DNA from: Zoogloea oleivorans
GTDB lineage: Bacteria; Pseudomonadota; Gammaproteobacteria; Burkholderiales; Rhodocyclaceae
Direction: 5' to 3'
Length of the DNA stretch: 64,000 nucleotides
Assembly (NCBI RefSeq): GCF_008107625.1
Contig: NZ_SDKK01000001.1
Span: forward strand, 1,686 to 65,685
Position numbers and translations under genes: made by a program. Shown piece after piece: positions 1 to 64,000 of the stretch; the first letter of the stretch is position 1, and every line of letters starts with the position of its first letter. The notes beneath the pieces were generated by a model that saw only the letters and a program-made list of their open reading frames with translations, had not been told where the DNA came from and did no database searches.

Positions 1-12
1 CGAGCCCGCGCC

Positions 13-117
13 GTCGGACTGAAGTCCGACCCACAAAACCCACCCCGTCCCCGTGGGTCGGACTTCAGTCCGACTCCCCCCGCCGAACCTGCGCTGTCGG
101 ACTGAAGTCCGACCCAC
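13..117. repeat. Three REP palindromes in alternating orientation
   Basis: Three 22-nt copies lie at 13-34 (minus orientation), 53-74 (plus) and 96-117 (minus). Each has a GTGG foot followed by the hairpin GTCGGAC-TTCA-GTCCGAC. They sit just beyond the secF terminator. The sequence is the same family found around the RAYT gene at 3.8 kb. The GTGG tetranucleotide next to an imperfect hairpin is the signature described for RAYT-associated REPs. Confidence 0.9.
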
Positions 118-142
118 ACAACGCGCACCGATCCACAAAATG

Positions 143-170
143 AAAAGGGGCTGCCAGATGGCAGCCCCTT
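143..170 (-). terminator. Rho-independent terminator of the sec operon
   Basis: An 11-bp perfect stem (145-155 with 160-170) and a 4-nt loop are followed, reading the minus strand, by a T-rich stretch. It lies about 20 bp beyond the secF stop codon. Confidence 0.8.
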
Positions 171-191
171 GTGCTGTTCAAGCTTCAAGCT

Positions 192-1124
192 TCAAACAAC
201 AATTTCCTGCTTTTCCTTCTTCACTTGCATGAACTGCTCGCGGGATACGCCGAGCCACATGACGAGCGGGCTGGCGACCAGCACGGAGGAGTAGATGCCG
301 AAGCAGATGCCGATGGTCAGGGCCAGGGAGAAGTAGTACAGGGTTTCGCCGCCGAACAGCAGCATCGACAGCACCATGATCTGGGTGGAGCCGTGGGTGA
401 TGATGGTGCGGCTGATGGTGCTGGTGATGGCATGGTCGAGCACCTGGGGGGTGGTCAGGCCGCGCTTTTTCTTGAAGGTTTCACGGACGCGGTCGAAGAC
501 CACTACCGATTCGTTCACCGAGTAGCCGAGCACGGCGAGGGTGGCGGCCAGTACGGGCAGCGAGAATTCCCACTGGAACAGGGCGAAGAAGCCCAGGATG
601 ATGATCACGTCGTGCAGGTTGGCGATGATGGCCGACACGGCAAAGCGCCATTCGAAGCGCATCGCCAGGTACAGCACGATGCCGCCGATGACCAGCAGCA
701 GGGCCATGGCGCCGTCGGAGGCGAGTTCCTTGCCGACTTGCGGGCCGACAAATTCGACGCGGCGCATTTCGGGCTTGGGGCCTTCCAGGGCGTTGAGGCT
801 GGCCATGACTTTTTCGCTGACTTTGCCGGTTTCCATGCCTTCCCGGTTGGGCAGGCGGATGAGCACGTCGCGGGCGCTGCCGAAGTTCTGCACCTGGGCG
901 TCCTGGTAGCCTTCCTTGCCGAGGCTGTCGCGAATCTTTTCGAGCTGCGGGGCTTCGGTGTAGCTGACTTCCATCAGCGTGCCGCCGGTAAATTCGACGC
1001 TGAAATGCAGCCCCTTGGTGGCAAGGAAGAACACCGCCAGCAGGAAGGTGACCAACGAGATGACGTTGAACACCAGCGCATGCTTCATGAACGGGATGTC
1101 TTTGCGGATTCGGAAAAATTCCAT
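192..1124 (-). CDS. secF: SecF, protein-export membrane protein
   Basis: Encodes 310 aa. SecF with SecD forms the RND-like accessory complex of the SecYEG translocon and uses the proton gradient to help pull proteins across the inner membrane. The N-terminal helix (about residues 17-36), the first periplasmic segment with the FTGGTLMEV motif, and the C-terminal block of transmembrane helices containing the family signature around 'LGYSVNESVVVFDRVRE' are all present. Length matches the family (about 310-325 aa). It is last in yajC-secD-secF. The 126-bp gap to secD holds a REP pair, which is unusual inside this operon. No strong Shine-Dalgarno sequence is visible upstream of the ATG. Confidence 0.97.
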   Translation of the reverse strand: MEFFRIRKDIPFMKHALVFNVISLVTFLLAVFFLATKGLHFSVEFTGGTLMEVSYTEAPQLEKIRDSLGKEGYQDAQVQNFGSARDVLIRLPNREGMETGKVSEKVMASLNALEGPKPEMRRVEFVGPQVGKELASDGAMALLLVIGGIVLYLAMRFEWRFAVSAIIANLHDVIIILGFFALFQWEFSLPVLAATLAVLGYSVNESVVVFDRVRETFKKKRGLTTPQVLDHAITSTISRTIITHGSTQIMVLSMLLFGGETLYYFSLALTIGICFGIYSSVLVASPLVMWLGVSREQFMQVKKEKQEIVV

Positions 1125-1174
1125 GGCAGTGACTGTTCAAATAAGAGTGGATATCTGTGGGTCGGGAGGCCTTG

Positions 1175-1239
1175 GTGGGTCGGACTTCAGTCCGACATCC
1201 CACGTTCAGCCCGCGTTGTCGGACTGAAGTCCGACCCAC
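1175..1239. repeat. Inverted REP pair between secD and secF
   Basis: Plus-oriented copy at 1175-1196 and minus-oriented copy at 1218-1239, GTGG feet outward, 21-bp spacer. The pair occupies most of the secD-secF intergenic gap, so it should be transcribed and could fold into two hairpins or one long one. A partial half-site resembling the start of a REP lies at about 1157-1166. Confidence 0.9.
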
Positions 1240-1250
1240 GGGGAGTGGTA

Positions 1251-3113
1251 TCAGTTGGCGTCGGCTTTCCAGATCTGCCCGATGGCCAGTTTTTCGAGCT
1301 TGCGCTTCCTGCCGTAGATCAGGTTGACGAGGCCGCGCGAGACGAGGATGGCGCTGAACATGGAGGTGAGGATGCCGAGGCAATGCACCACCGCGAAACC
1401 GCGCACAGGGCCGGAGCCGAAGACGAGCAGGGCGACACCGGCGATCAGGGTGGTGACGTTGGAGTCGAGAATGGTGTCGAAGGCCCGGTCGTAGCCGGTT
1501 GCGATGGCGGCCTGCGGGCTGGAGCCGTTGCGCAGTTCTTCGCGGATGCGCTCGTTGATGAGCACGTTGGCGTCGATGGCCATGCCGAGGGTCAGCGCGA
1601 TGGCGGCGATGCCGGGCAGGGTCAGCGTGGCTTGCAGCAGCGACAGCAGGGCCACCAGCAACAGCAGGTTGGAGGCCAGTGCAATCACCGATACCAGGCC
1701 AAACAGCATGTAGTAGAGGCACATGAAGACGCCGATGGCGACGAAGCCCCACAGGGTGGAGTGGAAGCCCTTGCTGATGTTCTCGGCGCCCAGGCTCGGG
1801 CCGATGGTGCGTTCCTCGATGATTTCCATCGGTGCGGCCAGCGAGCCGGCGCGCAGCAGCAGGGCGGTGTCGGTGGCTTCTTCGGAACTCATGCGGCCGG
1901 AGATCTGCACGCGACCGCCGCCGATTTCACCGCGGATGACCGGGGCGGTAACGACTTCGCCCTTGCCCTTCTCGATGAGCAGGATGGCCATGCGCTTGTT
2001 GATGTTCTCGCGGGTCACGTCCTTGAAGATGCGCGCACCGGCGGCATCGAGGGTGAGGTGCACGGCGGCTTCCTGGGTCTGGCCGTCGAAGCCGGGCTGG
2101 GCGTCGGTGAGGCGTTCGCCGGTCAGCACGACCTGCTTCTTGACCAGCAGCGGGCGGCCGCCGCGCTCGTTGTAGAGCTCGGTGCCGGCCGGAATGGCGC
2201 CGGTCATGGCGGCTTCGAGGGCGCCGGGGGTTTCGTCCACCATGCGGATTTCGAGGGTGGCGGTGCGGCCGAGGATGTCCTTGGCCTTGGCGACGTCCTG
2301 CACGCCGGGCAGTTGCACGACGATGCGGTCGAGCCCCTGCTGCTGGATGACGGGTTCGGCCACGCCGAGTTCGTTGATCCGGTTGTGCAGGGTGGTGATG
2401 TTCTGCTTGATGGCGAATTCCTGGATGGTCTTCTGGGCCATCGGGGTCAGGGTGGCGGTGATCTTGAAGTCGGCGCCGTCCTGGCCTTCGACCAGTTGCA
2501 GGTCGTTGCTGCTGGTGCTGATGACGGCGCGGCCGCGGGCCTGGCTTTCCACGTCACGGAAGCGGATCACGACGCTCTGGCCTTCACGGCTGATGCCGGC
2601 GTGGCGTACGTTCTTGTCGCGCATGAGGGTGCGCAGATCGCCGGTGGTGGCGTCGAGGCGCTTGGTGACGGCGCCCTTCATGTCCACTTGCAGCAGGAAG
2701 TGCACCCCGCCGCGCAGGTCGAGCCCCAGGTACATGGGCAGTGCGCCGATGTTGGTGAGCCATTGCGGGCTGGCCGACAGCAGGTTGAGGGCGACCACGT
2801 AGGAGGGGTCGGTGGCATCCGGGTTGAAGGCCTTTTCGATGGCGTCCTTGGCCTTCAGCTGGGTGTCGGTGTCGCGAAAGCGCGCCCGCACACTGGTGAG
2901 GTCGGCAAACAGGCCGTCGTGCTGGATGCCGGCGGTGCTCAGGCTTTCTTCCAGGCGCCGGGTGGTGGCGGCAGCGTCGATCTTGAGGGTGGCCTTGCCG
3001 CTGGAGACCTGGACGGCCGGCACCTCCCCGTAGAAATTCGGCAGGGTGTAGATCAGTCCCCACAGCATGACGATGCCGATGAGGATATTTTTCCAGAGAG
3101 GGTAGCGGTTCAT
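1251..3113 (-). CDS. secD: SecD, protein-export membrane protein
   Basis: Encodes 620 aa, the usual SecD size (615 aa in E. coli). It is the large subunit of the SecDF complex. A single N-terminal transmembrane helix (about residues 8-25) precedes a large periplasmic domain with the conserved 'YLGLDLRGGVHFLLQVD' segment. A C-terminal bundle of five helices carries the SecD/SecF export signature ('GMAIDANVLINERIREELRNG'). It lies 78 bp downstream of yajC and upstream of secF on the same strand. The ATG at 3113 gives an N-terminus matching the family ('MNRYPLWKNILI'). Confidence 0.97.
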   Translation of the reverse strand: MNRYPLWKNILIGIVMLWGLIYTLPNFYGEVPAVQVSSGKATLKIDAAATTRRLEESLSTAGIQHDGLFADLTSVRARFRDTDTQLKAKDAIEKAFNPDATDPSYVVALNLLSASPQWLTNIGALPMYLGLDLRGGVHFLLQVDMKGAVTKRLDATTGDLRTLMRDKNVRHAGISREGQSVVIRFRDVESQARGRAVISTSSNDLQLVEGQDGADFKITATLTPMAQKTIQEFAIKQNITTLHNRINELGVAEPVIQQQGLDRIVVQLPGVQDVAKAKDILGRTATLEIRMVDETPGALEAAMTGAIPAGTELYNERGGRPLLVKKQVVLTGERLTDAQPGFDGQTQEAAVHLTLDAAGARIFKDVTRENINKRMAILLIEKGKGEVVTAPVIRGEIGGGRVQISGRMSSEEATDTALLLRAGSLAAPMEIIEERTIGPSLGAENISKGFHSTLWGFVAIGVFMCLYYMLFGLVSVIALASNLLLLVALLSLLQATLTLPGIAAIALTLGMAIDANVLINERIREELRNGSSPQAAIATGYDRAFDTILDSNVTTLIAGVALLVFGSGPVRGFAVVHCLGILTSMFSAILVSRGLVNLIYGRKRKLEKLAIGQIWKADAN

Positions 3114-3191
3114 GGTCGGGCGGAAAGGAAGGGAGACAGGCGCGGCGACATTGGGACGGCCAGGGCAGAGGCGCCCCGGCCGCGAGCCGGA

Positions 3192-3524
3192 TCAGATCGA
3201 CTTGAGGGTGCCCTTCGGCAGCACGGTGCCGATGGCCTGCTTCTGGACGATGATCTGGGTGTTGGGGGAGACTTCGATGTGCACGTAGCTGTCGCTGATC
3301 TGCACAACCTTCCCGACGATGCCGCCCTGGGTCAGCACTTCGTCGTTCTTTTGCAGACCTTCGAGCAGGGCCTTGTGTTCTTTGGCACGCTTCATTTGCG
3401 GCCGGATCATCATGAAATACAGCACGACGAACACGAACACCATCGGCAGCATGCTGGTCAGGCCAGACAGCGGATCTTGCGCAGCAGCCGGGGCGGCTTG
3501 GGCAAAGGCATTGGAAATCAGCAC
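3192..3524 (-). CDS. yajC: YajC, Sec translocon accessory subunit
   Basis: Encodes 110 aa with one transmembrane helix ('MLPMVFVFVVLYFMMI', about residues 25-41) followed by the charged YajC core 'RPQMKRAKEH' and 'GIVGKV'. YajC associates with SecDF at the translocon. I chose the GTG at 3524 because CTCTGGAG precedes it at good spacing and the N-terminus 'MLISNAFAQAA' matches family members; the longer open frame upstream runs into REP sequence. In many proteobacteria tgt/queA lie upstream of yajC; here a RAYT/REP region occupies that place. Confidence 0.93.
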   Translation of the reverse strand: MLISNAFAQAAPAAAQDPLSGLTSMLPMVFVFVVLYFMMIRPQMKRAKEHKALLEGLQKNDEVLTQGGIVGKVVQISDSYVHIEVSPNTQIIVQKQAIGTVLPKGTLKSI

Positions 3525-3604
3525 ATTAAACTCCAGAGGGCAGATGCAAAGCGGTGGATTATAGCAGCAGGAGCTTGCCGGCTTTCGACCGGGCATAGCG
3601 GCCC

Positions 3605-3743
3605 GTGGGTCGGACTGAAGTGTGACGCAGAGGTTCCGCGCGGGTTGTCGGACTAAAGTCCGACCCACAACATCCCCCGTGGGCCAGCCTTCAGCCCGAC
3701 AAAATGCCCAAAACACCCCCTGTGGGTCGGACTTCAGCCCGAC
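3605..3743. repeat. Four degenerate REP copies upstream of the RAYT gene
   Basis: Copies at 3605-3626, 3647-3668, 3679-3700 and 3722-3743 all differ from the consensus at one or more bases (for example TTCAGCCCGAC and ACTAAAGTCC). They fill the divergent gap between yajC and the RAYT gene. This is the most diverged REP group in the window, which suggests it is old. Confidence 0.85.
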
Positions 3744-3790
3744 AACTCGCGCTAAAATAATGCCAATCCAATTTCCCGCTCCCCCTCCCC

Positions 3791-4279
3791 ATGCCCTACA
3801 ACGACCTCCGCAAAGGCCGTGTATCGATTCCGGGCCAGATCTACTTTCTCACCGCCGTAACCTGGGGCCGCACCCCCTGGTTTGAGGATTTTCAGCTTGG
3901 GCGGCAGGTCGCCGGGGTGTTCCACACGCTCGCCCTCGCGCACCCCGGCCTGTCCCTGGCGTGGGTCGTCATGCCGGATCATGTGCATTGGCTGGTCCAG
4001 TTGCCGGAAGGCTTGTCGCTTGATCAGTTGATGCAGCGCTTCAAGGGCCGCAGCGCCCGGGCACTCAATGCCGCCCGCGCAAGCCGTGGCCCCGTCTGGC
4101 AGCCCGGTTTCCATGATCGCGCCTTGCGCAAGGATGAAGACCTCCTCAGCGCTGCCCGCTACCTCATCGCCAACCCCCTGCGCGCCGGCTTGGTGCCGCG
4201 CATCGCCGATCATCCCCTCTGGGACGCCATCTGGATCCAGCCCCCTGTGGATCGGACTTCAGTCCGACGCGGAGGCTGA
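3791..4279 (+). CDS. REP-associated tyrosine transposase (RAYT, IS200/IS605 Y1-like)
   Basis: Encodes 162 aa. The protein has the HUH motif 'MPDHVHWLV' (His64, His66), the N-terminal 'YFLTAVTWGR' strand, and the C-terminal 'AARYLIANPLRAGLV' helix with Tyr124 as the likely nucleophile. These are the Y1 transposase/RAYT hallmarks. Known RAYTs bind and cleave REP hairpins next to a 5' GTAG/GTGG foot; the REPs on both sides here carry GTGG. There are no IS ends or passenger genes, so it looks like a domesticated single-copy enzyme. Residues 153-159 are encoded by the downstream REP at 4247-4268. No Shine-Dalgarno sequence is visible (CCCCCTCCCC precedes the ATG), suggesting weak translation. Function in REP spread is inferred. 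Confidence 0.9.
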   Translation: MPYNDLRKGRVSIPGQIYFLTAVTWGRTPWFEDFQLGRQVAGVFHTLALAHPGLSLAWVVMPDHVHWLVQLPEGLSLDQLMQRFKGRSARALNAARASRGPVWQPGFHDRALRKDEDLLSAARYLIANPLRAGLVPRIADHPLWDAIWIQPPVDRTSVRRGG

Positions 4280-4310
4280 ACGCGCGCTGTCGGACTGAAG
4301 TCCGACCCAC
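4247..4310. repeat. Inverted REP pair overlapping and following the RAYT 3' end
   Basis: Plus copy at 4247-4268 (GTGGATCGG variant) lies inside the RAYT coding sequence; minus copy at 4289-4310 lies just after the stop codon. Feet point outward with a 20-bp spacer, like the pairs at 1175 and 5027. Confidence 0.9.
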
Positions 4311-4331
4311 AAGGGGGCTGAAAAATGGACG

Positions 4332-4364
4332 AAAAAAAGCGGCGTCTGCCTTTCGACAGACGCC
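4332..4364 (-). terminator. Rho-independent terminator of the small hypothetical gene
   Basis: Stem GGCGTCTG (4341-4348) pairs with CAGACGCC (4357-4364). On the minus strand it is followed by a run of seven T residues (A-run at 4332-4338). It is positioned 76 bp past the stop of the minus-strand gene at 4440-4766. Confidence 0.8.
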
Positions 4365-4439
4365 GTCAAATCTCCACGAGGGAGAGGAGGGAGAAAAACT
4401 CGTTTGGGCCGGCCCGTCAGGGGGCTGGCGGCGGCGTTA

Positions 4440-4766
4440 TCAGGCCGCTTTGCTCATCTGGTTGCAAAAACGCTGCCAATTGGCGGCCATTGCGGTAAAC
4501 ATTTGCTCGGCGGCCAGCAGGGGCAGGAGGCCCATGCGGTGCTGGCTGCGCATGAAACCTTCGACGTGCGGCGCACAGAGGGTGCTTTGCTCTTCCTTCA
4601 GCAGTTCGAGAAAGCGGGCTTCGGCGACGCCCCAGTATTCGGATGTGCCCACCCAGCCGGTGTCGGCGGTGGCTTCACGGAGGGCCTTGCGCCAGAGGGC
4701 TTCGGCGCGTTCTACGGAGACGCCCGCCTTGCGGGCGTACCACGGTAATAGTTTCGGTGCTTTCAT
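4440..4766 (-). CDS. Conserved hypothetical protein, 108 aa
   Basis: The start at 4766 is supported by AGGAG eight bases upstream; the protein begins 'MKAPKLLPWYARKAG'. It is soluble, Trp/Ala-rich and probably helical, with no signal peptide or recognisable domain. It has its own terminator and a long AT-rich upstream region, so it is likely a monocistronic, regulated gene. Size, helicity and an upstream TTGTTGCATTGCACAATG element are loosely reminiscent of phasin-type polyhydroxyalkanoate genes, but I do not recognise the family and would not assign it. Confidence 0.8.
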   Translation of the reverse strand: MKAPKLLPWYARKAGVSVERAEALWRKALREATADTGWVGTSEYWGVAEARFLELLKEEQSTLCAPHVEGFMRSQHRMGLLPLLAAEQMFTAMAANWQRFCNQMSKAA

Positions 4767-5156
4767 CGCTGTTACTCCTGTATTTGGGGCATCAAACAAA
4801 CGGGGCTGCTTGTCGCGACTGCTCGTACGGCAGTCTTGTGGTGCGCTGCAATATCAATAATTTCAGCGTTTTACCTTTATTAACAAAGATCCGGCAGCCC
4901 TCTGGGTGTTTGTTTGTTGCATTGCACAATGTCAGTTTAGGTACTTGCTTCGGTGACTGCAAGCGCCATTTCGTTTTGTTTCAAGTATTCCGTCACGGAC
5001 TGTCGGGGCTTTGCAACACCCCTTTCGTGGGTCGGACTTCAGTCCGACAGCGCACTTTCAGACCGTGTTGTCGGACTGAAGTCCGACCCACGGGAACGGG
5101 GAGATTCCTGCCCCGGGCGGTAGAATGGCGCGCTTCGCCGCACACCGTACCGATCC
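4767..5156. other. Intergenic region with possible regulatory element and REP pair
   Basis: This 390-bp gap separates the divergent hypothetical gene and uvrD. Its left part is AT-rich relative to the neighbourhood and should hold the promoter of the minus-strand gene; TTGTTGCATTGCACAATG at 4914-4931 stands out as a partly symmetric element. The right part holds the REP pair at 5027-5091. A TAGAAT box at 5121-5126 is a plausible -10 for uvrD, without a clear -35. No convincing gene was found here. Confidence 0.5.
5027..5091. repeat. Inverted REP pair upstream of uvrD
   Basis: Perfect plus copy 5027-5048 and minus copy 5070-5091, 21-bp spacer, GTGG feet outward. It ends about 65 bp before the uvrD start. 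Confidence 0.92.
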
Positions 5157-7388
5157 ATGTCCCAGCTTCTCGACAACCTCAATCCTGAACAGCTTGCCGC
5201 GGTAACGCTGCCGCCTCAGCACGCCCTGATTCTCGCCGGCGCCGGCTCCGGGAAGACCCGGGTGTTGACCACGCGGATTGCCTGGCTGATCCAGAGCGGC
5301 TTTTGCAGCCCCCAGGGCATCCTCGCGGTGACCTTTACCAACAAGGCCGCCAAAGAGATGGTGACGCGCCTGTCGGCGATGTTTCCGATCAACACGCGGG
5401 GCATGTGGATTGGTACTTTCCACGGACTGTGCAACCGCTTCCTGCGCGCCCATCACCGGGATGCCGGGTTGCCCCAGCTGTTCCAGATTCTGGATTCGGG
5501 CGATCAGCTTGCGTCGATCAAGCGTTTGTTGAAGACGCTCAATGTGGATGATGAAAAATTTCCGCCACGTGAGTTGCAGCACTTCATCAACGGCAAGAAG
5601 GAGGCGGGCTTGAGGCCTGCTGCCGTCGAGGCCTGGGATGATTTCACGAAGCGCCGGGTCGAGCTTTACGCAGAGTATGAAGCACAGTGCCAGCGTGAGG
5701 CAGTTGTGGATTTCCCTGAATTGCTGCTGCGCAGCTATGAATTGCTTCAGCGCAACGAGCCGATTCGCCGGCATTACCAGGCCCGTTTCCGCCATATCCT
5801 GGTGGATGAGTTCCAGGATACGAACGTGCTCCAGTACCGCTGGCTGAGCTTGCTGGCCGACGGCGGGCATGAAGGTGGGGCGAGCCTGTTCTGCGTGGGC
5901 GACGACGACCAGTCGATCTACGGCTTCCGGGGCGCCGAGATCGGCAACATGCGTGACTTCGAGCGTGAGTACAAGGTGAGCAGCGTGATCCGCCTGGAGC
6001 AGAATTACCGCTCCCACGGCAACATCCTGGATGCGGCCAACGCGCTGATCGCCAACAACAGCAAGCGTCTCGGCAAAAGTTTATGGACCGACCGCGGCGC
6101 CGGTGAGCCAATCCGCGTCTACGAGGCTTTCACCGACACCGACGAGGCGCGCTGGATCGTCGAGGAGATCCAGTCGCTGGTGCGGGAGGGGACGAGCCGG
6201 GCGAACATCGCGCTGCTCTACCGCTCCAACGCCCAGTCGCGCGTGCTGGAGCATCAGCTGTTTTCCAGCGGGGTGGCCTATCGGGTGTATGGCGGGCTGC
6301 GCTTCTTCGAGCGTCAGGAAGTGAAGCACGCGCTGGCTTACCTGCGCCTGATCAACAATCCGGACGACGACACGGCCTTCAACCGGGTGGTGAACTTCCC
6401 GACCCGCGGCATCGGCGCCCGTTCAATTGAAGCCCTGGTGGACGCGTCGCGGGTTTTCAATACGCCGCTGTACCAGACGGTGCCGCACCTGTCGGGCAAG
6501 CCGGGCACGGCGCTGGCCCAGTTCGTGATGCTGATCGAGCGCCTGCGCAAGGAGACGGCGAGTCTGCCGCTCTACGAGGTGGTGGCGCATGTGATCGAGG
6601 TATCGGGTCTGCGTGCGCATTATCAGGCCGAGAAGGAAGGCCAGGAGCGTCTGGAGAACCTGGACGAACTGATCAACGCGGCGGTTAACTTCAGTACCGA
6701 AGCGGGCGCCGGCCAGTTACCGGACGAGCCGGTGGTCGAGATGAACTCGGTGCTGGCCGAGTTTCTGGCCCATGCGTCGCTGGAGGCGGGCGACCATCAG
6801 GCCGACCCGGGCATGGAGGCGGTGCAGTTGATGACCGTCCATGCGGCCAAGGGGCTGGAGTTCGACGTGGTATTTCTGTCGGGGCTGGAGGAGGGGCTGT
6901 TCCCCCATGAGAACAGCGCCCAGGCCGAGGACGGGCTGGAGGAGGAGCGGCGCCTGATGTACGTGGCGGTCACGCGCGCGCGTCATCGCCTGTATTTGTC
7001 CTTCACGCAGAGCCGCATGCTTCACGGCCAGGTTCGCTACAACCTGCGCTCGCGCTTCCTGGAGGAAATCCCCGAGGGGCTGACGAAGTGGCTGACGCCG
7101 CCGTCACCCCGGCGCAGCTTCGTGTCGGAACCGTCGGCCCGTTACTTCAGCCCGAACTCGTCGAAGCAGGCCATGCCGAGCATGCCGCCCCCTCCGCTGC
7201 TGCGCTCGCGGGATCTGGGCGGCTTGTCGATTGGCCAGAACGTGACCCACGCACGCTTCGGTGACGGCGTCATCGTCGCCGCCGAAGGCAGCGGCAACGA
7301 TGCCCGCGTCCAGGTGAAGTTCGGCGCCGATGCCGGCACCAAGTGGCTGATGCTGGCCGTCGCAAAACTCACCCCAGTGAGCGGATGA
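5157..7388 (+). CDS. uvrD: UvrD, DNA helicase II
   Basis: Encodes 743 aa, a superfamily 1A 3'-5' helicase acting in nucleotide excision repair and mismatch repair. Visible motifs: Walker A AGAGSGKT (residues 27-34), motif Ia 'AVTFTNKAAKEM', Walker B 'ILVDEFQDTN', motif III 'VGDDDQSIYGFRGAE', motif IV 'LEQNYRS', motif V 'MTVHAAKGLEFDVVFL' and motif VI 'EERRLMYVAVTRAR'. The C-terminal 'VTHARFGDGVIV...WLMLAVAKL' Tudor-like tail distinguishes UvrD/PcrA from Rep. ATG at 5157; a TAGAAT -10-like box lies 30 bp upstream. A REP array begins 8 bp after the stop codon. Confidence 0.96.
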   Translation: MSQLLDNLNPEQLAAVTLPPQHALILAGAGSGKTRVLTTRIAWLIQSGFCSPQGILAVTFTNKAAKEMVTRLSAMFPINTRGMWIGTFHGLCNRFLRAHHRDAGLPQLFQILDSGDQLASIKRLLKTLNVDDEKFPPRELQHFINGKKEAGLRPAAVEAWDDFTKRRVELYAEYEAQCQREAVVDFPELLLRSYELLQRNEPIRRHYQARFRHILVDEFQDTNVLQYRWLSLLADGGHEGGASLFCVGDDDQSIYGFRGAEIGNMRDFEREYKVSSVIRLEQNYRSHGNILDAANALIANNSKRLGKSLWTDRGAGEPIRVYEAFTDTDEARWIVEEIQSLVREGTSRANIALLYRSNAQSRVLEHQLFSSGVAYRVYGGLRFFERQEVKHALAYLRLINNPDDDTAFNRVVNFPTRGIGARSIEALVDASRVFNTPLYQTVPHLSGKPGTALAQFVMLIERLRKETASLPLYEVVAHVIEVSGLRAHYQAEKEGQERLENLDELINAAVNFSTEAGAGQLPDEPVVEMNSVLAEFLAHASLEAGDHQADPGMEAVQLMTVHAAKGLEFDVVFLSGLEEGLFPHENSAQAEDGLEEERRLMYVAVTRARHRLYLSFTQSRMLHGQVRYNLRSRFLEEIPEGLTKWLTPPSPRRSFVSEPSARYFSPNSSKQAMPSMPPPPLLRSRDLGGLSIGQNVTHARFGDGVIVAAEGSGNDARVQVKFGADAGTKWLMLAVAKLTPVSG

Positions 7389-7395
7389 TCCTCCT

Positions 7396-7984
7396 GTGGG
7401 TCGGACTTCAGTCCGACAACACGGGTTAAGTATGCGCAGCACGGGCTGAGCGTGCGCAGTCGGACTGAAGTCCGACCCACGGGGGAAGGGCGCTATTCCC
7501 CGTGTCGCGCCGGAAATGGCTGGCCCAGCGCTTGCCGCAGGCTGATCCAGGAGTGCTGACTTTGTGGGTCGGACTTCAGTCCGACAACACGGGTTAAGTA
7601 TGCGCAGCACGGGCCAGGCGTGCGCAGTCGGACTGAAGTCCGACCCACGGGGGAAGGGCGCTATTCCCCGTGTCGCGCCGGAAATGGCTGGCCCAGCGCT
7701 TGCCGCAGGCTGATCCAGGAGTGCTGACTTTGTGGGTCGGACTTCAGTCCGACAACACGGGTTAAGTATGCGCAACACGGGCCGGGCGTGTGCAGTCGGA
7801 CTGAAGTCCGACCCACGGGGGAAGGGCGCTATTCCCCGTGTCGCGCCGGAAATGGCTGGCCCAGCGCTTGCCGCAGGCTGATCCAGGAGTGCTGACTTTG
7901 TGGGTCGGACTTCAGTCCGACAACACGGGTTAAGTATGCGCAACACGGGCTGAGCGTGCGCAGTCGGACTGAAGTCCGACCCAC
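7396..7984. repeat. 168-bp tandem array of REP pairs (3.5 copies)
   Basis: Eight REPs form four inverted pairs starting at 7396, 7564, 7732 and 7900, exactly 168 bp apart. Each unit is a plus REP, a 41-bp spacer, a minus REP and an 83-bp linker; the fourth unit stops after its REP pair. The linker copies are almost identical, with only a few substitutions in the pair-internal spacer, pointing to recent tandem amplification. The array fills the 603-bp convergent gap between uvrD and the ParA gene. Because 168 is a multiple of three, an open frame of 56-residue repeats exists on the minus strand; it looks fortuitous. Confidence 0.95.
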
Positions 7985-7991
7985 GGGGGGC

Positions 7992-8762
7992 TTAGCTTTT
8001 GCGCAGTTCGTCGTGCAGGGCGGAGAATTCCTGGGCGAGCTTGTGCTTGGGGTCGAGGTGGATCATCGGCTTGGCCTGTTCGTGGCTTTCGCGGATCTTG
8101 ATCGAGCTGGACAGATAGGTCTTGAAGATCGGCAGGCCTTCGTCGAGGAGTTCCTGGACGAGTTTTTGCGGCAGGCTGGCGCGAGGCTGGAACTGGTTGA
8201 CGACGATGCCTTCCACTTCCAGCTTGCGGTTGTGGTCGGCCTTGATCTCTTCGACGTTCTGCATCAGTGAGTACAGCGCGCGGCGTGAGAAGTCATCGCA
8301 GTCGAAGGGAATCAGGCACAACTGGGTGGCGATCAGCGCCGAGCGGGTGTAGAAGTTGAGCGCCGGCGGGGTGTCGATGAAGATGGCGTCGAAGTCGTCT
8401 TCCAGTTCATCCAGTGCGTCGCGCAGCTTGAAGATCTTGTAGCGCGACTCCAGCTTGCCCTGCAGTTCTTCCAGGTTGGGGTGCGAGGGCATGATCGACA
8501 GCCCGGGGAAGGGCGTTTCATGCACGAACTCGGCGGTCTTTTTGGGGTTGAAGTTGAAGGACAGGGTCTGGTTGAAGAAGCCGGCGAGGGTGTCGTCCAC
8601 GTTGTCGGCCGCGTCGCCCATCAGGTAGTGGGTGGAGTTGCCCTGCGGGTCCAGATCCACCACCAGCGTGCGCAGGCCCTGGTGGGCACTGATCGCCGCC
8701 AGGTTGCAGGTAATGGTGGATTTGCCCACGCCGCCCTTCTGGTTGAACACCACGCGTCGCAT
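7992..8762 (-). CDS. ParA-family ATPase, orphan
   Basis: Encodes 256 aa, starting at the ATG at 8762 ('MRRVVFNQKGGVGKST'), preceded by AGGGG at suitable spacing; an upstream in-frame ATG lacks one. The deviant Walker A KGGVGKST (residues 9-16), the Walker A' 'VDLDPQGNST' and the Walker B 'IFIDTPP' identify the ParA/MinD/Soj ATPase family. These proteins position DNA or protein complexes. No parB or parS-like array lies beside it, and the neighbours are uvrD and maeB, so this is an orphan ParA rather than the oriC-linked parAB. Its cargo cannot be deduced. Its 3' end abuts the REP array with 7 bp between. Confidence 0.88.
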   Translation of the reverse strand: MRRVVFNQKGGVGKSTITCNLAAISAHQGLRTLVVDLDPQGNSTHYLMGDAADNVDDTLAGFFNQTLSFNFNPKKTAEFVHETPFPGLSIMPSHPNLEELQGKLESRYKIFKLRDALDELEDDFDAIFIDTPPALNFYTRSALIATQLCLIPFDCDDFSRRALYSLMQNVEEIKADHNRKLEVEGIVVNQFQPRASLPQKLVQELLDEGLPIFKTYLSSSIKIRESHEQAKPMIHLDPKHKLAQEFSALHDELRKS

Positions 8763-9104
8763 CTTTTTTGTCCCCTGTCTTTGGTCATGCATGTCGGAAT
8801 GCGCGCGATTGTGCCACGCATTGGGCTGTCATCCGTAATTGCCGAGGGTGCGCAAACGCCGTGGGTCGGGTAAACTCTTATTCAAATAACACGAAGTCTT
8901 CGTTGCCTCCTCCCGGTGGCGAAACTCCGGTCATGCGAAGCACAGGGTTAGTCGCACGGCCGTCATATAAGGCACATGCCCGTTTCCGGGTATCCAGGAA
9001 AATTTCAGGCTTCAGGCACAGACTATCGCTCTTCCCCTCGCCATCGGCCTTGCGGCTGGTTCCAGGGCGAAGTGCGTTTCAGCCGTTTTGAGAGAAGAGA
9101 GAAC
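8763..9104. other. Divergent intergenic region between parA-like gene and maeB
   Basis: This 342-bp stretch should contain both promoters. A TATAAG box at 8966-8971 could be the maeB -10 with a leader of about 130 nt; its -35 is poor. A ten-base match to the REP foot (GTGGGTCGGG, 8861-8870) has no hairpin after it. No gene was found. Confidence 0.4.
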
Positions 9105-11399
<2,295 letters not shown>

Positions 11400-11410
11400 T
11401 TGACCGCCTT

Positions 11411-11472
11411 GTCGGACTGAAGTCCGACCCACAGGGAGAGTCTGCATTCTGTGGGTCGGACTTCAGTCCGAC
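11411..11472. repeat. REP pair between maeB and qor, feet inward
   Basis: Minus copy 11411-11432 and plus copy 11451-11472, 18-bp spacer. Here the GTGG feet face each other, the opposite arrangement to most pairs in the window. Confidence 0.92.
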
Positions 11473-11530
11473 GCTTCACCTCACACCCTCCGGTACAATC
11501 GTCGCCTGATCGATGCCCGCGAGGTGCTGC

Positions 11531-12505
11531 ATGTCCCGTCTGATCCGCTTTGAACGTACCGGTGGCCCCGAAGTCCTGCAATGGGTCGAGGCCGAGGTGC
11601 CGGCGCCCGCTGCCGGCGAGGTGCGTCTCCGTCATCACGCGGTTGGTCTCAACTACATCGACACCTATCATCGCTCCGGGCTCTACCCGGTGCCGCTGCC
11701 TTCCGGAATCGGCCTCGAAGCGGCCGGCGTGGTCGACGCGGTGGGCGAGGGCGTGTCCGATCTGGCTCCGGGCGACCGGGTGGCCTATGCCGGTGGCCCG
11801 CTGGGCGCTTATTCCGAAATTCGCAACATTCCTGCCGACCGGCTGGTGAGGCTGCCCGACGCGCTGTCCTTCGAGCAGGGCGCGGCGATGATGCTGCAGG
11901 GCCTTACCGCCCAGTACCTGCTGCGCCGTACCTACCGCGTGCAGCCCGGCGACACCATCCTGATTCACGCCGCTGCCGGCGGTGTCGGCCTGATTGTCTG
12001 CCAGTGGGCCAAGGCCCTCGGGGCAACGGTGATCGGTACCGTGGGTTCCGACGAGAAGGCCGAGCTGGCCCGTCTGCACGGCTGTGACCACACCATTGTG
12101 TATACCCGCGAGACGGTTTCCACGCGGGTGCGTGAAATTACCGGCGGCGAAGGGGTGGCGGTGGTTTACGATTCCATCGGCAAGGACACTTTCATGGATT
12201 CCCTCGCGTGCCTGCGCCCGCTGGGCATGATGGTGACTTTTGGCAACGCCTCCGGCCCGGTGGCGCCCTTCGATCCGGGCCTGCTCGGCAAGATGGGGTC
12301 GCTGTTCCTGACCCGGCCCAGTCTGTTTGCCTATACGGCCCGCCGCGCCGACTTGCTGGCCATGGCGGCTGAGCTCTTTTCCGTGGTGGCGTCCGGCCAG
12401 GTACGCCTTTCCATCAACCAGCGCTACCCGTTGCACGACGCCGCCACGGCCCACCGTGAGCTCGAAGCGCGACGGACTACCGGTTCGACCATACTGATTC
12501 CGTGA
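11531..12505 (+). CDS. qor: Quinone oxidoreductase, zeta-crystallin type
   Basis: Encodes 324 aa, an NADPH:quinone reductase of the medium-chain dehydrogenase family without zinc sites. It shows the N-terminal 'GGPEVLQWVEAEVPAPAAGEVRLR' region, 'HHAVGLNYIDTYHRSGLYP' and the Rossmann 'TILIHAAAGGVGLIVCQWAK' motif (AAxGGVG). The ATG at 11531 follows GAGGTG. A TACAAT box at 11494-11499 may be the -10 element. Its stop codon overlaps the GTG of the next gene (GTGA), so the two are probably cotranscribed. Confidence 0.92.
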   Translation: MSRLIRFERTGGPEVLQWVEAEVPAPAAGEVRLRHHAVGLNYIDTYHRSGLYPVPLPSGIGLEAAGVVDAVGEGVSDLAPGDRVAYAGGPLGAYSEIRNIPADRLVRLPDALSFEQGAAMMLQGLTAQYLLRRTYRVQPGDTILIHAAAGGVGLIVCQWAKALGATVIGTVGSDEKAELARLHGCDHTIVYTRETVSTRVREITGGEGVAVVYDSIGKDTFMDSLACLRPLGMMVTFGNASGPVAPFDPGLLGKMGSLFLTRPSLFAYTARRADLLAMAAELFSVVASGQVRLSINQRYPLHDAATAHRELEARRTTGSTILIP

Positions 12506-12894
12506 AGATGAACGTCTCTATCCTGCGTCCGTGCCTTGTGGCCGTGGCGCTCACTCTCTCCCTCGCCGGGGCCGTTGTGGCAGCGCCGCCCGCGGCACCG
12601 CAGCCTCTTGTGCTGACGCCGGTGCAGTCGGCTTTTCTGCATGCGGAAACCCGCCGCATCGAGGAGGTTTTTGTCCATAAGGTGATGGTCATCACCGGCG
12701 CGAGCCGCGAGCAGGTGCTGCGGGCAATTCCGGCCAAGGGACGCCTGACCGACCGTCTGTCGCGCATTTACAGCTCTCTGGAGCGGGATTTGAACGTGCT
12801 GCTGAGCGATGAGCAGAAGGCGCTGGTCTTCGCCGCTGACGGCGAGCGCAAGCAGGCCCTCAAGGATTTGCCAGCCCAGGCTGCAGCGAAGTAG
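12502..12894 (+). CDS. Small exported protein of unknown function
   Basis: Encodes about 130 aa. The GTG at 12502 overlaps the qor stop; an ATG two codons later (12508) is an equally good start. A typical Sec signal peptide ('LRPCLVAVALTLSLAGAVVAAPPA', cleavage likely after AVVA) is followed by a roughly 100-residue helical, charged domain ('TRRIEEVFVHKVMVITGASREQVLRAI'). It is probably periplasmic. No family recognised. Overlap suggests translational coupling to qor, but no functional link is evident. Confidence 0.8.
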   Translation: MKMNVSILRPCLVAVALTLSLAGAVVAAPPAAPQPLVLTPVQSAFLHAETRRIEEVFVHKVMVITGASREQVLRAIPAKGRLTDRLSRIYSSLERDLNVLLSDEQKALVFAADGERKQALKDLPAQAAAK

Positions 12895-12921
12895 GCAGTC
12901 GGCGGCACGCGTGCCGACTTT

Positions 12922-13974
12922 TCAGAACAACTCGATATCGCTGTCCGGCTGTTCGCGGGTGGCGATTTTTCCTTCGCTGACGAGTTTCTCGTAGTGGGCC
13001 AGCTGGTTGCGCCCGCTCTCCTTGGCCATGTAGAGAGCGTCGTCGGCGCGTCCGACGATGTCGGGGATGGTGTCCTGGGCGTCGATGCAGGTGTAGCCGA
13101 CGCTGACCGTGACCTGTCCGACCTGGGGGAAGCGGTAGTTTTCCACGGCCTCCCGGAAGCGTTCGAGGGCAACGGTGACTTCATCGTCGGCCATGGCCCG
13201 CAGGATGACCACGAATTCCTCGCCGCCGAAGCGGAACAGCTTGTCCTGGTGGCGAAAGCTGTCGCGCATGATGCGGGCCAGCAGAAGCAGCACTTCGTCG
13301 CCGTAAAGGTGGCCGAACTGGTCGTTGACGCGCTTGAAGTGATCTACATCGACGACCGCCAGCCAGTGGTTGCCGTCGTCCTGCTGGCGGCGCCGGAGGG
13401 GGGCGGCGGTACTGTCTGCATCGGTCGGGGCGACTGTGGCGAGGCCGGCCAGGATCTTGCCGAGGTTCTCGTCGAAGGTCTTGCGGTTGAGCATGCCGGT
13501 GAGGGTGTCCCGCTCGCTGTAGTCCAGCAGGCTCAGGTAGTTGCGGTACAGGCCCAGAAAGCCTTCGGCGGTGCCGAGGTCTTCTTCGGTGAGGGGCGCC
13601 GTACAGGTGACTTCCAGCACCCCCAGCACGCGCCGGTCTACGCTGATCGGGAAACAGTGCACGTACTCGCCGCGTTCGATGGCGTTGAACAGGACGATCT
13701 GGCTCTGCTCGACACAGGCGACCATTTCGGGGCGGGTGTGCAGTGGCACGGCCTCGCCCCCTTCGTCGAATTCCGACTGCACGTAGCGCACACCGTCCTG
13801 GCCCACGTGGGTGACCCGCGACAGGTAGTGGTCGTCGCCGTGCATGACGGCCTTGTAGAGATTGACCTCCCGGGCCTTGACCAGCTCGAACAGAGCCGAG
13901 GCAACGCCGAGCTCCAGCAGGGTGCGGTCCCGGTGCTGGGTAATGGATTCGACGTGTTTGAGGACGTGGATCAT
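12922..13974 (-). CDS. Diguanylate cyclase with N-terminal GAF-like sensor
   Basis: Encodes 350 aa from the ATG at 13974. Residues ~1-165 resemble a degenerate GAF domain ('GVRYVQSEFDEGGEAVPL...HCFPISVDRRVLGVLEV'); the rest is a GGDEF domain with active-site GGEEF (about 250-254), 'DVDHFKRVNDQFGHLYGDEVL' and 'ADDALYMAKESGRNQ'. It should make c-di-GMP from GTP. An RxxD inhibitory site (R241-HQ-D244) sits exactly five residues before GGEEF, so product inhibition is expected. No transmembrane helix, so the sensor is cytoplasmic. A longer frame upstream lacks family-like sequence. Confidence 0.9.
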   Translation of the reverse strand: MIHVLKHVESITQHRDRTLLELGVASALFELVKAREVNLYKAVMHGDDHYLSRVTHVGQDGVRYVQSEFDEGGEAVPLHTRPEMVACVEQSQIVLFNAIERGEYVHCFPISVDRRVLGVLEVTCTAPLTEEDLGTAEGFLGLYRNYLSLLDYSERDTLTGMLNRKTFDENLGKILAGLATVAPTDADSTAAPLRRRQQDDGNHWLAVVDVDHFKRVNDQFGHLYGDEVLLLLARIMRDSFRHQDKLFRFGGEEFVVILRAMADDEVTVALERFREAVENYRFPQVGQVTVSVGYTCIDAQDTIPDIVGRADDALYMAKESGRNQLAHYEKLVSEGKIATREQPDSDIELF

Positions 13975-14122
13975 GGTGTCCCGGGTGGGGTCTGCGTAGG
14001 GCCGCATTTTAGCGCAGGGATGTTTCTTCCTGTGTCCCGTTCGCATGTCTGAACAGCATTCCTTCACGAACCGGTGCGATGTTGCGGGCGTGATGGACAA
14101 GAGGTGATGTCAGCCCCTTGCG

Positions 14123-14128
14123 TATAAT
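14123..14128 (+). promoter_or_regulatory. Candidate -10 box (TATAAT) before the rhomboid gene
   Basis: A perfect TATAAT lies 35 bp before the proposed TTG start. No good -35 at 16-18 bp spacing is visible. Its presence argues that the coding region starts after it, not at the TTG at 14118. Confidence 0.45.
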
Positions 14129-14162
14129 CGGCGCCATTGCCTGTCGATGCCGCACCCCCGTC

Positions 14163-15284
14163 TTGAATTACGATACTTTCATTAATCTGCTGTTCTCCCG
14201 TGTCAAGCGGGCCGATGTCACCCGTGGGCTGGTTGTCGTCAATGCGGCGGTCTTCCTGCTGCTCGCGGCGGTCTCCATGAACCCGATGCAGATCCCTTCC
14301 GATCTGCTGATCCGTGCCGGCGGCAATTTCGCGCCATTGGTCCAGAAGGGGCAGGAGTGGCGTCTGCTGACGGCCCTGTTCCTGCACGGCGGGCTGCTTC
14401 ATGTGGGGCTCAACATGTTTGCCCTGCATCAGGCAGGGCAGATCATCGAGCGCCTTTTCGGGCGGGCCGGTTTTGCGTTGATTTATGTGGGCGCCGGCCT
14501 CGTCGGCAATCTGGCCAGCCTGTGGTGGCGGCAGGGGCCGGTGAGTGTGGGGGCCTCGGGAGCGATCTTCGGTGTGTATGGCGCCTTGCTGGCCTACCTG
14601 CTGCTGCAGCGGGGGTCGGTGCCGGGCGAAGTGTTCCGCGAAATGCGTTCGGCAACGCTGGGTTTCATCGGCTATTCGCTGTTTGCCGGCTTTTCGTTGC
14701 CGGGTATCGACAATGCGGCTCACCTCGGCGGGCTGGCGGGCGGGCTGGTGCTGGGGGCTGCCCTTGCTGCGCCGGTGACCGCCGTTCGGCCGGTGCAGTG
14801 GCTGTCCCTGCGTACGGGCGGTGGTGTGCTGCTGGCGATGGCGCTCGGTTTTGGCTTCTGGCAGGCGACGCCGCAGGTTGCGCGGACCTTTGAAGTCGAC
14901 ACGGCCTACCAGCAGACACTCCAGCGGTTTTCCACCGAAGAGCAGGAGTTGCTGCGCGAGCAGGCCGCCTTGATGGAAAACCTGCGCCAGCGCCGGATCA
15001 CCGATGCGGCTGCGCTCGAGATGGTGGAGCATGAGTTCATTCCCCGCTGGGATCAGCAGATCACCCAGTTGTCGTGGCGTCAGGCGCCGGAGGCGGTCGA
15101 GTGGCAGCGCGACGAACTGGTTCACTATGCGACGACCCGCCGGGACGCCTTGCACGCCCTGGCGCAGGCCTTGTCGACCCGCCAGGCGGTATGGATCGAG
15201 CGTTCCCGTTCGCTGCAGGTGCAGGCCGACAACATCCTGCTGCAAATGCGTCTGCGCAAGTCCATGGAGGCGGCCGGGCGCTAG
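14163..15284 (+). CDS. Rhomboid-family intramembrane serine protease
   Basis: Encodes 373 aa from a TTG at 14163 (no ATG lies before the first membrane helix; the earlier TTG at 14118 sits on the probable promoter). The rhomboid core has 'HVGLNMFALHQ' (His80, Asn84), 'GASGAIFG' with nucleophile Ser133, and 'AAHLGGLAGG' with catalytic His187, in about six helices. After a seventh hydrophobic stretch ('GGGVLLAMALGFGFWQA') there is a ~130-residue soluble tail rich in Glu/Gln/Arg, probably coiled coil, not part of the standard core. Substrate unknown. It lies upstream of the PaeA-like gene with a 24-bp gap. Confidence 0.9.
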   Translation: MNYDTFINLLFSRVKRADVTRGLVVVNAAVFLLLAAVSMNPMQIPSDLLIRAGGNFAPLVQKGQEWRLLTALFLHGGLLHVGLNMFALHQAGQIIERLFGRAGFALIYVGAGLVGNLASLWWRQGPVSVGASGAIFGVYGALLAYLLLQRGSVPGEVFREMRSATLGFIGYSLFAGFSLPGIDNAAHLGGLAGGLVLGAALAAPVTAVRPVQWLSLRTGGGVLLAMALGFGFWQATPQVARTFEVDTAYQQTLQRFSTEEQELLREQAALMENLRQRRITDAAALEMVEHEFIPRWDQQITQLSWRQAPEAVEWQRDELVHYATTRRDALHALAQALSTRQAVWIERSRSLQVQADNILLQMRLRKSMEAAGR

Positions 15285-15308
15285 GCTGCGGAAGGCACGG
15301 AGAGCGAC

Positions 15309-16625
15309 GTGGATTTTTTCCAGAACATGCTGCTGATTGCGCTGCTGGTGGCCATCAGCGCCTTTTTCTCGGTGTCCGAGATTTCGGTCGCCGCTTCACG
15401 CAAGGCGCGCCTGGCGGTGCTGGCCGATGAGGGCGATGCCGCCGCCGTCCGGGTGCTGGCCCTGCAGGCGCAGCCGGGCCCTTTCTTCACGCTGGTACAG
15501 ATCGGCCTCAATGCGGTGGCGATCATGGGCGGCATCGTCGGCGAGGGGGCCTTCTCGCCGTGGCTGACCGGGGTGCTGCAGCCGCTGCTGCCGGCCCGGC
15601 ACCTGGATACGGTGGCCTTTGTGTTGTCCTTCACGTTGGTCACCTCGCTGTTCATCCTGTTTGCCGATTTGATGCCCAAGCGCCTCGGCATGGCGGCGCC
15701 GGAGCGCATGGCGATGGCGGTGGCCGGGCCGATGGGCTTTCTGATCCGCTGGCTGCGCCCGCTGTTGTGGCTGTACAACGAAGCGGCCAACCTGATGTTC
15801 CGCCTGCTCGGCTTGCCCACCGCCCGCAATGAAACGGTGACGCCGGACGAGATCATCGCCATGGTGGAAGCCGGCGCGCTGACCGGCGGCTTTGCCGAGC
15901 AGGAGCACGCGCTGATCGAGAACGTCTTCGGGCTGGATACGCGCAGTGCTCCGTCGGCCATGACGACCCGCGAGAGCGTGGTGTTCTTTACGCTGCAGGA
16001 GAGCGAGGAGAGCATCCGCCAGAAGATCACCACGCGGCCCTTCAACCGCTTTCCGGTGTGCGACGGGGCCATCGACACGGTGGTCGGCTACGTGGATGCG
16101 AAGGATCTGCTCAACCGGGTGCTGGCGGGGCAGTCGCTGTCGATGAAGGCCGACGCGCCGATCAACCCGCTGCTGGCCTTGCCCGACACGCTGACGCTGG
16201 GCGAGGTGCTCGAGCGCTTTCGCGAGGCGCGCGAAGACTTCGCGGTGATCATCAACGAATACGCGCTGGTGGTCGGCGTGATCACTCTCAACGACATCAT
16301 CCGCGCGCTGGTCGGCGACGATGTGGAGCAGGTGGAGGAGGAGCAGATCCTGCGCCGCGACGAGCGCAGCTGGCTGGTGGATGGCGCCACCACCGCGGCC
16401 GACGTGATGCGCGTACTCGAGATCGACGACGGCAGCGGCAACGAGCACTACGAAACCATCGCCGGCTTCATGATGTATCACCTGCGCAAGATCCCCCGGC
16501 GTACCGACCGGGTGGAGTTTGGCGGCTACCGTTTTGAAGTGATGGACGTGGACAATCACCGCATCGACCAGTTGCTGGTTACCCGCCTCGACGTGCCGGA
16601 CGGAGAAATCTCGGCCGATGGGTGA
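15309..16625 (+). CDS. paeA: PaeA/YtfL-like transporter (CNNM-CBS-CorC family)
   Basis: Encodes 438 aa. A CNNM (DUF21) membrane domain (about 1-190) with 'VSAFFSVSEISVAASRKARL'-type sequence is followed by a CBS pair (about 210-335; 'NEYALVVGVITLNDIIRALVGD') and a C-terminal CorC/HlyC domain ('YETIAGFMMYHLRKIPRRTD'). From memory, similarity to E. coli YtfL (PaeA, reported in putrescine/cadaverine export) is high along the whole length, more than to CorC or YfjD. It probably exports polyamines or acts on divalent cations; the specific substrate is inferred. It lies 31 bp upstream of dnaE. Confidence 0.85.
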   Translation: MDFFQNMLLIALLVAISAFFSVSEISVAASRKARLAVLADEGDAAAVRVLALQAQPGPFFTLVQIGLNAVAIMGGIVGEGAFSPWLTGVLQPLLPARHLDTVAFVLSFTLVTSLFILFADLMPKRLGMAAPERMAMAVAGPMGFLIRWLRPLLWLYNEAANLMFRLLGLPTARNETVTPDEIIAMVEAGALTGGFAEQEHALIENVFGLDTRSAPSAMTTRESVVFFTLQESEESIRQKITTRPFNRFPVCDGAIDTVVGYVDAKDLLNRVLAGQSLSMKADAPINPLLALPDTLTLGEVLERFREAREDFAVIINEYALVVGVITLNDIIRALVGDDVEQVEEEQILRRDERSWLVDGATTAADVMRVLEIDDGSGNEHYETIAGFMMYHLRKIPRRTDRVEFGGYRFEVMDVDNHRIDQLLVTRLDVPDGEISADG

Positions 16626-16644
16626 AACCGCCATCGGCGGGCGG

Positions 16645-16650
16645 TAAAAT
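16645..16650 (+). promoter_or_regulatory. Candidate -10 box (TAAAAT) directly before dnaE
   Basis: TAAAAT ends six bases before the dnaE ATG, with a weak -35 (GTGAAA, 16622-16627) at 17-bp spacing. If used, transcription would start at or next to the start codon. It lies over the 3' end of the upstream gene. Confidence 0.35.
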
Positions 16651-16656
16651 TGCGGG

Positions 16657-19600
16657 ATGTCTGAATCCCACGCCCCCCGTTTCATCCACCTGCGACTCCA
16701 TACCGAGTACTCGATCTCCGACGGGATCGTGCAGGTGGACAGTGCCATCGCCCGTGCTGCCGCCGACGGCATGCCGGCCCTCGGCATTTCCGATCTGGCC
16801 AACCTGTTCGGGATGGTCAAGTTCTACAAGGGCGCCCGCGGCAAGGGCATCAAGCCCATCGCCGGCGTCGACTGCTGGATCACCAACGACGTGGAGCGCG
16901 ACAAGCCGACCCGCGTGCTGCTGATCTGCAGGAACCGCAAGGGCTACGGCCAGCTGTGCGAACTGCTGACCCGCGCCTTCATCGAGAACAAGTACCGCAG
17001 CCGTGCCGAGTTGCGCCGCGAATGGCTCAACGCCGAAACCGCCAGCGATCTGCTGTGCCTGTCCGGCGCGAAGGATGGCGACATCGCCCACGCGCTGGCC
17101 AACGGCAACCCGCTGGTCGCCGAAAAGCTGGCCGCCGACTGGGCGCAGCGCTTTCCGGATGCCTTCTACATCGAGATCCAGCGCGCCGGCCATCCGGGCA
17201 CCGAGGCCTACATCCGCGAGGCGCTGCACATTGCCGCCACGCTGAACCTGCCGGTGGTGGCCACCCACCCGATCCAGTTCACCCGGCCCGAAGACTTCAA
17301 GGCCCATGAGGCGCGCGTCTGTATCGCCCAGGGCTACGTGCTGTCCGACAAGCGGCGCCCGAAGGACTTTACCGACCAGCAGTATTTCAAGACCCAGGAC
17401 GAGATGTGCGCGCTGTTTGCCGACATCCCCGAAGCGCTTGAAAACAGCATCGAGATCGCCCGCCGCTGCTCGCTGACCGTGCAGCTGGGCAAGAACTTCC
17501 TGCCCCAGTTCCCGACGCCGGAGGGCATGACCCTCGACGACTTCCTGATTGCCGAGGCCAAGAAGGGCCTGGAGGAGCGTCTCGCCGAGCTGTTCCCGAA
17601 GGAGGAGGTGCGCGAGCAACGCCGCGAGGAGTACGAAAACCGCCTCAAGTTCGAGACCGACACCATCATCCAGATGGGCTTTCCGGGCTACTTCCTGATC
17701 GTGGCGGACTTCATCAACTGGGCCAAGCACAACGGTGTGCCGGTGGGCCCGGGGCGGGGTTCTGGTGCCGGTTCGCTGGTGGCCTACAGCCTGCGCATCA
17801 CCGACATCGACCCGCTGGCCTACGCCCTGCTGTTCGAGCGCTTCCTGAACCCCGAGCGGGTATCGATGCCCGACTTCGACATCGACTTCTGCCAGGACAA
17901 CCGCTACAAGGTCATCGAATACGTGCGCGCCCACTACGGCGCCGACGCGGTGAGCCAGATCGCCACCTTCGGCACCATGGCCTCGAAGGCCGTGGTGCGC
18001 GACGTGGGCCGCGTGCTGGACTTGCCCTACGGCCTGTGCGACCGCCTCTCCAAGCTGATTCCGGTGGTGCAGAACAAGCCCCTGTCGCTGGCCGACGCCC
18101 GTGAGCAGGAGCCGCAGATCAACGAGCTGATGGCCGATGGCAACGACGGCGAGTCGATCCAGGAACTGTGGAGCCTCGCCGAACCGCTTGAGGGCCTGAC
18201 CCGCGGCGTCGGCATGCACGCCGGCGGCGTGCTGATTGCGCCGGGAAAACTCACCGACTTCTGCCCGCTGTACATCGCCGACGGCGACGACGCCACGCCG
18301 GTGTCGCAGTTCGACAAGGACGACGTGGAGGCCGTGGGCCTAGTGAAGTTCGACTTCCTGGGCCTCCGAAACCTGACCATTATCGAGCTGGCGCTGGAGT
18401 ATGTGGCGCGCCTCACCGGCAAGCGCCCCGACCTGATGAGCCTGGGTTTCGAAGACCCGGCCGCCTACCAGATCCTGCGCGACGCCAACACCACGGCGAT
18501 CTTCCAGGTGGAATCGGAGGGCATGAAGAAGCTGCTCAAGAAGCTCGCCCCCGACCGCTTCGAAGACATCATCGCCGTGCTGGCCCTCTACCGGCCGGGC
18601 CCGCTGGGTTCCGGCATGGTGGACGACTTCATCCTGCGCAAAAAGGGCCAGCAGGCCATCGACTACTTCCATCCGGACCTCACCGCCTGCCTGTCGCCCA
18701 CCTACGGGGTGATCGTGTACCAGGAACAGGTGATGCAGATCTCCCAGATCATCGGCGGCTACACGCTGGGCGGCGCCGACATGTTGCGCCGGGCGATGGG
18801 CAAGAAGAAGGCCGAGGAGATGAACAAGCACCGCGAGATCATCGCCGCCGGTGCCAAACAGAAGGGCTACGACCCGGCCCTGGCCGAACAGCTCTTCGAC
18901 CTGATGACGAAGTTTGCCGAGTACGGCTTCAACAAGTCGCACACGGCCGCCTACGCGGTGGTCACCTACCACACCGCCTGGCTCAAGGCTTACCACTGCT
19001 CGGCCTTCATGGCGGCGACCATGTCGTCCGACCTGGACAACACGGATACGATCAAGATCTTCTACGAAGACACGATCGCCAACAAGATCGTCGTGCTGCC
19101 GCCGGACGTGAACCAGTCCGACTACCGCTTTGTGCCCACCGACGCCAAGACCATCCGTTACGGCCTGGGCGCCGTGAAGGGCGTGGGCGAGCCGGCGGTG
19201 CGGGCCATCATCGCTGCCCGCGAGGCTGGCGGCCCCTTCAAGGATCTGTTCGACTTCGCCTGCCGCGTGGACAAGCGCATGGCCAACCGGCGCGTCATCG
19301 AAGCCCTGATCCGCGCCGGCGCCTTCGACACCATCGCGCCGGAGCAACCCGCCGACCGCCACAAGCTGCTGGCCAGTGTCGGTATCGCCATCGAAGCGGC
19401 CGAGCAGATCGCCGCCAATGCCATGCAGAGCGGTCTCTTCGATATTCCCGGCGAAGCCGCGCCGCCGATGGCCGACTACGTCAAGGTGCGTCCGTGGGGC
19501 GAGCGTGAGCGCCTCAAGGAGGAAAAGCTGGCTATCGGCTTCTTCCTGTCGGGTCATCCGTTCAACGCCTTCAAGGAAGAGGTGCGCCGTTTCGTGCGCC

Positions 19601-20148
19601 GCACGCTCACCCATGTCGAGCCGAGCCGCGATCTGGTGACCATGGCCGGTGTGGTGATGGAAGTGCGCGCCAAGATGACCGCCCGTGGCAAGGTGGCCTT
19701 TGTACTGCTCGACGACGGCACGACCCCGCGGGAGGTGTCGGTGTTCTCGGAAAACTACGAGAACAACCGCCATCGCATCGTGGTGGACGAGGTGCTGATC
19801 GTCGAAGCCAAGGTCAGCAACGATGACTTCTCCGGCGGTTACCGCATCGTTGCCGACAAGCTGATGACCCTCGGCGAAGCCCGTGGCCGTTTTGCCCGGG
19901 CGCTGCAGATCCGCCTCAACGGTGAAGTAGGTGAGGCCGGCGGTGCCGCGGCCGCTGCCGAGCGTCTGGAGAGTTTGCTGACGCCCTTCAGGCAGGGCGA
20001 GTGTCAGATTCGTGTGCGTTACCGCAATGCCAGCGCGGAAGCTGATTTTCCCCTGGGGGCGGGCTGGCGCATCCGGCCCGATGACAGCCTGCTCGAAAGC
20101 CTGCGCGAGTGGTTGCCGCCGGAGTCGGTGGAAGTGATCTACTCTTGA
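16657..20148 (+). CDS. dnaE: DnaE, DNA polymerase III alpha subunit
   Basis: Encodes 1163 aa (E. coli 1160), the replicative polymerase. Domains: N-terminal PHP ('[18 protein letters not shown]'), C-family polymerase palm with catalytic '[13 protein letters not shown]', '[16 protein letters not shown]', '[14 protein letters not shown]' and '[26 protein letters not shown]', the tandem HhH region, a beta-clamp binding motif 'QSGLFD', and an OB domain ('[27 protein letters not shown]'). It is the DnaE1 type. ATG at 16657. The stop codon overlaps the TTG start of the next gene. Confidence 0.98.
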   Translation: [1163 protein letters not shown]

Positions 20149-20621
20149 GCGGCATCTTTCTCGATGCCGGCCTGGTCGACGGGCTGGTGGACAAGGCTCG
20201 GACGGCGTCGCGGCGGCGCTGTCACCACACTCTGCACACCGATCTGAACGCTCCGGCCCAGCGCCTGCTGGTGGCCATGGAGCCGGATTCCTACGTGCGG
20301 CCTCATTGCCATCTGGACAGCGCCAAGGCAGAAACCCTTGTCGTGCTGCGCGGCCGGCTCGGTGCGCTGATTTTCAGCGTCGAGGGGCAGGTGCTGGAGG
20401 CGCGGGTTCTCGCTGCCGGTGGCGCCTGCATCGGCTATGACGTGCCGCCCGGCGTCTGGCACAGCATTGTTGCGCTGGAGAGTGGAACGGTTTTTCTGGA
20501 GGCCAAGGCCGGCCCCTACGTGCCCCTGGACGATGGCGAGTGGGGCGGTTGGGCGCCGCAGGAAGGCTCGCCGGAAGCGCCGGTCTACCTTGCATCGCTG
20601 CGCCGGCAGTGTCCGGATTGA
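20145..20621 (+). CDS. WbuC-family cupin-fold protein
   Basis: Encodes 158 aa. The TTG at 20145 overlaps the dnaE stop (TTGA) and gives the N-terminus 'MSGIFLDAGLVDGLVDKARTASRRR', which fits WbuC proteins. The cupin region has 'YVRPHCHLDSAKAETLVVLRGRLG' and 'GYDVPPGVWHSIVALESGTVFLEAKAGPY', giving candidate metal ligands His, His, Glu and His. Function is unknown; members often lie near O-antigen genes, but not here. Translational coupling to dnaE is likely from the 4-base overlap. Confidence 0.8.
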   Translation: MSGIFLDAGLVDGLVDKARTASRRRCHHTLHTDLNAPAQRLLVAMEPDSYVRPHCHLDSAKAETLVVLRGRLGALIFSVEGQVLEARVLAAGGACIGYDVPPGVWHSIVALESGTVFLEAKAGPYVPLDDGEWGGWAPQEGSPEAPVYLASLRRQCPD

Positions 20622-20651
20622 ATGGCCGGCCGCACGTGTTCAGCCAGGCTT

Positions 20652-20709
20652 GGCCGGACTGAAGTCCGACCCATAGAGATGGGTTTTGTGGGTCGGACTT
20701 CAGTCCGAC
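20652..20709. repeat. REP pair after the WbuC cupin gene
   Basis: A degenerate minus copy (about 20652-20673, ending CCCAT) and a perfect plus copy (20688-20709) face each other with 14 bp between, in the convergent gap between the cupin gene and the GGDEF-EAL gene. Confidence 0.85.
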
Positions 20710-20760
20710 AACATGGGTTCAGCGACGTGGCGCGCGCGGCGGGTCTTGTGGGGGCTTGTT

Positions 20761-23250
20761 TCAGCCCGCCAGGAGGGGTGCCGCCGGCAGGCGGCCCCAG
20801 CGCAGCAGTTCGGTAACGGCCTCCGCCGGCAGGGGCGGGCTGAACAGGTAGCCCTGTGCCGCCGTACATCTTTCGTCGCGCAGGAAGTCCATCTGCTCGG
20901 GTGTTTCGGTGCCCTCGGCAATCACCTCGAGGCGCAGGCTGCGCCCCAGCTGGATGATGGCCCGCACAATGGCGGCGTCGTCCGGGTCTTCGGCGATGTC
21001 GCGAACGAAGCTCTGGTCGATCTTCAGGCGATCGACCGGGAAGCGCTTGAGGTAGGCCAGGCTCGAATAGCCGGTACCGAAATCGTCGATGGACAGGCGC
21101 ACCCCCAGCGCCTTGAGGTGGCCGAGGGTGGCTTCCACGTCGGGGCCGGACTGCATCAGCAGGGATTCGGTCAGTTCGAGTTCCAGCCAGGTGCCAGCCA
21201 GGCCGCTGTCGGCAAGGGCTGTGGCCACAGTGGCTACGATGTCGGCCCGGCGGAACTGCAGGGCCGACAGGTTGACCGCCACCGGAACGGCTGGAAAACC
21301 CTGGTCCTGCCAGCTGCGGGCCTGCCGGCAGGCTGTTTGCAGCACCCATTTGCCGATCGGCACGATGAGCCCGCATTCCTCGGCGAGAGGAATGAAGCGC
21401 GCCGGTGAAATGCTGCCCATGCTTTCGCTGAACCAGCGCAGCAAGGCTTCCATGCCGATGATGCGGCCGCTCTCCAGGTCTACCTGGGGCTGGTAGTAGA
21501 GCGTGAATTCATTATTTTCCAGGGCCCGACGCAGGCCGTTTTCGAGGTGCAGCCGCTCCAGGGCATTGACGTTCATGCGTTCGTCGAAGAAGCGGTAAGT
21601 GTTTCGGCCGCTTTCCTTGGCGTGATACATGGCGGTGTCGGCGTTCTTCATCAGGCTCTCGACCGTTGTCCCGTCCTCTGGGTAAAGGGCGATGCCGATG
21701 GAGAAGGAGGTGCCCAGCTGCTGGCTGTCGATGTCGAAGGGCTGGCGCAGGCGATCAAGGATTTTTTCGGCGGCCCGTGCTGCGTCGTCGGGCGTGTCCA
21801 TGCCGGTGAGGACGATCAGGAATTCATCCCCCCCTTGCCGGCTGACGGTGTCCGTCTCGCGGATGCAGCCGGTCAGGCGCAGTGCAACTCCCTGCAGGAG
21901 CTGGTCGCCCATCATGTGGCCGAGGGAGTCGTTGATGGTCTTGAAACGGTCGAGGTCGAGGAACAGCAGGGCGATGCGCTTGCCGTGGCGGGCGGCGCTG
22001 GCGAGGGCTTGTTCGAGACGATCGTGGAGCAGGGCGCGGTTGGGCAGGCCGGTCAGGGCGTCGTGCTGGGCCAGGAAGGCGATGCGCGCCTCGGAGGCCT
22101 TGCGCTCGGTGATGTCGGAGAAAACCGCCACGTAGTGAGTGATGCGCTCGGCCTTGTCGCGCACGACGCTGATCGACAGGGCCGAGGGGTAGAACGTGCC
22201 GTCCTTGCGCCGGTCGTGGACTTCGCCCTGCCAGAAGCCGTGGGTGTTGATGTCCCGCCACATGGCTTCGTAGAAGTTATGCTCGTGGATGCCGGACTTG
22301 AGCAGGCGGGGGGTGGATCCGATGGCTTCCTCGGCGGAGTAACCGGTGACTTCGGTGAAGGCCCGGTTGACCGACAGGATGCATTGTCGTGCGTCTGTGA
22401 CGATGATTGCCTCGACGCTGTTGCGGAACACGGTCCAGGCCAGCCGCAATTGTTCTTCGCTGTCCCGCCGGGCGGTGATGTCGGCGAGGGTGGTCACCAC
22501 GGCGCGCGGTGTGTCGGAGTCTTCCTCGAAGAGAGGGACCGAGTTGGTCCACAGCCAGCGCCGGGTGCCGTCCTTGCGGTCGATGCCGAGGGTGCCTGCC
22601 TGGGGGCGCCCCGTTGCCAGCGCCTGCATGGCCGGAATTTGCTCGATGTCGGCCGGCTCTTCGCCTTCGGTGAGGTAGGTGATGAGGCCGTTGTGCATGT
22701 CCCAGTTGCGCATCTCCTCTTCGCTCAGACCCAGGATCTCGGCGGCTGCCGCGTTGTGCATGAGGAGTACGCCGTGGGCATCGCGCATGATCACGCCTTC
22801 GCCCATCGAGGCGAGCAGGGTGCTCATGCGTGTTTCCCGTTCGCGCAACTGGGCCTCGGTGTTGCGTCGGTCGGTGATGTCGAGGCAGGAACCGATGTAG
22901 CCGGCAAACTCGCCGGACTGGTCGTAGATGGGCCGTCCGGTGTCGATGATCCAGCGGTACTCGCCGTCGTGCCGCTGCAGCCGGTATTCCATCTCGAACG
23001 GAGTCCGGACTGCGAAATGCTCCAGGTAGGTGCCGACGCAGCGATCGAAGTCTTCTGCGTGGATGCCCAGGGTCCATCCGTCGCCGATCTCCTGCTCCAG
23101 GCTGCGGCCGGTGAACTCCAGCCAGGTCTGGTTGAAGTAGCTGCACTTGGTGTCCGTATCGGCACGCCAGATCAGGGTGGGAAAGCGCTCGAACAGGGTG
23201 AGCGGGAAATCCCAGATGTCGCTGCTTGTGGAGACGGGAGGGGGAGCCAC
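20761..23250 (-). CDS. PAS-PAS-PAS-GGDEF-EAL sensor for c-di-GMP turnover
   Basis: Encodes 829 aa, cytoplasmic, no transmembrane segment. Three PAS domains (about 20-128, 140-260, 270-385) precede GGDEF (about 390-550) and EAL (about 565-815). GGDEF is canonical (473-477) with an RxxD I-site (R464-ET-D467). The EAL domain has 'MEALLRW' (E601), 'ELTESLL', 'IDDFGTGYSSLAYLKRFPVD', 'LKIDQSFV' and 'EVIAEGTET', so all phosphodiesterase residues appear present. It may make or degrade c-di-GMP; the net direction cannot be read from sequence. PAS 1 and 3 are PAC-linked ('YIGSCLDITDR', 'YVAVFSDITER'). Confidence 0.93.
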   Translation of the reverse strand: MAPPPVSTSSDIWDFPLTLFERFPTLIWRADTDTKCSYFNQTWLEFTGRSLEQEIGDGWTLGIHAEDFDRCVGTYLEHFAVRTPFEMEYRLQRHDGEYRWIIDTGRPIYDQSGEFAGYIGSCLDITDRRNTEAQLRERETRMSTLLASMGEGVIMRDAHGVLLMHNAAAAEILGLSEEEMRNWDMHNGLITYLTEGEEPADIEQIPAMQALATGRPQAGTLGIDRKDGTRRWLWTNSVPLFEEDSDTPRAVVTTLADITARRDSEEQLRLAWTVFRNSVEAIIVTDARQCILSVNRAFTEVTGYSAEEAIGSTPRLLKSGIHEHNFYEAMWRDINTHGFWQGEVHDRRKDGTFYPSALSISVVRDKAERITHYVAVFSDITERKASEARIAFLAQHDALTGLPNRALLHDRLEQALASAARHGKRIALLFLDLDRFKTINDSLGHMMGDQLLQGVALRLTGCIRETDTVSRQGGDEFLIVLTGMDTPDDAARAAEKILDRLRQPFDIDSQQLGTSFSIGIALYPEDGTTVESLMKNADTAMYHAKESGRNTYRFFDERMNVNALERLHLENGLRRALENNEFTLYYQPQVDLESGRIIGMEALLRWFSESMGSISPARFIPLAEECGLIVPIGKWVLQTACRQARSWQDQGFPAVPVAVNLSALQFRRADIVATVATALADSGLAGTWLELELTESLLMQSGPDVEATLGHLKALGVRLSIDDFGTGYSSLAYLKRFPVDRLKIDQSFVRDIAEDPDDAAIVRAIIQLGRSLRLEVIAEGTETPEQMDFLRDERCTAAQGYLFSPPLPAEAVTELLRWGRLPAAPLLAG

Positions 23251-23322
23251 GGTGATGTCGGAGGTAGGGGTTGGTGACTGGACGAGCAGGTGTTCGGGGT
23301 GCCCATTCTATCCTCTCATCAT

Positions 23323-25011
23323 TCAGATGTTGTTTTCATCCATGAATCTCGGCAGCAGATTGCGGGCACGGGCGAGGGCACTATAGACGTCGCCGCAGAT
23401 ATTGTTGCCGCCGATTTCGTCGGCGAAGCCGGAGCGCGTGATCAAGGATTCGGGCTGTTTGCTGAGGTTGCACAGGATCAGTATGCAGCCCTTCTTGTGG
23501 AGGTTCTTGCTCAGGCTTTCGAGACCTTCCAGGCCGGTGGTGTCGAGGCTGACGAGATGCTGCATTTCCAGGATGACAATTTCCGGATGGCGGTGCACCG
23601 GGTCAAGGAGGGTTTCGAGCTTGTGTATCGCGCCGAAGAACAGGGAGCCGTAGAGCGAGTAGGCCACCACGCGTGGCGAACCGTCCGGGTAGAGGAATTC
23701 CGGCAGCATCGACAGCTCGGAGAGCGGCAGGCGCTCGACGCGGGTCAGGTCGGACATGCGGTAGATGAAGAACAGGCTGGCCAGCACCATGCCGAGTTCG
23801 ACCGCCAGGGTCAGGTCGAACAGAACGGTGACCAGGAAGGTGGTGAGCAACGTGGTCCGGTAGGTCACTGCAAAGCGGGTCAGCCCCTTGAACTCGTGCC
23901 ATTCGCCCATGTTGATGGCAACCACGACGACGATCGCCGACAGGGTGGCCAGCGGAATGTGCTTGGCAAAAGGGGCGAACACCAGCACGACGGCCAGCAG
24001 TACCAGCGAGTGGACAATGCCGGCCACCGGCGTCCGTCCGCCGGTGCGCACGTTGGTGGCGGTGCGGGCAATCGCGCCGGTGGCGGCAAAACCGCCGAAC
24101 AGCGGCGCCACCAGGTTGGCGATGCCCTGGGCGATGAGTTCCTGGTTGGGGTCGTGGCGGTCGTCGATGGCCGAGTCGGCGACGCGGGCCGACAGCAGCG
24201 ATTCGATGGCGCCCAGCAGGGCGATGGTAAGGGCTGGCGAGATCAGCTTGCCGAGGGTCTGCAGGGACAACTCGGGCAGGCCGAAGGTGGGCAGGTCCTG
24301 GGGAATGCCGTTGAAGCGGCTGCCGATGGTTTCCACCGGGAGTTGCAGGACCGCGTTGACGGCCGTGGCGAGCACCAGCACACCCAGCGGGCCGGGCATG
24401 CGAGCGAGGATCTTGAAGCGTACAGCCAAACGGTTCCACGACAGCAGGACGATCAGCGAGGTGACCGACAGGGCTACCGTGGGGATGTCGATGGTGTGCA
24501 GGTGGCTGAACAGGGCCTTTACCTTGCCGAAGAACTCGCCGGGCAGGTGTTCGATCGTGAGGCCGAGGAAGTCTTTTATCTGGGCGAGGAAGATCACCAC
24601 GGCGATGCCATTGGTGAAGCCGATTACCACCGTTTTGGGGATGAAGCGGATCAGGTTGCCGAGTCGGAAGACCCCCATCGCCACCAGCATCGCCCCGGCC
24701 AGCATGGTGGCGATGAGGAGGCTCTGCACCCCATAGTCCATGACAATGCCGTAGATGATGGGAATGAAGGCGCCGGTGGGGCCGCCGATCTGCACGCGGG
24801 AGCCGCCGAAGACGGAAATCAGCAGGCCGGCGACGATGGCTGTCCAGATGCCGGCAGTCGGAGACATGCCGGAGGCGATGGCGAAGGCCATGGCCAGGGG
24901 CAGGGCGAGGACGCCGACCGTCAGGCCGGCGGAGGCGTCACGACTGAACTGCGCCCCGTTGTAGCCGGGCAGGGTGTCGAGGAGCTTGGGGTGAAACGAT
25001 ATTTTTTTCAT
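23323..25011 (-). CDS. SulP-family anion transporter with STAS domain
   Basis: Encodes 562 aa from the ATG at 25011, which has a perfect GGAGG six bases ahead. About eleven to fourteen helices include the family signature region ('MAFAIASGMSPTAGIWTAIVAGLLISVFGGSRVQIGGPTGAF'). The C-terminal STAS domain (about 440-550) has 'ILEMQHLVSLDTTGLEGLESL'. SulP proteins carry sulfate, bicarbonate or dicarboxylates; the substrate cannot be told here. There is no fused carbonic anhydrase. A small two-helix membrane protein gene lies upstream on the same strand (135-bp gap). Confidence 0.92.
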   Translation of the reverse strand: MKKISFHPKLLDTLPGYNGAQFSRDASAGLTVGVLALPLAMAFAIASGMSPTAGIWTAIVAGLLISVFGGSRVQIGGPTGAFIPIIYGIVMDYGVQSLLIATMLAGAMLVAMGVFRLGNLIRFIPKTVVIGFTNGIAVVIFLAQIKDFLGLTIEHLPGEFFGKVKALFSHLHTIDIPTVALSVTSLIVLLSWNRLAVRFKILARMPGPLGVLVLATAVNAVLQLPVETIGSRFNGIPQDLPTFGLPELSLQTLGKLISPALTIALLGAIESLLSARVADSAIDDRHDPNQELIAQGIANLVAPLFGGFAATGAIARTATNVRTGGRTPVAGIVHSLVLLAVVLVFAPFAKHIPLATLSAIVVVVAINMGEWHEFKGLTRFAVTYRTTLLTTFLVTVLFDLTLAVELGMVLASLFFIYRMSDLTRVERLPLSELSMLPEFLYPDGSPRVVAYSLYGSLFFGAIHKLETLLDPVHRHPEIVILEMQHLVSLDTTGLEGLESLSKNLHKKGCILILCNLSKQPESLITRSGFADEIGGNNICGDVYSALARARNLLPRFMDENNI

Positions 25012-25145
25012 GAGGCCTCCGCAATTGAGGGAACAGCAGCGTGGCGCCATCCGGCGCAGCTTGCGGAGGGGTTATGCCGGGCCCGGTGCGATGCTGGACG
25101 AACCAGCGTTTACAGGCAGTAAGTGGCATCAGGCTCCGTCGGATC

Positions 25146-25427
25146 TCAGGAAAACTTGCTGTCGTTGGCGGCCTTGCCGCTGGAGGACGCGCTATGCAGG
25201 ACCTCCACCAGCATCTTGATGGCCGAGACGAATACGGTGGCAATGCCGACGCCGAGACAGATCCAGGCCTGCATGCGGTTGGCCGGAAAACCTGCGAGGA
25301 TCGACGCGCGATCCTCCATCAGGTAGGCCGCGCCCAGGGCGAGGATGAACACGCCGATCATGTCGACAGCGGCCCAGCCCCAGAAGGCCGGGGTCAGGCG
25401 GGGGAGGGACGAAGTGCTTTTTTCCAT
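25146..25427 (-). CDS. Small membrane protein, 93 aa
   Basis: Two hydrophobic segments ('WAAVDMIGVFILALGAAYLM' and 'AWICLGVGIATVFVSAIKMLVEVL') separated by a short polar loop, with polar N- and C-termini. It lies between metG and the SulP gene, same strand as both. No family recognised. It may be cotranscribed with the SulP transporter, but the 135-bp gap makes that uncertain. Confidence 0.7.
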   Translation of the reverse strand: MEKSTSSLPRLTPAFWGWAAVDMIGVFILALGAAYLMEDRASILAGFPANRMQAWICLGVGIATVFVSAIKMLVEVLHSASSSGKAANDSKFS

Positions 25428-25466
25428 CGTGGCTACCCAGTATGAGCGTTATGTCTGACGCTGCGC

Positions 25467-27626
25467 TTACTTGACACGCATGCCCGGGGTGGCGCCTAGA
25501 TCGGGCGACAGGATGAAGAGGCCCGGGGTTTCACCCGAGGCGTCGGAGGCGGCCAGCACCATGCCCTCGGACATGCCGAACTTCATCTTGCGCGGAGCCA
25601 GGTTGGCCACCATGACCGTCATGCGGCCGACCAGCGTGGCCGGGTCATAGGCCGACTTGATGCCGGCAAAGACCTGACGCGGCTTTTCTTCGCCGATGTC
25701 GAGCTGCAGGCGCAGCAGCTTGGCGGCGCCTTCGACGTGTTCGGCCGAGACAATTCTGGCGATGCGCAGGTCGACCTTGCCGAAGTCGTCGATGGAGATG
25801 AAGGGCTCGAACTCGCTGGCCTCGGCGGTTTCGGTGGCCGCAGCATGGGCCTGATGCTGGGCGTGGCGCTGTTCGGACGAGGCCGCCTTGGCTTCGGCCT
25901 TGGCCGGCTTGGTGTCGGTGGCTGCCGGGGCGAGGGAGTCGCGGTTGGCGTCCAGCAGGGCGTCGACCTGCTTGCGTTCGATGCGCGTCATGAGGTGGCT
26001 GTAGGTGCCGATGGCGTGGCCGGCGGGCAGCGGGGCGAGCAGGTTATCCCAGGCAAACGGGGCGATGTTGAGGAAGCCTTCGGCCTGTTCGGCCAGCTTG
26101 GGCAGCACCGGCTTGAGCAGGCCGGTGAGAGCCTTGAAAATGTTGATGGCGGTGGTGCACACCTCGTGCAGGCGCGCTTCCTGGCCTTCCTGCTTGGCCA
26201 GCTCCCACGGCTTGTTGTCGTTCACGTAGCCGTTGGCCCGGTCGGCAAATTCCATGATCTTGCGCAGCGCGCGGCTGAAGTCGCGGGCCTCGTAGGCGGT
26301 GGTGACTTCGTCTACGTTCCAGTCGAGGGCGAGGGCTGCGTCATGGGTGCCGAGCTTCCCGTCAAACCGCTTGGCGATGAAGCCGGCGCAGCGGCTGGCG
26401 ATGTTGACGAACTTGCCGACCAGATCGGAGTTGACCTTGGCGATCATGTCGTCGAGGTTCAGGTCCACGTCTTCCATGGTGGCGTTGGACTTGCCGGCGA
26501 AGTAGTAGCGCAGCCATTCCGGGTTGAGCTTCTGTTCGGTGTAGCTGCGGGCGGTGATGAAGGTGCCGCGGCTCTTGCTCATCTTGGCGCCATCGACGGT
26601 CAGGAAGCCGTTGACGCACAGCTGGGTAGGCGAGCGGTAGCCGGCGAAGTGCAGCATGGCGGGCCAGAACAGGGCGTGGAAGTACAGGATGTCCTTGCCG
26701 ATGAAGTGGATCAGCTCGGTGCCGGCAGCCGCGGCCGGGCCGGCTTCGGTGAAGGCGGCCACGTCGATGTCGCCGCGCTTGCCGGCGAGGTTCTTGAAGC
26801 TGGCGAAGTAGCCGATAGGTGCGTCGAGCCACACGTAGAAATACTTGCCCGGGGCATCCGGAATCTCGAAGCCGAAGTAGGGCGCGTCGCGGGAGATGTC
26901 CCAGTCGGACAGCTTGTTTTCGCCGCTGTCGCCGAGCCATTCCTTCATCTTGTTGGCGGCCTCCTGCTGCAGGCGGCGGGAGCCGTCGGGCGTGCTGCCC
27001 TGGGTCCATTCGCGCAGGAATTCGACCGCGCGCGGGTCGGACAGGCGGAAGAAGTAGTGCTCGGAGGTCTTGAGCACCGGCTTGGCGCCGGACACTGCCG
27101 AGAACGGGTTCTTGAGTTCGGTGGGGGCGTAGGCGGCGCCACAGGATTCGCAGTTGTCACCGTACTGGTCGGCCGCGCCACACTTGGGACATTCGCCCTT
27201 GATGAAGCGGTCCGGCAGGAACATTTCCTTCACCGGGTCGTAGAATTGCTCGATGGAGCGGGTGTCGATGAGCTTGGCGCTGTCGCGCAGGCGGGTGTAA
27301 ACGTCTTCGGCGTACCAGCGGTTTTCGTCGCTGTGGGTTGAGTGATAGTTGTCGAAGGCGACGCCGAAATCGGTAAAGTCACGCAGGTGTTCGCCATGCA
27401 CGCGGTTGATGAGCTGTTCGGGCGTCAGGCCTTCCTTTTCGGCACGCAGCATGACCGGCGTGCCGTGGGTGTCGTCCGCGCACACGTAGTGCACCGTGTT
27501 GCCGCGCATGCGCTGGTAGCGCACCCAGATGTCGGCCTGGATGTAGCCGACCAGGTGTCCGAGGTGGATGTCGCCGTTGGCGTAGGGCAGGGCGTTGGTG
27601 ACGAGGATCTTGCGCGGGGTTGTCAT
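25467..27626 (-). CDS. metG: MetG, methionyl-tRNA synthetase
   Basis: Encodes 719 aa. Class I catalytic core with the HIGH-type '[18 protein letters not shown]' and KMSKS ('[11 protein letters not shown]'). The knuckle has four Cys (CPKC...CESC) for zinc, as in the E. coli type. An Ala/Lys/Glu-rich linker (about 560-600) joins a C-terminal EMAP-like tRNA-binding domain ('[26 protein letters not shown]...[18 protein letters not shown]'). The linker makes it longer than the 677-aa E. coli enzyme. ATG at 27626; divergent from mrp. Confidence 0.98.
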
Positions 27627-27794
27627 GGGCGGGGCCTGGTGCGGAATTGTTCTGAGTCCGGCATTCTAGCAAAGCGATTCCCCCATCGCGGAGCCGCCGG
27701 GTTTTCGGTAAACTGGAGTAAATTACTCGGGTTTGTATTTGCCCGGCCTTTTTTCATGTTCTCTTTTTTCCGCCGCTCGCCGGCCCCTGACACC

Positions 27795-28886
27795 ATGAGT
27801 CTCAGTGAACAAAGCGTCCTCGACAGCCTCAAGCAGCTGGCCGACCCCAATACCGGCAAGGATTACGTCTCCTCCCGCGCAGTGAAGAACCTGCGCGTCA
27901 GCGGCGCCGACGTGTCCTTCGACATCGAGCTGGGCTATCCGGCAAAGACCCAGATCGACGCGATCCGTCAGGCGGTGATTGCTCAGGTTCGCACTGTTCC
28001 CGGCGTCGGCAACGTCAGCGCCAACGTGCACACCAAGATCGTCGCCCACGCGGTGCAGCAGGGCGTCAAGCTGCTGCCCGGGGTGAAGAACATCATCGCC
28101 GTGGCTTCCGGCAAGGGCGGTGTCGGCAAGAGCACGACGGCCGTCAACCTGGCCCTGGCGCTGGTCGCCGAAGGCGCCACCGTCGGCATGCTCGACGCCG
28201 ACATTTACGGCCCGTCGCAGCCCCAGATGCTGGGTATTGGCGGTCAGCGTCCCGAATCCCACGACGGCAAGAGCATGGAGCCGCTGGAGGCCCACGGGCT
28301 GCAGGTGATGTCCATCGGCTTCCTGGTGGATGTGGAAACGCCGATGGTGTGGCGCGGCCCGATGGCTACCCAGGCGCTCAACCAGCTCCTCAAGGAAACC
28401 AACTGGCGCGATCTGGACTACCTCGTCATCGACATGCCGCCGGGCACCGGCGACATCCAGCTGACCCTGTCCCAGAGCGTGCCGGTGACCGGTGCGGTGA
28501 TCGTCACCACGCCGCAGGACATCGCCCTGCTGGATGCCCGCAAGGGCCTCAAGATGTTCGAGAAGGTCGGCGTGCCGATCATCGGCATCGTTGAAAACAT
28601 GAGCATCCACATCTGCTCCAAGTGCGGCCACGAAGAACACATCTTCGGCACCGGCGGCGGTCAGAGCATGTGCGACGACTACGGCGTGCCCTTCCTGGGT
28701 GCCTTGCCGCTGGATATCCAGATCCGTCAGGAAGTGGACAGCGGCGTGCCTACCGTAGTGTCGGACCCGGATGGCCGGGTGTCGGATATTTACAAGAGCA
28801 TCGCCCGCAAGGTGGCGATCACGATTGCCGAGCGCTCCAAGGACATGAGCAGCAAGTTCCCCAACATCGTGGTGCAGAACACGTGA
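27795..28886 (+). CDS. apbC: Mrp/ApbC, iron-sulfur cluster carrier ATPase
   Basis: Encodes 363 aa. N-terminal MIP18/DUF59 domain (about 1-90) and a ParA-like P-loop ATPase with 'ASGKGGVGKSTTAVNLALAL' (P-loop about 106-114), 'GMLDADIYGPSQPQML' and the C-terminal CxxC ('CSKCGHEEHIFG') that binds an Fe-S cluster at the dimer interface. It delivers Fe-S clusters to apoproteins. An in-frame ATG 13 codons upstream (27756) is possible; I chose 27795 because 'MSLSEQSVLDSLKQLADP' matches homologues. Neither start has a clear Shine-Dalgarno. Stop overlaps the next gene by GTGA. Confidence 0.93.
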   Translation: MSLSEQSVLDSLKQLADPNTGKDYVSSRAVKNLRVSGADVSFDIELGYPAKTQIDAIRQAVIAQVRTVPGVGNVSANVHTKIVAHAVQQGVKLLPGVKNIIAVASGKGGVGKSTTAVNLALALVAEGATVGMLDADIYGPSQPQMLGIGGQRPESHDGKSMEPLEAHGLQVMSIGFLVDVETPMVWRGPMATQALNQLLKETNWRDLDYLVIDMPPGTGDIQLTLSQSVPVTGAVIVTTPQDIALLDARKGLKMFEKVGVPIIGIVENMSIHICSKCGHEEHIFGTGGGQSMCDDYGVPFLGALPLDIQIRQEVDSGVPTVVSDPDGRVSDIYKSIARKVAITIAERSKDMSSKFPNIVVQNT

Positions 28887-29110
28887 GCGGTGCTGGACGA
28901 TGGATGGCGGCCGGCCTGCTGGCGCTGGCAACGGTGGGCCTTTCGGGCTGCATCGTGGGTGCGGTGGTCGGGACGGCGGTGGATGTGGGCGTGGAGGTGG
29001 TGAAGATCCCGTTCAAGGTCGGCAAGGGCGTGTACGATGCCGTCAAGGACGATCCGGAGCCTGCCAAATTGCAGGACTCGTCGTCGTCGGTGGCATCCGG
29101 GCGCCGTTAA
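28883..29110 (+). CDS. Small putative lipoprotein, 75 aa
   Basis: The GTG at 28883 overlaps the apbC stop; an ATG at 28904 is an alternative start giving 68 aa. The N-terminus '[16 protein letters not shown]' is a clean lipoprotein signal with lipobox LSGC. The mature part is short, with '[30 protein letters not shown]', a Val/Gly-rich pattern seen in small betaproteobacterial and gammaproteobacterial lipoproteins of unknown function. It should be anchored to the outer membrane because Ile follows the Cys. Confidence 0.75.
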
Positions 29111-29183
29111 GGGTTTTTCAATACTTTTTCCGCTGGCCTCTGCATGTAGAATGCCGGTCTTTGCATTCTTGCAGGGGCCCAGC

Positions 29184-29753
29184 GTGAGCATCAAATCGGA
29201 CAATTGGATTCGCCGCATGTCGGAAGGCGATGCGCGAATGATCGAACCCTTTGCCCCGGAACTGGTGCGCCAGAACGACAGCGGCAAAATCGTCTCGTAT
29301 GGCACCTCGAGCTACGGCTACGATGTGCGTTGCGCCAACGAATTCAAGATATTTACCAACATCAACTCCACCATCGTCGACCCGAAGGCCTTCGATGAGC
29401 GCAACTTCGTCGATTTTGTCGGCGACGTGTGCATCATTCCGCCGAACTCCTTCGCTTTGGCACGGACGGTGGAGTATTTCCGCATCCCGCGCAACATTCT
29501 GACCGTGTGCCTCGGCAAGTCCACGTATGCCCGTTGCGGCATCATCGTGAACGTCACGCCGCTGGAGCCGGAATGGGAAGGTCACGTGACGCTGGAGTTC
29601 TCCAACACCACACCCTTGCCGGCCAAGATCTACGCCAACGAGGGCATCGCCCAGATGCTGTTCTTCGAGTCCGACGAGGTATGTCAAACCTCCTACAAGG
29701 ATCGGGGTGGTAAATATCTGGGACAGACTGGCGTTACCCTGCCGAAAATCTGA
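29184..29753 (+). CDS. dcd: Dcd, dCTP deaminase
   Basis: Encodes 189 aa from a GTG at 29184 preceded by CAGGGG. dCTP deaminase makes dUTP for the thymidylate pathway. The trimeric dUTPase-like fold is shown by '[13 protein letters not shown]', '[44 protein letters not shown]' (catalytic Glu in the EFSN/TPLEP region) and the C-terminal '[14 protein letters not shown]'. A TAGAAT box at 29147-29152 is a plausible -10. A strong hairpin follows the gene. Confidence 0.96.
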
Positions 29754-29782
29754 AATACTCTGCAGTTAGAGTAGTACACCTC

Positions 29783-29825
29783 GGGCGGACTATGCGCAGC
29801 CACGCAAGTCCGCCCAAAGCTTTTT
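29783..29825 (+). terminator. Hairpin plus T-run after dcd
   Basis: Perfect 9-bp stem GGGCGGACT (29783-29791) with AGTCCGCCC (29807-29815), 15-nt loop, then AAAGC and five T residues. It fits a terminator for dcd; lying 43 bp before the decarboxylase start, it could alternatively attenuate read-through. Confidence 0.65.
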
Positions 29826-29867
29826 GTTGATCCGCCCGCGCTAAAAACGGGCATCGAGGAGCCGTGC

Positions 29868-32117
29868 ATGCAATTCAATTTTCCGGTCATCGTCATCGAC
29901 GAGGATTTTCGTTCGGAAAACACGTCCGGTCTGGGCATTCGCGCCCTGTCGGAAGCTATCGAGAAGGAAGGGCTGCAAGTCCTCGGCGTGACCAGTTATG
30001 GTGACGTGTCTTCCTTCGCCCAGCAGCAAAGCCGTGCTTCGGCCTTCATCCTGTCCATCGACGATGAAGAGTTTTCCTCGCTGGAAGCCACCGAAAAGGC
30101 GATTGCTGATCTGCGCGCCTTTGTTACCGAGATCCGTTTTCGCAACGAGGAAATCCCGATCTTCCTGTACGGCGAGACGCGCACCTCGCGGCACATCCCC
30201 AACGACGTGCTGCGCGAGTTGCACGGCTTCATCCACATGTTCGAGGACACGCCGGAGTTTGTGGCTCGCCACATCATCCGTGAAGCCAAGTCCTACCTGG
30301 ATTCCCTGCCGCCCCCGTTCTTCCGCGCGCTGACCCACTACGCTGCCGATGGCTCGTATTCGTGGCACTGCCCCGGTCACTCCGGTGGCGTGGCCTTCCT
30401 GAAGAGCCCGGTCGGCCAGATGTTCCACCAGTTCTTCGGCGAAAACATGCTGCGTGCCGACGTCTGCAACGCGGTGGATGAACTCGGTCAGCTGCTCGAC
30501 CACACCGGCCCGGTAGCCGCTTCCGAGCGCAACGCGGCGCGCATCTTCCACGCCGATCACCTGTACTTCGTCACCAACGGCACGTCCACTTCCAACAAGA
30601 TGGTGTGGCATTCGACGGTGGCGCCGGACGACATCGTGGTGGTGGACCGCAACTGTCACAAGTCGATCCTCCACTCGATCATCATGACCGGGGCGATTCC
30701 GGTGTTCCTGACGCCGACGCGCAACCACTTCGGCATCATCGGCCCGATTCCGCTCGAAGAATTTCAGCTCGACAACATCCGCCGCAAGATCGAAGCCAAC
30801 CCCTTCGCCCGTGCGGTGAAGGACAAGAAGCCGCGCATCCTGACCATTACCCAGTCCACCTACGACGGCATCCTCTACAACGTGGAAACCATCAAGGAGC
30901 TGCTGGACGGCGAGATCGACACCCTGCACTTTGACGAAGCCTGGCTGCCCCACGCCGCCTTCCACGACTTCTATGGCGACTACCACGCCATGGGGGCCGA
31001 CCGGCCGCGCTGCAGCGAGTCGATGGTCTTCTCGACCCAGTCCACCCACAAGCTGCTGGCGGGCTTGTCGCAGGCTTCACAGATCCTCGTGCAGGAATCC
31101 CAGACCCGCAAGCTCGACCGGGACATCTTCAACGAAGCCTACCTGATGCACTCGTCCACTTCGCCCCAGTACTCGATCATCGCCTCCTGCGACGTGGCGG
31201 CGGCGATGATGGAAGCCCCGGGCGGCACCGCGCTGGTCGAAGAATCCCTGGCCGAGGCCCTCGACTTCCGCCGCGCCATGCGCAAGGTGGATGAAGAATG
31301 GGGTGCCGACTGGTGGTTCAAGGTGTGGGGCCCCGATTACCTGGCCGAAGAAGGAATGGGCGAGCGTGAAGACTGGATGCTGCGTGATTCCGAGCGCTGG
31401 CACGGTTTCGGCAACATCGCGGCGGGCTTCAACATGCTCGACCCGATCAAGGCGACGATCATCACCCCGGGCCTGGATGTGGGCGGCGACTTCGCCGACG
31501 ACTTCGGCATTCCGGCGGCCATCGTCACCAAGTATCTGTCCGAGCATGGCGTCATCGTCGAAAAGACCGGCCTGTACTCCTTCTTCATCATGTTCACCAT
31601 CGGCATCACCAAGGGCCGCTGGAACACGCTGCTGACTGCGCTGCAGCAGTTCAAGGACGACTACGACAAGAACCAGCCCCTGTGGCGCGTGCTGCCGGAA
31701 TTCATCGCCAAGCATCCGCGTTACGAGCGCATCGGTTTGCACGACCTGTGCCAGCAGATCCACGACATCTACAAGCAGAACGACGTGGCTCGCCTGACCA
31801 CCGAGATGTACCTGTCGGACATGATTCCCGCGATGAAGCCGGCCGATGCCTTTTCCAAGATGGCCCACAGGGAAATCGAGCGCGTCGCCATCGACGATCT
31901 GGAAGGCCGCGTCACCAGCGTGCTGCTCACGCCCTACCCGCCGGGCATCCCGCTGCTGATCCCGGGCGAGTGCTTCAACAAGACCGTTGTCCAGTACCTG
32001 CGCTTTGCGCGGGAATTCAACGACCGCTTCCCCGGCTTCGAGACCGACGTGCATGGTCTGGTGAAGGAAGAGCGCGACGGGCGCATCCACTACTACGTGG
32101 ATTGCGTCAGGGGCTAA
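29868..32117 (+). CDS. Orn/Lys/Arg decarboxylase (CadA/LdcC/AdiA family)
   Basis: Encodes 749 aa. A PLP-dependent fold-type I decarboxylase with an N-terminal wing domain (1-130), the PLP domain with 'SWHCPGHSGGVAFLKSPVG', 'FVTNGTSTSNKMVWHS', 'LHFDEAWLPHAAFHDFYGDYHAMG' and the Schiff-base Lys in 'STQSTHKLLAGLSQ', and the C-terminal domain ('TPYPPGIPLLIPGE'). Lysine, arginine or ornithine could be the substrate; sequence alone does not decide. GAGGAG lies nine bases before the ATG. It is followed by a strong bidirectional terminator. No antiporter gene is adjacent, so a biosynthetic polyamine role seems more likely than acid resistance. Confidence 0.92.
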   Translation: MQFNFPVIVIDEDFRSENTSGLGIRALSEAIEKEGLQVLGVTSYGDVSSFAQQQSRASAFILSIDDEEFSSLEATEKAIADLRAFVTEIRFRNEEIPIFLYGETRTSRHIPNDVLRELHGFIHMFEDTPEFVARHIIREAKSYLDSLPPPFFRALTHYAADGSYSWHCPGHSGGVAFLKSPVGQMFHQFFGENMLRADVCNAVDELGQLLDHTGPVAASERNAARIFHADHLYFVTNGTSTSNKMVWHSTVAPDDIVVVDRNCHKSILHSIIMTGAIPVFLTPTRNHFGIIGPIPLEEFQLDNIRRKIEANPFARAVKDKKPRILTITQSTYDGILYNVETIKELLDGEIDTLHFDEAWLPHAAFHDFYGDYHAMGADRPRCSESMVFSTQSTHKLLAGLSQASQILVQESQTRKLDRDIFNEAYLMHSSTSPQYSIIASCDVAAAMMEAPGGTALVEESLAEALDFRRAMRKVDEEWGADWWFKVWGPDYLAEEGMGEREDWMLRDSERWHGFGNIAAGFNMLDPIKATIITPGLDVGGDFADDFGIPAAIVTKYLSEHGVIVEKTGLYSFFIMFTIGITKGRWNTLLTALQQFKDDYDKNQPLWRVLPEFIAKHPRYERIGLHDLCQQIHDIYKQNDVARLTTEMYLSDMIPAMKPADAFSKMAHREIERVAIDDLEGRVTSVLLTPYPPGIPLLIPGECFNKTVVQYLRFAREFNDRFPGFETDVHGLVKEERDGRIHYYVDCVRG

Positions 32118-32137
32118 CGGTTTCTGGGCTGGAATGC

Positions 32138-32170
32138 AAAAACGCCACGGCAAAAACCGTGGCGTTTTTT
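32138..32170. terminator. Bidirectional terminator between decarboxylase and folA
   Basis: A 13-bp perfect stem (32138-32150 with 32157-32169) around a 6-nt loop, with A-run on the left and T-run on the right. It can stop transcription from both sides. Confidence 0.9.
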
Positions 32171-32192
32171 GTAGGTCGGACTTCAGTCCGAC
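32171..32192 (+). repeat. Solitary REP with GTAG foot
   Basis: A single plus-oriented copy with GTAG in place of GTGG, immediately after the terminator T-run. It is the last REP in the window; none was found from here to 64,000. Confidence 0.88.
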
Positions 32193-32230
32193 TCCGCACG
32201 CTCAGCCCTTTGAGCCGGGATGAGTGTGAT

Positions 32231-32743
32231 CTATGCAGGGCCCGCGTTGCGACGTTCGTAGGTGACGAAGGCAAACGGCAGGCCGGATTCCGATACGCGG
32301 GCATCACGACTGACTTCCTGCCACTCCGCCCGGTCGAACGCCGGGAAGAACGCATCGCCAGCATAGTCGCGGTCGATTTCGGTCAGGATCAGCCGGTCGG
32401 CCAGCGGTAGGGCCTGACGATAGATTTCGGCGCCGCCGATCACGCAGGCGATCTCGGCGTTGCCGGCAGCAGCGACGGCCTTCGGCAGGCTGCCGACCAC
32501 CGCGCCGCCCTCCGCGTGGAAATCCGGGTTGCGGCTGACCACGATGTTGAGGCGCCCGGGCAGTGGCCGGAAGGCGTCGGGCAGGGATTCCCAGGTCTTG
32601 CGGCCCATGATCACCGGTTTGCCGCGGGTGGTTTCGCGGAAGAACTTCATGTCTTCCGGCAGGTGCCAGGGCAGCTTGTTGTCGATGCCGATGACGCCAC
32701 TGCGGGCGCAGGCGGCGACCAGGGCCAGAATGGGCTTGCTCAT
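32231..32743 (-). CDS. folA: FolA, dihydrofolate reductase
   Basis: Encodes 170 aa. DHFR signature '[40 protein letters not shown]' with the catalytic acidic residue in the LPEDM region, '[11 protein letters not shown]' and '[25 protein letters not shown]'. It reduces dihydrofolate formed by thymidylate synthase. The ATG overlaps the thyA stop by four bases (ATGA), so translation is coupled to thyA. A longer open frame upstream belongs to a shadow of thyA. Confidence 0.97.
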
Positions 32744-33534
32744 ACCGCCACCGGCGCAGAGATGTGCGGGTGCGGGTCGTAGCCTTCGAGGGTGAAGTCG
32801 TCGATGCTGAAGGCGAACAGATCCTTTACCGCCGGGTTGATGCGCATCGTCGGCAGGGGACGCAGTTCGCGGGACAGTTGCAGCTGCGTCTGTTCCAGGT
32901 GGTTGGCGTAGAGGTGGCAGTCGCCGCCGGTCCACACGAAGTCGCCCGGCTCGTAGCCGCACACCTGCGCCACCATCATCGTCAGCAGGGCATACGAGGC
33001 GATGTTGAAGGGCACGCCGAGGAAGATGTCGGCACTGCGCTGGTAAAGCTGGCACGACAGCTTGCCGCCGGCCACATAGAACTGGAACAGGGCGTGGCAG
33101 GGCGGCAGGGCCATGCGGTCTACCTCGGCCGGGTTCCATGCCGAGATGATGTGGCGGCGCGAGTCCGGATTCTTCTTGAGGGCGTCGATGAGCAGGGCCA
33201 TCTGGTCGATGCTGCGTCCGTCCGGGCTTTCCCAGCGGCGCCATTGCTTGCCGTACACGGGGCCGAGTTCGCCGTTTTCGTCGGCCCACTCGTTCCAGAT
33301 CGAAACGCCGTTGTCTTTGAGGTACTTGATGTTGGTGTCGCCACGCAGGAACCACAGCAGCTCGTGGATGATCGAGCGGGTGTGGAGCTTTTTGGTGGTG
33401 AGCAGCGGAAAGCCTTCGGCGAGATCGAAGCGCATCTGCCAGCCGAAGACCGAGAGGGTGCCGGTGCCGGTGCGGTCGTCCTTGCGGTGGCCGCGTTCCG
33501 CCACGTGGCGCATGAGTTCGAGGTACTGGCGCAT
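32740..33534 (-). CDS. thyA: ThyA, thymidylate synthase
   Basis: Encodes 264 aa, exactly the E. coli length. '[19 protein letters not shown]', '[12 protein letters not shown]' with nucleophile Cys, '[20 protein letters not shown]' and 'GDCHLYANH' are present. It makes dTMP from dUMP and methylene-tetrahydrofolate. The start at 33534 (MRQYLELM) is chosen by length and homology; the open frame extends 25 codons further. First gene of the thyA-folA operon. Confidence 0.98.
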
Positions 33535-33680
33535 GGCTGATAAAAAAGCAAAAAACAGGAGCGTGAGTTTACCTGATGGAGGTTTGCCCGGAAGGCGTGA
33601 TTTCCACACCTTGAGGGGGTGTGCGCCGACGGCCTACTGAGGGGTGCCCGTTGTGGGCTTTCATGGTGAAAAGCCCTTTG

Positions 33681-33689
33681 TGCTAAGAT
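33681..33689 (+). promoter_or_regulatory. Candidate extended -10 promoter (TGCTAAGAT)
   Basis: TGnTAAGAT matches an extended -10, 57 bp before the proposed start of the PilZ-like gene. No clear -35, which extended -10 promoters can do without. Confidence 0.4.
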
Positions 33690-33745
33690 TGTCTTTCGTT
33701 AGAAATTGTTTCAATGCGCTCGTCCCGGGAGGCGAAAAAGGATTT

Positions 33746-35209
33746 ATGGGGGTTGGTACGCAGGTTCACAATCCGCATCCGCTCCTGCAGCCCCAGACGT
33801 TGAGGCTGGCGCTGACCGAAATCGCCACAAATGCCGCGCCAACAGCCATTGTCGAGCTGATCCGCTGGCTTGACTCCTTCCAGTACGAAGCGGAACTGGA
33901 TGTTTCCGAGCTGGCCCGGCTGGTCGTCGCCCTCGATGAAGCCGCCCAGCCGCAGCTTCGGCAGGCCGCCGGCCTGTATCTTTCCAATGTGTTCGGATCC
34001 CGCAGCGTGCGCTACAAGGCGCTCGGACGGGATTTTTATGCCAGTCTCGGGCGTGCCTACGATCTCGTGCTGTCGGCACTGGCCAGCGATTTTTCCATCG
34101 CGCCGGGTGATCCGCTGCGCACTGAAATCCTGTTGCGCACGGTGCGCTCCGCCGCTGGCGAGATGAAATGGGCGGCTTTCGATTACCAGGATCTCGCGCC
34201 CGATGTGTGGCAGCGCGCGGGTGTGGCCTACCGTACCGCCCATGCCAGCGGCGCTCTGAATGCCCCGGTGAGCGTGCGTGAGGGGCGGGAAACCTTCTCG
34301 ACGATCAACCGCGAATTCGTGCGTCTGGTCGCCATGCACTGCGCCAGCCTGGACCAGTTGCCGCCGGATCGCATCGAAGCCGCCGACAAGCTCGTGCGTG
34401 TTTTGCAGCACTCCCTCCAGCTGAGCAATCAGCCGGCCAGCGGTACGCTCTTCACGCTCGATCTGGAGAGCCTGGCACGGCCCCGACGTTGCGTCAGTCT
34501 GCCCGACGACGTGCCGCAGACGGTTCGGTTTTTCCGTCCGGCCGATGCGGTGTCGATGCTTGGCGAACTCGATGTCAGCATGGAGGGAGAGGGGCTCGAT
34601 CCGTTGTTTGCCGGTCTCAGTGCCCCTTCCGTGTCGGCAGCGATTCGTCATTTGTCCCGTCAGTGGGCGGCGGTTCCGCCGATGCGTCAATGTCGGCGGC
34701 ATCGGGTCGATGGTGCGCTGGCGCTGGCCACCGGGCTGGGCTTCATACGTTCCTTGGTGTCGGGTGAGGCGTTGCTCCGCCCCGCGGCCGCCTGGTCCCT
34801 GCTGGATGCCAGTCGCAACGGTTTTGGTGTCTCTTCACCGGTGATGGATCCGGATATTTGCCGGGTGGGGGCGCTGGTGGGGGCTCACGTGGGCGAGACG
34901 GGACGGTGGGTGCTGGCGCTGGTACGGCGTGTTCGCTTCAGCGAGGCCGCAGGTGCGGCCGTCGGGCTGCAGACGGTTTCCAACGATCCGGTGCCGGCGC
35001 TGTTCGACGACGGCAGCCGCAGCTGGAGCGGCCTCCTGTGCGATCCGGTGGTACGAGGGCGTAGCGTGCGGGTGGCTTGCGAACCGGGGTTCATGCGCAG
35101 TGGCGGGCAGGTCTTCGCCAAGCTGGCTGCGCGGACGGTCAAGCTCGAACCCGGCAAGGTGATGATGAGCGGGCCGGGCTACCAGATCATCGGTTGCAGC
35201 GTGGTCTAG
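33746..35209 (+). CDS. Putative PilZ-domain protein with long helical N-terminal region
   Basis: Encodes 487 aa from the ATG at 33746. The first ~300 residues are predicted mainly helical ('LTEIATNAAPTAIVELIRWLDSFQYEAELDVSELARLVVALDEAAQPQLRQAAGLYL'-like), family unknown. In the last third, RQCRR (about 314-318) and DASRNGFGV (about 354-362) match the PilZ RxxxR and D/NxSxxG c-di-GMP binding motifs at the expected ~35-residue spacing, followed by a beta-rich C-terminus. So a divergent PilZ receptor is my inference. It has its own extended -10 candidate and a strong terminator, i.e. a single-gene unit. Confidence 0.7.
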   Translation: MGVGTQVHNPHPLLQPQTLRLALTEIATNAAPTAIVELIRWLDSFQYEAELDVSELARLVVALDEAAQPQLRQAAGLYLSNVFGSRSVRYKALGRDFYASLGRAYDLVLSALASDFSIAPGDPLRTEILLRTVRSAAGEMKWAAFDYQDLAPDVWQRAGVAYRTAHASGALNAPVSVREGRETFSTINREFVRLVAMHCASLDQLPPDRIEAADKLVRVLQHSLQLSNQPASGTLFTLDLESLARPRRCVSLPDDVPQTVRFFRPADAVSMLGELDVSMEGEGLDPLFAGLSAPSVSAAIRHLSRQWAAVPPMRQCRRHRVDGALALATGLGFIRSLVSGEALLRPAAAWSLLDASRNGFGVSSPVMDPDICRVGALVGAHVGETGRWVLALVRRVRFSEAAGAAVGLQTVSNDPVPALFDDGSRSWSGLLCDPVVRGRSVRVACEPGFMRSGGQVFAKLAARTVKLEPGKVMMSGPGYQIIGCSVV

Positions 35210-35244
35210 AAAAGTCCTGCTGGGCTGAGGTCAAACCCACTTTC

Positions 35245-35272
35245 AAGGGCCGGGAAAATCCCGGCCCTTTTT
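35245..35272 (+). terminator. Rho-independent terminator of the PilZ-like gene
   Basis: Perfect 10-bp stem (35245-35254 with 35260-35269), loop AAAAT, followed by T residues on the plus strand. It also lies at the end of the minus-strand sulfhydrylase gene but the T-run suits the plus strand. Confidence 0.85.
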
Positions 35273-35275
35273 GCA

Positions 35276-36561
35276 TTACACCGCCGCCAGTGCCTGGTCG
35301 AGGTCGGCCAGGATGTCGTCGATGTGCTCGATACCGATGGACAGGCGGACCATGTCTTCCGACACCCCGGCCTTGGCCATTTCGGCCGGCGACAACTGGC
35401 GGTGGGTGGTGTGGACGCCGGGTGGCAGGCGAGGCTCTTGCTGTCGCCGATGTTCACCAGGCGGGTGACCAGCTTGAGGGCGTCCTGGAAGCGGCCGCCG
35501 GCCGCCTTGCCGTCGCCGTCGGTGCTCTTCACGCCAAAGTTGAGGATGCCCGATGCGCGGCCGCCCATGTACTTCTGCACCAGCGGATAGTCGGGATGGT
35601 CGGGCAGGCCGGCGTAATTCACCCACGCCACCTTGGCGTGCTCCTTCAGGAATTCGGCCACTTTCAGGGTGCTTTCGCAGATGCGGTCCATGCGCAGGGG
35701 CAGCGTCTCGACACCCTGCAGGATCAGGAAGGCGTTGAAGGGGCTGATCGCGGCACCCATGTTGCGCAGGGGTACGACGCGGGCGCGACCGATGTAGGCG
35801 GCTGGGCCGAGGGCTTCGGTGTACACCACGCCGTGGTAGGAGACGTCGGGCTCGTTGAGGCGGCGGAAGCGCTCCTTGTGCTCGGCCCACGGGAACTTGC
35901 CGCTATCGACGATGATGCCGCCGATGGAGGTGCCGTGGCCGCCGAGATACTTGGTGAGCGAATGCACCACGATGTCGGCGCCATGTTCGATGGGCCGGCA
36001 CAGATAGGGCGAGGGTACGGTGTTGTCCACGATCAGCGGGATGCCGTGGGCGTGGGCGATGGCGGCCAGCGCCTCGAAATCGGTGATGTTGCCGAGTGGA
36101 TTGCCGACCGATTCGCAGAAGATGGCCTTGGTGCGTGCGTCGATCAGCGGGGCGAAGGAGGCCGGGTCGCGGTAGTCGGCAAAGCGCACGGTGATGCCGA
36201 TCTGCGGCAGCGTGTGGGCGAACAGGTTGTAGGTGCCGCCGTACAGCGTGGACGCCGAGACGATGTTGTCACCGGCTTCGGCGATGGTCTGGATCGAGTA
36301 GGTGATGGCCGCCATGCCGGAGGCCAGGGCGAGGCCGGCGATGCCGCCTTCCATGGCCGCCACCCGGGCTTCGAGCACCGCCTGGGTGGGGTTCATGATG
36401 CGGGTATAGATGTTGCCGGCCACCTTCAGGTCGAACAGATCGGCCCCGTGCTGGGTGTCGTCGAAGGCGTAGGAGGTGGTCTGGTAGATTGGTACGGCGA
36501 CAGCCTTGGTAGTCGGATCAGGGCTGTAGCCGCCGTGGACGGCGAGGGTTTCGATTTTCAT
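35276..36561 (-). pseudogene. metY: O-acetylhomoserine sulfhydrylase gene with a frameshift
   Basis: A PLP enzyme of the Cys/Met metabolism family, making homocysteine from O-acetylhomoserine and sulfide. Start ATG at 36561 behind AGGAG. 'ETLAVHGGYSPDPTTKAVAVPIYQTTSYAF', 'GDNIVSASTLYGGTYNLF', 'HGIPLIVDNT' and the PLP-lysine '[12 protein letters not shown]' are intact. After '[12 protein letters not shown]' the frame breaks at about 35411-35424: one frame runs to a nonsense tail, while the +1 alternative gives the conserved '[45 protein letters not shown]' and stops at 35276. Restoring one base gives 428 aa, the family length. Either a true mutation or a sequencing error in the GC-rich tract. 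Confidence 0.85.
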
Positions 36562-36667
36562 CGTGTTTTTCTCCTGGTTGAATGCGCACGGGAATCTGGC
36601 GACGGCATGGCGGACCTTGTTTTGACAGGGTTTTCCCTGTAGCCATTCCGGGAATCGCCACCTCCCC

Positions 36668-36673
36668 TTTATA
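36668..36673 (-). promoter_or_regulatory. Candidate -10 (TATAAA) for the sulfhydrylase gene
   Basis: On the minus strand TATAAA lies about 105 bp upstream of the ATG in an AT-rich patch; a poor -35 (TTGCGT) is 18 bp upstream. Evidence is compositional only. Confidence 0.3.
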
Positions 36674-36762
36674 TGATTGTTTGCTGATAATACGCAAAGT
36701 ACCGCGTTGCCGGCCCGGATTTTGGCGGGCATCAGCGGGACACAATAATAAGGAGGGGACAA

Positions 36763-37179
36763 ATGGAACTCAAAGGACGCAATGCGACCTGGCTTGAACT
36801 TGCCGTTGCGCCGCTATGGCGCTTTGGGCAGACCCGGATTCGCATTCACCGCCTGAGTGGCGGCCGTGAGCACTGCCTGGGTATCCGCGTCGATGAGCGC
36901 TGGTTGTGTGCCAATGATGGTCGCCTGACGGTCTTTGGTTGCCGCGCTTCGGCTGTGCGCTTTCTCGAACTGCTGCGTATTGACCAAGTGGATGACGGTG
37001 AAGCCTCCGACCTTCTCGCCAAGTGCGGTTGCGACGACGTGCAGTGTCTGCGCATGGGGGCCCGTGGCTTGCGCAGTTGCGACGGCGGCGTAAAGGCCCG
37101 GGGCCATGATGGTGAGCAACAGAACGTCATTCTGTCGCGTCCGTCGAGGGCAGGTTTCCGTACCGACCTCTTGCGCTGA
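36763..37179 (+). CDS. Hypothetical protein, 138 aa
   Basis: The ATG at 36763 is preceded by a near-perfect AAGGAGGGG, the strongest ribosome binding site in the region, which supports a real gene. The first ~95 residues ('LELAVAPLWRFGQTRIRIHRLSGGREHCLGIRVDERWLCANDGRLTVFGCRASAVRFLELLRID') look like a folded beta/alpha domain; the Arg/Gly-rich last ~40 residues look less natural and could be a shifted or decayed tail. No family recognised. It lies alone, upstream of the RHH-like gene by 420 bp. Confidence 0.6.
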   Translation: MELKGRNATWLELAVAPLWRFGQTRIRIHRLSGGREHCLGIRVDERWLCANDGRLTVFGCRASAVRFLELLRIDQVDDGEASDLLAKCGCDDVQCLRMGARGLRSCDGGVKARGHDGEQQNVILSRPSRAGFRTDLLR

Positions 37180-37599
37180 TCGACAGCTGCCAGCAGGCTT
37201 TCTGCTGGATTTCCATCTTTTCCACCCTCCTGGCCGTGGCGGTAATCCGTCCGGTCCGGGTTGGTTCGTTCCTCGCGCCGCCCTGCGCATTTGTCACTGA
37301 CGGTTATCGCTTCCGATGTCGGTTGTGGCCCGGTATGTCGTACCCATGCCATGATTTTGTGGGCTGTTTTGCCCTGTCCGTGGGCTTCTTCAACGATGCG
37401 GTGCAAGGTGGACTTGTCACGGTACGTTTTTCGCGCAAGAATAATACGGTATTACGCAATGGCGTGTTGTGGAGAGGCCGGAGGTGCTTGCGGTCCTGTT
37501 CTGCAAGGGCGGGGCGGGCAAGCCGGCATTCACCATGCAGCTGGCGCGTGAGGTGGACACACTGGTTGTGGAAGTAGTGAATCTGACAGGAGAAAAAGC
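37180..37599. other. 420-bp region with promoter candidate and a short overlapping reading frame
   Basis: Relatively T-rich. Several frames are open but none has a ribosome binding site and conserved-looking sequence. The last ~160 bp hold a frame (after the TAA at 37442, from a GTG at 37469) reading 'VERPEVLAVLFCKGGAGK...LAREVDTLVVEVVNLTGEKA' that ends in a TGA overlapping the ATG of the next gene. It could be a short leader peptide or the remnant of a gene. Confidence 0.4.
37414..37442 (+). promoter_or_regulatory. Candidate sigma-70 promoter upstream of the RHH-like gene
   Basis: TTGTCA (37414-37419), 17-bp spacer, AAGAAT (37437-37442). It would give a leader of about 150 nt containing the short reading frame just before 37600. 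Confidence 0.4.
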
Positions 37600-38292
37600 A
37601 TGAACAGCAAAACCAAATCGACGCAGCAGAAGGAAAACGAAGCCCTGACCGCGCGTTTGCCCGACCCGGTGGTCGAGGTGCCGGCATCCGTTGTCGTGGC
37701 CGAACCGCAACCAGTGGTCGAGGTGGTCGTTGCGCCGGCTGCTGAAGTGGCCGCTCCGGTGGTCGACAGCGTTGTTGCCCCGGTGGCTGCTGAGGCGGCA
37801 CCCGTGGCACCGGTCAAGCCGGCTGTCGTAAAGGCGCCTCGCGCTGCGAAGCCGGCTGCTACGGCGAAGCTGGCTGTGACCCCGAAGAAGCCTGTTGTTG
37901 CCAAGGCGGCGCCGGTGGTCAAGCCCGTCGCTGCGCCGGTGGCAAAGGTCGCTGTGCCGGTCGTCGACAAGAAGGCCAAGCCTGTGAAGCTTGAAAAGCC
38001 GGCCAAGGCTGAAAAAACACCGAAGGCCGACAAGCCGGCCAAGGCTGAAAAGGTGGCCAAGCCGGTCAAACCCAGCCGCGAAAAAGTGGTCCGCGACTCC
38101 TTCTCGATGCCCAAGAGCGAGCACGCCCAGCTCAAGACCCTGCGTGAAACCCTCGCCAAGGCCGGGCGCATCTGCACCAAGTCCGAATTGCTGCGGGCCG
38201 GTGTGCAACTGCTGTTGAAGGAAAACGCCGCCAGTACCCGCGCTCTGGTCGAGCAGCTGGCCATCGTGCCGAAGGGCAAGAGCGCCAAGTAA
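37600..38292 (+). CDS. Ala/Lys/Pro-rich protein with C-terminal ribbon-helix-helix-like domain
   Basis: Encodes 230 aa; ATG at 37600 behind AGGAG. Residues ~20-125 are a Val/Ala/Pro low-complexity arm; 125-158 is a Lys-Ala-Pro repeat (KPAKAEK-type) like histone H1 tails (AlgP/HctB-like). Residues 160-210 fold plausibly as ribbon-helix-helix: strand 'VVRDSFSMP', helix 'KSEHAQLKTLRETLAKAG', helix 'TKSELLRAGVQLLLKE'. Such a combination suggests a non-specific, nucleoid-associated DNA-binding protein or a regulator with a basic tail. Function is inferred only. Confidence 0.8.
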   Translation: MNSKTKSTQQKENEALTARLPDPVVEVPASVVVAEPQPVVEVVVAPAAEVAAPVVDSVVAPVAAEAAPVAPVKPAVVKAPRAAKPAATAKLAVTPKKPVVAKAAPVVKPVAAPVAKVAVPVVDKKAKPVKLEKPAKAEKTPKADKPAKAEKVAKPVKPSREKVVRDSFSMPKSEHAQLKTLRETLAKAGRICTKSELLRAGVQLLLKENAASTRALVEQLAIVPKGKSAK

Positions 38293-38310
38293 GGCGTCAG
38301 GGGCGCCGCG

Positions 38311-40092
38311 TCAGGCTTCGTCGGCGACGAGGCGGACGCGGATCAGCCCGCGCAGGCCATTGCCGGCAAAGACGGCCTCCGCCTCCCGGAGGTCGTTCAG
38401 GCTTAGAGGCGCTTCCTGCGCCCGGCCTTCCCGCAGTAAACGACGTCGCAGCACGCCGTTCAGCACGCCAGCCTCCAGCGGCGGTGTCAGCAGGATTTCC
38501 CCTTTTTGCACGAAGAGGTTGGTGCGTGCCCCTTCCGTCAGTTCATTCCGTTCGTTCAGGAACCAGGCGTCGAAGTGTCCGGCCGCCATCACGCGGGCAA
38601 GCTCCCGGTCGTACAACTGGCGGGCGGTGCTTTTGTGGCGGAGAAGCACGTCGGTACTGCTCACCCGTTCGGGCGACAGCACGATTGTTGGTGCGTCCCC
38701 TGGGGCACCGCTGGCGAGCGGAGCTTGCTCCAGCGTGAAGTCGCCGCCCTGGCCGAGCGTGACGCGGACGCGCAAAGGCTCGGTGGCAACAATGCCGTCC
38801 AGCAGCCGCCGGAAGCAGCCTTCGTCGAAGGGAAAACCAAACCAGCGGGCCGAGTCGCCGAGGCGTTCGATGTGCTCGTCCAGATACGGGAAGCGTGTAT
38901 CGCCCACCGGCGCGTAGCGCAGGGTTTCGATCAGGCGCAGGCCCTTGGGTAGCGCCGTGAGGAAGCGCGCCTTGAGGTGGCACTCGTCCCATTCCCCTTG
39001 CGGGCTGGAGTCGAACACGACGCCGCTGCCGACGTTGAGGCGGGTTGCACCCGTTTCGTCCACGAGCAGGGTGCGGATTGGCACGCTGAGGCGGAAATCG
39101 CCCCCGGGGCGGATCCAGCCGAGGGCGCCGCAATACACGCCGCGGGGCGTGTCCTCCAGTTCGTGGATGATCTCCATGGCGCGGATCTTCGGTGCGCCGG
39201 TGATTGAGCCGCACGGGAAGAGGGCGTGAAAGATGTCGGCCAGACCGGCATCCACCGGTTCGGCGATGACGCGGGAGGTCATCTGCCAGACAGTCGGGTA
39301 GGGCTCGACCCGGCACAGGTTCTCGACGCGCACGCCACCGGGCGGGGCGAGACGGCCCATGTCGTTACGGATCAGATCCACGATCATGACGTTCTCGGCG
39401 CGGTCTTTTTCGGAGGCGGCGAGGGCGTCGGGGTTTGTATTCCGGGGGGCGGTGCCCTTCATGGGCTGGCTGATCAGCGTTGTACCCTGGCGTTCGACAA
39501 AAAGTTCGGGTGAGCGTGACAGGATGGCGCCACCGGCATGGCCGATGAAGGCGCCGTAGCGCACCGGCTGGGCGGCGCGCAGCGCCCGGTAGAGAGCCGC
39601 AGGATTGCCGAAGGTGTGGCCGCTGAGGGGAAAGGTGAAATTGACCTGGTAGCAGTCGCCGTCGGCGATGTACTGGCGGATGCGTGCGATGTGGCCGAGG
39701 TAGTCGTGTTCGGCGAGGTCGGTCGTCAGGGCACTGGTGCCACCGACGACACTGTCGGAATGGGCGAGCAGCCAGGCCTCGCAGGCCGCCTCGTCCAGCC
39801 ACTCGCCCTGCTCGAAGATCCAGCCGCTGAGCAGCGGGCCGTGAGCGGCCGGGAGCAGGGGCAGCAGGTGCGGCTCGATGGCGTAGCCAAGTTCGTAGGC
39901 GGCGGCGAGGGCGACCCAAGCACCGCCGCGGGCGGCGTCTTCGAGGCGCTGAAGACAGGCCTGCCAAGTGGCGGGATCGGTACACACGACTTCCTCGCGC
40001 AGGCCGGTGAGCAGCCAGGCGCCGGACTGGCCGGTGGCGTCGAGGTTGTTGTCGAAAAGGGCGAAGGGGAGGTTGGGTGTTTTGGCGGTCAC
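38311..40092 (-). CDS. pabB: Bifunctional aminodeoxychorismate synthase I / lyase (PabB-PabC fusion)
   Basis: Encodes 593 aa. The first ~360 residues are chorismate-binding PabB ('YQVNFTFPLSG', 'SRSPELFV', 'QPMKGTAPR', 'DLIRNDMGRLAPPGGVRVENLCRVEPYPTVWQMTS', 'GSITGAPKIRAMEIIHELE'). The last ~220 residues are a class IV PLP aminotransferase-like lyase ('LNERNELTEGARTNLFVQKGEILLTPPLEAGVLNGVLRRRLL'). Together they make 4-aminobenzoate for folate, with an amidotransferase PabA encoded elsewhere. This fusion is common in proteobacteria. It lies upstream of nothing obvious in folate; thyA-folA are 5 kb away. Confidence 0.93.
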   Translation of the reverse strand: MTAKTPNLPFALFDNNLDATGQSGAWLLTGLREEVVCTDPATWQACLQRLEDAARGGAWVALAAAYELGYAIEPHLLPLLPAAHGPLLSGWIFEQGEWLDEAACEAWLLAHSDSVVGGTSALTTDLAEHDYLGHIARIRQYIADGDCYQVNFTFPLSGHTFGNPAALYRALRAAQPVRYGAFIGHAGGAILSRSPELFVERQGTTLISQPMKGTAPRNTNPDALAASEKDRAENVMIVDLIRNDMGRLAPPGGVRVENLCRVEPYPTVWQMTSRVIAEPVDAGLADIFHALFPCGSITGAPKIRAMEIIHELEDTPRGVYCGALGWIRPGGDFRLSVPIRTLLVDETGATRLNVGSGVVFDSSPQGEWDECHLKARFLTALPKGLRLIETLRYAPVGDTRFPYLDEHIERLGDSARWFGFPFDEGCFRRLLDGIVATEPLRVRVTLGQGGDFTLEQAPLASGAPGDAPTIVLSPERVSSTDVLLRHKSTARQLYDRELARVMAAGHFDAWFLNERNELTEGARTNLFVQKGEILLTPPLEAGVLNGVLRRRLLREGRAQEAPLSLNDLREAEAVFAGNGLRGLIRVRLVADEA

Positions 40093-40115
40093 GCGCCGGA
40101 GTTTACCTGCTCGTC

Positions 40116-40161
40116 AGCCCGGGGCGTAGCGGCAGGAAGGATTACTCCCTGCCTCCGGGCT
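40116..40161. repeat. Nested inverted repeat between ppk2 and pabB
   Basis: AGCCCGG (40116-40122) pairs with CCGGGCT (40155-40161), enclosing GGCAGG/CCTGCC (40131-40136 with 40148-40153). It lies in the 85-bp gap between two same-strand genes. No T-run follows, so it is not a classical terminator; it may be a processing or stability hairpin. Confidence 0.45.
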
Positions 40162-40177
40162 GCGAAGAAGGATGGCT

Positions 40178-41335
40178 TTACAGCAGCGGACTGCCGGCGT
40201 GCTCGCCGCGTTCGTACACCACGTGGGCCCGGCCGACGAGGAGCGGGTCGAGGGGACCGATGTGGTCGATGTCCTTGTTGGTGTAGGGCAGCTTGTGCAG
40301 GATGTAGCGCAGCGCGTTAAGGCGTGCGCGTTTCTTGCAGTCCGACTTGATTACCGTCCACGGAGCGTCGGCGGTGTCGGTATGAAAGAACATCGCTTCC
40401 TTGGCCTTGGTGTAGTCGTCCCACTTGTCGAGGGAGGCCAGGTCGATGGGGCTCAGCTTCCACTGCTTTAGGGGGTGAGATTCGCGCTCCTTGAAGCGGC
40501 GGCGTTGCTCCTCGCGGCTGACCGAGAACCAGAACTTGATGATGTGCACGCCGCTTCTGACGAGGTGGCGTTCGAATTCCGGCGTCTGGCGCATGAATTC
40601 GAGGTATTCGTCGGGTGTGCAGAAGCCCATCACACGCTCGACGCCGGCCCGGTTGTACCAGGAGCGGTCGAACAGGGCGATTTCGCCGGCGGTGGGCAGG
40701 TGCTGCACGTAGCGCTGGAAGTACCACTGGCCGCGTTCCGTGTCGCTGGGCTTCTCGAGGGCCACCACGTGGGCGCCGCGGGGGTTCAGGTGTTCCATGA
40801 AGCGCTTGATGGTGCCGCCCTTGCCGGCGGCGTCGCGGCCTTCGAAGAGGACCACCACGCGCTGGCCGGTTTCCTTGACCCATGCCTGGAGCTTCAGCAG
40901 CTCGACCTGCAGGCGGTATTTCTGTTTCTCGTAGGCCCGGCGGGACATCAGGTTCTTGTACGGATAGCCGCCGTCACGCCAGCCATCGGCAAGCTCGTCG
41001 TCCGGGTGCGAGGGAAGCCTTTTGTAAACGGCTTCGTCTTCCTGGAGCAGGGCGTTACGCAGGATTTCGGCGTCGTCCGGCGAGGCCCCGGCCATGATGG
41101 CCTGCAGGGTTTCGGCGATGCTGTGGGTGTCGTGTTTGGCCAGGGTCGCAATGATGTCGCTGACGGCGGACAGCTTGGCGTCGCGAGCGGCTTCCACGGC
41201 TTCGTCGACGACGAAGTTCTCGATGCTGGCGGGGGTGTTTTTCGGTGCCGTATCGCCGGCGGTGGCACGCCGGGGGGCGCGGCGCGGGCTTCTGGCTGCA
41301 GCAGGCTTGGTGGAGGCGTCTTTTTTTGTGCTCAT
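40178..41335 (-). CDS. ppk2: PPK2-family polyphosphate kinase
   Basis: Encodes 385 aa from the ATG at 41335. After a Lys/Pro/Ala-rich N-terminus (1-35) and a helical region (36-130) comes the PPK2 domain: Walker A 'EGRDAAGKGGTIK' (about 165-177), 'LEKPSDTERGQWYFQRYVQHLP', Walker B 'LFDRSWYNRAGVERVMGF' and the lid 'SREEQRRRFKERE'. PPK2 transfers phosphate between polyphosphate and nucleotides. It resembles the single-domain class I type (PA0141-like), which favours nucleoside diphosphates, but class should be tested. The hypothetical 303-aa gene lies upstream on the same strand. Confidence 0.92.
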   Translation of the reverse strand: MSTKKDASTKPAAARSPRRAPRRATAGDTAPKNTPASIENFVVDEAVEAARDAKLSAVSDIIATLAKHDTHSIAETLQAIMAGASPDDAEILRNALLQEDEAVYKRLPSHPDDELADGWRDGGYPYKNLMSRRAYEKQKYRLQVELLKLQAWVKETGQRVVVLFEGRDAAGKGGTIKRFMEHLNPRGAHVVALEKPSDTERGQWYFQRYVQHLPTAGEIALFDRSWYNRAGVERVMGFCTPDEYLEFMRQTPEFERHLVRSGVHIIKFWFSVSREEQRRRFKERESHPLKQWKLSPIDLASLDKWDDYTKAKEAMFFHTDTADAPWTVIKSDCKKRARLNALRYILHKLPYTNKDIDHIGPLDPLLVGRAHVVYERGEHAGSPLL

Positions 41336-41448
41336 GGCCGACCTTTCTTCTTGTGCATGACGGAATTCAGGAGGCTCGTCATCGCGAAGTCCGGCGGGCG
41401 TTGGCGAGCGCAATGGTTTTGGCCTGGATGGGCCACCACCGGCCGGGT

Positions 41449-42360
41449 TCAACCGGCCCGGCGGGCGCAGCGCTCGGCGTAGGCCTTGCAGCGCTCGATA
41501 TACTCGGTGGTGCTTTTGGGCATGGGGGTGCGGGCGCGGGTGATATAGCTCACCAGGTCGCGGCCCTGCTGGATGAGCAGGCGACCATCTTCCACCAGGT
41601 GCTGCTCTTCCGCGTTGTCCGGCATCGCATCGCTGTGGAAGTGGGCGTAGAGCCGTTCGCTGGCGGTGACGAAGCTGGTCCAGATGTCGAAGATGTCCGG
41701 ATCGGTACGCAGGGTTTCGGTCTTGATCTGGGCGGCCAGGGCAAAGTCGCGGACGCGGGGCTCGATGCCCCTGAAACAGGGCAGGGGTTCGAAGCTGGCG
41801 ACGATGCCGTTGGCAATCAGGTCGATGTCGCGCAGGGTCATGCCGATCTTGACGTAGCGGCTCTCGTAGAAGTCTTCGAGGGGAATCGAGAAGGCCTTGA
41901 AGGGCTCGCCCCACAACTCGTCGATGCCTTCTTCGCCGGAACGGTGCAGCACCAGGCGGCCGAGGCCGAGGGCTTCCTGCAGGCAGCGCCCGCATTCGCG
42001 CATCAGTGCGTTGTCGGACTGGATTTCGATGCCCACGCTTTGCAGTTCGACCAGCTTGGTGAAGATGTCGGCGGCGCGGTTGAAGAGGGCGCCGGCGAGC
42101 ATCGCGCCCTTGACCCGGCGGCGGGTTTCGTCGGTTTCGTCCTCGTAGCTCTTGCGCGCTTCATTCAGGCGGCTGCCCGGAATGTTGAGTCCGTGCTCGA
42201 CGTGGTTGAAGAGGCGACGGGTGAGGGCACCGATCAGCTTGCGCTTGGCCTGCAGGGTGTCTTCGGGGACTTTGTAGGTCTTGACCCAGTATCCCGAATA
42301 GAAGACGCGCTCGCGGCCTTCGATGAGCTGCTTGGTGCCTTCCGGAACGTTGTTGTCCAT
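41449..42360 (-). CDS. Conserved hypothetical protein, 303 aa
   Basis: A soluble, probably all-helical protein beginning 'MDNNVPEGTKQLIEGRERVFYSGYWVKTYKVP'. It contains 'LIGALTRRLFNHVEHGLNIPGSRLNEARKSYEDETDETRRRVKGAMLAGALFNRAADI'-type amphipathic helices and no membrane segment, signal peptide or known catalytic motif. It is 113 bp upstream of ppk2, same strand, so may share a transcript. The composition resembles neighbours, arguing against recent transfer. I do not recognise the family. Confidence 0.8.
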   Translation of the reverse strand: MDNNVPEGTKQLIEGRERVFYSGYWVKTYKVPEDTLQAKRKLIGALTRRLFNHVEHGLNIPGSRLNEARKSYEDETDETRRRVKGAMLAGALFNRAADIFTKLVELQSVGIEIQSDNALMRECGRCLQEALGLGRLVLHRSGEEGIDELWGEPFKAFSIPLEDFYESRYVKIGMTLRDIDLIANGIVASFEPLPCFRGIEPRVRDFALAAQIKTETLRTDPDIFDIWTSFVTASERLYAHFHSDAMPDNAEEQHLVEDGRLLIQQGRDLVSYITRARTPMPKSTTEYIERCKAYAERCARRAG

Positions 42361-42496
42361 GGTCCGCTCTTGGCTGTAGGTTGGGGGGCGGCTTGGCCTG
42401 CTATTTATGTTCTGACTGCTCGAACACGAAATTTTGCACCATAAAACGCCTTTTGATGCAGCCGACCAACAATTTCACCCACCGCCAGGCCCAGGG

Positions 42497-43771
42497 TCAC
42501 ACGATTCCGTCGAGAATCTGGACAGCCACCGGGTCGCCGGCGGCCACGCTGCCCTGTGCCGGGCCCAGCACGATGAAGCAGTTGGCGTCGGTCATGGAAC
42601 TGAGGATGCCCGAGCCCTGGGCGCCGGTGAGCCTGACCTTCCACTCGCCGTCTTCGACGAACAGCACGCCGCGCAGGAACTCGGTGCGCCCCGGCGCCTT
42701 GCGGATCGGCGTGATGCAGGCGGCCTGGAGCAGGGGCTGCTCGGGCAGCGGGGCGACACCGGCCAGGCGCAGCAGGGCCGGGCGGGCGAACTGGTAGAAG
42801 GTCACCATCACTGCCACCGGGTTGCCGGGTAGGCCAAACAGCCAGGCGCCGTTGTCGTCCTTGCCGATGCGCCCGAAGGCCATCGGGCGGCCCGGCTTCA
42901 TGGCGATCTTCCAGAACAGCACTTCGCCGAGTTTGCTCATCATGGCGCGGGTGAAGTCGGCCTCGCCCACCGACACGCCGCCGCTGGTGATGACCGCGTC
43001 GGCAATCGATGCCGCCTCGCGGAAGGTGGTTTCGAGGCTCGCCGGGTCGTCCCGCACCACGCCGATGTCGATCACGTCGAAGCCCAGGCGGGTGAGCATG
43101 CCGAACAGGGTGTAGCGGTTGCTGTCGTAGATCTGGCCTTCGCGGGCGGGGGTGCCGATGGAGATCACCTCGTCGCCGGTCGAGAAGATGGCGACCCGCA
43201 GACGCCGGCGCACCCCGACTTCGCCGATGCCCAGGGAGGCGATCAGGCCCAGTTCGGCGGGGCGGATCAGGCGTCCGGCGGCGAGGGCCGCTACGCCGCC
43301 ACGCAGGTCTTCACCGGCGCGGCGCACGTTCTGCCCCTTGCGCTGGCCGGCGGGAACCGTGACCTGTTCGTCGGTGGCATGCACGACTTCCTGCATCACC
43401 ACCGTATCGACGCCGGGCGGCAGCTTGGCACCGGTCATGATGCGCACGGCCTGGCCGGGGCCGACCGGGCCGTCGAAGGGGTGCCCGGCGAAGGAAGTGC
43501 CGATGACGCTCAGGTTGGTTTCGCTGTCGCCTGCGAGATCGTCACCGCGCAGGCCGTAGCCGTCCATCGCCGAGTTGTCGTGGGCCGGGACGTCGATGGG
43601 CGAGATGACGGGCTCGGCGAGGATGCGGCCGAGGGCATCGCGCAGCGGGATGTGTTCGATGCCGGTGATCGGCGTGAGGGTGTCGAGGATCAACTGGCGG
43701 CCCAGGTCTACCGCCAGGGCGTTGGGGTCGTAGTCGTCGTGGCAGCTGAACTGGCTGGCGAGGGATGTCAC
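42497..43771 (-). CDS. moeA: MoeA, molybdopterin molybdenumtransferase
   Basis: Encodes 424 aa from a GTG at 43771, with GGAG eight bases upstream. Inserts molybdenum into adenylylated molybdopterin. 'PAHDNSAMDGYGLRGDD', 'VRIMTGAKLPPGVDTVVMQE', 'VAIFSTGDEVISIG', 'DSNRYTLFGMLTRLG', 'VITSGGVSVGEADFTRAMMSKLG' and 'LFGLPGNPVAVMVTF' are all family motifs. It follows moaA after 38 bp on the same strand, so moaA-moeA form an operon. Confidence 0.96.
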   Translation of the reverse strand: MTSLASQFSCHDDYDPNALAVDLGRQLILDTLTPITGIEHIPLRDALGRILAEPVISPIDVPAHDNSAMDGYGLRGDDLAGDSETNLSVIGTSFAGHPFDGPVGPGQAVRIMTGAKLPPGVDTVVMQEVVHATDEQVTVPAGQRKGQNVRRAGEDLRGGVAALAAGRLIRPAELGLIASLGIGEVGVRRRLRVAIFSTGDEVISIGTPAREGQIYDSNRYTLFGMLTRLGFDVIDIGVVRDDPASLETTFREAASIADAVITSGGVSVGEADFTRAMMSKLGEVLFWKIAMKPGRPMAFGRIGKDDNGAWLFGLPGNPVAVMVTFYQFARPALLRLAGVAPLPEQPLLQAACITPIRKAPGRTEFLRGVLFVEDGEWKVRLTGAQGSGILSSMTDANCFIVLGPAQGSVAAGDPVAVQILDGIV

Positions 43772-43809
43772 CGGGGTGTCTCCAGGATTGGGGGGCGGCT
43801 GAAGGCGTG

Positions 43810-44898
43810 TCAGCCGCCGATGTAGGACATCTCGATCTTGCGCAGGGAGGCGGTTTCGGCGCTGCGGATTTCCGAGTAGCGGTCGCTGCGCCCGCTCCAG
43901 ATCTGGCCGATGACGGCCGACAGTTCGGCGTCGCTGCGTTGATCGCGCATCAGGGCGCGCAGGTCGTGGCCACTCTGGGCGAACAGGCAGGTGTACAGCC
44001 GACCCTCGGTGGACAGGCGGGCGCGGGTGCAGGTGGAGCAGAAGGCCTGGGTCACCGAGGAGATCACGCCGATCTCGCCGCCGCCGTCGGCGTAGCGCCA
44101 GCGCTCGGCGACCTCGCCGGTGTAGTTGGGGTCGATCTGTTCGAGCGGGAAGGCGGCGTGGATGCGTTGCACGACTTCGGCCGAGGGCACCACGTCATCC
44201 ATGCGCCAGCCGTTGGAGCTGCCCACGTCCATGAACTCGATGAAGCGCAGGATGTGCCCGCTGCCGCGGAAACGCCGCGCCATGGGCAGGATTTCCTGAT
44301 CGTTGAGGCCGCGCTTGACGACCATGTTGATCTTGATCGGGCCGAGCCCGGCGGCTTCGGCGGCCTCGATGCCCTTCAGCACATCGGAAACCGGCACATC
44401 CATGTCGTTCATGGCCCGGAAGACCGCGTCGTCGAGGGAGTCGAGGCTGACGGTGACCCGCTTGAGGCCGGCCGCCTTGAGGGCCGCGGCCTTCTTGGGC
44501 AGCAGCACACCGTTGGTGGTGAGGGTCACCTCCATGTCGGGAATCTCCACCAGCTGGGCGATGAGTTCCTCCAGGTTCCGGCGCAGTAGCGGTTCGCCTC
44601 CGGTGAGGCGGATCTTGGTGACGCCATGGGCCGCAAAAAGGCGGGCGAGGCGGGTGATTTCCTCGAAGGACAGCAGGGATTCCCGCGGCAGGAAGGCGTA
44701 GTCCTTGTCGAACACCGCCTTCGGCATGCAATACACGCAGCGGAAGTTGCAGCGGTCGGTCACCGAGATGCGCAGATCCTTGATCGGGCGGCCGCGGCTG
44801 TCGAGGAGCTGGCCGGTGGGGGCAGGAAGCTCGGCGGGGATCGCCGGCAGTTGCCGGAGCTGACGCTCGTCGGCGAGGGGAATCACTCTCTGGGTCAT
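43810..44898 (-). CDS. moaA: MoaA, GTP 3',8-cyclase
   Basis: Encodes 362 aa. Radical SAM enzyme starting molybdopterin synthesis. N-terminal cluster motif '[10 protein letters not shown]' (CxxxCxxC), '[16 protein letters not shown]', 'TLTTNGVLL', and the C-terminal second cluster '[21 protein letters not shown]'. It ends in a C-terminal 'MSYIGG', the Gly-Gly tail characteristic of MoaA. The start at 44898 is chosen because an extra ~50-codon frame upstream is low-quality; the N-terminal ~35 residues before '[14 protein letters not shown]' are somewhat longer than usual. Confidence 0.96.
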
Positions 44899-45353
44899 CG
44901 TCTCGTGGTGCTGTGCGGCAGAGGTGCTCTTATAAGGCCTCCGCCTGCATCGGCGCCTTGTTCTGGGGCAAGGCGCGAAAGCGCCCCGCCTGAAAATTAT
45001 GGGGCGCCGGGCGGCGAAGGGCAACCCGGATGGCAGAAGGGGCAAGCCAGACATCGCTGCCGGACCGCTCGCGCCCCCTGGGGAGGCGGCGTCGGGTGAA
45101 CATTCATCGACGCCGGCTCCCTGCTCCCCGCGGTCGCCTCATTTTCAGGCGACAGGGGGGGCGCGGCAGTCTCGATCGACTTGTTTTGAGGCGACGCTGA
45201 CTAAAAGTGAGGCGACGGCGATGACGCGCTCGCCAATATCGCCTCAAAATGGGTCAGCGCCGCCGTTTTTTGAGGCGAGGGTGACCGGGGATTCGTCGAC
45301 GTCGGGGGGGAGTCAGGCGCGGCCAGCGGCAGCCCGTGCTGGCCGCGGACCAG
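44899..45353. other. Intergenic region upstream of moaA with clustered GAGGCGA motifs
   Basis: About 450 bp without a convincing gene. The right half holds six copies of a TTTTGAGGCGAC-like motif in both orientations (listed separately). The left half should hold the moaA promoter and leader; I could not fold a convincing molybdenum-cofactor riboswitch there. Confidence 0.5.
45133..45278. repeat. Six-copy TTTTGAGGCGAC motif cluster
   Basis: Core GAGGCGA(C) or CAGGCGAC at 45133-45140 (minus), 45146-45153 (plus, making a perfect GTCGCCT/AGGCGAC inverted repeat with its partner), 45188-45195 (plus), 45209-45216 (plus, 21 bp after the last), 45239-45245 (minus) and 45272-45278 (plus). Most are preceded by a T-run on the same strand. 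Density and conserved flank suggest protein-binding sites or remnants of a repeat family. Confidence 0.6.
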
Positions 45354-45397
45354 ACAAAGCAAAAAGCCAACCCCGAAGGATTGGCTTTTTGCTTTGT
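45354..45397 (-). terminator. Terminator of the tRNA-Asn transcript
   Basis: A perfect 17-bp stem (45354-45370 with 45381-45397) with a 10-nt loop, containing five T residues on the minus strand. It begins three bases after the mature 3' end of the second tRNA. Confidence 0.85.
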
Positions 45398-45399
45398 CT

Positions 45400-45475
45400 T
45401 GGCTCCTCGACCTGGGCTCGAACCAGGGACCTACGGATTAACAGTCCGGCGCTCTACCGACTGAGCTATCGAGGA
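45400..45475 (-). tRNA. tRNA-Asn (GTT)
   Basis: 76 nt with encoded CCA. Reading the minus strand: acceptor TCCTCGA, D-arm with AGCTCAGTCGGTAGAGC, anticodon loop CTGTTAAT giving GTT, T-arm GGTTCGAACC. Second copy of the tandem pair; identical to the copy at 45535. Confidence 0.97.
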
Positions 45476-45534
45476 TCTGACGGGTTTGGTCATATGCATT
45501 CACTGAATGGAATGCACATCACCGCAAATTTTTC

Positions 45535-45610
45535 TGGCTCCTCGACCTGGGCTCGAACCAGGGACCTACGGATTAACAGTCCGGCGCTCTACCGACTGAG
45601 CTATCGAGGA
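45535..45610 (-). tRNA. tRNA-Asn (GTT), tandem copy
   Basis: 76 nt, identical in sequence to the 45400-45475 gene, separated by 59 bp. It is first in the transcript and has a near-consensus promoter directly upstream. Confidence 0.97.
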
Positions 45611-45622
45611 ACAGAGGCGCGC

Positions 45623-45651
45623 ATTTTAGTTGCGATGACGGGGTACGTCAA
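45623..45651 (-). promoter_or_regulatory. Strong promoter of the tRNA-Asn pair
   Basis: On the minus strand TTGACG (45651-45646), exactly 17 bp spacer, TAAAAT (45628-45623), just upstream of the first tRNA. A GC-rich stretch GCGCGCC follows the -10, like a stringent discriminator. Confidence 0.8.
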
Positions 45652-45705
45652 GACTATTTGCGCGCTTTCGTCCCCGGCGGTGAAGCCGGGGACGGGGGGC
45701 GAGGC

Positions 45706-46914
45706 TTAGGCCTTGATGACGGCGGCGATGGCGTCAGCCACGTAATCGACGTTCTTGGTGTTCAGCGCAGCCAGGCAGATGCGGCCGGTGCCGACGGCGT
45801 AGATGCCGAACTCGGCGCGCATGCGTTCAACCTGGGCGGCGGTGAGGCCGGTGTAGGAGAACATGCCGCGCTGCTTGATCACGAAGGAGAAGTCCTGGTC
45901 GACCTTGCGGGCGGCCAGTTGTTCGACCAGACCGGTACGCATGGCGCGGATGCGGTCACGCATGCCGGCCAGTTCGGTTTCCCATTCCTGGCGCAGGGCC
46001 GGGGTGGACAGCACGGCAGCCACGATCGCGCCGCCATGGATCGGCGGGTTGGAGTAGTTGGTGCGGATCACACGCTTGAGCTGCGACAGCACGCGGGTGG
46101 TCTCGTCCTGGCTCTGGGTGACGATGGACAGGGCGCCGACGCGTTCGCCGTAGAGCGAGAAGCTCTTGGAGAAGGAGCTGGACACGAAGAAGGACTGGCC
46201 GGAGGCGGAGAACAGGTTCACCGCGACGGCGTCCGGCTCGATGCCGTCGGCAAAGCCCTGGTAGGCCATGTCGAGGAAGGGAATCAGGCCGCGGGCCGCA
46301 CAGGCCTTGACCACTTCGGCCCACTGGGCTTCGGTGAGGTCGGCGCCGGTGGGGTTGTGGCAGCAGGCGTGCAGCACGATGATCGAGCCGGCCGGCAGGC
46401 TGTTGAGCTTGGCGAGCATCGCCTCGGCGTTGGCGCCGCGAGTTTCCGGGTTGTAATACGGGTAAGTGTCGACCGGGAAGCCGGCGGCTTCGAAAATCGC
46501 GCGGTGGTTTTCCCAGCTCGGGTCGGAGATGTAGACGGTGGCACCGGGTACGACGCGCTTGAGCAGGTCGCCACCGATGCGCAGCGCGCCGGTGCCGCCG
46601 AGGGCCTGGGCGGTCACGACGCGGCCTTCGGTGATGATCGGGCTGGTGGCGCCGAAGAGCAGGTTCTGCACGGCGCTGTTGTAGGCAACCGGGCCTTCGA
46701 TGGGCTGGTAGCCGCGGGGCGGGGCCGCTTCGAGGCGGGTTTTTTCGGCGGAGCGAACGGCGCCCAGCAGGGGGATCTTGCCGTTGTCGTCGAAATAAAC
46801 GCCAACACCGAGGTTGACCTTGGTGCTGCGGGTATCCGCGTTGAAGGCTTCGTTCAGGCCAAGAATCGGATCGCGGGGGGCCAGTTCCACCGCAGCAAAG
46901 ATCGAAGAACTCAT
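45706..46914 (-). CDS. tyrB: Aromatic-amino-acid/aspartate aminotransferase
   Basis: Encodes 402 aa, PLP fold type I, subgroup I-alpha/beta (AspC/TyrB). 'KVNLGVGVYFDDNGKIPLL', 'QALGGTGALRIGGDLLKR', 'SDPSWENHRAIFEAAG', 'VLHACCHNPTGADLT', 'DMAYQGFADG' and the PLP lysine in 'SSSFSKSFSLYGERVG' are visible. It transaminates aromatic and/or acidic amino acids; TyrB versus AspC cannot be settled here. The ATG at 46914 has GGAG upstream; an earlier in-frame ATG exists. Downstream are the tRNA-Asn genes. Confidence 0.93.
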   Translation of the reverse strand: MSSSIFAAVELAPRDPILGLNEAFNADTRSTKVNLGVGVYFDDNGKIPLLGAVRSAEKTRLEAAPPRGYQPIEGPVAYNSAVQNLLFGATSPIITEGRVVTAQALGGTGALRIGGDLLKRVVPGATVYISDPSWENHRAIFEAAGFPVDTYPYYNPETRGANAEAMLAKLNSLPAGSIIVLHACCHNPTGADLTEAQWAEVVKACAARGLIPFLDMAYQGFADGIEPDAVAVNLFSASGQSFFVSSSFSKSFSLYGERVGALSIVTQSQDETTRVLSQLKRVIRTNYSNPPIHGGAIVAAVLSTPALRQEWETELAGMRDRIRAMRTGLVEQLAARKVDQDFSFVIKQRGMFSYTGLTAAQVERMRAEFGIYAVGTGRICLAALNTKNVDYVADAIAAVIKA

Positions 46915-47030
46915 GGGGTCTCCAAAGGACAAAAGGTGCGAGGCGCTTTGTGCCGGTCGCTGGGTGATAATACGGGGTTGCCCGCGATGTTTGCCGGGCG
47001 CCGCCGATTGACTTAATCCAATATTTTATC

Positions 47031-49091
<2,061 letters not shown>

Positions 49092-49190
49092 ACCGACGCC
49101 TCCGGCTGAGAGATTCTGAACAAATTGGTCCTTGCTCTTGTACGTTCCGCCCGCCGCCTGCTTAAATTGCCGGCAGGAGGGACACCCATA

Positions 49191-49682
49191 ATGAAAATAC
49201 TGTTTGTGTGTACCGGCAATATTTGCCGATCACCGACTGCAGAAGGCGTGGCACGGCGTTGGTTCGCAGTATCGGGGCTGGAAGGGGTTGTACGCGTCGA
49301 TTCGGCCGGAACCCAGGGCTTTCACTGCGGGGAAGCGCCCGATCCGCGCTCCCAGACCGCCGCGCTGCGTCGGGGCTACGACCTTTCCCGCCTGCGGGCA
49401 CGAAAGGTCGAGCCGAAGGATTTTGCCGAGTTCGACCTGCTCCTGGCCATGGACCGGGAGCATTTTGAATACCTGCAGGACCGCGCCCCGGAGGGCTGCA
49501 AGCACAAGGTGCGCATGTTCATGAGTTATGCGCAGACTTCCCGCCGGGACGATGTGCCCGATCCGTACTACGGCGGCGCCAATGGCTTTGATGCGGTCCT
49601 CGACCTGTGCGAGGACGCGGTGCAGGGGCTGGTCGAGGCGATCATGCCGGAGGTGAACCGAAGGCGGCAGTCGGTGAGTTGA
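49191..49682 (+). CDS. Low-molecular-weight protein-tyrosine phosphatase
   Basis: Encodes 163 aa; ATG at 49191 behind AGGAGGG. Active-site loop 'VCTGNICRSPTAEG' (CX5R-S) at residues ~7-14 and the general-acid 'VPDPYYGG' near the C-terminus. It could dephosphorylate tyrosine kinases of exopolysaccharide assembly (Wzb-like) or other substrates; no such locus is adjacent. It lies 99 bp after uvrB. Confidence 0.94.
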   Translation: MKILFVCTGNICRSPTAEGVARRWFAVSGLEGVVRVDSAGTQGFHCGEAPDPRSQTAALRRGYDLSRLRARKVEPKDFAEFDLLLAMDREHFEYLQDRAPEGCKHKVRMFMSYAQTSRRDDVPDPYYGGANGFDAVLDLCEDAVQGLVEAIMPEVNRRRQSVS

Positions 49683-49683
49683 T

Positions 49684-49717
49684 AAAAAAGGCCAGCCCCG
49701 TGGGGCTGGCCTTTTTA
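49684..49717. terminator. Bidirectional terminator between phosphatase gene and rne
   Basis: A 15-bp stem (49685-49699 with 49702-49716) that includes the A-run and T-run, with a 2-nt turn. Serves the convergent phosphatase gene and rne. Confidence 0.88.
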
Positions 49718-49733
49718 CTTGGGCACCGGGTGT

Positions 49734-52724
49734 TTACTTCGGGCCGGTTTCGACTTGGACCAGGGGCTCATCGACCACCGTTGCTGCGGCACGGCGGCGA
49801 CGCCGGACCGGTTGCGCCGGTTCGGTCGGCGCTTCGGCCTGGAAGGCCTGAACGGCTTCCGAGCGGGTCTCGATCAAGACCAGGCCGCTGGCTTCCAGCG
49901 TGGCGGACAGGTCGACCACTTCGCTGACCGGCGTCACGACGACAGGTGCCTCGACAACCGTTGCCACGACGGGCTCGACGATCGGTGCTTCCACCTGTAC
50001 GGCCGGAGCACTTTCGACGATGGGCGCCGCCACGACAGCTTCAACGACAGGAGCCGTTTCGACTACAGCGGCCTCGATCTGGACAGGGGCCTCTGCGACG
50101 ACCTCAGCCACGACTTCGACAAGCTGCTCCGGCGCTGCTTCGACCGCTGCGGCGGCCACCGCGACGGGCTGACGGGCGGCTTCGACGGTTTGTTCGATCA
50201 GGTCGGGCTTGGCGGACTCTTCCACGACCACCGCCACGACGGTGGGGGCGGCTTCGACGATCACCGGCTGTGCTGCTTCCACCGGAGCGACTGCGATCAC
50301 TTCAGGGGCTTCAACTGCGACAGCGGCTTCGACGATCACCGGTGCCGGGCTGGCCTCGGCGACCGGTGCAAGCGTCAGCGGGGCGGCTTCGGCTTGAACG
50401 GCTTCGACGCTGGCTTGAGCCTGCTCGCCGATTTCCAGTTCGCCTTGCGCTGCGACATCCGTCGTGCCGGCTTCCTCGTTGCGACGACCGCCACGGCGAC
50501 CGCGACGGCTGCGACGGCTGCGTTCGGCATTGGCTTCACCTTCCGCGGTTGCGGCTGCGGCAGCCGTGTCGAGGCTGGCGACGGCAGCGACAGTGGCCAC
50601 TGCCGTTACCTGCTCGGCGCTGGCGACAACGCCTTCGGCTTCGGCGGGCTTCGGTGCCTGGCGGTTACGGCCACGCTCGCCGCGTTCGGTGCGTTCGGCG
50701 CGCTCACCGGTCCGGGCTTCCCGTTCGGGGCGCTCACCGCGCTCCTGACGTTCGCCACGCTGGCGCTGGGGCTTTTCGCGTTCGACCACCGGCGTTTCAG
50801 CACTTGTGCGGGCGTTGTCGCGCGCTTCGCGACCTTCACGGTTTTCCCGGTTGTTCTCGGGCCGTTCGGTACGCTCGCCGCTGCGTTCCTCCTTCTGGCC
50901 ATCACGACGGCCACGGCCATCGCGACCGTCACGACGACCGCCGCGTTCGTTGCGCGGACGGGACTCGCGACGCGGGGCTTCGGGCTGGACGACCACCGGT
51001 GCGGGCTCGGGCTGCTTTTCGCCACGGAAGAAGGCGAAGATGCGGGCGAGCAGGCCGGGCTGGCTTTCCGGGACGACTGCGGCGACCGGAGCGGCCTTCG
51101 GTTCGACGATCGGTGCCGGCTGGTCCGGGGTGATGCCCTTGACGGCAGCTTCCTGGCGGGCCGGGCGGTCGGTGTTGGCCGATGGCGGCGTGTAGTCTTC
51201 GTCGACCGGCTTGGTGGCCATCCGGTAGCTGGGGATGGCGCCTTCTTCCAGGTTGATCTGGTCGTGGCGCAGGCGGACGATTTCGTGGTGCGGCGTTTCG
51301 AGGTGACGATTGGGGATCAGCACCAGGATGACCTTGTGACGCTGTTCGATCTTGGCGATGTCGTCGCGCTTTTCGTTGAGCAGGAAAGTGGCCACATCGA
51401 CCGGAACCTGGCAGTGCAGGGCGCCGGTGTTGTCCTTCATGGCTTCCTCTTCGAGGATGCGCAGGATGTGCAGGGCCGAGGATTCGGTGCTGCGGATGTG
51501 ACCGGTGCCGTTACAGCGCGGGCAGGGGATGTAGCTGGTCTCGGCGAGGGCCGGACGCAGGCGCTGACGGGACAGTTCGAGCAGGCCGAAACGGCTGATC
51601 TTGCCGGTCTGGACGCGGGCCCGGTCGTAGCGCAGAGCATCGCGCAGGCGGTTTTCGACTTCGCGCTGGTTCTTTTGCGACTCCATGTCGATGAAGTCGA
51701 TGACGATCAGGCCGCCGAGATCTCGCAGGCGCAGCTGGCGGGCCACTTCATCGGCGGCTTCGCAGTTGGTCTTGAAGGCGGTTTCTTCGATGTCGGCACC
51801 GCGGGTGGCACGACCGGAGTTCACGTCCACCGAAACCAGGGCTTCGGTGTGGTCGATCACGATGGCGCCGCCGGAGGGCAGGGTCACCTGACGCGAGTAG
51901 GCCGATTCGATCTGGTGTTCGATCTGGAAGCGCGAGAACAGCGGCACGTCATCGTGGTAGCGCTTCACGCGGTTCACGTTCTGCGGCATCACGTGCGCCA
52001 TGAACTGGCGAGCCTGTTCGTACACGTCGTCGGTGTCGATCAGGATTTCGCCGATGTCGGGCTGGAAGTAGTCACGGATGGCGCGAATGACCAGGCTGCC
52101 TTCCTGGTAAATCAGGAAGGCGCCGGTTTGCGAGCCGGCAGCACCGTCGATGGCGGTCCATAGTTGCAGCAGGTAGTTCAGGTCCCATTGCAGCTCTTCG
52201 GCGTTGCGGCCGATGGCGGCAGTACGGGCGATCAGGCTCATCCCGCCGGGGACTTCGAGCTGGTCCATGACGTCACGCAGTTCGGCACGCTCGTCACCCT
52301 CGACGCGGCGCGATACGCCACCACCACGGGGGTTGTTGGGCATCAGCACCAGGTAGCGGCCGGCCAGGGACACGAAAGTGGTGAGGGCGGCCCCCTTGTT
52401 GCCGCGCTCGTCCTTCTCGACCTGGACGATCAGCTCCTGGCCTTCCTTCAGTGCTTCCTTGATGGACGCACGGCTGTCTACGCCAGGCTGGAAGTAAGAG
52501 CGGGAAATTTCCTTGAACGGCAGGAAGCCGTGGCGCTCGGCGCCGTAGTCGACAAAAGCGGCTTCGAGACTGGGCTCGATGCGCGTGATGACGGCTTTGT
52601 AGATGTTGCTTTTACGTTGTTCCTTGGCGGCCGATTCAATGTCGAGGTCAATCAGTTTTTGACCGTCAACAATGGCAACGCGGAGTTCCTCGGCCTGCGT
52701 TGCGTTGAAGAGCATGCGCTTCAT
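49734..52724 (-). CDS. rne: RNase E, ribonuclease E
   Basis: Encodes 996 aa, start ATG at 52724 ('MKRMLFNATQAEELRVAIVDGQKL', as in E. coli); GGGAG upstream. Endonuclease that begins mRNA decay and processes rRNA and tRNA. The S1 domain ('NIYKAVITRIEPSLEAAFVDYGAERHGFLPF'), 5'-sensor/DNase I-like core ('ALVSVDVNSGRATRGADIEETAFKTN', 'GGLIVIDFIDM') and Zn-link 'CPRCNGTGH' (CPxCxG) are intact. From about residue 510 the tail is low-complexity: Arg/Glu/Gly-rich RNA-binding stretches then Ala/Val/Glu/Pro repeats (the degradosome scaffold equivalent). Confidence 0.97.
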   Translation of the reverse strand: MKRMLFNATQAEELRVAIVDGQKLIDLDIESAAKEQRKSNIYKAVITRIEPSLEAAFVDYGAERHGFLPFKEISRSYFQPGVDSRASIKEALKEGQELIVQVEKDERGNKGAALTTFVSLAGRYLVLMPNNPRGGGVSRRVEGDERAELRDVMDQLEVPGGMSLIARTAAIGRNAEELQWDLNYLLQLWTAIDGAAGSQTGAFLIYQEGSLVIRAIRDYFQPDIGEILIDTDDVYEQARQFMAHVMPQNVNRVKRYHDDVPLFSRFQIEHQIESAYSRQVTLPSGGAIVIDHTEALVSVDVNSGRATRGADIEETAFKTNCEAADEVARQLRLRDLGGLIVIDFIDMESQKNQREVENRLRDALRYDRARVQTGKISRFGLLELSRQRLRPALAETSYIPCPRCNGTGHIRSTESSALHILRILEEEAMKDNTGALHCQVPVDVATFLLNEKRDDIAKIEQRHKVILVLIPNRHLETPHHEIVRLRHDQINLEEGAIPSYRMATKPVDEDYTPPSANTDRPARQEAAVKGITPDQPAPIVEPKAAPVAAVVPESQPGLLARIFAFFRGEKQPEPAPVVVQPEAPRRESRPRNERGGRRDGRDGRGRRDGQKEERSGERTERPENNRENREGREARDNARTSAETPVVEREKPQRQRGERQERGERPEREARTGERAERTERGERGRNRQAPKPAEAEGVVASAEQVTAVATVAAVASLDTAAAAATAEGEANAERSRRSRRGRRGGRRNEEAGTTDVAAQGELEIGEQAQASVEAVQAEAAPLTLAPVAEASPAPVIVEAAVAVEAPEVIAVAPVEAAQPVIVEAAPTVVAVVVEESAKPDLIEQTVEAARQPVAVAAAAVEAAPEQLVEVVAEVVAEAPVQIEAAVVETAPVVEAVVAAPIVESAPAVQVEAPIVEPVVATVVEAPVVVTPVSEVVDLSATLEASGLVLIETRSEAVQAFQAEAPTEPAQPVRRRRRAAATVVDEPLVQVETGPK

Positions 52725-53270
52725 TCGTCTTCTTCTCCCGCGCAGCACACGGGCAGGACGAACCGCGACACCGCTTTAACTGCGGTGACTTAGTTTGGCG
52801 TTATCGCGACTATCCTTCATCGAGGGGAATCAAACTAAATGTGGGCGGCGGGGTTCGTCTATGCACCCTGAATCGCGATTTCCGCTGAGAGGCTGGTGAT
52901 GAATCTACTGCACGACTGGTCTCGCGATTCCGGTGCTGCTTGTACTCTGAGTACAGCAGCGTTCCTCATCGCGACCTCGGGCTTGCTTGCTACGATTCCT
53001 TCACCGCCCCTGCATTCAGGGCCGTCAATCTGCGTGTGCGCTGGCGCGCAATAGATACAAGTTTATGTCGAATACAGTACCATCGCCCTCTTTTTGGTCT
53101 GGCGACGGACCTTCCTGTGGTGTTTCGGGAGCGGTGAAGACGCTGGAAAAGCCAGCGTTGAGTCGCTCTGGGGCGGGCGAGGGCCAGTGTTGAATCTCTG
53201 AACAACACACTTGCAGGCGAGCGCCACGCATCAGGACCGAAAAAACCGCTAATCAGTATATTTGAAAAAG
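52725..53270. promoter_or_regulatory. Divergent rne-rluC control region with probable rne 5' leader
   Basis: A 546-bp gene-free gap, as in other proteobacteria where rne and rluC diverge. It carries hairpin-forming sequence that may be the autoregulatory rne leader: CACCGC...GCGGTG (52769-52774 with 52782-52787) and a long inverted repeat at 52935-52960 (GCTGCTTGTACTC with GAGTACAGCAGC). No convincing small gene. Promoters are not clear by eye. Confidence 0.55.
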
Positions 53271-54227
53271 ATGGCCTTGAGTAAAGCTCCCGCAGTAAGC
53301 CACGTTCGCGTGGATGAAGGCAGCGCCGGACAGCGCATCGACAACTTCCTCGTCCGGGAATGCAAGGGGGTGCCGAAGAGTCATATCTATCGCATCCTGC
53401 GCAGCGGCGAGGTCCGGGTGAATAGCCGCCGGGTCGATCAGACCTATCGCCTGCAACTGGGCGACGAGTTGCGCATTCCGCCGATTCGCGTGGCCGAGAA
53501 GGAGGCCGGGCCGGCCATTCCGGTCGGCAAGCCCTTCGATATCCTCTTCGAGGACGAGGCGCTGCTGGTGCTCGACAAGCCGGCCGGGCTGGCCGTGCAT
53601 GGCGGCAGCGGCGTCAGCTTCGGGCTCATCGAGCAGCTCCGTCGGCAGCGGCCGGAGGCCAAGTTTCTCGAGCTGGTCCATCGTCTCGACCGGGAGACCT
53701 CGGGCCTGCTGATCGTCGCCAAGAAGCGCAGCGCGCTGACCGTGCTCCACGACATGATGCGCGAGGGCAAGGTGCAGAAGCGCTATCTGACCCTCGTGGC
53801 GGGGCGCTGGCTGAATCCGTTGCAGCACATCAAGCTGCCGCTGTTCAAGTATTTGACCGAGGGCGGGGAGCGGCGGGTGTGCGTCAACCCGGAAGGCAAG
53901 CCGTCCCACAGCATCGTGCGTCTGCTCAAGCGCTGGCAGGCCTATAGTCTGGTCGAGGTGGAGCTGAAGACCGGCCGCACGCACCAGATCCGCGTGCATT
54001 TGAGCCACTCGGGCTTTCCCCTGTGCGGCGACGACAAGTACGGGGATTTCGCCCTCAACAAGCGGCTCGAAAAGGAAGGGCTCAAGCGCATGTTCCTGCA
54101 TGCCGCGAAGCTGAGCTTTCATCATCCGCTCACCGACCAGTTGATTGAACTCTCCGCGTCCCTGCCGGCCGAACTGGAAGAGTTTGTCGTGGCGGTGGAG
54201 CAGGCCGGACAGAGGGAATATGGCTAA
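53271..54227 (+). CDS. rluC: RluC, 23S rRNA pseudouridine synthase
   Basis: Encodes 318 aa. N-terminal S4 domain ('QRIDNFLVRECKGVPKSHIYRILRSGEVRVNSRRVDQTY') and the pseudouridine synthase core with active-site 'HRLDRETSGLLIVAKK', 'KRYLTLVAGR' and 'KTGRTHQIRVHLSHSGFPLCGDDKYGD'. RluC modifies positions 955/2504/2580 of 23S rRNA in E. coli. I use the ATG at 53271 in preference to the TTG three codons earlier. Its end overlaps the HAD gene start by 8 bp. Confidence 0.95.
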   Translation: MALSKAPAVSHVRVDEGSAGQRIDNFLVRECKGVPKSHIYRILRSGEVRVNSRRVDQTYRLQLGDELRIPPIRVAEKEAGPAIPVGKPFDILFEDEALLVLDKPAGLAVHGGSGVSFGLIEQLRRQRPEAKFLELVHRLDRETSGLLIVAKKRSALTVLHDMMREGKVQKRYLTLVAGRWLNPLQHIKLPLFKYLTEGGERRVCVNPEGKPSHSIVRLLKRWQAYSLVEVELKTGRTHQIRVHLSHSGFPLCGDDKYGDFALNKRLEKEGLKRMFLHAAKLSFHHPLTDQLIELSASLPAELEEFVVAVEQAGQREYG

Positions 54228-54876
54228 ACGTTTTGAACTGATCGTTTTCGACTGGGATGGCACGCTGATGGATTCGGCGGCGGCCATCGTGCATGCCATT
54301 CAGGCGGCCAGTGCCGACTTGGGCTTGCCGGTTCCCGCGGATGCCCGGGCCCGGCATGTGATTGGTCTGGGCCTGGTGGATGCGTTGCGTCACGCTGTGC
54401 CCGAGTTGGTGGAGGCGGACTATCCGAAGATGGTGGAGCGTTATCGTTACCACTATCTGGCCGGTGACCACGAGCTGACCCTTTTCGATGGCACGCATGC
54501 GTTGATCGAAAGCCTGCACGGCAAGGGGCATCTGTTGGCGGTGGCGACCGGCAAGAGCCGCAAGGGGCTTGACCGGGCGCTGGGCTTTTCGGGGCTGGGG
54601 CCGTTCTTTCACGCCACCCGTTGTGCCGACGAGAGCTTCTCGAAGCCGCATCCGGCAATGTTGCATGAGTTGATGGATGAGCTGGGTGTGGCGCCTGAGG
54701 CTTGCTTGATGATCGGCGACACCACCCATGATCTGTTGATGGCGAAAAACGCGGGTGTGGCTGGCCTGGCTGTGAGTTTTGGTGCCCATCCGGCGGCGCA
54801 GTTGCTGGCCGAGGCGCCGCTTGCCTGCGTGCATGCGCCCGTCGAGTTGCGCGCCTGGCTGGAGGCCAATGCGTGA
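54220..54876 (+). CDS. HAD-superfamily hydrolase (phosphoglycolate phosphatase-like)
   Basis: Encodes 218 aa. Motif I 'FDWDGTLMDS', motif II 'AVATGKSRKGLDRAL', motif III Lys in 'SFSKPHPAMLHELM' and motif IV 'CLMIGDTTHDLLMAKNAG'. A cap subdomain is inserted after motif I (subclass IA). It overlaps rluC by 8 bp and the Rieske gene by 4 bp, so it is part of the operon. The substrate is unknown; Gph-like (phosphoglycolate) is a guess from similarity. Confidence 0.9.
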   Translation: MAKRFELIVFDWDGTLMDSAAAIVHAIQAASADLGLPVPADARARHVIGLGLVDALRHAVPELVEADYPKMVERYRYHYLAGDHELTLFDGTHALIESLHGKGHLLAVATGKSRKGLDRALGFSGLGPFFHATRCADESFSKPHPAMLHELMDELGVAPEACLMIGDTTHDLLMAKNAGVAGLAVSFGAHPAAQLLAEAPLACVHAPVELRAWLEANA

Positions 54877-55199
54877 TCTGCCTGTCGGAGGCTGTGCGGG
54901 AGGGGGAGGACGGCGTCCGTTTTACGGTGACGCGGGTGACCGGCGAAGAGCCGGCGTTCGTTGTTCGTTTTGGCGGCCGGGTGTACGCCTACTTCAACCG
55001 CTGTGCCCATGTGCCGATCGAGCTGGACTGGCAGCCGGGGAGGTTCTTCGATGATTCCCGCCTGTATCTGATTTGCGCTACCCACGGCGCCCTGTACGAG
55101 CCCGAGAGCGGCCGTTGTGTGGCGGGGCCGTGCCGGGGTGCGTACCTGAAGTCGATACCCGTCGTCGAGCGCGACGGGGGTGTTTTTCTGGTTGAGTGA
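54873..55199 (+). CDS. Rieske [2Fe-2S] protein, small
   Basis: Encodes 108 aa from a GTG overlapping the HAD stop (GTGA), with GGAGG upstream. Cluster ligands 'CAHVPIELDW' (CxH) and 'CATHGALYEP' (CxxH) about 24 residues apart. It is ferredoxin-like and has no catalytic partner beside it. In this conserved gene neighbourhood (rluC-HAD-Rieske-sppA) such a protein recurs; its role is unknown. Confidence 0.88.
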   Translation: MICLSEAVREGEDGVRFTVTRVTGEEPAFVVRFGGRVYAYFNRCAHVPIELDWQPGRFFDDSRLYLICATHGALYEPESGRCVAGPCRGAYLKSIPVVERDGGVFLVE

Positions 55200-55201
55200 C
55201 G

Positions 55202-56143
55202 ATGATGGATAGCAGGGAAGAAAGTTGGGCGCGCGCGGTGCTGGAGAAGCTGGCGCTGGAAACCCTTGCGGAGCAGAAGCGGCGTCGCCGCTGGGGGGTA
55301 TTTTTCAAGCTGGTGTCGCTGACCTTTTTGGGGGTGATTTTCTGGTCGTTTGGTGATTTCGGCAGTGCCGAGCCTCTTGATGGCGGCAAGCACACTGCGC
55401 TGGTGAGTCTTGAAGGTGTGATCGCGCCGAAGGGTGAAGTTAGCGCCGAGCATGTCGTGGGGGCCTTGCAGGCCGCCTTCGATGACGCCGGCACCCAGGG
55501 CGTGGTGTTGCGCATCAATAGTCCGGGCGGGAGTCCGGTGCAGGCGGGGATCATCAACGACGAAATCGTGCGCCTGCGCAAGTTGCATCCGAATGTGCCG
55601 CTGTTCGCCGTGGTTGAGGATGTGTGTGCGTCCGGCGGTTATTACGTGGCTGCGGCGGCCGATCGCATTTTTGTGGACAAGGCCAGCATCGTCGGCTCGA
55701 TTGGCGTGCTGATGGATGGCTTCGGCTTTACCGGCGTGATGGACAAGGTGGGGGTTGAGCGTCGCCTGCTGACGGCAGGAGAGAACAAGGGCTTTCTGGA
55801 TCCTTTTTCTCCGCAGCAGCCAAAGCACCTGGAGCATGCGAAAGTGATGCTCCAGGATATTCACACCCAGTTCATCGATACCGTGCGCAAGGGGCGTGGT
55901 TCGCGCCTGAAGGAAACCCCGGACATGTTCTCCGGCCTCATGTGGACCGGCGCGAAGAGCGTCGAGCTTGGTCTGGCGGATGGCTTCGGGACGGTGGAGT
56001 CGGTGGCGCGGGATGTGATCAAGGCGGAAAGCATCCGTGACTTCACTCAGAAGCAGAATTTTGCCGAGCGTTTCGCCGCGCGTTTTGGTGCCGACATGGC
56101 TCAGAGTCTGATGAATACCTTGTCGCGCACCAGCATGCGCTGA
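55202..56143 (+). CDS. sppA: SppA-like S49 signal-peptide peptidase
   Basis: Encodes 313 aa from the ATG at 55202; a GTG two codons earlier is possible and overlaps the Rieske stop. A membrane anchor ('GVFFKLVSLTFLGVIFWSF', about 33-52) precedes the S49 domain: 'VVLRINSPGGSPVQAG', catalytic Ser in 'ASGGYYVAAAADRIFVDKASIVGSIGVL', and the Lys in 'GENKGFLDPFSP'. This is the short (half-length) SppA/SohB type, acting as an oligomer on the periplasmic side. Ends 4 bp before the convergent methyltransferase gene. Confidence 0.93.
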   Translation: MMDSREESWARAVLEKLALETLAEQKRRRRWGVFFKLVSLTFLGVIFWSFGDFGSAEPLDGGKHTALVSLEGVIAPKGEVSAEHVVGALQAAFDDAGTQGVVLRINSPGGSPVQAGIINDEIVRLRKLHPNVPLFAVVEDVCASGGYYVAAAADRIFVDKASIVGSIGVLMDGFGFTGVMDKVGVERRLLTAGENKGFLDPFSPQQPKHLEHAKVMLQDIHTQFIDTVRKGRGSRLKETPDMFSGLMWTGAKSVELGLADGFGTVESVARDVIKAESIRDFTQKQNFAERFAARFGADMAQSLMNTLSRTSMR

Positions 56144-56147
56144 GTCT

Positions 56148-56861
56148 TCAGTCCGCGAGGATCAGGAAGACCGTAGGCCGCTTCGCCAGATCCGGTGCGG
56201 CGGCCTTTTTCCATTCGGCGATGCGCCGGGTGGTGATCCATTCGCTGTCGAGGGTCAGGTCGCGGGCGACGCACAGGCGGGTTTCCGGCTTGCACGTGGT
56301 GCGCAAGGCCTCGAACATGCGGTCGTTGCGGTAGGGGGTTTCGATGAACAGCTGGGTGCGCGAGAAGCGCGATGACTCGGCTTCGAGTTCGCGAATGCGC
56401 CGGTTGCGGGCTTCTTCGTCTACCGGCAGGTAGCCGTGGAAGGCGAAGCTCTGGCCGTTGAGGCCGGAGGCCATCAGGGACAGCAGCAGCGACGACGGGC
56501 CGACCATCGGCACGACCCGGATACCCCGTTCGTGGGCGCGGCGAACCAGCAGGGCGCCGGGGTCGGCGACCGCCGGACAGCCGGCCTCGGACATCAGACC
56601 GACATCGATGCCGGCGAGAACCGGGGTGAGGAGTGTGTCAAGGTCGGCCTGTCCCGGTTTTACCGGGAGCTCGCGGATGTCCAGGTCGCGCAGGGTTTGC
56701 GGATGTTCAAAGCGCTTCAGTTCGGCGCGGGCGGTTTTGGCGTTTTCGACGACGAAGTAGCTGAGGCTACGCGCGCGGGCGCCGACTTCGGCGGGGGTGG
56801 TGAGTCCGGTGGGGGCCGGGCCGAGACTGACGGGGATGAGGTAGAGCGTGCCGGCGGTCAT
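56148..56861 (-). CDS. RsmI-like SAM-dependent methyltransferase, short paralogue
   Basis: Encodes 237 aa of the tetrapyrrole methylase (class III) fold: 'TLYLIPVSLG', 'FVVENAKTARAELKRF', 'DVGLMSEAGCPAVADPGALLVRRAHERGIRVVPMVGPSSLLLSLMASGLNGQSFAFHGYLP' and 'LFIETPYRNDRMFEAL'. It resembles RsmI (16S C1402 2'-O-methyltransferase) but is about 50 residues shorter and keeps the SAM-binding 'EAGCPAVADPG' region. It follows maf by only 3 bp. The target RNA is unknown; it may be a paralogue of a full RsmI elsewhere. Confidence 0.85.
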   Translation of the reverse strand: MTAGTLYLIPVSLGPAPTGLTTPAEVGARARSLSYFVVENAKTARAELKRFEHPQTLRDLDIRELPVKPGQADLDTLLTPVLAGIDVGLMSEAGCPAVADPGALLVRRAHERGIRVVPMVGPSSLLLSLMASGLNGQSFAFHGYLPVDEEARNRRIRELEAESSRFSRTQLFIETPYRNDRMFEALRTTCKPETRLCVARDLTLDSEWITTRRIAEWKKAAAPDLAKRPTVFLILAD

Positions 56862-56864
56862 CGG

Positions 56865-57440
56865 TCAGGGTAGCGCGAGGCCTTCGTTGCGCAGCATGCG
56901 GGCGAGGGCGATCAATGGCAGGCCGACGAGGGCGTTGGGGTCGTCGCCGCGCAGCGCGTCGAGCAGGGTGATGCCGAGACCTTCGGATTTGGCGCTGCCA
57001 GCGCAGTCGAGGGGGCGTTCCTTGTCTACGTAGCGCACGATTTCTGCGTCGGACAAGGTGCGGAAGCGGACTTCCGTCGGGACGGCATCGAGTTGCACAT
57101 GCCCGGTGCGGGTGTTGAGCACCGCCAGGGCAGTATGGAAGATTACGGTGCGGCCGCTCATCGACTTGAGCTGGGCAACGGCTCGTTCGGTGGTACCCGG
57201 TTTGCCGAAGCGGGCTGTGTCCATATAGGCGACCTGGTCGCTGCCGATGATCAGCGCGTCCTCAAACTGCCCGGCCACGGCATGGGCCTTTTCCACCGCC
57301 AGGCGCTCTGCGGTGGCCCACGGGGTTTCGTCGGGCAGCGGCGACTCGTCGATGTCGGGGCGCGCCACGTCGAAGGGCAGGCCGAAGCGCTGCAGGAGTT
57401 CCCGGCGATAGGCCGAGGTGGAGGCAAGGACGAGTTTCAT
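56865..57440 (-). CDS. maf: Maf/YceF-like nucleotide pyrophosphatase
   Basis: Encodes 191 aa. Maf signature 'LVLASTSAYRRELLQRFGLPF', 'DESPLPDETPWATAERLAVEKA', 'IIGSDQVAYMD' and 'CAGSAKSEGLGITLLDAL'. Position next to yceD-rpmF points to the YceF type (m7GTP pyrophosphatase), which clears modified nucleotides. ATG at 57440; divergent from yceD, 88 bp apart, with the yceD promoter in between. Confidence 0.94.
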   Translation of the reverse strand: MKLVLASTSAYRRELLQRFGLPFDVARPDIDESPLPDETPWATAERLAVEKAHAVAGQFEDALIIGSDQVAYMDTARFGKPGTTERAVAQLKSMSGRTVIFHTALAVLNTRTGHVQLDAVPTEVRFRTLSDAEIVRYVDKERPLDCAGSAKSEGLGITLLDALRGDDPNALVGLPLIALARMLRNEGLALP

Positions 57441-57490
57441 GGGCGGCAGGCACCGGCAGGAAGAATCCGCACGGTGGGGTGAGCAGGGTT

Positions 57491-57519
57491 TTGACACGGG
57501 AAGCCGAAAATAATATCAT
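57491..57519 (+). promoter_or_regulatory. Near-consensus sigma-70 promoter for yceD-rpmF
   Basis: TTGACA (57491-57496), 17-bp spacer, TATCAT (57514-57519). The predicted start of transcription (about 57525-57527) is only two to four bases before the yceD ATG at 57529, implying an essentially leaderless mRNA. Confidence 0.8.
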
Positions 57520-57528
57520 GCCGCGCTT

Positions 57529-58023
57529 ATGTCGCAAGAAAGCTTCGTGATTGATCTGCAGGCGTTAGCCAAAGACGGAGGTCGTGTGCACCGCACGGTT
57601 CCGGTGGAGAGTCTCGGCCGTTTGGTCGAGTCCCTGCTGGAGCCGGTTGGTACCGTGACTTTCGAGTTTCAGGGTGAGCGTGACGACGAGGGGAAACTCT
57701 ACGTCGATCTGCAGATCCAGGGTGACCTGGTGTTGCAGTGCCAGCGCTGTCTTGAGGCTATGGTGTGGCCCTGTAATGTGCAGAATCGTCTCCTGCTGCT
57801 GCGCTCCGGTGAGGAATTGCCGGAGAACGAGCTGGAGAATGATGCGGTAGACGCCCTGGAGGTGGAGCCGCTGACCGATCTGCTGGCTTTGGTGGAGGAC
57901 GAAGTGTTGCTCGCCTTGCCCCTGGTGCCACGCCACGAAAATTGCGAACCACCGGTCAAGGCCGGTGTTGATGATGAGATTTCGCCCTTCGCCGTTCTGC
58001 GCCAGTTGCGCGGCAAGGTTTAA
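57529..58023 (+). CDS. yceD: YceD (DUF177), 23S rRNA accumulation protein
   Basis: Encodes 164 aa. The central 'QIQGDLVLQCQRCLEAMVWPCNV' (CxRC) and C-terminal 'RHENCEPP' are YceD family hallmarks. It is conserved next to rpmF and needed for 23S rRNA levels. No Shine-Dalgarno is present; the start lies almost at the predicted transcription start. It precedes rpmF by 21 bp. Confidence 0.93.
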   Translation: MSQESFVIDLQALAKDGGRVHRTVPVESLGRLVESLLEPVGTVTFEFQGERDDEGKLYVDLQIQGDLVLQCQRCLEAMVWPCNVQNRLLLLRSGEELPENELENDAVDALEVEPLTDLLALVEDEVLLALPLVPRHENCEPPVKAGVDDEISPFAVLRQLRGKV

Positions 58024-58044
58024 GTATTCCTCAAGGAGTGTTTC

Positions 58045-58224
58045 ATGGCTGTCCAACAGAACAAGAAGTCCCCGTCCAAGCGCGGTATGCACCGTTCCCA
58101 CGATTTCCTCGTTGCGCCCCCGCTGGCCATCGAGCCGACCACCGGCGAAGTGCACCTGCGTCACCACGTGTCGCCTTCCGGCTTCTACCGTGGCAAGAAG
58201 GTTGCCAAGGCCAAGGGCGAGTAA
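58045..58224 (+). CDS. rpmF: RpmF, 50S ribosomal protein L32
   Basis: Encodes 59 aa: '[21 protein letters not shown]...[14 protein letters not shown]'. CAAGGAGTG provides a good ribosome binding site. It has no zinc-binding cysteines (the C-minus form). It lies between yceD and plsX, the canonical location. Confidence 0.97.
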
Positions 58225-58241
58225 TCTCCCCGGTCTGGAAG

Positions 58242-58275
58242 CGGCGCGACGCCTTCGGGTGCTCGCGCCGTTTTT
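58242..58275 (+). terminator. Terminator or attenuator between rpmF and plsX
   Basis: Stem CGGCGCGA (58242-58249) with TCGCGCCG (58263-58270), extended inside by CGCC-TTCG-GGTG, followed by TTTTT. It is a strong intrinsic-terminator shape inside the yceD-rpmF-plsX-fab cluster, separating ribosomal-protein from lipid genes. Confidence 0.8.
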
Positions 58276-58302
58276 ATACATGTCTCCTTATTCCTGTGCC
58301 GA

Positions 58303-59316
58303 ATGACTGTCACCCTCGCTATTGACTGCATGGGGGGCGATCACGGCCCTTCGGTGACCATACCGGCCGCCCTGCATTTTCTGCGGGCCGACCGTAAAGC
58401 CCGAATAATTCTCGTCGGGCGTACGGAAGCTATCGAACCGCATCTGGGTACGGCACTTGCCGAATTCGGAGAGCGCCTGCGCGTCCATCGGGCGTCTGAA
58501 GTTGTTGGTATGGATGAGCCGCCAGCTCAGGCCATGCGCAGCAAAAAAGACTCGTCCATGCGTGTTGCTGTCGATCTGGTCAAGTCGGGCGACGCCCAGG
58601 CTGCCGTGTCGGCTGGCAATACCGGCGCGCTGATGGCCATCTCCCGTTTTGTTCTCAAGACGCTTCCCGGTATTGACCGCCCGGCCATCTGCAGCACGCT
58701 GCCGACCCTGCGCGGGCAGACGCACGTCCTCGATCTGGGGGCCAACGTCGATTGCTCGCCCGAGCATCTGCTGCAGTTCGCCATCATGGGGGCCATGCTG
58801 GTTGCGGCCGTAGAGCACAATGAACGGCCGAGCGTTGGTCTGCTCAATATCGGCGAAGAAGAAATCAAGGGCAACGAGACGGTCAAGCAAGCCGGCGAGC
58901 TGCTCCGCAAGAGCGGGCTCAATTTTTACGGCAATGTCGAAGGCAACGACATCTACAAGGGCACGGTGGATGTAGTCGTCTGCGACGGCTTTGTCGGCAA
59001 CGTTGCACTCAAGACGTCGGAAGGTCTCGCCCAGATGCTGGCGACTTTCCTGCGCGAACAGTTTTCCCGCAACTGGATGACCAAGCTGGCGGCCATCTTT
59101 GCGATGTCGGCCCTGAAGGGCTTCAAACACAAGGTCGATTCCCGCCGCTACAACGGTGCCAGCCTGCTTGGCTTGCGCGGTGTGGTGGTCAAGAGTCACG
59201 GTTCAGCCGATGCCTTCGCCTTCGAGCAGGCTATCTGGCGGGCGGCCGAGGCTGCGCGTAATCGTCTCATCGAGCGCATCACCGAACGAATGGAACGCGA
59301 AAGGTCGGCGGCATGA
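58303..59316 (+). CDS. plsX: PlsX, phosphate acyltransferase
   Basis: Encodes 337 aa. Converts acyl-ACP and phosphate to acyl-phosphate for phospholipid synthesis. N-terminal '[19 protein letters not shown]', '[15 protein letters not shown]', '[13 protein letters not shown]' and '[18 protein letters not shown]' are family motifs. ATG at 58303. It overlaps fabH by four bases (ATGA). Its own promoter would lie in the 33 bp after the hairpin; none is obvious. Confidence 0.97.
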
Positions 59317-60278
59317 TCTATGCACGAGTCGCCGGGACAGGCAGTTTCCTGCCCGGCAAGCCTGTAACCAATGATGATCTGGTTGCGCGCGGTATCGAGA
59401 CCTCCGATGAGTGGATCGCCGAGCGCACCGGCATTCGCATGCGTCACCTTGCCGAGCCGGACGTCACCGCGAGCCAGTTGGCCTACGAGGCGAGCGTGCG
59501 GGCGATCGAGGCGGCCGGCTGCCAGCCGTCCGACATCGATCTCATCATCGTTGCCACGTCGACGCCCGATTATATTTTTCCGAGTACCGCAGCACTGCTG
59601 CAGGCGCGCCTGGGCATCACCAACGGCGGGGCGGTCTTCGATCTGCAGGCTGTTTGCACAGGCTTTGCCTATGCGCTGGCAACTGCCGAGAAATTCATCC
59701 GCTCGGGCAGTAACAAGCGGGCGCTGGTGGTGGGGGCCGAGGTCTTCTCGCGCATTCTCGACTGGAATGATCGTGGGACCTGCGTGCTGTTCGGCGACGG
59801 TGCCGGTGCGGTGGTTCTGGAAGCCTCCGCGCGGCCGGGCATTCTCGCCACAGCGCTGCATGCAGATGGCAGCCACAGCCCCATTCTGAGCGTTCCCGGG
59901 CAGATCAACCGTGGTGTCGTCATCGGCGATCCTTTTCTGCGCATGGACGGTCAGGCCGTCTTCAAGTTCGCCGTGAAGGTGCTGGGCGAGGTTGCCCGCG
60001 AAGTGGTCGAGCAGGCCGGCCTCACGATGGGTGACGTGGACTGGCTGATCCCCCATCAGGCCAACATGCGCATCCTGCAGGCGACTGGCAAGCGGCTGGG
60101 TGTGCCAATGGAGAAGGTCATTGCCACCGTTGCCCAGCACGGCAACACGTCGGCAGCCTCGATTCCGCTGGCCCTCGATCTGGCCGTTCGGGACGGTCGC
60201 GTCCAGCGCGGGCAAAAGCTGCTGCTGGAAGGGGTGGGCGGTGGTTTTACGTGGGGCGCGGTGCTCCTCGAATTCTGA
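59313..60278 (+). CDS. fabH: FabH, beta-ketoacyl-ACP synthase III
   Basis: Encodes 321 aa. Starts fatty-acid elongation by condensing acetyl-CoA with malonyl-ACP. Catalytic Cys in '[14 protein letters not shown]', His in '[12 protein letters not shown]' and Asn in '[14 protein letters not shown]'. Coupled to plsX by a 4-bp overlap. Confidence 0.97.
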
Positions 60279-60311
60279 GAACCTGTCACAGGCACTAAAA
60301 GGTAAGCGACG

Positions 60312-61247
60312 ATGAATTTTGCTTTTGTCTTTCCGGGGCAAGGCTCCCAGTCGGTCGGCATGATGGCCGCCTATGGCGAGTCGGTGGTGATCCGCCAGAC
60401 CTTTACCGAAGCTTCCGATGCGCTTGGCGAGGATCTCTGGCGGATGGTGGCGGACGGCCCGGCCGAGTTGTTGTCCCAGACGGTGAATACCCAGCCGCTG
60501 ATGCTGACCGCCGGCATTGCGGTGTATCGTGAGTGGATCGCCCGTGGCGGTGCCGTGCCGGCGCTGGTTGCCGGGCATAGCCTGGGCGAATATTCGGCGC
60601 TCGTCGCCGCCGGCGCCCTGGACTTCCAGGAAGCCGTCAAACTGGTGCGCTTGCGTGCCCAGGCCATGCAAGAAGCGGTTCCGCAGGGTGAGGGTGCCAT
60701 GGCGGCGCTGCTGGGCCTCGATGAGGCTGCCGCGATTGAAGCCTGTGCCGAAGCTGCTCAGGGCGAGGTGGTTTCTGCCGCCAACCTGAATTCTCCCGGC
60801 CAGATCGTGATTGCCGGTTCGCGTGCTGCCGTCGAACGGGCAATGCTGGCTGCCAAGACGCGTGGCGCCAAGCGTGCGGTGTTGTTGCCGGTGAGTGCGC
60901 CTTTCCATTGCGCGCTGATGAAGCCGGCCGCCGAACGCCTGCAGCTGCGTCTGGCCGACATCGACGTGAAGGTGCCGTCGATTCCCGTGCTGAACAACGT
61001 GGATGTGGCGGTTGAAGATCAGCCTGCCCGCATCAAGGATGCGCTGGTGCGTCAGGCTTACTCGCCGGTGCGCTGGATCGAGACGGTGCAGGAAATCGCC
61101 CGCCGTGGCGTGACCAATGTTTATGAGTGCGGTCCTGGCAAGGTGCTGGCCGGCATGACCAAGCGCATTGAGGGTAGCCTGGTGGGTGGCGCGATTGCCG
61201 ATGCCGCCAGCCTTGAGGAAACGCTGAAGACAACGGGGGCAGCATGA
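60312..61247 (+). CDS. fabD: FabD, malonyl-CoA:ACP transacylase
   Basis: Encodes 311 aa. 'FPGQGSQSVGMM' at the N-terminus, nucleophile Ser in 'AGHSLGEYSALVAAG', and His in 'VSAPFHCALM'. It loads malonyl groups onto ACP. It follows fabH by 33 bp and overlaps fabG by four bases (ATGA). Confidence 0.97.
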   Translation: MNFAFVFPGQGSQSVGMMAAYGESVVIRQTFTEASDALGEDLWRMVADGPAELLSQTVNTQPLMLTAGIAVYREWIARGGAVPALVAGHSLGEYSALVAAGALDFQEAVKLVRLRAQAMQEAVPQGEGAMAALLGLDEAAAIEACAEAAQGEVVSAANLNSPGQIVIAGSRAAVERAMLAAKTRGAKRAVLLPVSAPFHCALMKPAAERLQLRLADIDVKVPSIPVLNNVDVAVEDQPARIKDALVRQAYSPVRWIETVQEIARRGVTNVYECGPGKVLAGMTKRIEGSLVGGAIADAASLEETLKTTGAA

Positions 61248-61993
61248 GTCAGGATTTGCAGGGGCAAGTTGCGCTGGTGACCGGTGCCTCGCGTGGTATT
61301 GGTCGGGCGATTGCCCTTGAGCTGGGCCGCATGGGCGCGACGGTGGTGGGTACTGCCACATCTGAAGCCGGCGCTGCCGACATTCAGGCCGGCCTCGAGG
61401 CCGCGGGTGTTGCCGGCCGCGGTCTGGCTCTTGATGTGACCAGTCCGGAGGCCTGTGAGGCACTCATCGGAGAAATCGAAAAGGGCCTCGGCCCGGTCGC
61501 CATCCTGGTGAATAACGCCGGCATTACGCGAGACAATCTGGCCATGCGCATGAAGGACAGCGAATGGGATGCGGTGATCGACACCAATCTCAAGGCTGTC
61601 TTCCGCATGTCCAAGCTGGTCATGCGTGGCATGATGAAGGCCCGTACCGGCCGCATCATCAATATCACCTCGGTGGTCGGCAGCTCCGGCAATGCGGGGC
61701 AGGCCAACTATGCGGCCGCCAAGGCTGGTGTGGCGGGCATGACCCGTGCGCTGGCCCAGGAACTCGGCAGCCGCAACATCACGGTCAATTGTGTGGCGCC
61801 GGGTTTCATCGATACGGACATGACGAAAGAGCTTCCCGAGGCCCAGCGCGAGGCGCTGCAGGGCAAGATTGCCCTTGGCCGACTCGGCAAGCCGGAAGAG
61901 ATTGCCGCGGTGGTGGGGTTTCTGGCCTCCCCCGCAGCCACTTATGTGACGGGTGCTACCCTTCACGTAAACGGTGGCATGTACATGGCGTAA
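61244..61993 (+). CDS. fabG: FabG, 3-oxoacyl-ACP reductase
   Basis: Encodes 249 aa, an NADPH-dependent short-chain dehydrogenase. 'ALVTGASRGIGRAIALEL' (TGxxxGIG), 'NNAGITRDNLAMRM', Ser in 'NITSVVGSSGNAGQANYAAAKAG' and the YxxxK (Tyr-Ala-Ala-Ala-Lys) catalytic pair are present, and 'CVAPGFIDTDMTKELP' follows. Coupled to fabD by overlap. Confidence 0.97.
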   Translation: MSQDLQGQVALVTGASRGIGRAIALELGRMGATVVGTATSEAGAADIQAGLEAAGVAGRGLALDVTSPEACEALIGEIEKGLGPVAILVNNAGITRDNLAMRMKDSEWDAVIDTNLKAVFRMSKLVMRGMMKARTGRIINITSVVGSSGNAGQANYAAAKAGVAGMTRALAQELGSRNITVNCVAPGFIDTDMTKELPEAQREALQGKIALGRLGKPEEIAAVVGFLASPAATYVTGATLHVNGGMYMA

Positions 61994-62027
61994 ATCTCGC
62001 CAAGCTGGCGAGGGTGCGCGTTTTTGG

Positions 62028-62033
62028 TAGAAT
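62028..62033 (+). promoter_or_regulatory. Candidate -10 box (TAGAAT) for acpP
   Basis: TAGAAT lies 48 bp before acpP in the 87-bp gap after fabG, the only long gap in the fab cluster. No good -35. A separate promoter is plausible because ACP is needed at high level. Confidence 0.4.
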
Positions 62034-62080
62034 GCGGGGGTTTTTGAATTCACCCGCACAATCTGGGAAGGAGTTAGCAC

Positions 62081-62320
62081 ATGGAAAATATTGAACAGCG
62101 CGTCAAGAAAATCGTTGCCGAACAACTCGGCGTTAACGAATCCGAAATCAAGACTGACTCGTCCTTCGTGGACGATCTGGGCGCCGACTCCCTCGATACC
62201 GTCGAGCTGGTGATGGCCCTGGAAGAAGAGTTCGAGTGCGAAATCCCTGACGAAGAAGCTGAAAAGATCACCAGCGTTCAGCAGGCGATCGACTACGTCT
62301 CCGCCCATCTCAAGAAGTAA
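62081..62320 (+). CDS. acpP: AcpP, acyl carrier protein
   Basis: Encodes 79 aa, very acidic. Phosphopantetheine attachment Ser in '[20 protein letters not shown]'. GGAAGGAG lies upstream of the ATG. Central carrier of fatty-acid synthesis; used by FabH, FabD, FabG, FabF and PlsX encoded around it. Confidence 0.98.
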
Positions 62321-62337
62321 GACTCCCGGAGCCTGCC

Positions 62338-63573
62338 TTGACCCGTCGTAGAGTCGTTGTAACCGGCCTTGGCGTTATTTCGCCGGTCGGTAATACTGTG
62401 CCTGAAGCTTGGGACGCCATTCTCAATGGTCGTTCCGGCATCGGTGAGATAACCCGCTTTGATACTTCCTCCTTCCCGGTGAAGATTGCCGGTGAGGTGA
62501 AGGGCTTTGACATTGGCGCCTATCTGTCGCCGAAAGAAGCTCGCCGTATGGATGGCTTCATCCACTACGGCATCGCTGCCGGCATCCAGGCCTTTCGCGA
62601 CTCGGGGATCGAGGTGACAGAAGCCAATGCCCATCGGATCGGTGTCAACATCGGTTCGGGCATTGGTGGTCTGCCGATGATCGAGGGAACCCATGACGAT
62701 TTCCTCGCCGGTGGTCCGCGCAAGATTTCCCCCTTCTTTATTCCCGGCACGATCATCAACATGATCTCCGGCAATCTGTCGATCATGTTCGGTCTCAAGG
62801 GGCCCAACCTGGCCGTGGTGACGGCCTGTACCACGGGTCTGCACGCGATCGGCATGAGCGCCCGGATGATCGAGTACGGCGATGCCGACATGATGGTGTG
62901 TGGCGGTTCCGAATCCACGGTGACTCCGCTGGCGGTTGGTGGCTTTGCTTCGGCCAAGGCGCTGTCTACCCGCAACGATGATCCGGCTACGGCCAGCCGT
63001 CCGTGGGACAAGGGCCGTGACGGCTTTGTTCTGGGCGAAGGCGCTGGCGTGCTGGTGCTCGAAGAGTACGAGCATGCGGTCAAGCGTGGCGCCCGCATCT
63101 ATGCCGAGATTTCCGGTTTCGGCATGAGTGGTGATGCCTACCACATGACCGCACCGGATACTGACGGCCCCCGTCGCAGCATGGTCAATGCGCTGAAGAA
63201 TGCCGGCGTCAATCCGGACGAGGTTCAGTATCTCAACGCACACGGCACCTCCACGCCGCTGGGCGACAAGAACGAAACCGAGGCGATCAAGCTGGCTTTC
63301 GGTGCCGATGTGGCCAAGTCGCTGGTGGTTAACTCCACCAAGTCGATGACCGGTCACCTGCTTGGTGGTGCCGGTGGTCTCGAGTCTGTGGTTACGGCTC
63401 TGGCGATTTATCACCAGGTCTCCCCGCCGACGATCAATATCTTCGATCAGGACCCTGAGTGCGATCTGGATTACTGCGCAAACGTGGCGCGTCCGATGAA
63501 GATCGACATCGCAATGAAGAACAATTTCGGCTTCGGTGGCACCAACGGTACGCTGGTGTTCCGCAAGCTCTGA
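62338..63573 (+). CDS. fabF: FabF, beta-ketoacyl-ACP synthase II
   Basis: Encodes 411 aa. Start TTG at 62338 behind GGAG (no ATG near; N-terminus 'TRRRVVVTGLGVISPVGN' matches the family). Catalytic Cys in 'AVVTACTTGLHAIG', His in 'YLNAHGTSTPLGD' and in 'STKSMTGHLLGGAGGLE', and 'NNFGFGGTNGTLVFRKL' at the C-terminus. Elongates acyl-ACP, including temperature-sensitive unsaturated chains in other bacteria. Confidence 0.97.
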   Translation: MTRRRVVVTGLGVISPVGNTVPEAWDAILNGRSGIGEITRFDTSSFPVKIAGEVKGFDIGAYLSPKEARRMDGFIHYGIAAGIQAFRDSGIEVTEANAHRIGVNIGSGIGGLPMIEGTHDDFLAGGPRKISPFFIPGTIINMISGNLSIMFGLKGPNLAVVTACTTGLHAIGMSARMIEYGDADMMVCGGSESTVTPLAVGGFASAKALSTRNDDPATASRPWDKGRDGFVLGEGAGVLVLEEYEHAVKRGARIYAEISGFGMSGDAYHMTAPDTDGPRRSMVNALKNAGVNPDEVQYLNAHGTSTPLGDKNETEAIKLAFGADVAKSLVVNSTKSMTGHLLGGAGGLESVVTALAIYHQVSPPTINIFDQDPECDLDYCANVARPMKIDIAMKNNFGFGGTNGTLVFRKL

Positions 63574-63603
63574 CGAGGCGGATTGCACGGAGGGCCGTGC
63601 TTC

Positions 63604-64000
63604 GTGATCGTTATTGAATTAAAGCCGTCGCGGCTGCTTCCGGTCATTTTGACCGGGTTGCATGTCGCGGCGGCTTTTTCATTTGTGCTGGGGTTTGGCT
63701 GGAGCTGGCAGGCCACATCGGCGATGGGCTTGTTGGCGCTGTCGCTGGTTCACGCATGGCATTTGGCCCGGCGAGGGGGCGGTCGGCTGGGGCTTGCGGA
63801 GGAGGGTGTCCTGGTGCTGGAGCCGGATGGCGGTCGCCGTGAAGTGCTGGTCATCCCGCAGCCGTCCACTGTGGTGTTCCCGTGGGCGATCTGGCTGGCC
63901 TGGCGTGAAGAGGATGTGGCCCGGCGGGGTGTACTGCTGATTCTGCGCGACCAGTTGTCGCCTGCTGCCTGGCGTGAACTCCAGGTCTGGGCCCGCTTGA
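63604..64000 (+). CDS. YgfX-like membrane protein, partial at window end
   Basis: From a GTG at 63604 the frame runs for 132 codons to the edge ('IVIELKPSRLLPVILTGLHVAAAFSFVLGFGWSW...QVWARL'). Two N-terminal hydrophobic segments, a later 'VVFPWAIWLAWR' stretch and the ending 'WRELQVWARL' resemble the YgfX/CptA family (about 135-150 aa), commonly a membrane toxin-like or cell-shape protein in E. coli and a hypothetical beside fabF in betaproteobacteria. Assignment is tentative; the 3' end lies outside the window. Confidence 0.55.
   Translation, partial: MIVIELKPSRLLPVILTGLHVAAAFSFVLGFGWSWQATSAMGLLALSLVHAWHLARRGGGRLGLAEEGVLVLEPDGGRREVLVIPQPSTVVFPWAIWLAWREEDVARRGVLLILRDQLSPAAWRELQVWARL

Follow-up and report, generated by a model that had tools for sequence, protein, structure and literature searches.

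A 64-kb stretch of DNA from the genus Zoogloea, to which we refer as a whole as the window, carries one gene for a REP-associated tyrosine transposase (RAYT) with copies of a short palindromic repeat (REP) on both of its sides. The window is part of the 371,856-bp contig C14 of the draft genome G000 (5.68 Mb, 107 contigs). We consider it very probable that gene and repeats together form a REPtron, in which one domesticated, group-3-like RAYT recognises, nicks and spreads its REPs as inverted pairs (REPINs). In such a system the Y1/HUH enzyme would recognise the single-stranded REP by its GTGG foot, 7-bp stem and 4-nt loop and would nick it through Tyr124, and this nicking would allow REPINs to spread to intergenic sites across the genome. 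Single-strand cleavage with strand transfer by this protein, and likewise a RAYT-driven copying of REPINs in the living cell, would be expected from what other RAYTs do, and the presence of a REPIN at 5027 that is absent in the sister species G013 suggests that the REPIN may move as a unit. We are dealing with a genuine group-3-like REPtron with REPINs that is probably active. The features of the window are as follows:

13 to 117: three perfect REPs downstream of secF, at 13-34 (-), 53-74 (+) and 96-117 (-)
1175 to 1239: perfect REPIN in the secF-secD gap, common to the sister species G013
3605 to 3668: upstream REPIN, with a REP at 3605-3626 (+), 4 mismatches, and an inverted REP at 3647-3668 (-), 1 mismatch
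3679 to 3700 (+): single degenerate REP, 4 mismatches
3722 to 3743 (+): single REP, 1 mismatch, with the RAYT start 47 bp further on
3791 to 4279 (+): RAYT / TnpAREP gene, 162 aa, HVH at residues 64-66, catalytic Tyr124
4238 to 4279 (+): last 13 codons of the gene, QPPVDRTSVRRGG, and the stop, running into the downstream REPIN
4247 to 4310: downstream REPIN, overlapping the RAYT 3' end, with a REP at 4247-4268 (+), 1 mismatch, and a perfect inverted REP at 4289-4310 (-)
5027 to 5091: perfect REPIN, site empty in G013
7396 to 7984: four REPINs in tandem, with 8 perfect REPs and a period of 168 bp; one degenerate REP there in G013
11411 to 11472: perfect REP pair, tail to tail; at the same place in G013 a decayed pair, 3 and 4 mismatches
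20653 to 20709: REP pair, tail to tail, 2 and 0 mismatches, absent in G013
32171 to 32192 (+): single REP with a GTAG foot, 1 mismatch

The RAYT Gene and Its Protein

The identity of the 162-aa protein has been established by profile searches, in which NF047646 (REP_Tyr_transpos), a curated NCBIfam model of the RAYT family, gives 146.9 bits at a cut-off of 80 and Pfam Y1_Tnp gives 40.1 bits at a cut-off of 23. The motifs H64-V-H66 and Tyr124, the latter inside RYLIANP, have been located, so that the assignment as a Y1/HUH RAYT in the first-pass annotation, made from the letters of the sequence, holds. Among solved structures, 4er8 of E. coli TnpAREP is the closest, at E 2.1e-9, and its HUH motif and Tyr align with those of the window protein. 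The gene was also proposed to be single-copy, and in the draft genome PF01797 indeed has one match at E<=1 and NF047646 one match at E<=1e-3; no second RAYT, be it with a better matched foot or otherwise, has been found there. One may ask whether the locus is instead an ordinary IS200/IS605-type insertion sequence with REP-like terminal hairpins, as the protein belongs to the same Y1 fold family, matches Pfam Y1_Tnp and gives a sub-threshold match of 31.6 bits to the IS200 model (cut-off 55). We give this idea hardly any credence, since NF047646 lies well above its own cut-off and a single gene copy is opposed to 444 hairpins on many contigs. Consistent with the earlier observation that IS ends are lacking, no ends of its own that bound the gene and move with it as a unit have been found.

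The 3' end of the gene differs between the species. The RAYT of G013 ends with ...DAIWI-TAG, and at the position of that stop the window has CAG, by which the frame is extended by 13 codons; while the copies G013a and G003a terminate at WI and WL, respectively, the window gene thus adds 13 residues that are encoded by a REP. This read-through tail could impair the protein. Between G000 and the G013 orthologue we have obtained a dN of 0.125 and a dS of 0.714 for the RAYT (dN/dS about 0.18), and for neighbouring genes of the same pair a dN of 0.051 and a dS of 0.306 (secD) and a dN of 0.08 and a dS of 0.627 (uvrD). As judged from these substitution rates, the window RAYT is under purifying selection.

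The change from TAG to CAG with its 13 added residues, together with the four upstream REPs that carry 1-4 mismatches, would also agree with an enzyme that has spread REPs in the past and is now retired or repurposed, the REP-encoded tail marking the loss of the transposition function. This we regard as improbable. The catalytic residues are intact, 19 REPs of the window are perfect and some of the sites are empty in the sister species, and the dN/dS of 0.18, although averaged over all the time since the split from G013, is close to the 0.13-0.17 of the neighbours. Moreover, such a tail need not be fatal, as the E. coli enzyme is described to be more active when 13 C-terminal residues are removed (Corneloup, 2021; PMC8266576, available part).

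REPs and REPINs in the Window and the Genome

Searching the window for GTGGGTCGGACTTCAGTCCGAC at <=5 mismatches has yielded 26 REPs, all located before 32.2 kb, and 0 in the reversed window, which confirms the number given earlier for the first 32 kb. The great part of them are perfect (19), and the others carry one (four REPs), two (one REP) or four mismatches (two REPs). REPs stand on both sides of the RAYT with their GTGG feet, four upstream and two downstream, as has been proposed. By our own count, 18 of the 26 are organised as pairs of a REP and an inverted REP (REPINs, 64-85 bp), four make up two tail-to-tail pairs, and the last four are single or unpaired. A single REP, when folded, consists of an unpaired GTGG foot, a perfect 7-bp stem (GTCGGAC/GTCCGAC) and a 4-nt loop, and the folding of two REPINs has resulted in strong hairpins with z values of -10.0 and -7.2. 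The tandem REPIN array also encodes a 280-aa open frame with repeats (7104-7946, minus strand), which is probably an annotation trap and not a gene.

In the whole draft genome, 444 REPs have been counted at <=3 mismatches, with copies on many contigs; the backwards pattern, as a control, gives 0. The window holds 24 of the 444, compared with about 5 expected for 64 kb. It had been suggested that the window contains the only enzyme and all its visible substrates; the first half of this statement is valid for the entire draft, the second only inside the window. Around the RAYT the REPs are clustered, with 7 of the 13 perfect-REP sites of contig C14 (sites merged by hand from the REP listing) lying within 20.7 kb, for which the binomial p of 2e-6 is descriptive only, as the window was chosen for its REP density.

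Around the RAYT, G013 is collinear with the window, with the gene at the same place and in the same orientation. An inverted RAYT in G013 has been considered and rejected, as the locus L033 is given in an orientation independent of the gene, and as L054 and the window are collinear. The REP-bearing stretches on both sides of the RAYT are missing from the alignment blocks of G000 and G013, and only a looser gapped alignment crosses them, from which we conclude that the gene has changed more slowly than these stretches. As had been noticed, the upstream REPs of the window are indeed locally more degenerate, with 4, 1, 4 and 1 mismatches compared with 1 and 0 in the downstream ones. This difference had been taken as a possible record of the direction of spread, an interpretation that we abandon, because the REPs beside the RAYT of G013 are near-perfect on both sides (upstream 0, 0 and 1 mismatches, downstream 1 and 0) and because the window REPs still further upstream (13-117 and 1175-1239) are perfect.

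RAYT Lineages and REP Classes Across Zoogloea

Within the genus Zoogloea, the window REP follows its RAYT lineage. More than 8 copies occur in only 3 of 23 genomes, namely in G000 (444), G003 (197) and G013 (28). The RAYTs of G013 and G003 are 79% and 66% identical to that of the window, and the three have been found to form one clade (ultrafast bootstrap 86, SH-aLRT 82) in a tree of which many forks are open. In the other 20 genomes, where no RAYT of this lineage has been found, the window REP is present in 8, 4, 3, 3, 2 and 1 copies and fourteen times in none; relatives that share every REP position and lack the gene, which would have spoken against this enzyme, have not been encountered. 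The earlier proposal that the RAYT and its cognate REPs with matched feet constitute a REPtron is supported.

The feet vary within this lineage, and other RAYT lineages have REPs with other stems. The REPs flanking the G003 RAYT have GTAG feet, and a genome-wide count in G003 of exact patterns in which C or T precedes the foot gives 170 GTAG and 0 GTGG. A class B REP, GTAG-GGGCGACTTCAGTCGCCC, flanks the RAYTs G013b, G013c and G018, and a class C REP, GTGG-GGGCGAATTCATTCGCCC, flanks the RAYT of G021, a genome with 799 copies at <=2 mismatches. G022 and G008 (C159) have RAYT fragments, which were left out of the tree; these come closest to the class B lineage, with 74% identity to G013b, compared with 58% and 61% to the window RAYT. 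A longer imperfect palindrome flanks the group-2-like RAYTs of G003, G013, G015, G012 and G008, and in the tree, built without published group labels, 4 group-2-like Zoogloea rows are set apart with 100/100 support from 91 rows, among which are the RAYTs of the window and of Pseudomonas. In this group-2-like family (L134, L135, L136, L137, L141 and L146), the longer imperfect REP stops a few bases 5' of the start codon, and one copy, L146 of G015, contains a TAG inside the gene.

Abundant REPs are not always accompanied by a detectable RAYT. The family model NF047646 matches a RAYT in 12 of the 23 Zoogloea genomes at E<=1e-3, and in 9 of the 23 above its cut-off. No RAYT has been found at E<=1e-3 in the REP-rich genomes G016 (240 class C copies), G010 (129 class B) and G011 (78 class B), and G015 has 147 class B copies, yet group-2-like RAYTs only. 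Beyond Zoogloea, 12 related REPs (<=3 mismatches) are present in G026 and 14 in G028, neither of which has yielded a RAYT at E<=1e-10. As the five genomes in which no RAYT has been found are all drafts of 160-730 contigs, loss of the gene and a gap in the assembly look alike in them.

Shared Intergenic Slots

Different species have REPs in the same intergenic slots. We have tabulated 29 slots in the window, seven of them with REPs (the edge slot 1-191 was left out). In G021, which has class C and class B REPs, 4 of the 7 window REP slots are occupied versus 1 of 18 REP-free slots (Fisher p 0.012, a single post-hoc comparison with REPs at <=4 mismatches and 25 of the 29 slots comparable). For G018 the numbers are 3 of 5 REP slots, in one of which the occupant is a degenerate class A REP, versus 0 of 3 REP-free slots, and the window REP slots are occupied in 4 of 7 cases in G013 and in 2 of 6 in G003. 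The REP-poor genomes G006 and G012 have REPs in none of the comparable slots, and a single decayed REP is present in G020. Between yajC and a 119-aa frame (4440-4799), the slot contains the RAYT in 2 of 13 comparable genomes (G000 and G013) and REPs without a RAYT in 4 of 13, being of class B in G018, of class A with a GTAG foot plus a class B remnant in G003, of class C in G021 and a class C remnant in G016; in 7 of 13, REPs have not been found there. Since the insertion points of the REPINs and the spacers in this slot differ, as seen by eye, repeated insertion into permissive slots is favoured over an in-place conversion between REP classes. As a separate observation, a 948-bp gap without a conserved gene at 55200-56147 of the window measures 15-26 bp in G003, G006 and G012, which may reflect either an insertion in the window or a loss in the relatives.

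The sharing of slots by different REP classes in different species (G021, p 0.012), and the existence of REP-rich genomes in which no RAYT has been detected, could be read as signs that REPs are kept by selection for a host role, as terminators, mRNA ends or nucleoid binding sites, and that the RAYT is incidental. We judge this quite unlikely, as the window REP tracks its RAYT lineage in the genus and the REP-poor G006 and G012 have no REPs in any comparable slot.

The Foot and Its Preceding Base

The guide model discussed by Corneloup (2021; PMC8266576, available part) predicts that the base preceding the foot tracks the third base of the foot. In a first sample of 17-103 copies per genome, C precedes the GTGG feet in 33% (G000) and 24% (G016) and T precedes the GTAG feet in 98% (G003) and 97% (G018). 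We have then counted both bases with exact patterns of the three perfect-palindrome REP classes in 23 genomes, which cover a part of the copies only. The C:T ratios are 83:253 for GTGG and 0:11 for GTAG in G000, 8:162 for GTAG in G003, 0:3 and 8:163 for GTGG and GTAG in G018, and 2:30 and 5:56 in G013. The predicted direction is seen in G015 (GTGG 7:4, GTAG 28:74), and the wrong one in G021 (157:323 and 63:47), G016 (24:50 and 14:16) and G022 (3:30 and 30:90). A pairing of C with GTGG and of T with GTAG has been rejected as a rule, the whole-genome counts being opposite to it in the last three genomes. Repeated hairpins have been found at 33 of 80 named RAYT loci, and at one of them (L080, Pseudomonas) AC precedes both GTAG and GTGG.

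Possible Mobility of the RAYT Cassette

A tentative idea, possible but in our opinion doubtful, is that a cassette of REPIN, RAYT and REPIN relocates between REPIN-occupied slots, landing on the REPINs there, either through transposition or through recombination between REPINs. Such cassettes lie in different slots of the sec neighbourhood, and the varied content of the slot next to yajC, with a RAYT in 2 of 13 comparable genomes, would agree with this idea. G013 has two RAYTs of the class B lineage with 90.9% identical proteins on separate short contigs of 3.9 and 3.0 kb, and these are sisters relative to G018 (100/92). Their DNA is 86% identical over about 630 bp, from one flanking REPIN through the RAYT to the other; on one side the alignment continues for about 20 bp, and then it ends. 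One of the two adjoins secF, as in G018, and the sequence that flanks the second on the right lies a few kb away on the same G018 contig, with REPINs before it; ahead of that flank in G018, a RAYT is absent from the 181 bases reaching the contig end. The far left end around the second copy repeats about 220 bp from beside the first. The arrangement is complicated, and as G013 is a metagenome-assembled draft, cassette mobility is to be taken as a lead only.

Furthermore, the G003 orthologue of the window RAYT lies within a REPIN array, between blocks that flank the secF-to-uvrD segment in G016 and G014. In G003, the secF-secD-yajC-uvrD segment and parA-maeB are on separate contigs, C107 and C118 (L165, L180), and in G014 (L174) secF-secD-yajC is inverted relative to uvrD, unlike in the other genomes examined. 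Downstream of secF in the window's own genome, no RAYT remnant has been detected in the 1,685 bases before the window and its first 8,300 (best stray match E 0.012). Among the 80 named RAYT loci and within the available flanks, SecD with YajC has been found in L054 (Zoogloea) only and sec genes in 0 of the 78 loci besides L054 and L055, while ParA occurs in these two Zoogloea loci only. According to the available part of Corneloup (2021; PMC8266576), there is no evidence for tnpAREP mobility, a statement that the cassette reading, if true, would contradict.

Comparison With Known REPtrons

The Zoogloea RAYT and its REPs are a new example of an already known system. An earlier report of a Zoogloea REPtron has not been found in a weak literature search, and the following likenesses and differences refer to the available parts of the cited papers. 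Group 3 REPtrons of Stenotrophomonas maltophilia (Sm) and Marinomonas (Mb) likewise have short, perfectly palindromic REPs behind a GTAG-type tetranucleotide and beside the RAYT gene, and their catalytic Tyr is at a similar place, 125 in Mb and 130 in Sm compared with 124 in the window RAYT (Corneloup, 2021; PMC8266576). Unlike these, the window system has a GTGG instead of a GTAG foot, a TTCA loop and, in the window strain, a REP-encoded C-terminus that is absent in its two nearest relatives. E. coli TnpAREP (PDB 4er8), to which the window RAYT aligns in its HUH motif and Tyr, is a member of group 2, with bulged REPs and a C-terminal extension of about 20 residues (Corneloup, 2021; PMC8266576).

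The REPINs of Pseudomonas fluorescens SBW25 also consist of inverted REP pairs, with tandem arrays and clusters beside each RAYT (Bertels and Rainey, 2011; PMC3116915), although the REP sequence in Zoogloea is different and the host is not a Pseudomonas. The GTAG super-family, including Thauera GTAG-1, is likewise palindromic with a GTAG-type end, comprises some GTGG families and has some copies that read into genes (PMC3733652); Zoogloea is not mentioned in the available main text of that paper. In Pseudomonas and Stenotrophomonas, too, orthologous and syntenic RAYTs of related strains have REPs of varied classes next to them, the foot being GTAG or GTGG (Nunvar, 2013; PMC3686654). Different from that case, two RAYT lineages with different REPs share a locus in Zoogloea, in adjacent slots, and in one draft genome a lineage is present twice. 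Zoogloea offers a good natural series for the joint divergence of RAYT and REP, with proteins that are 79% and 66% identical to the window RAYT, 28 and 197 REPs versus 444, and GTGG or GTAG feet; the genus also contains further RAYT lineages, each with REPs of another class.
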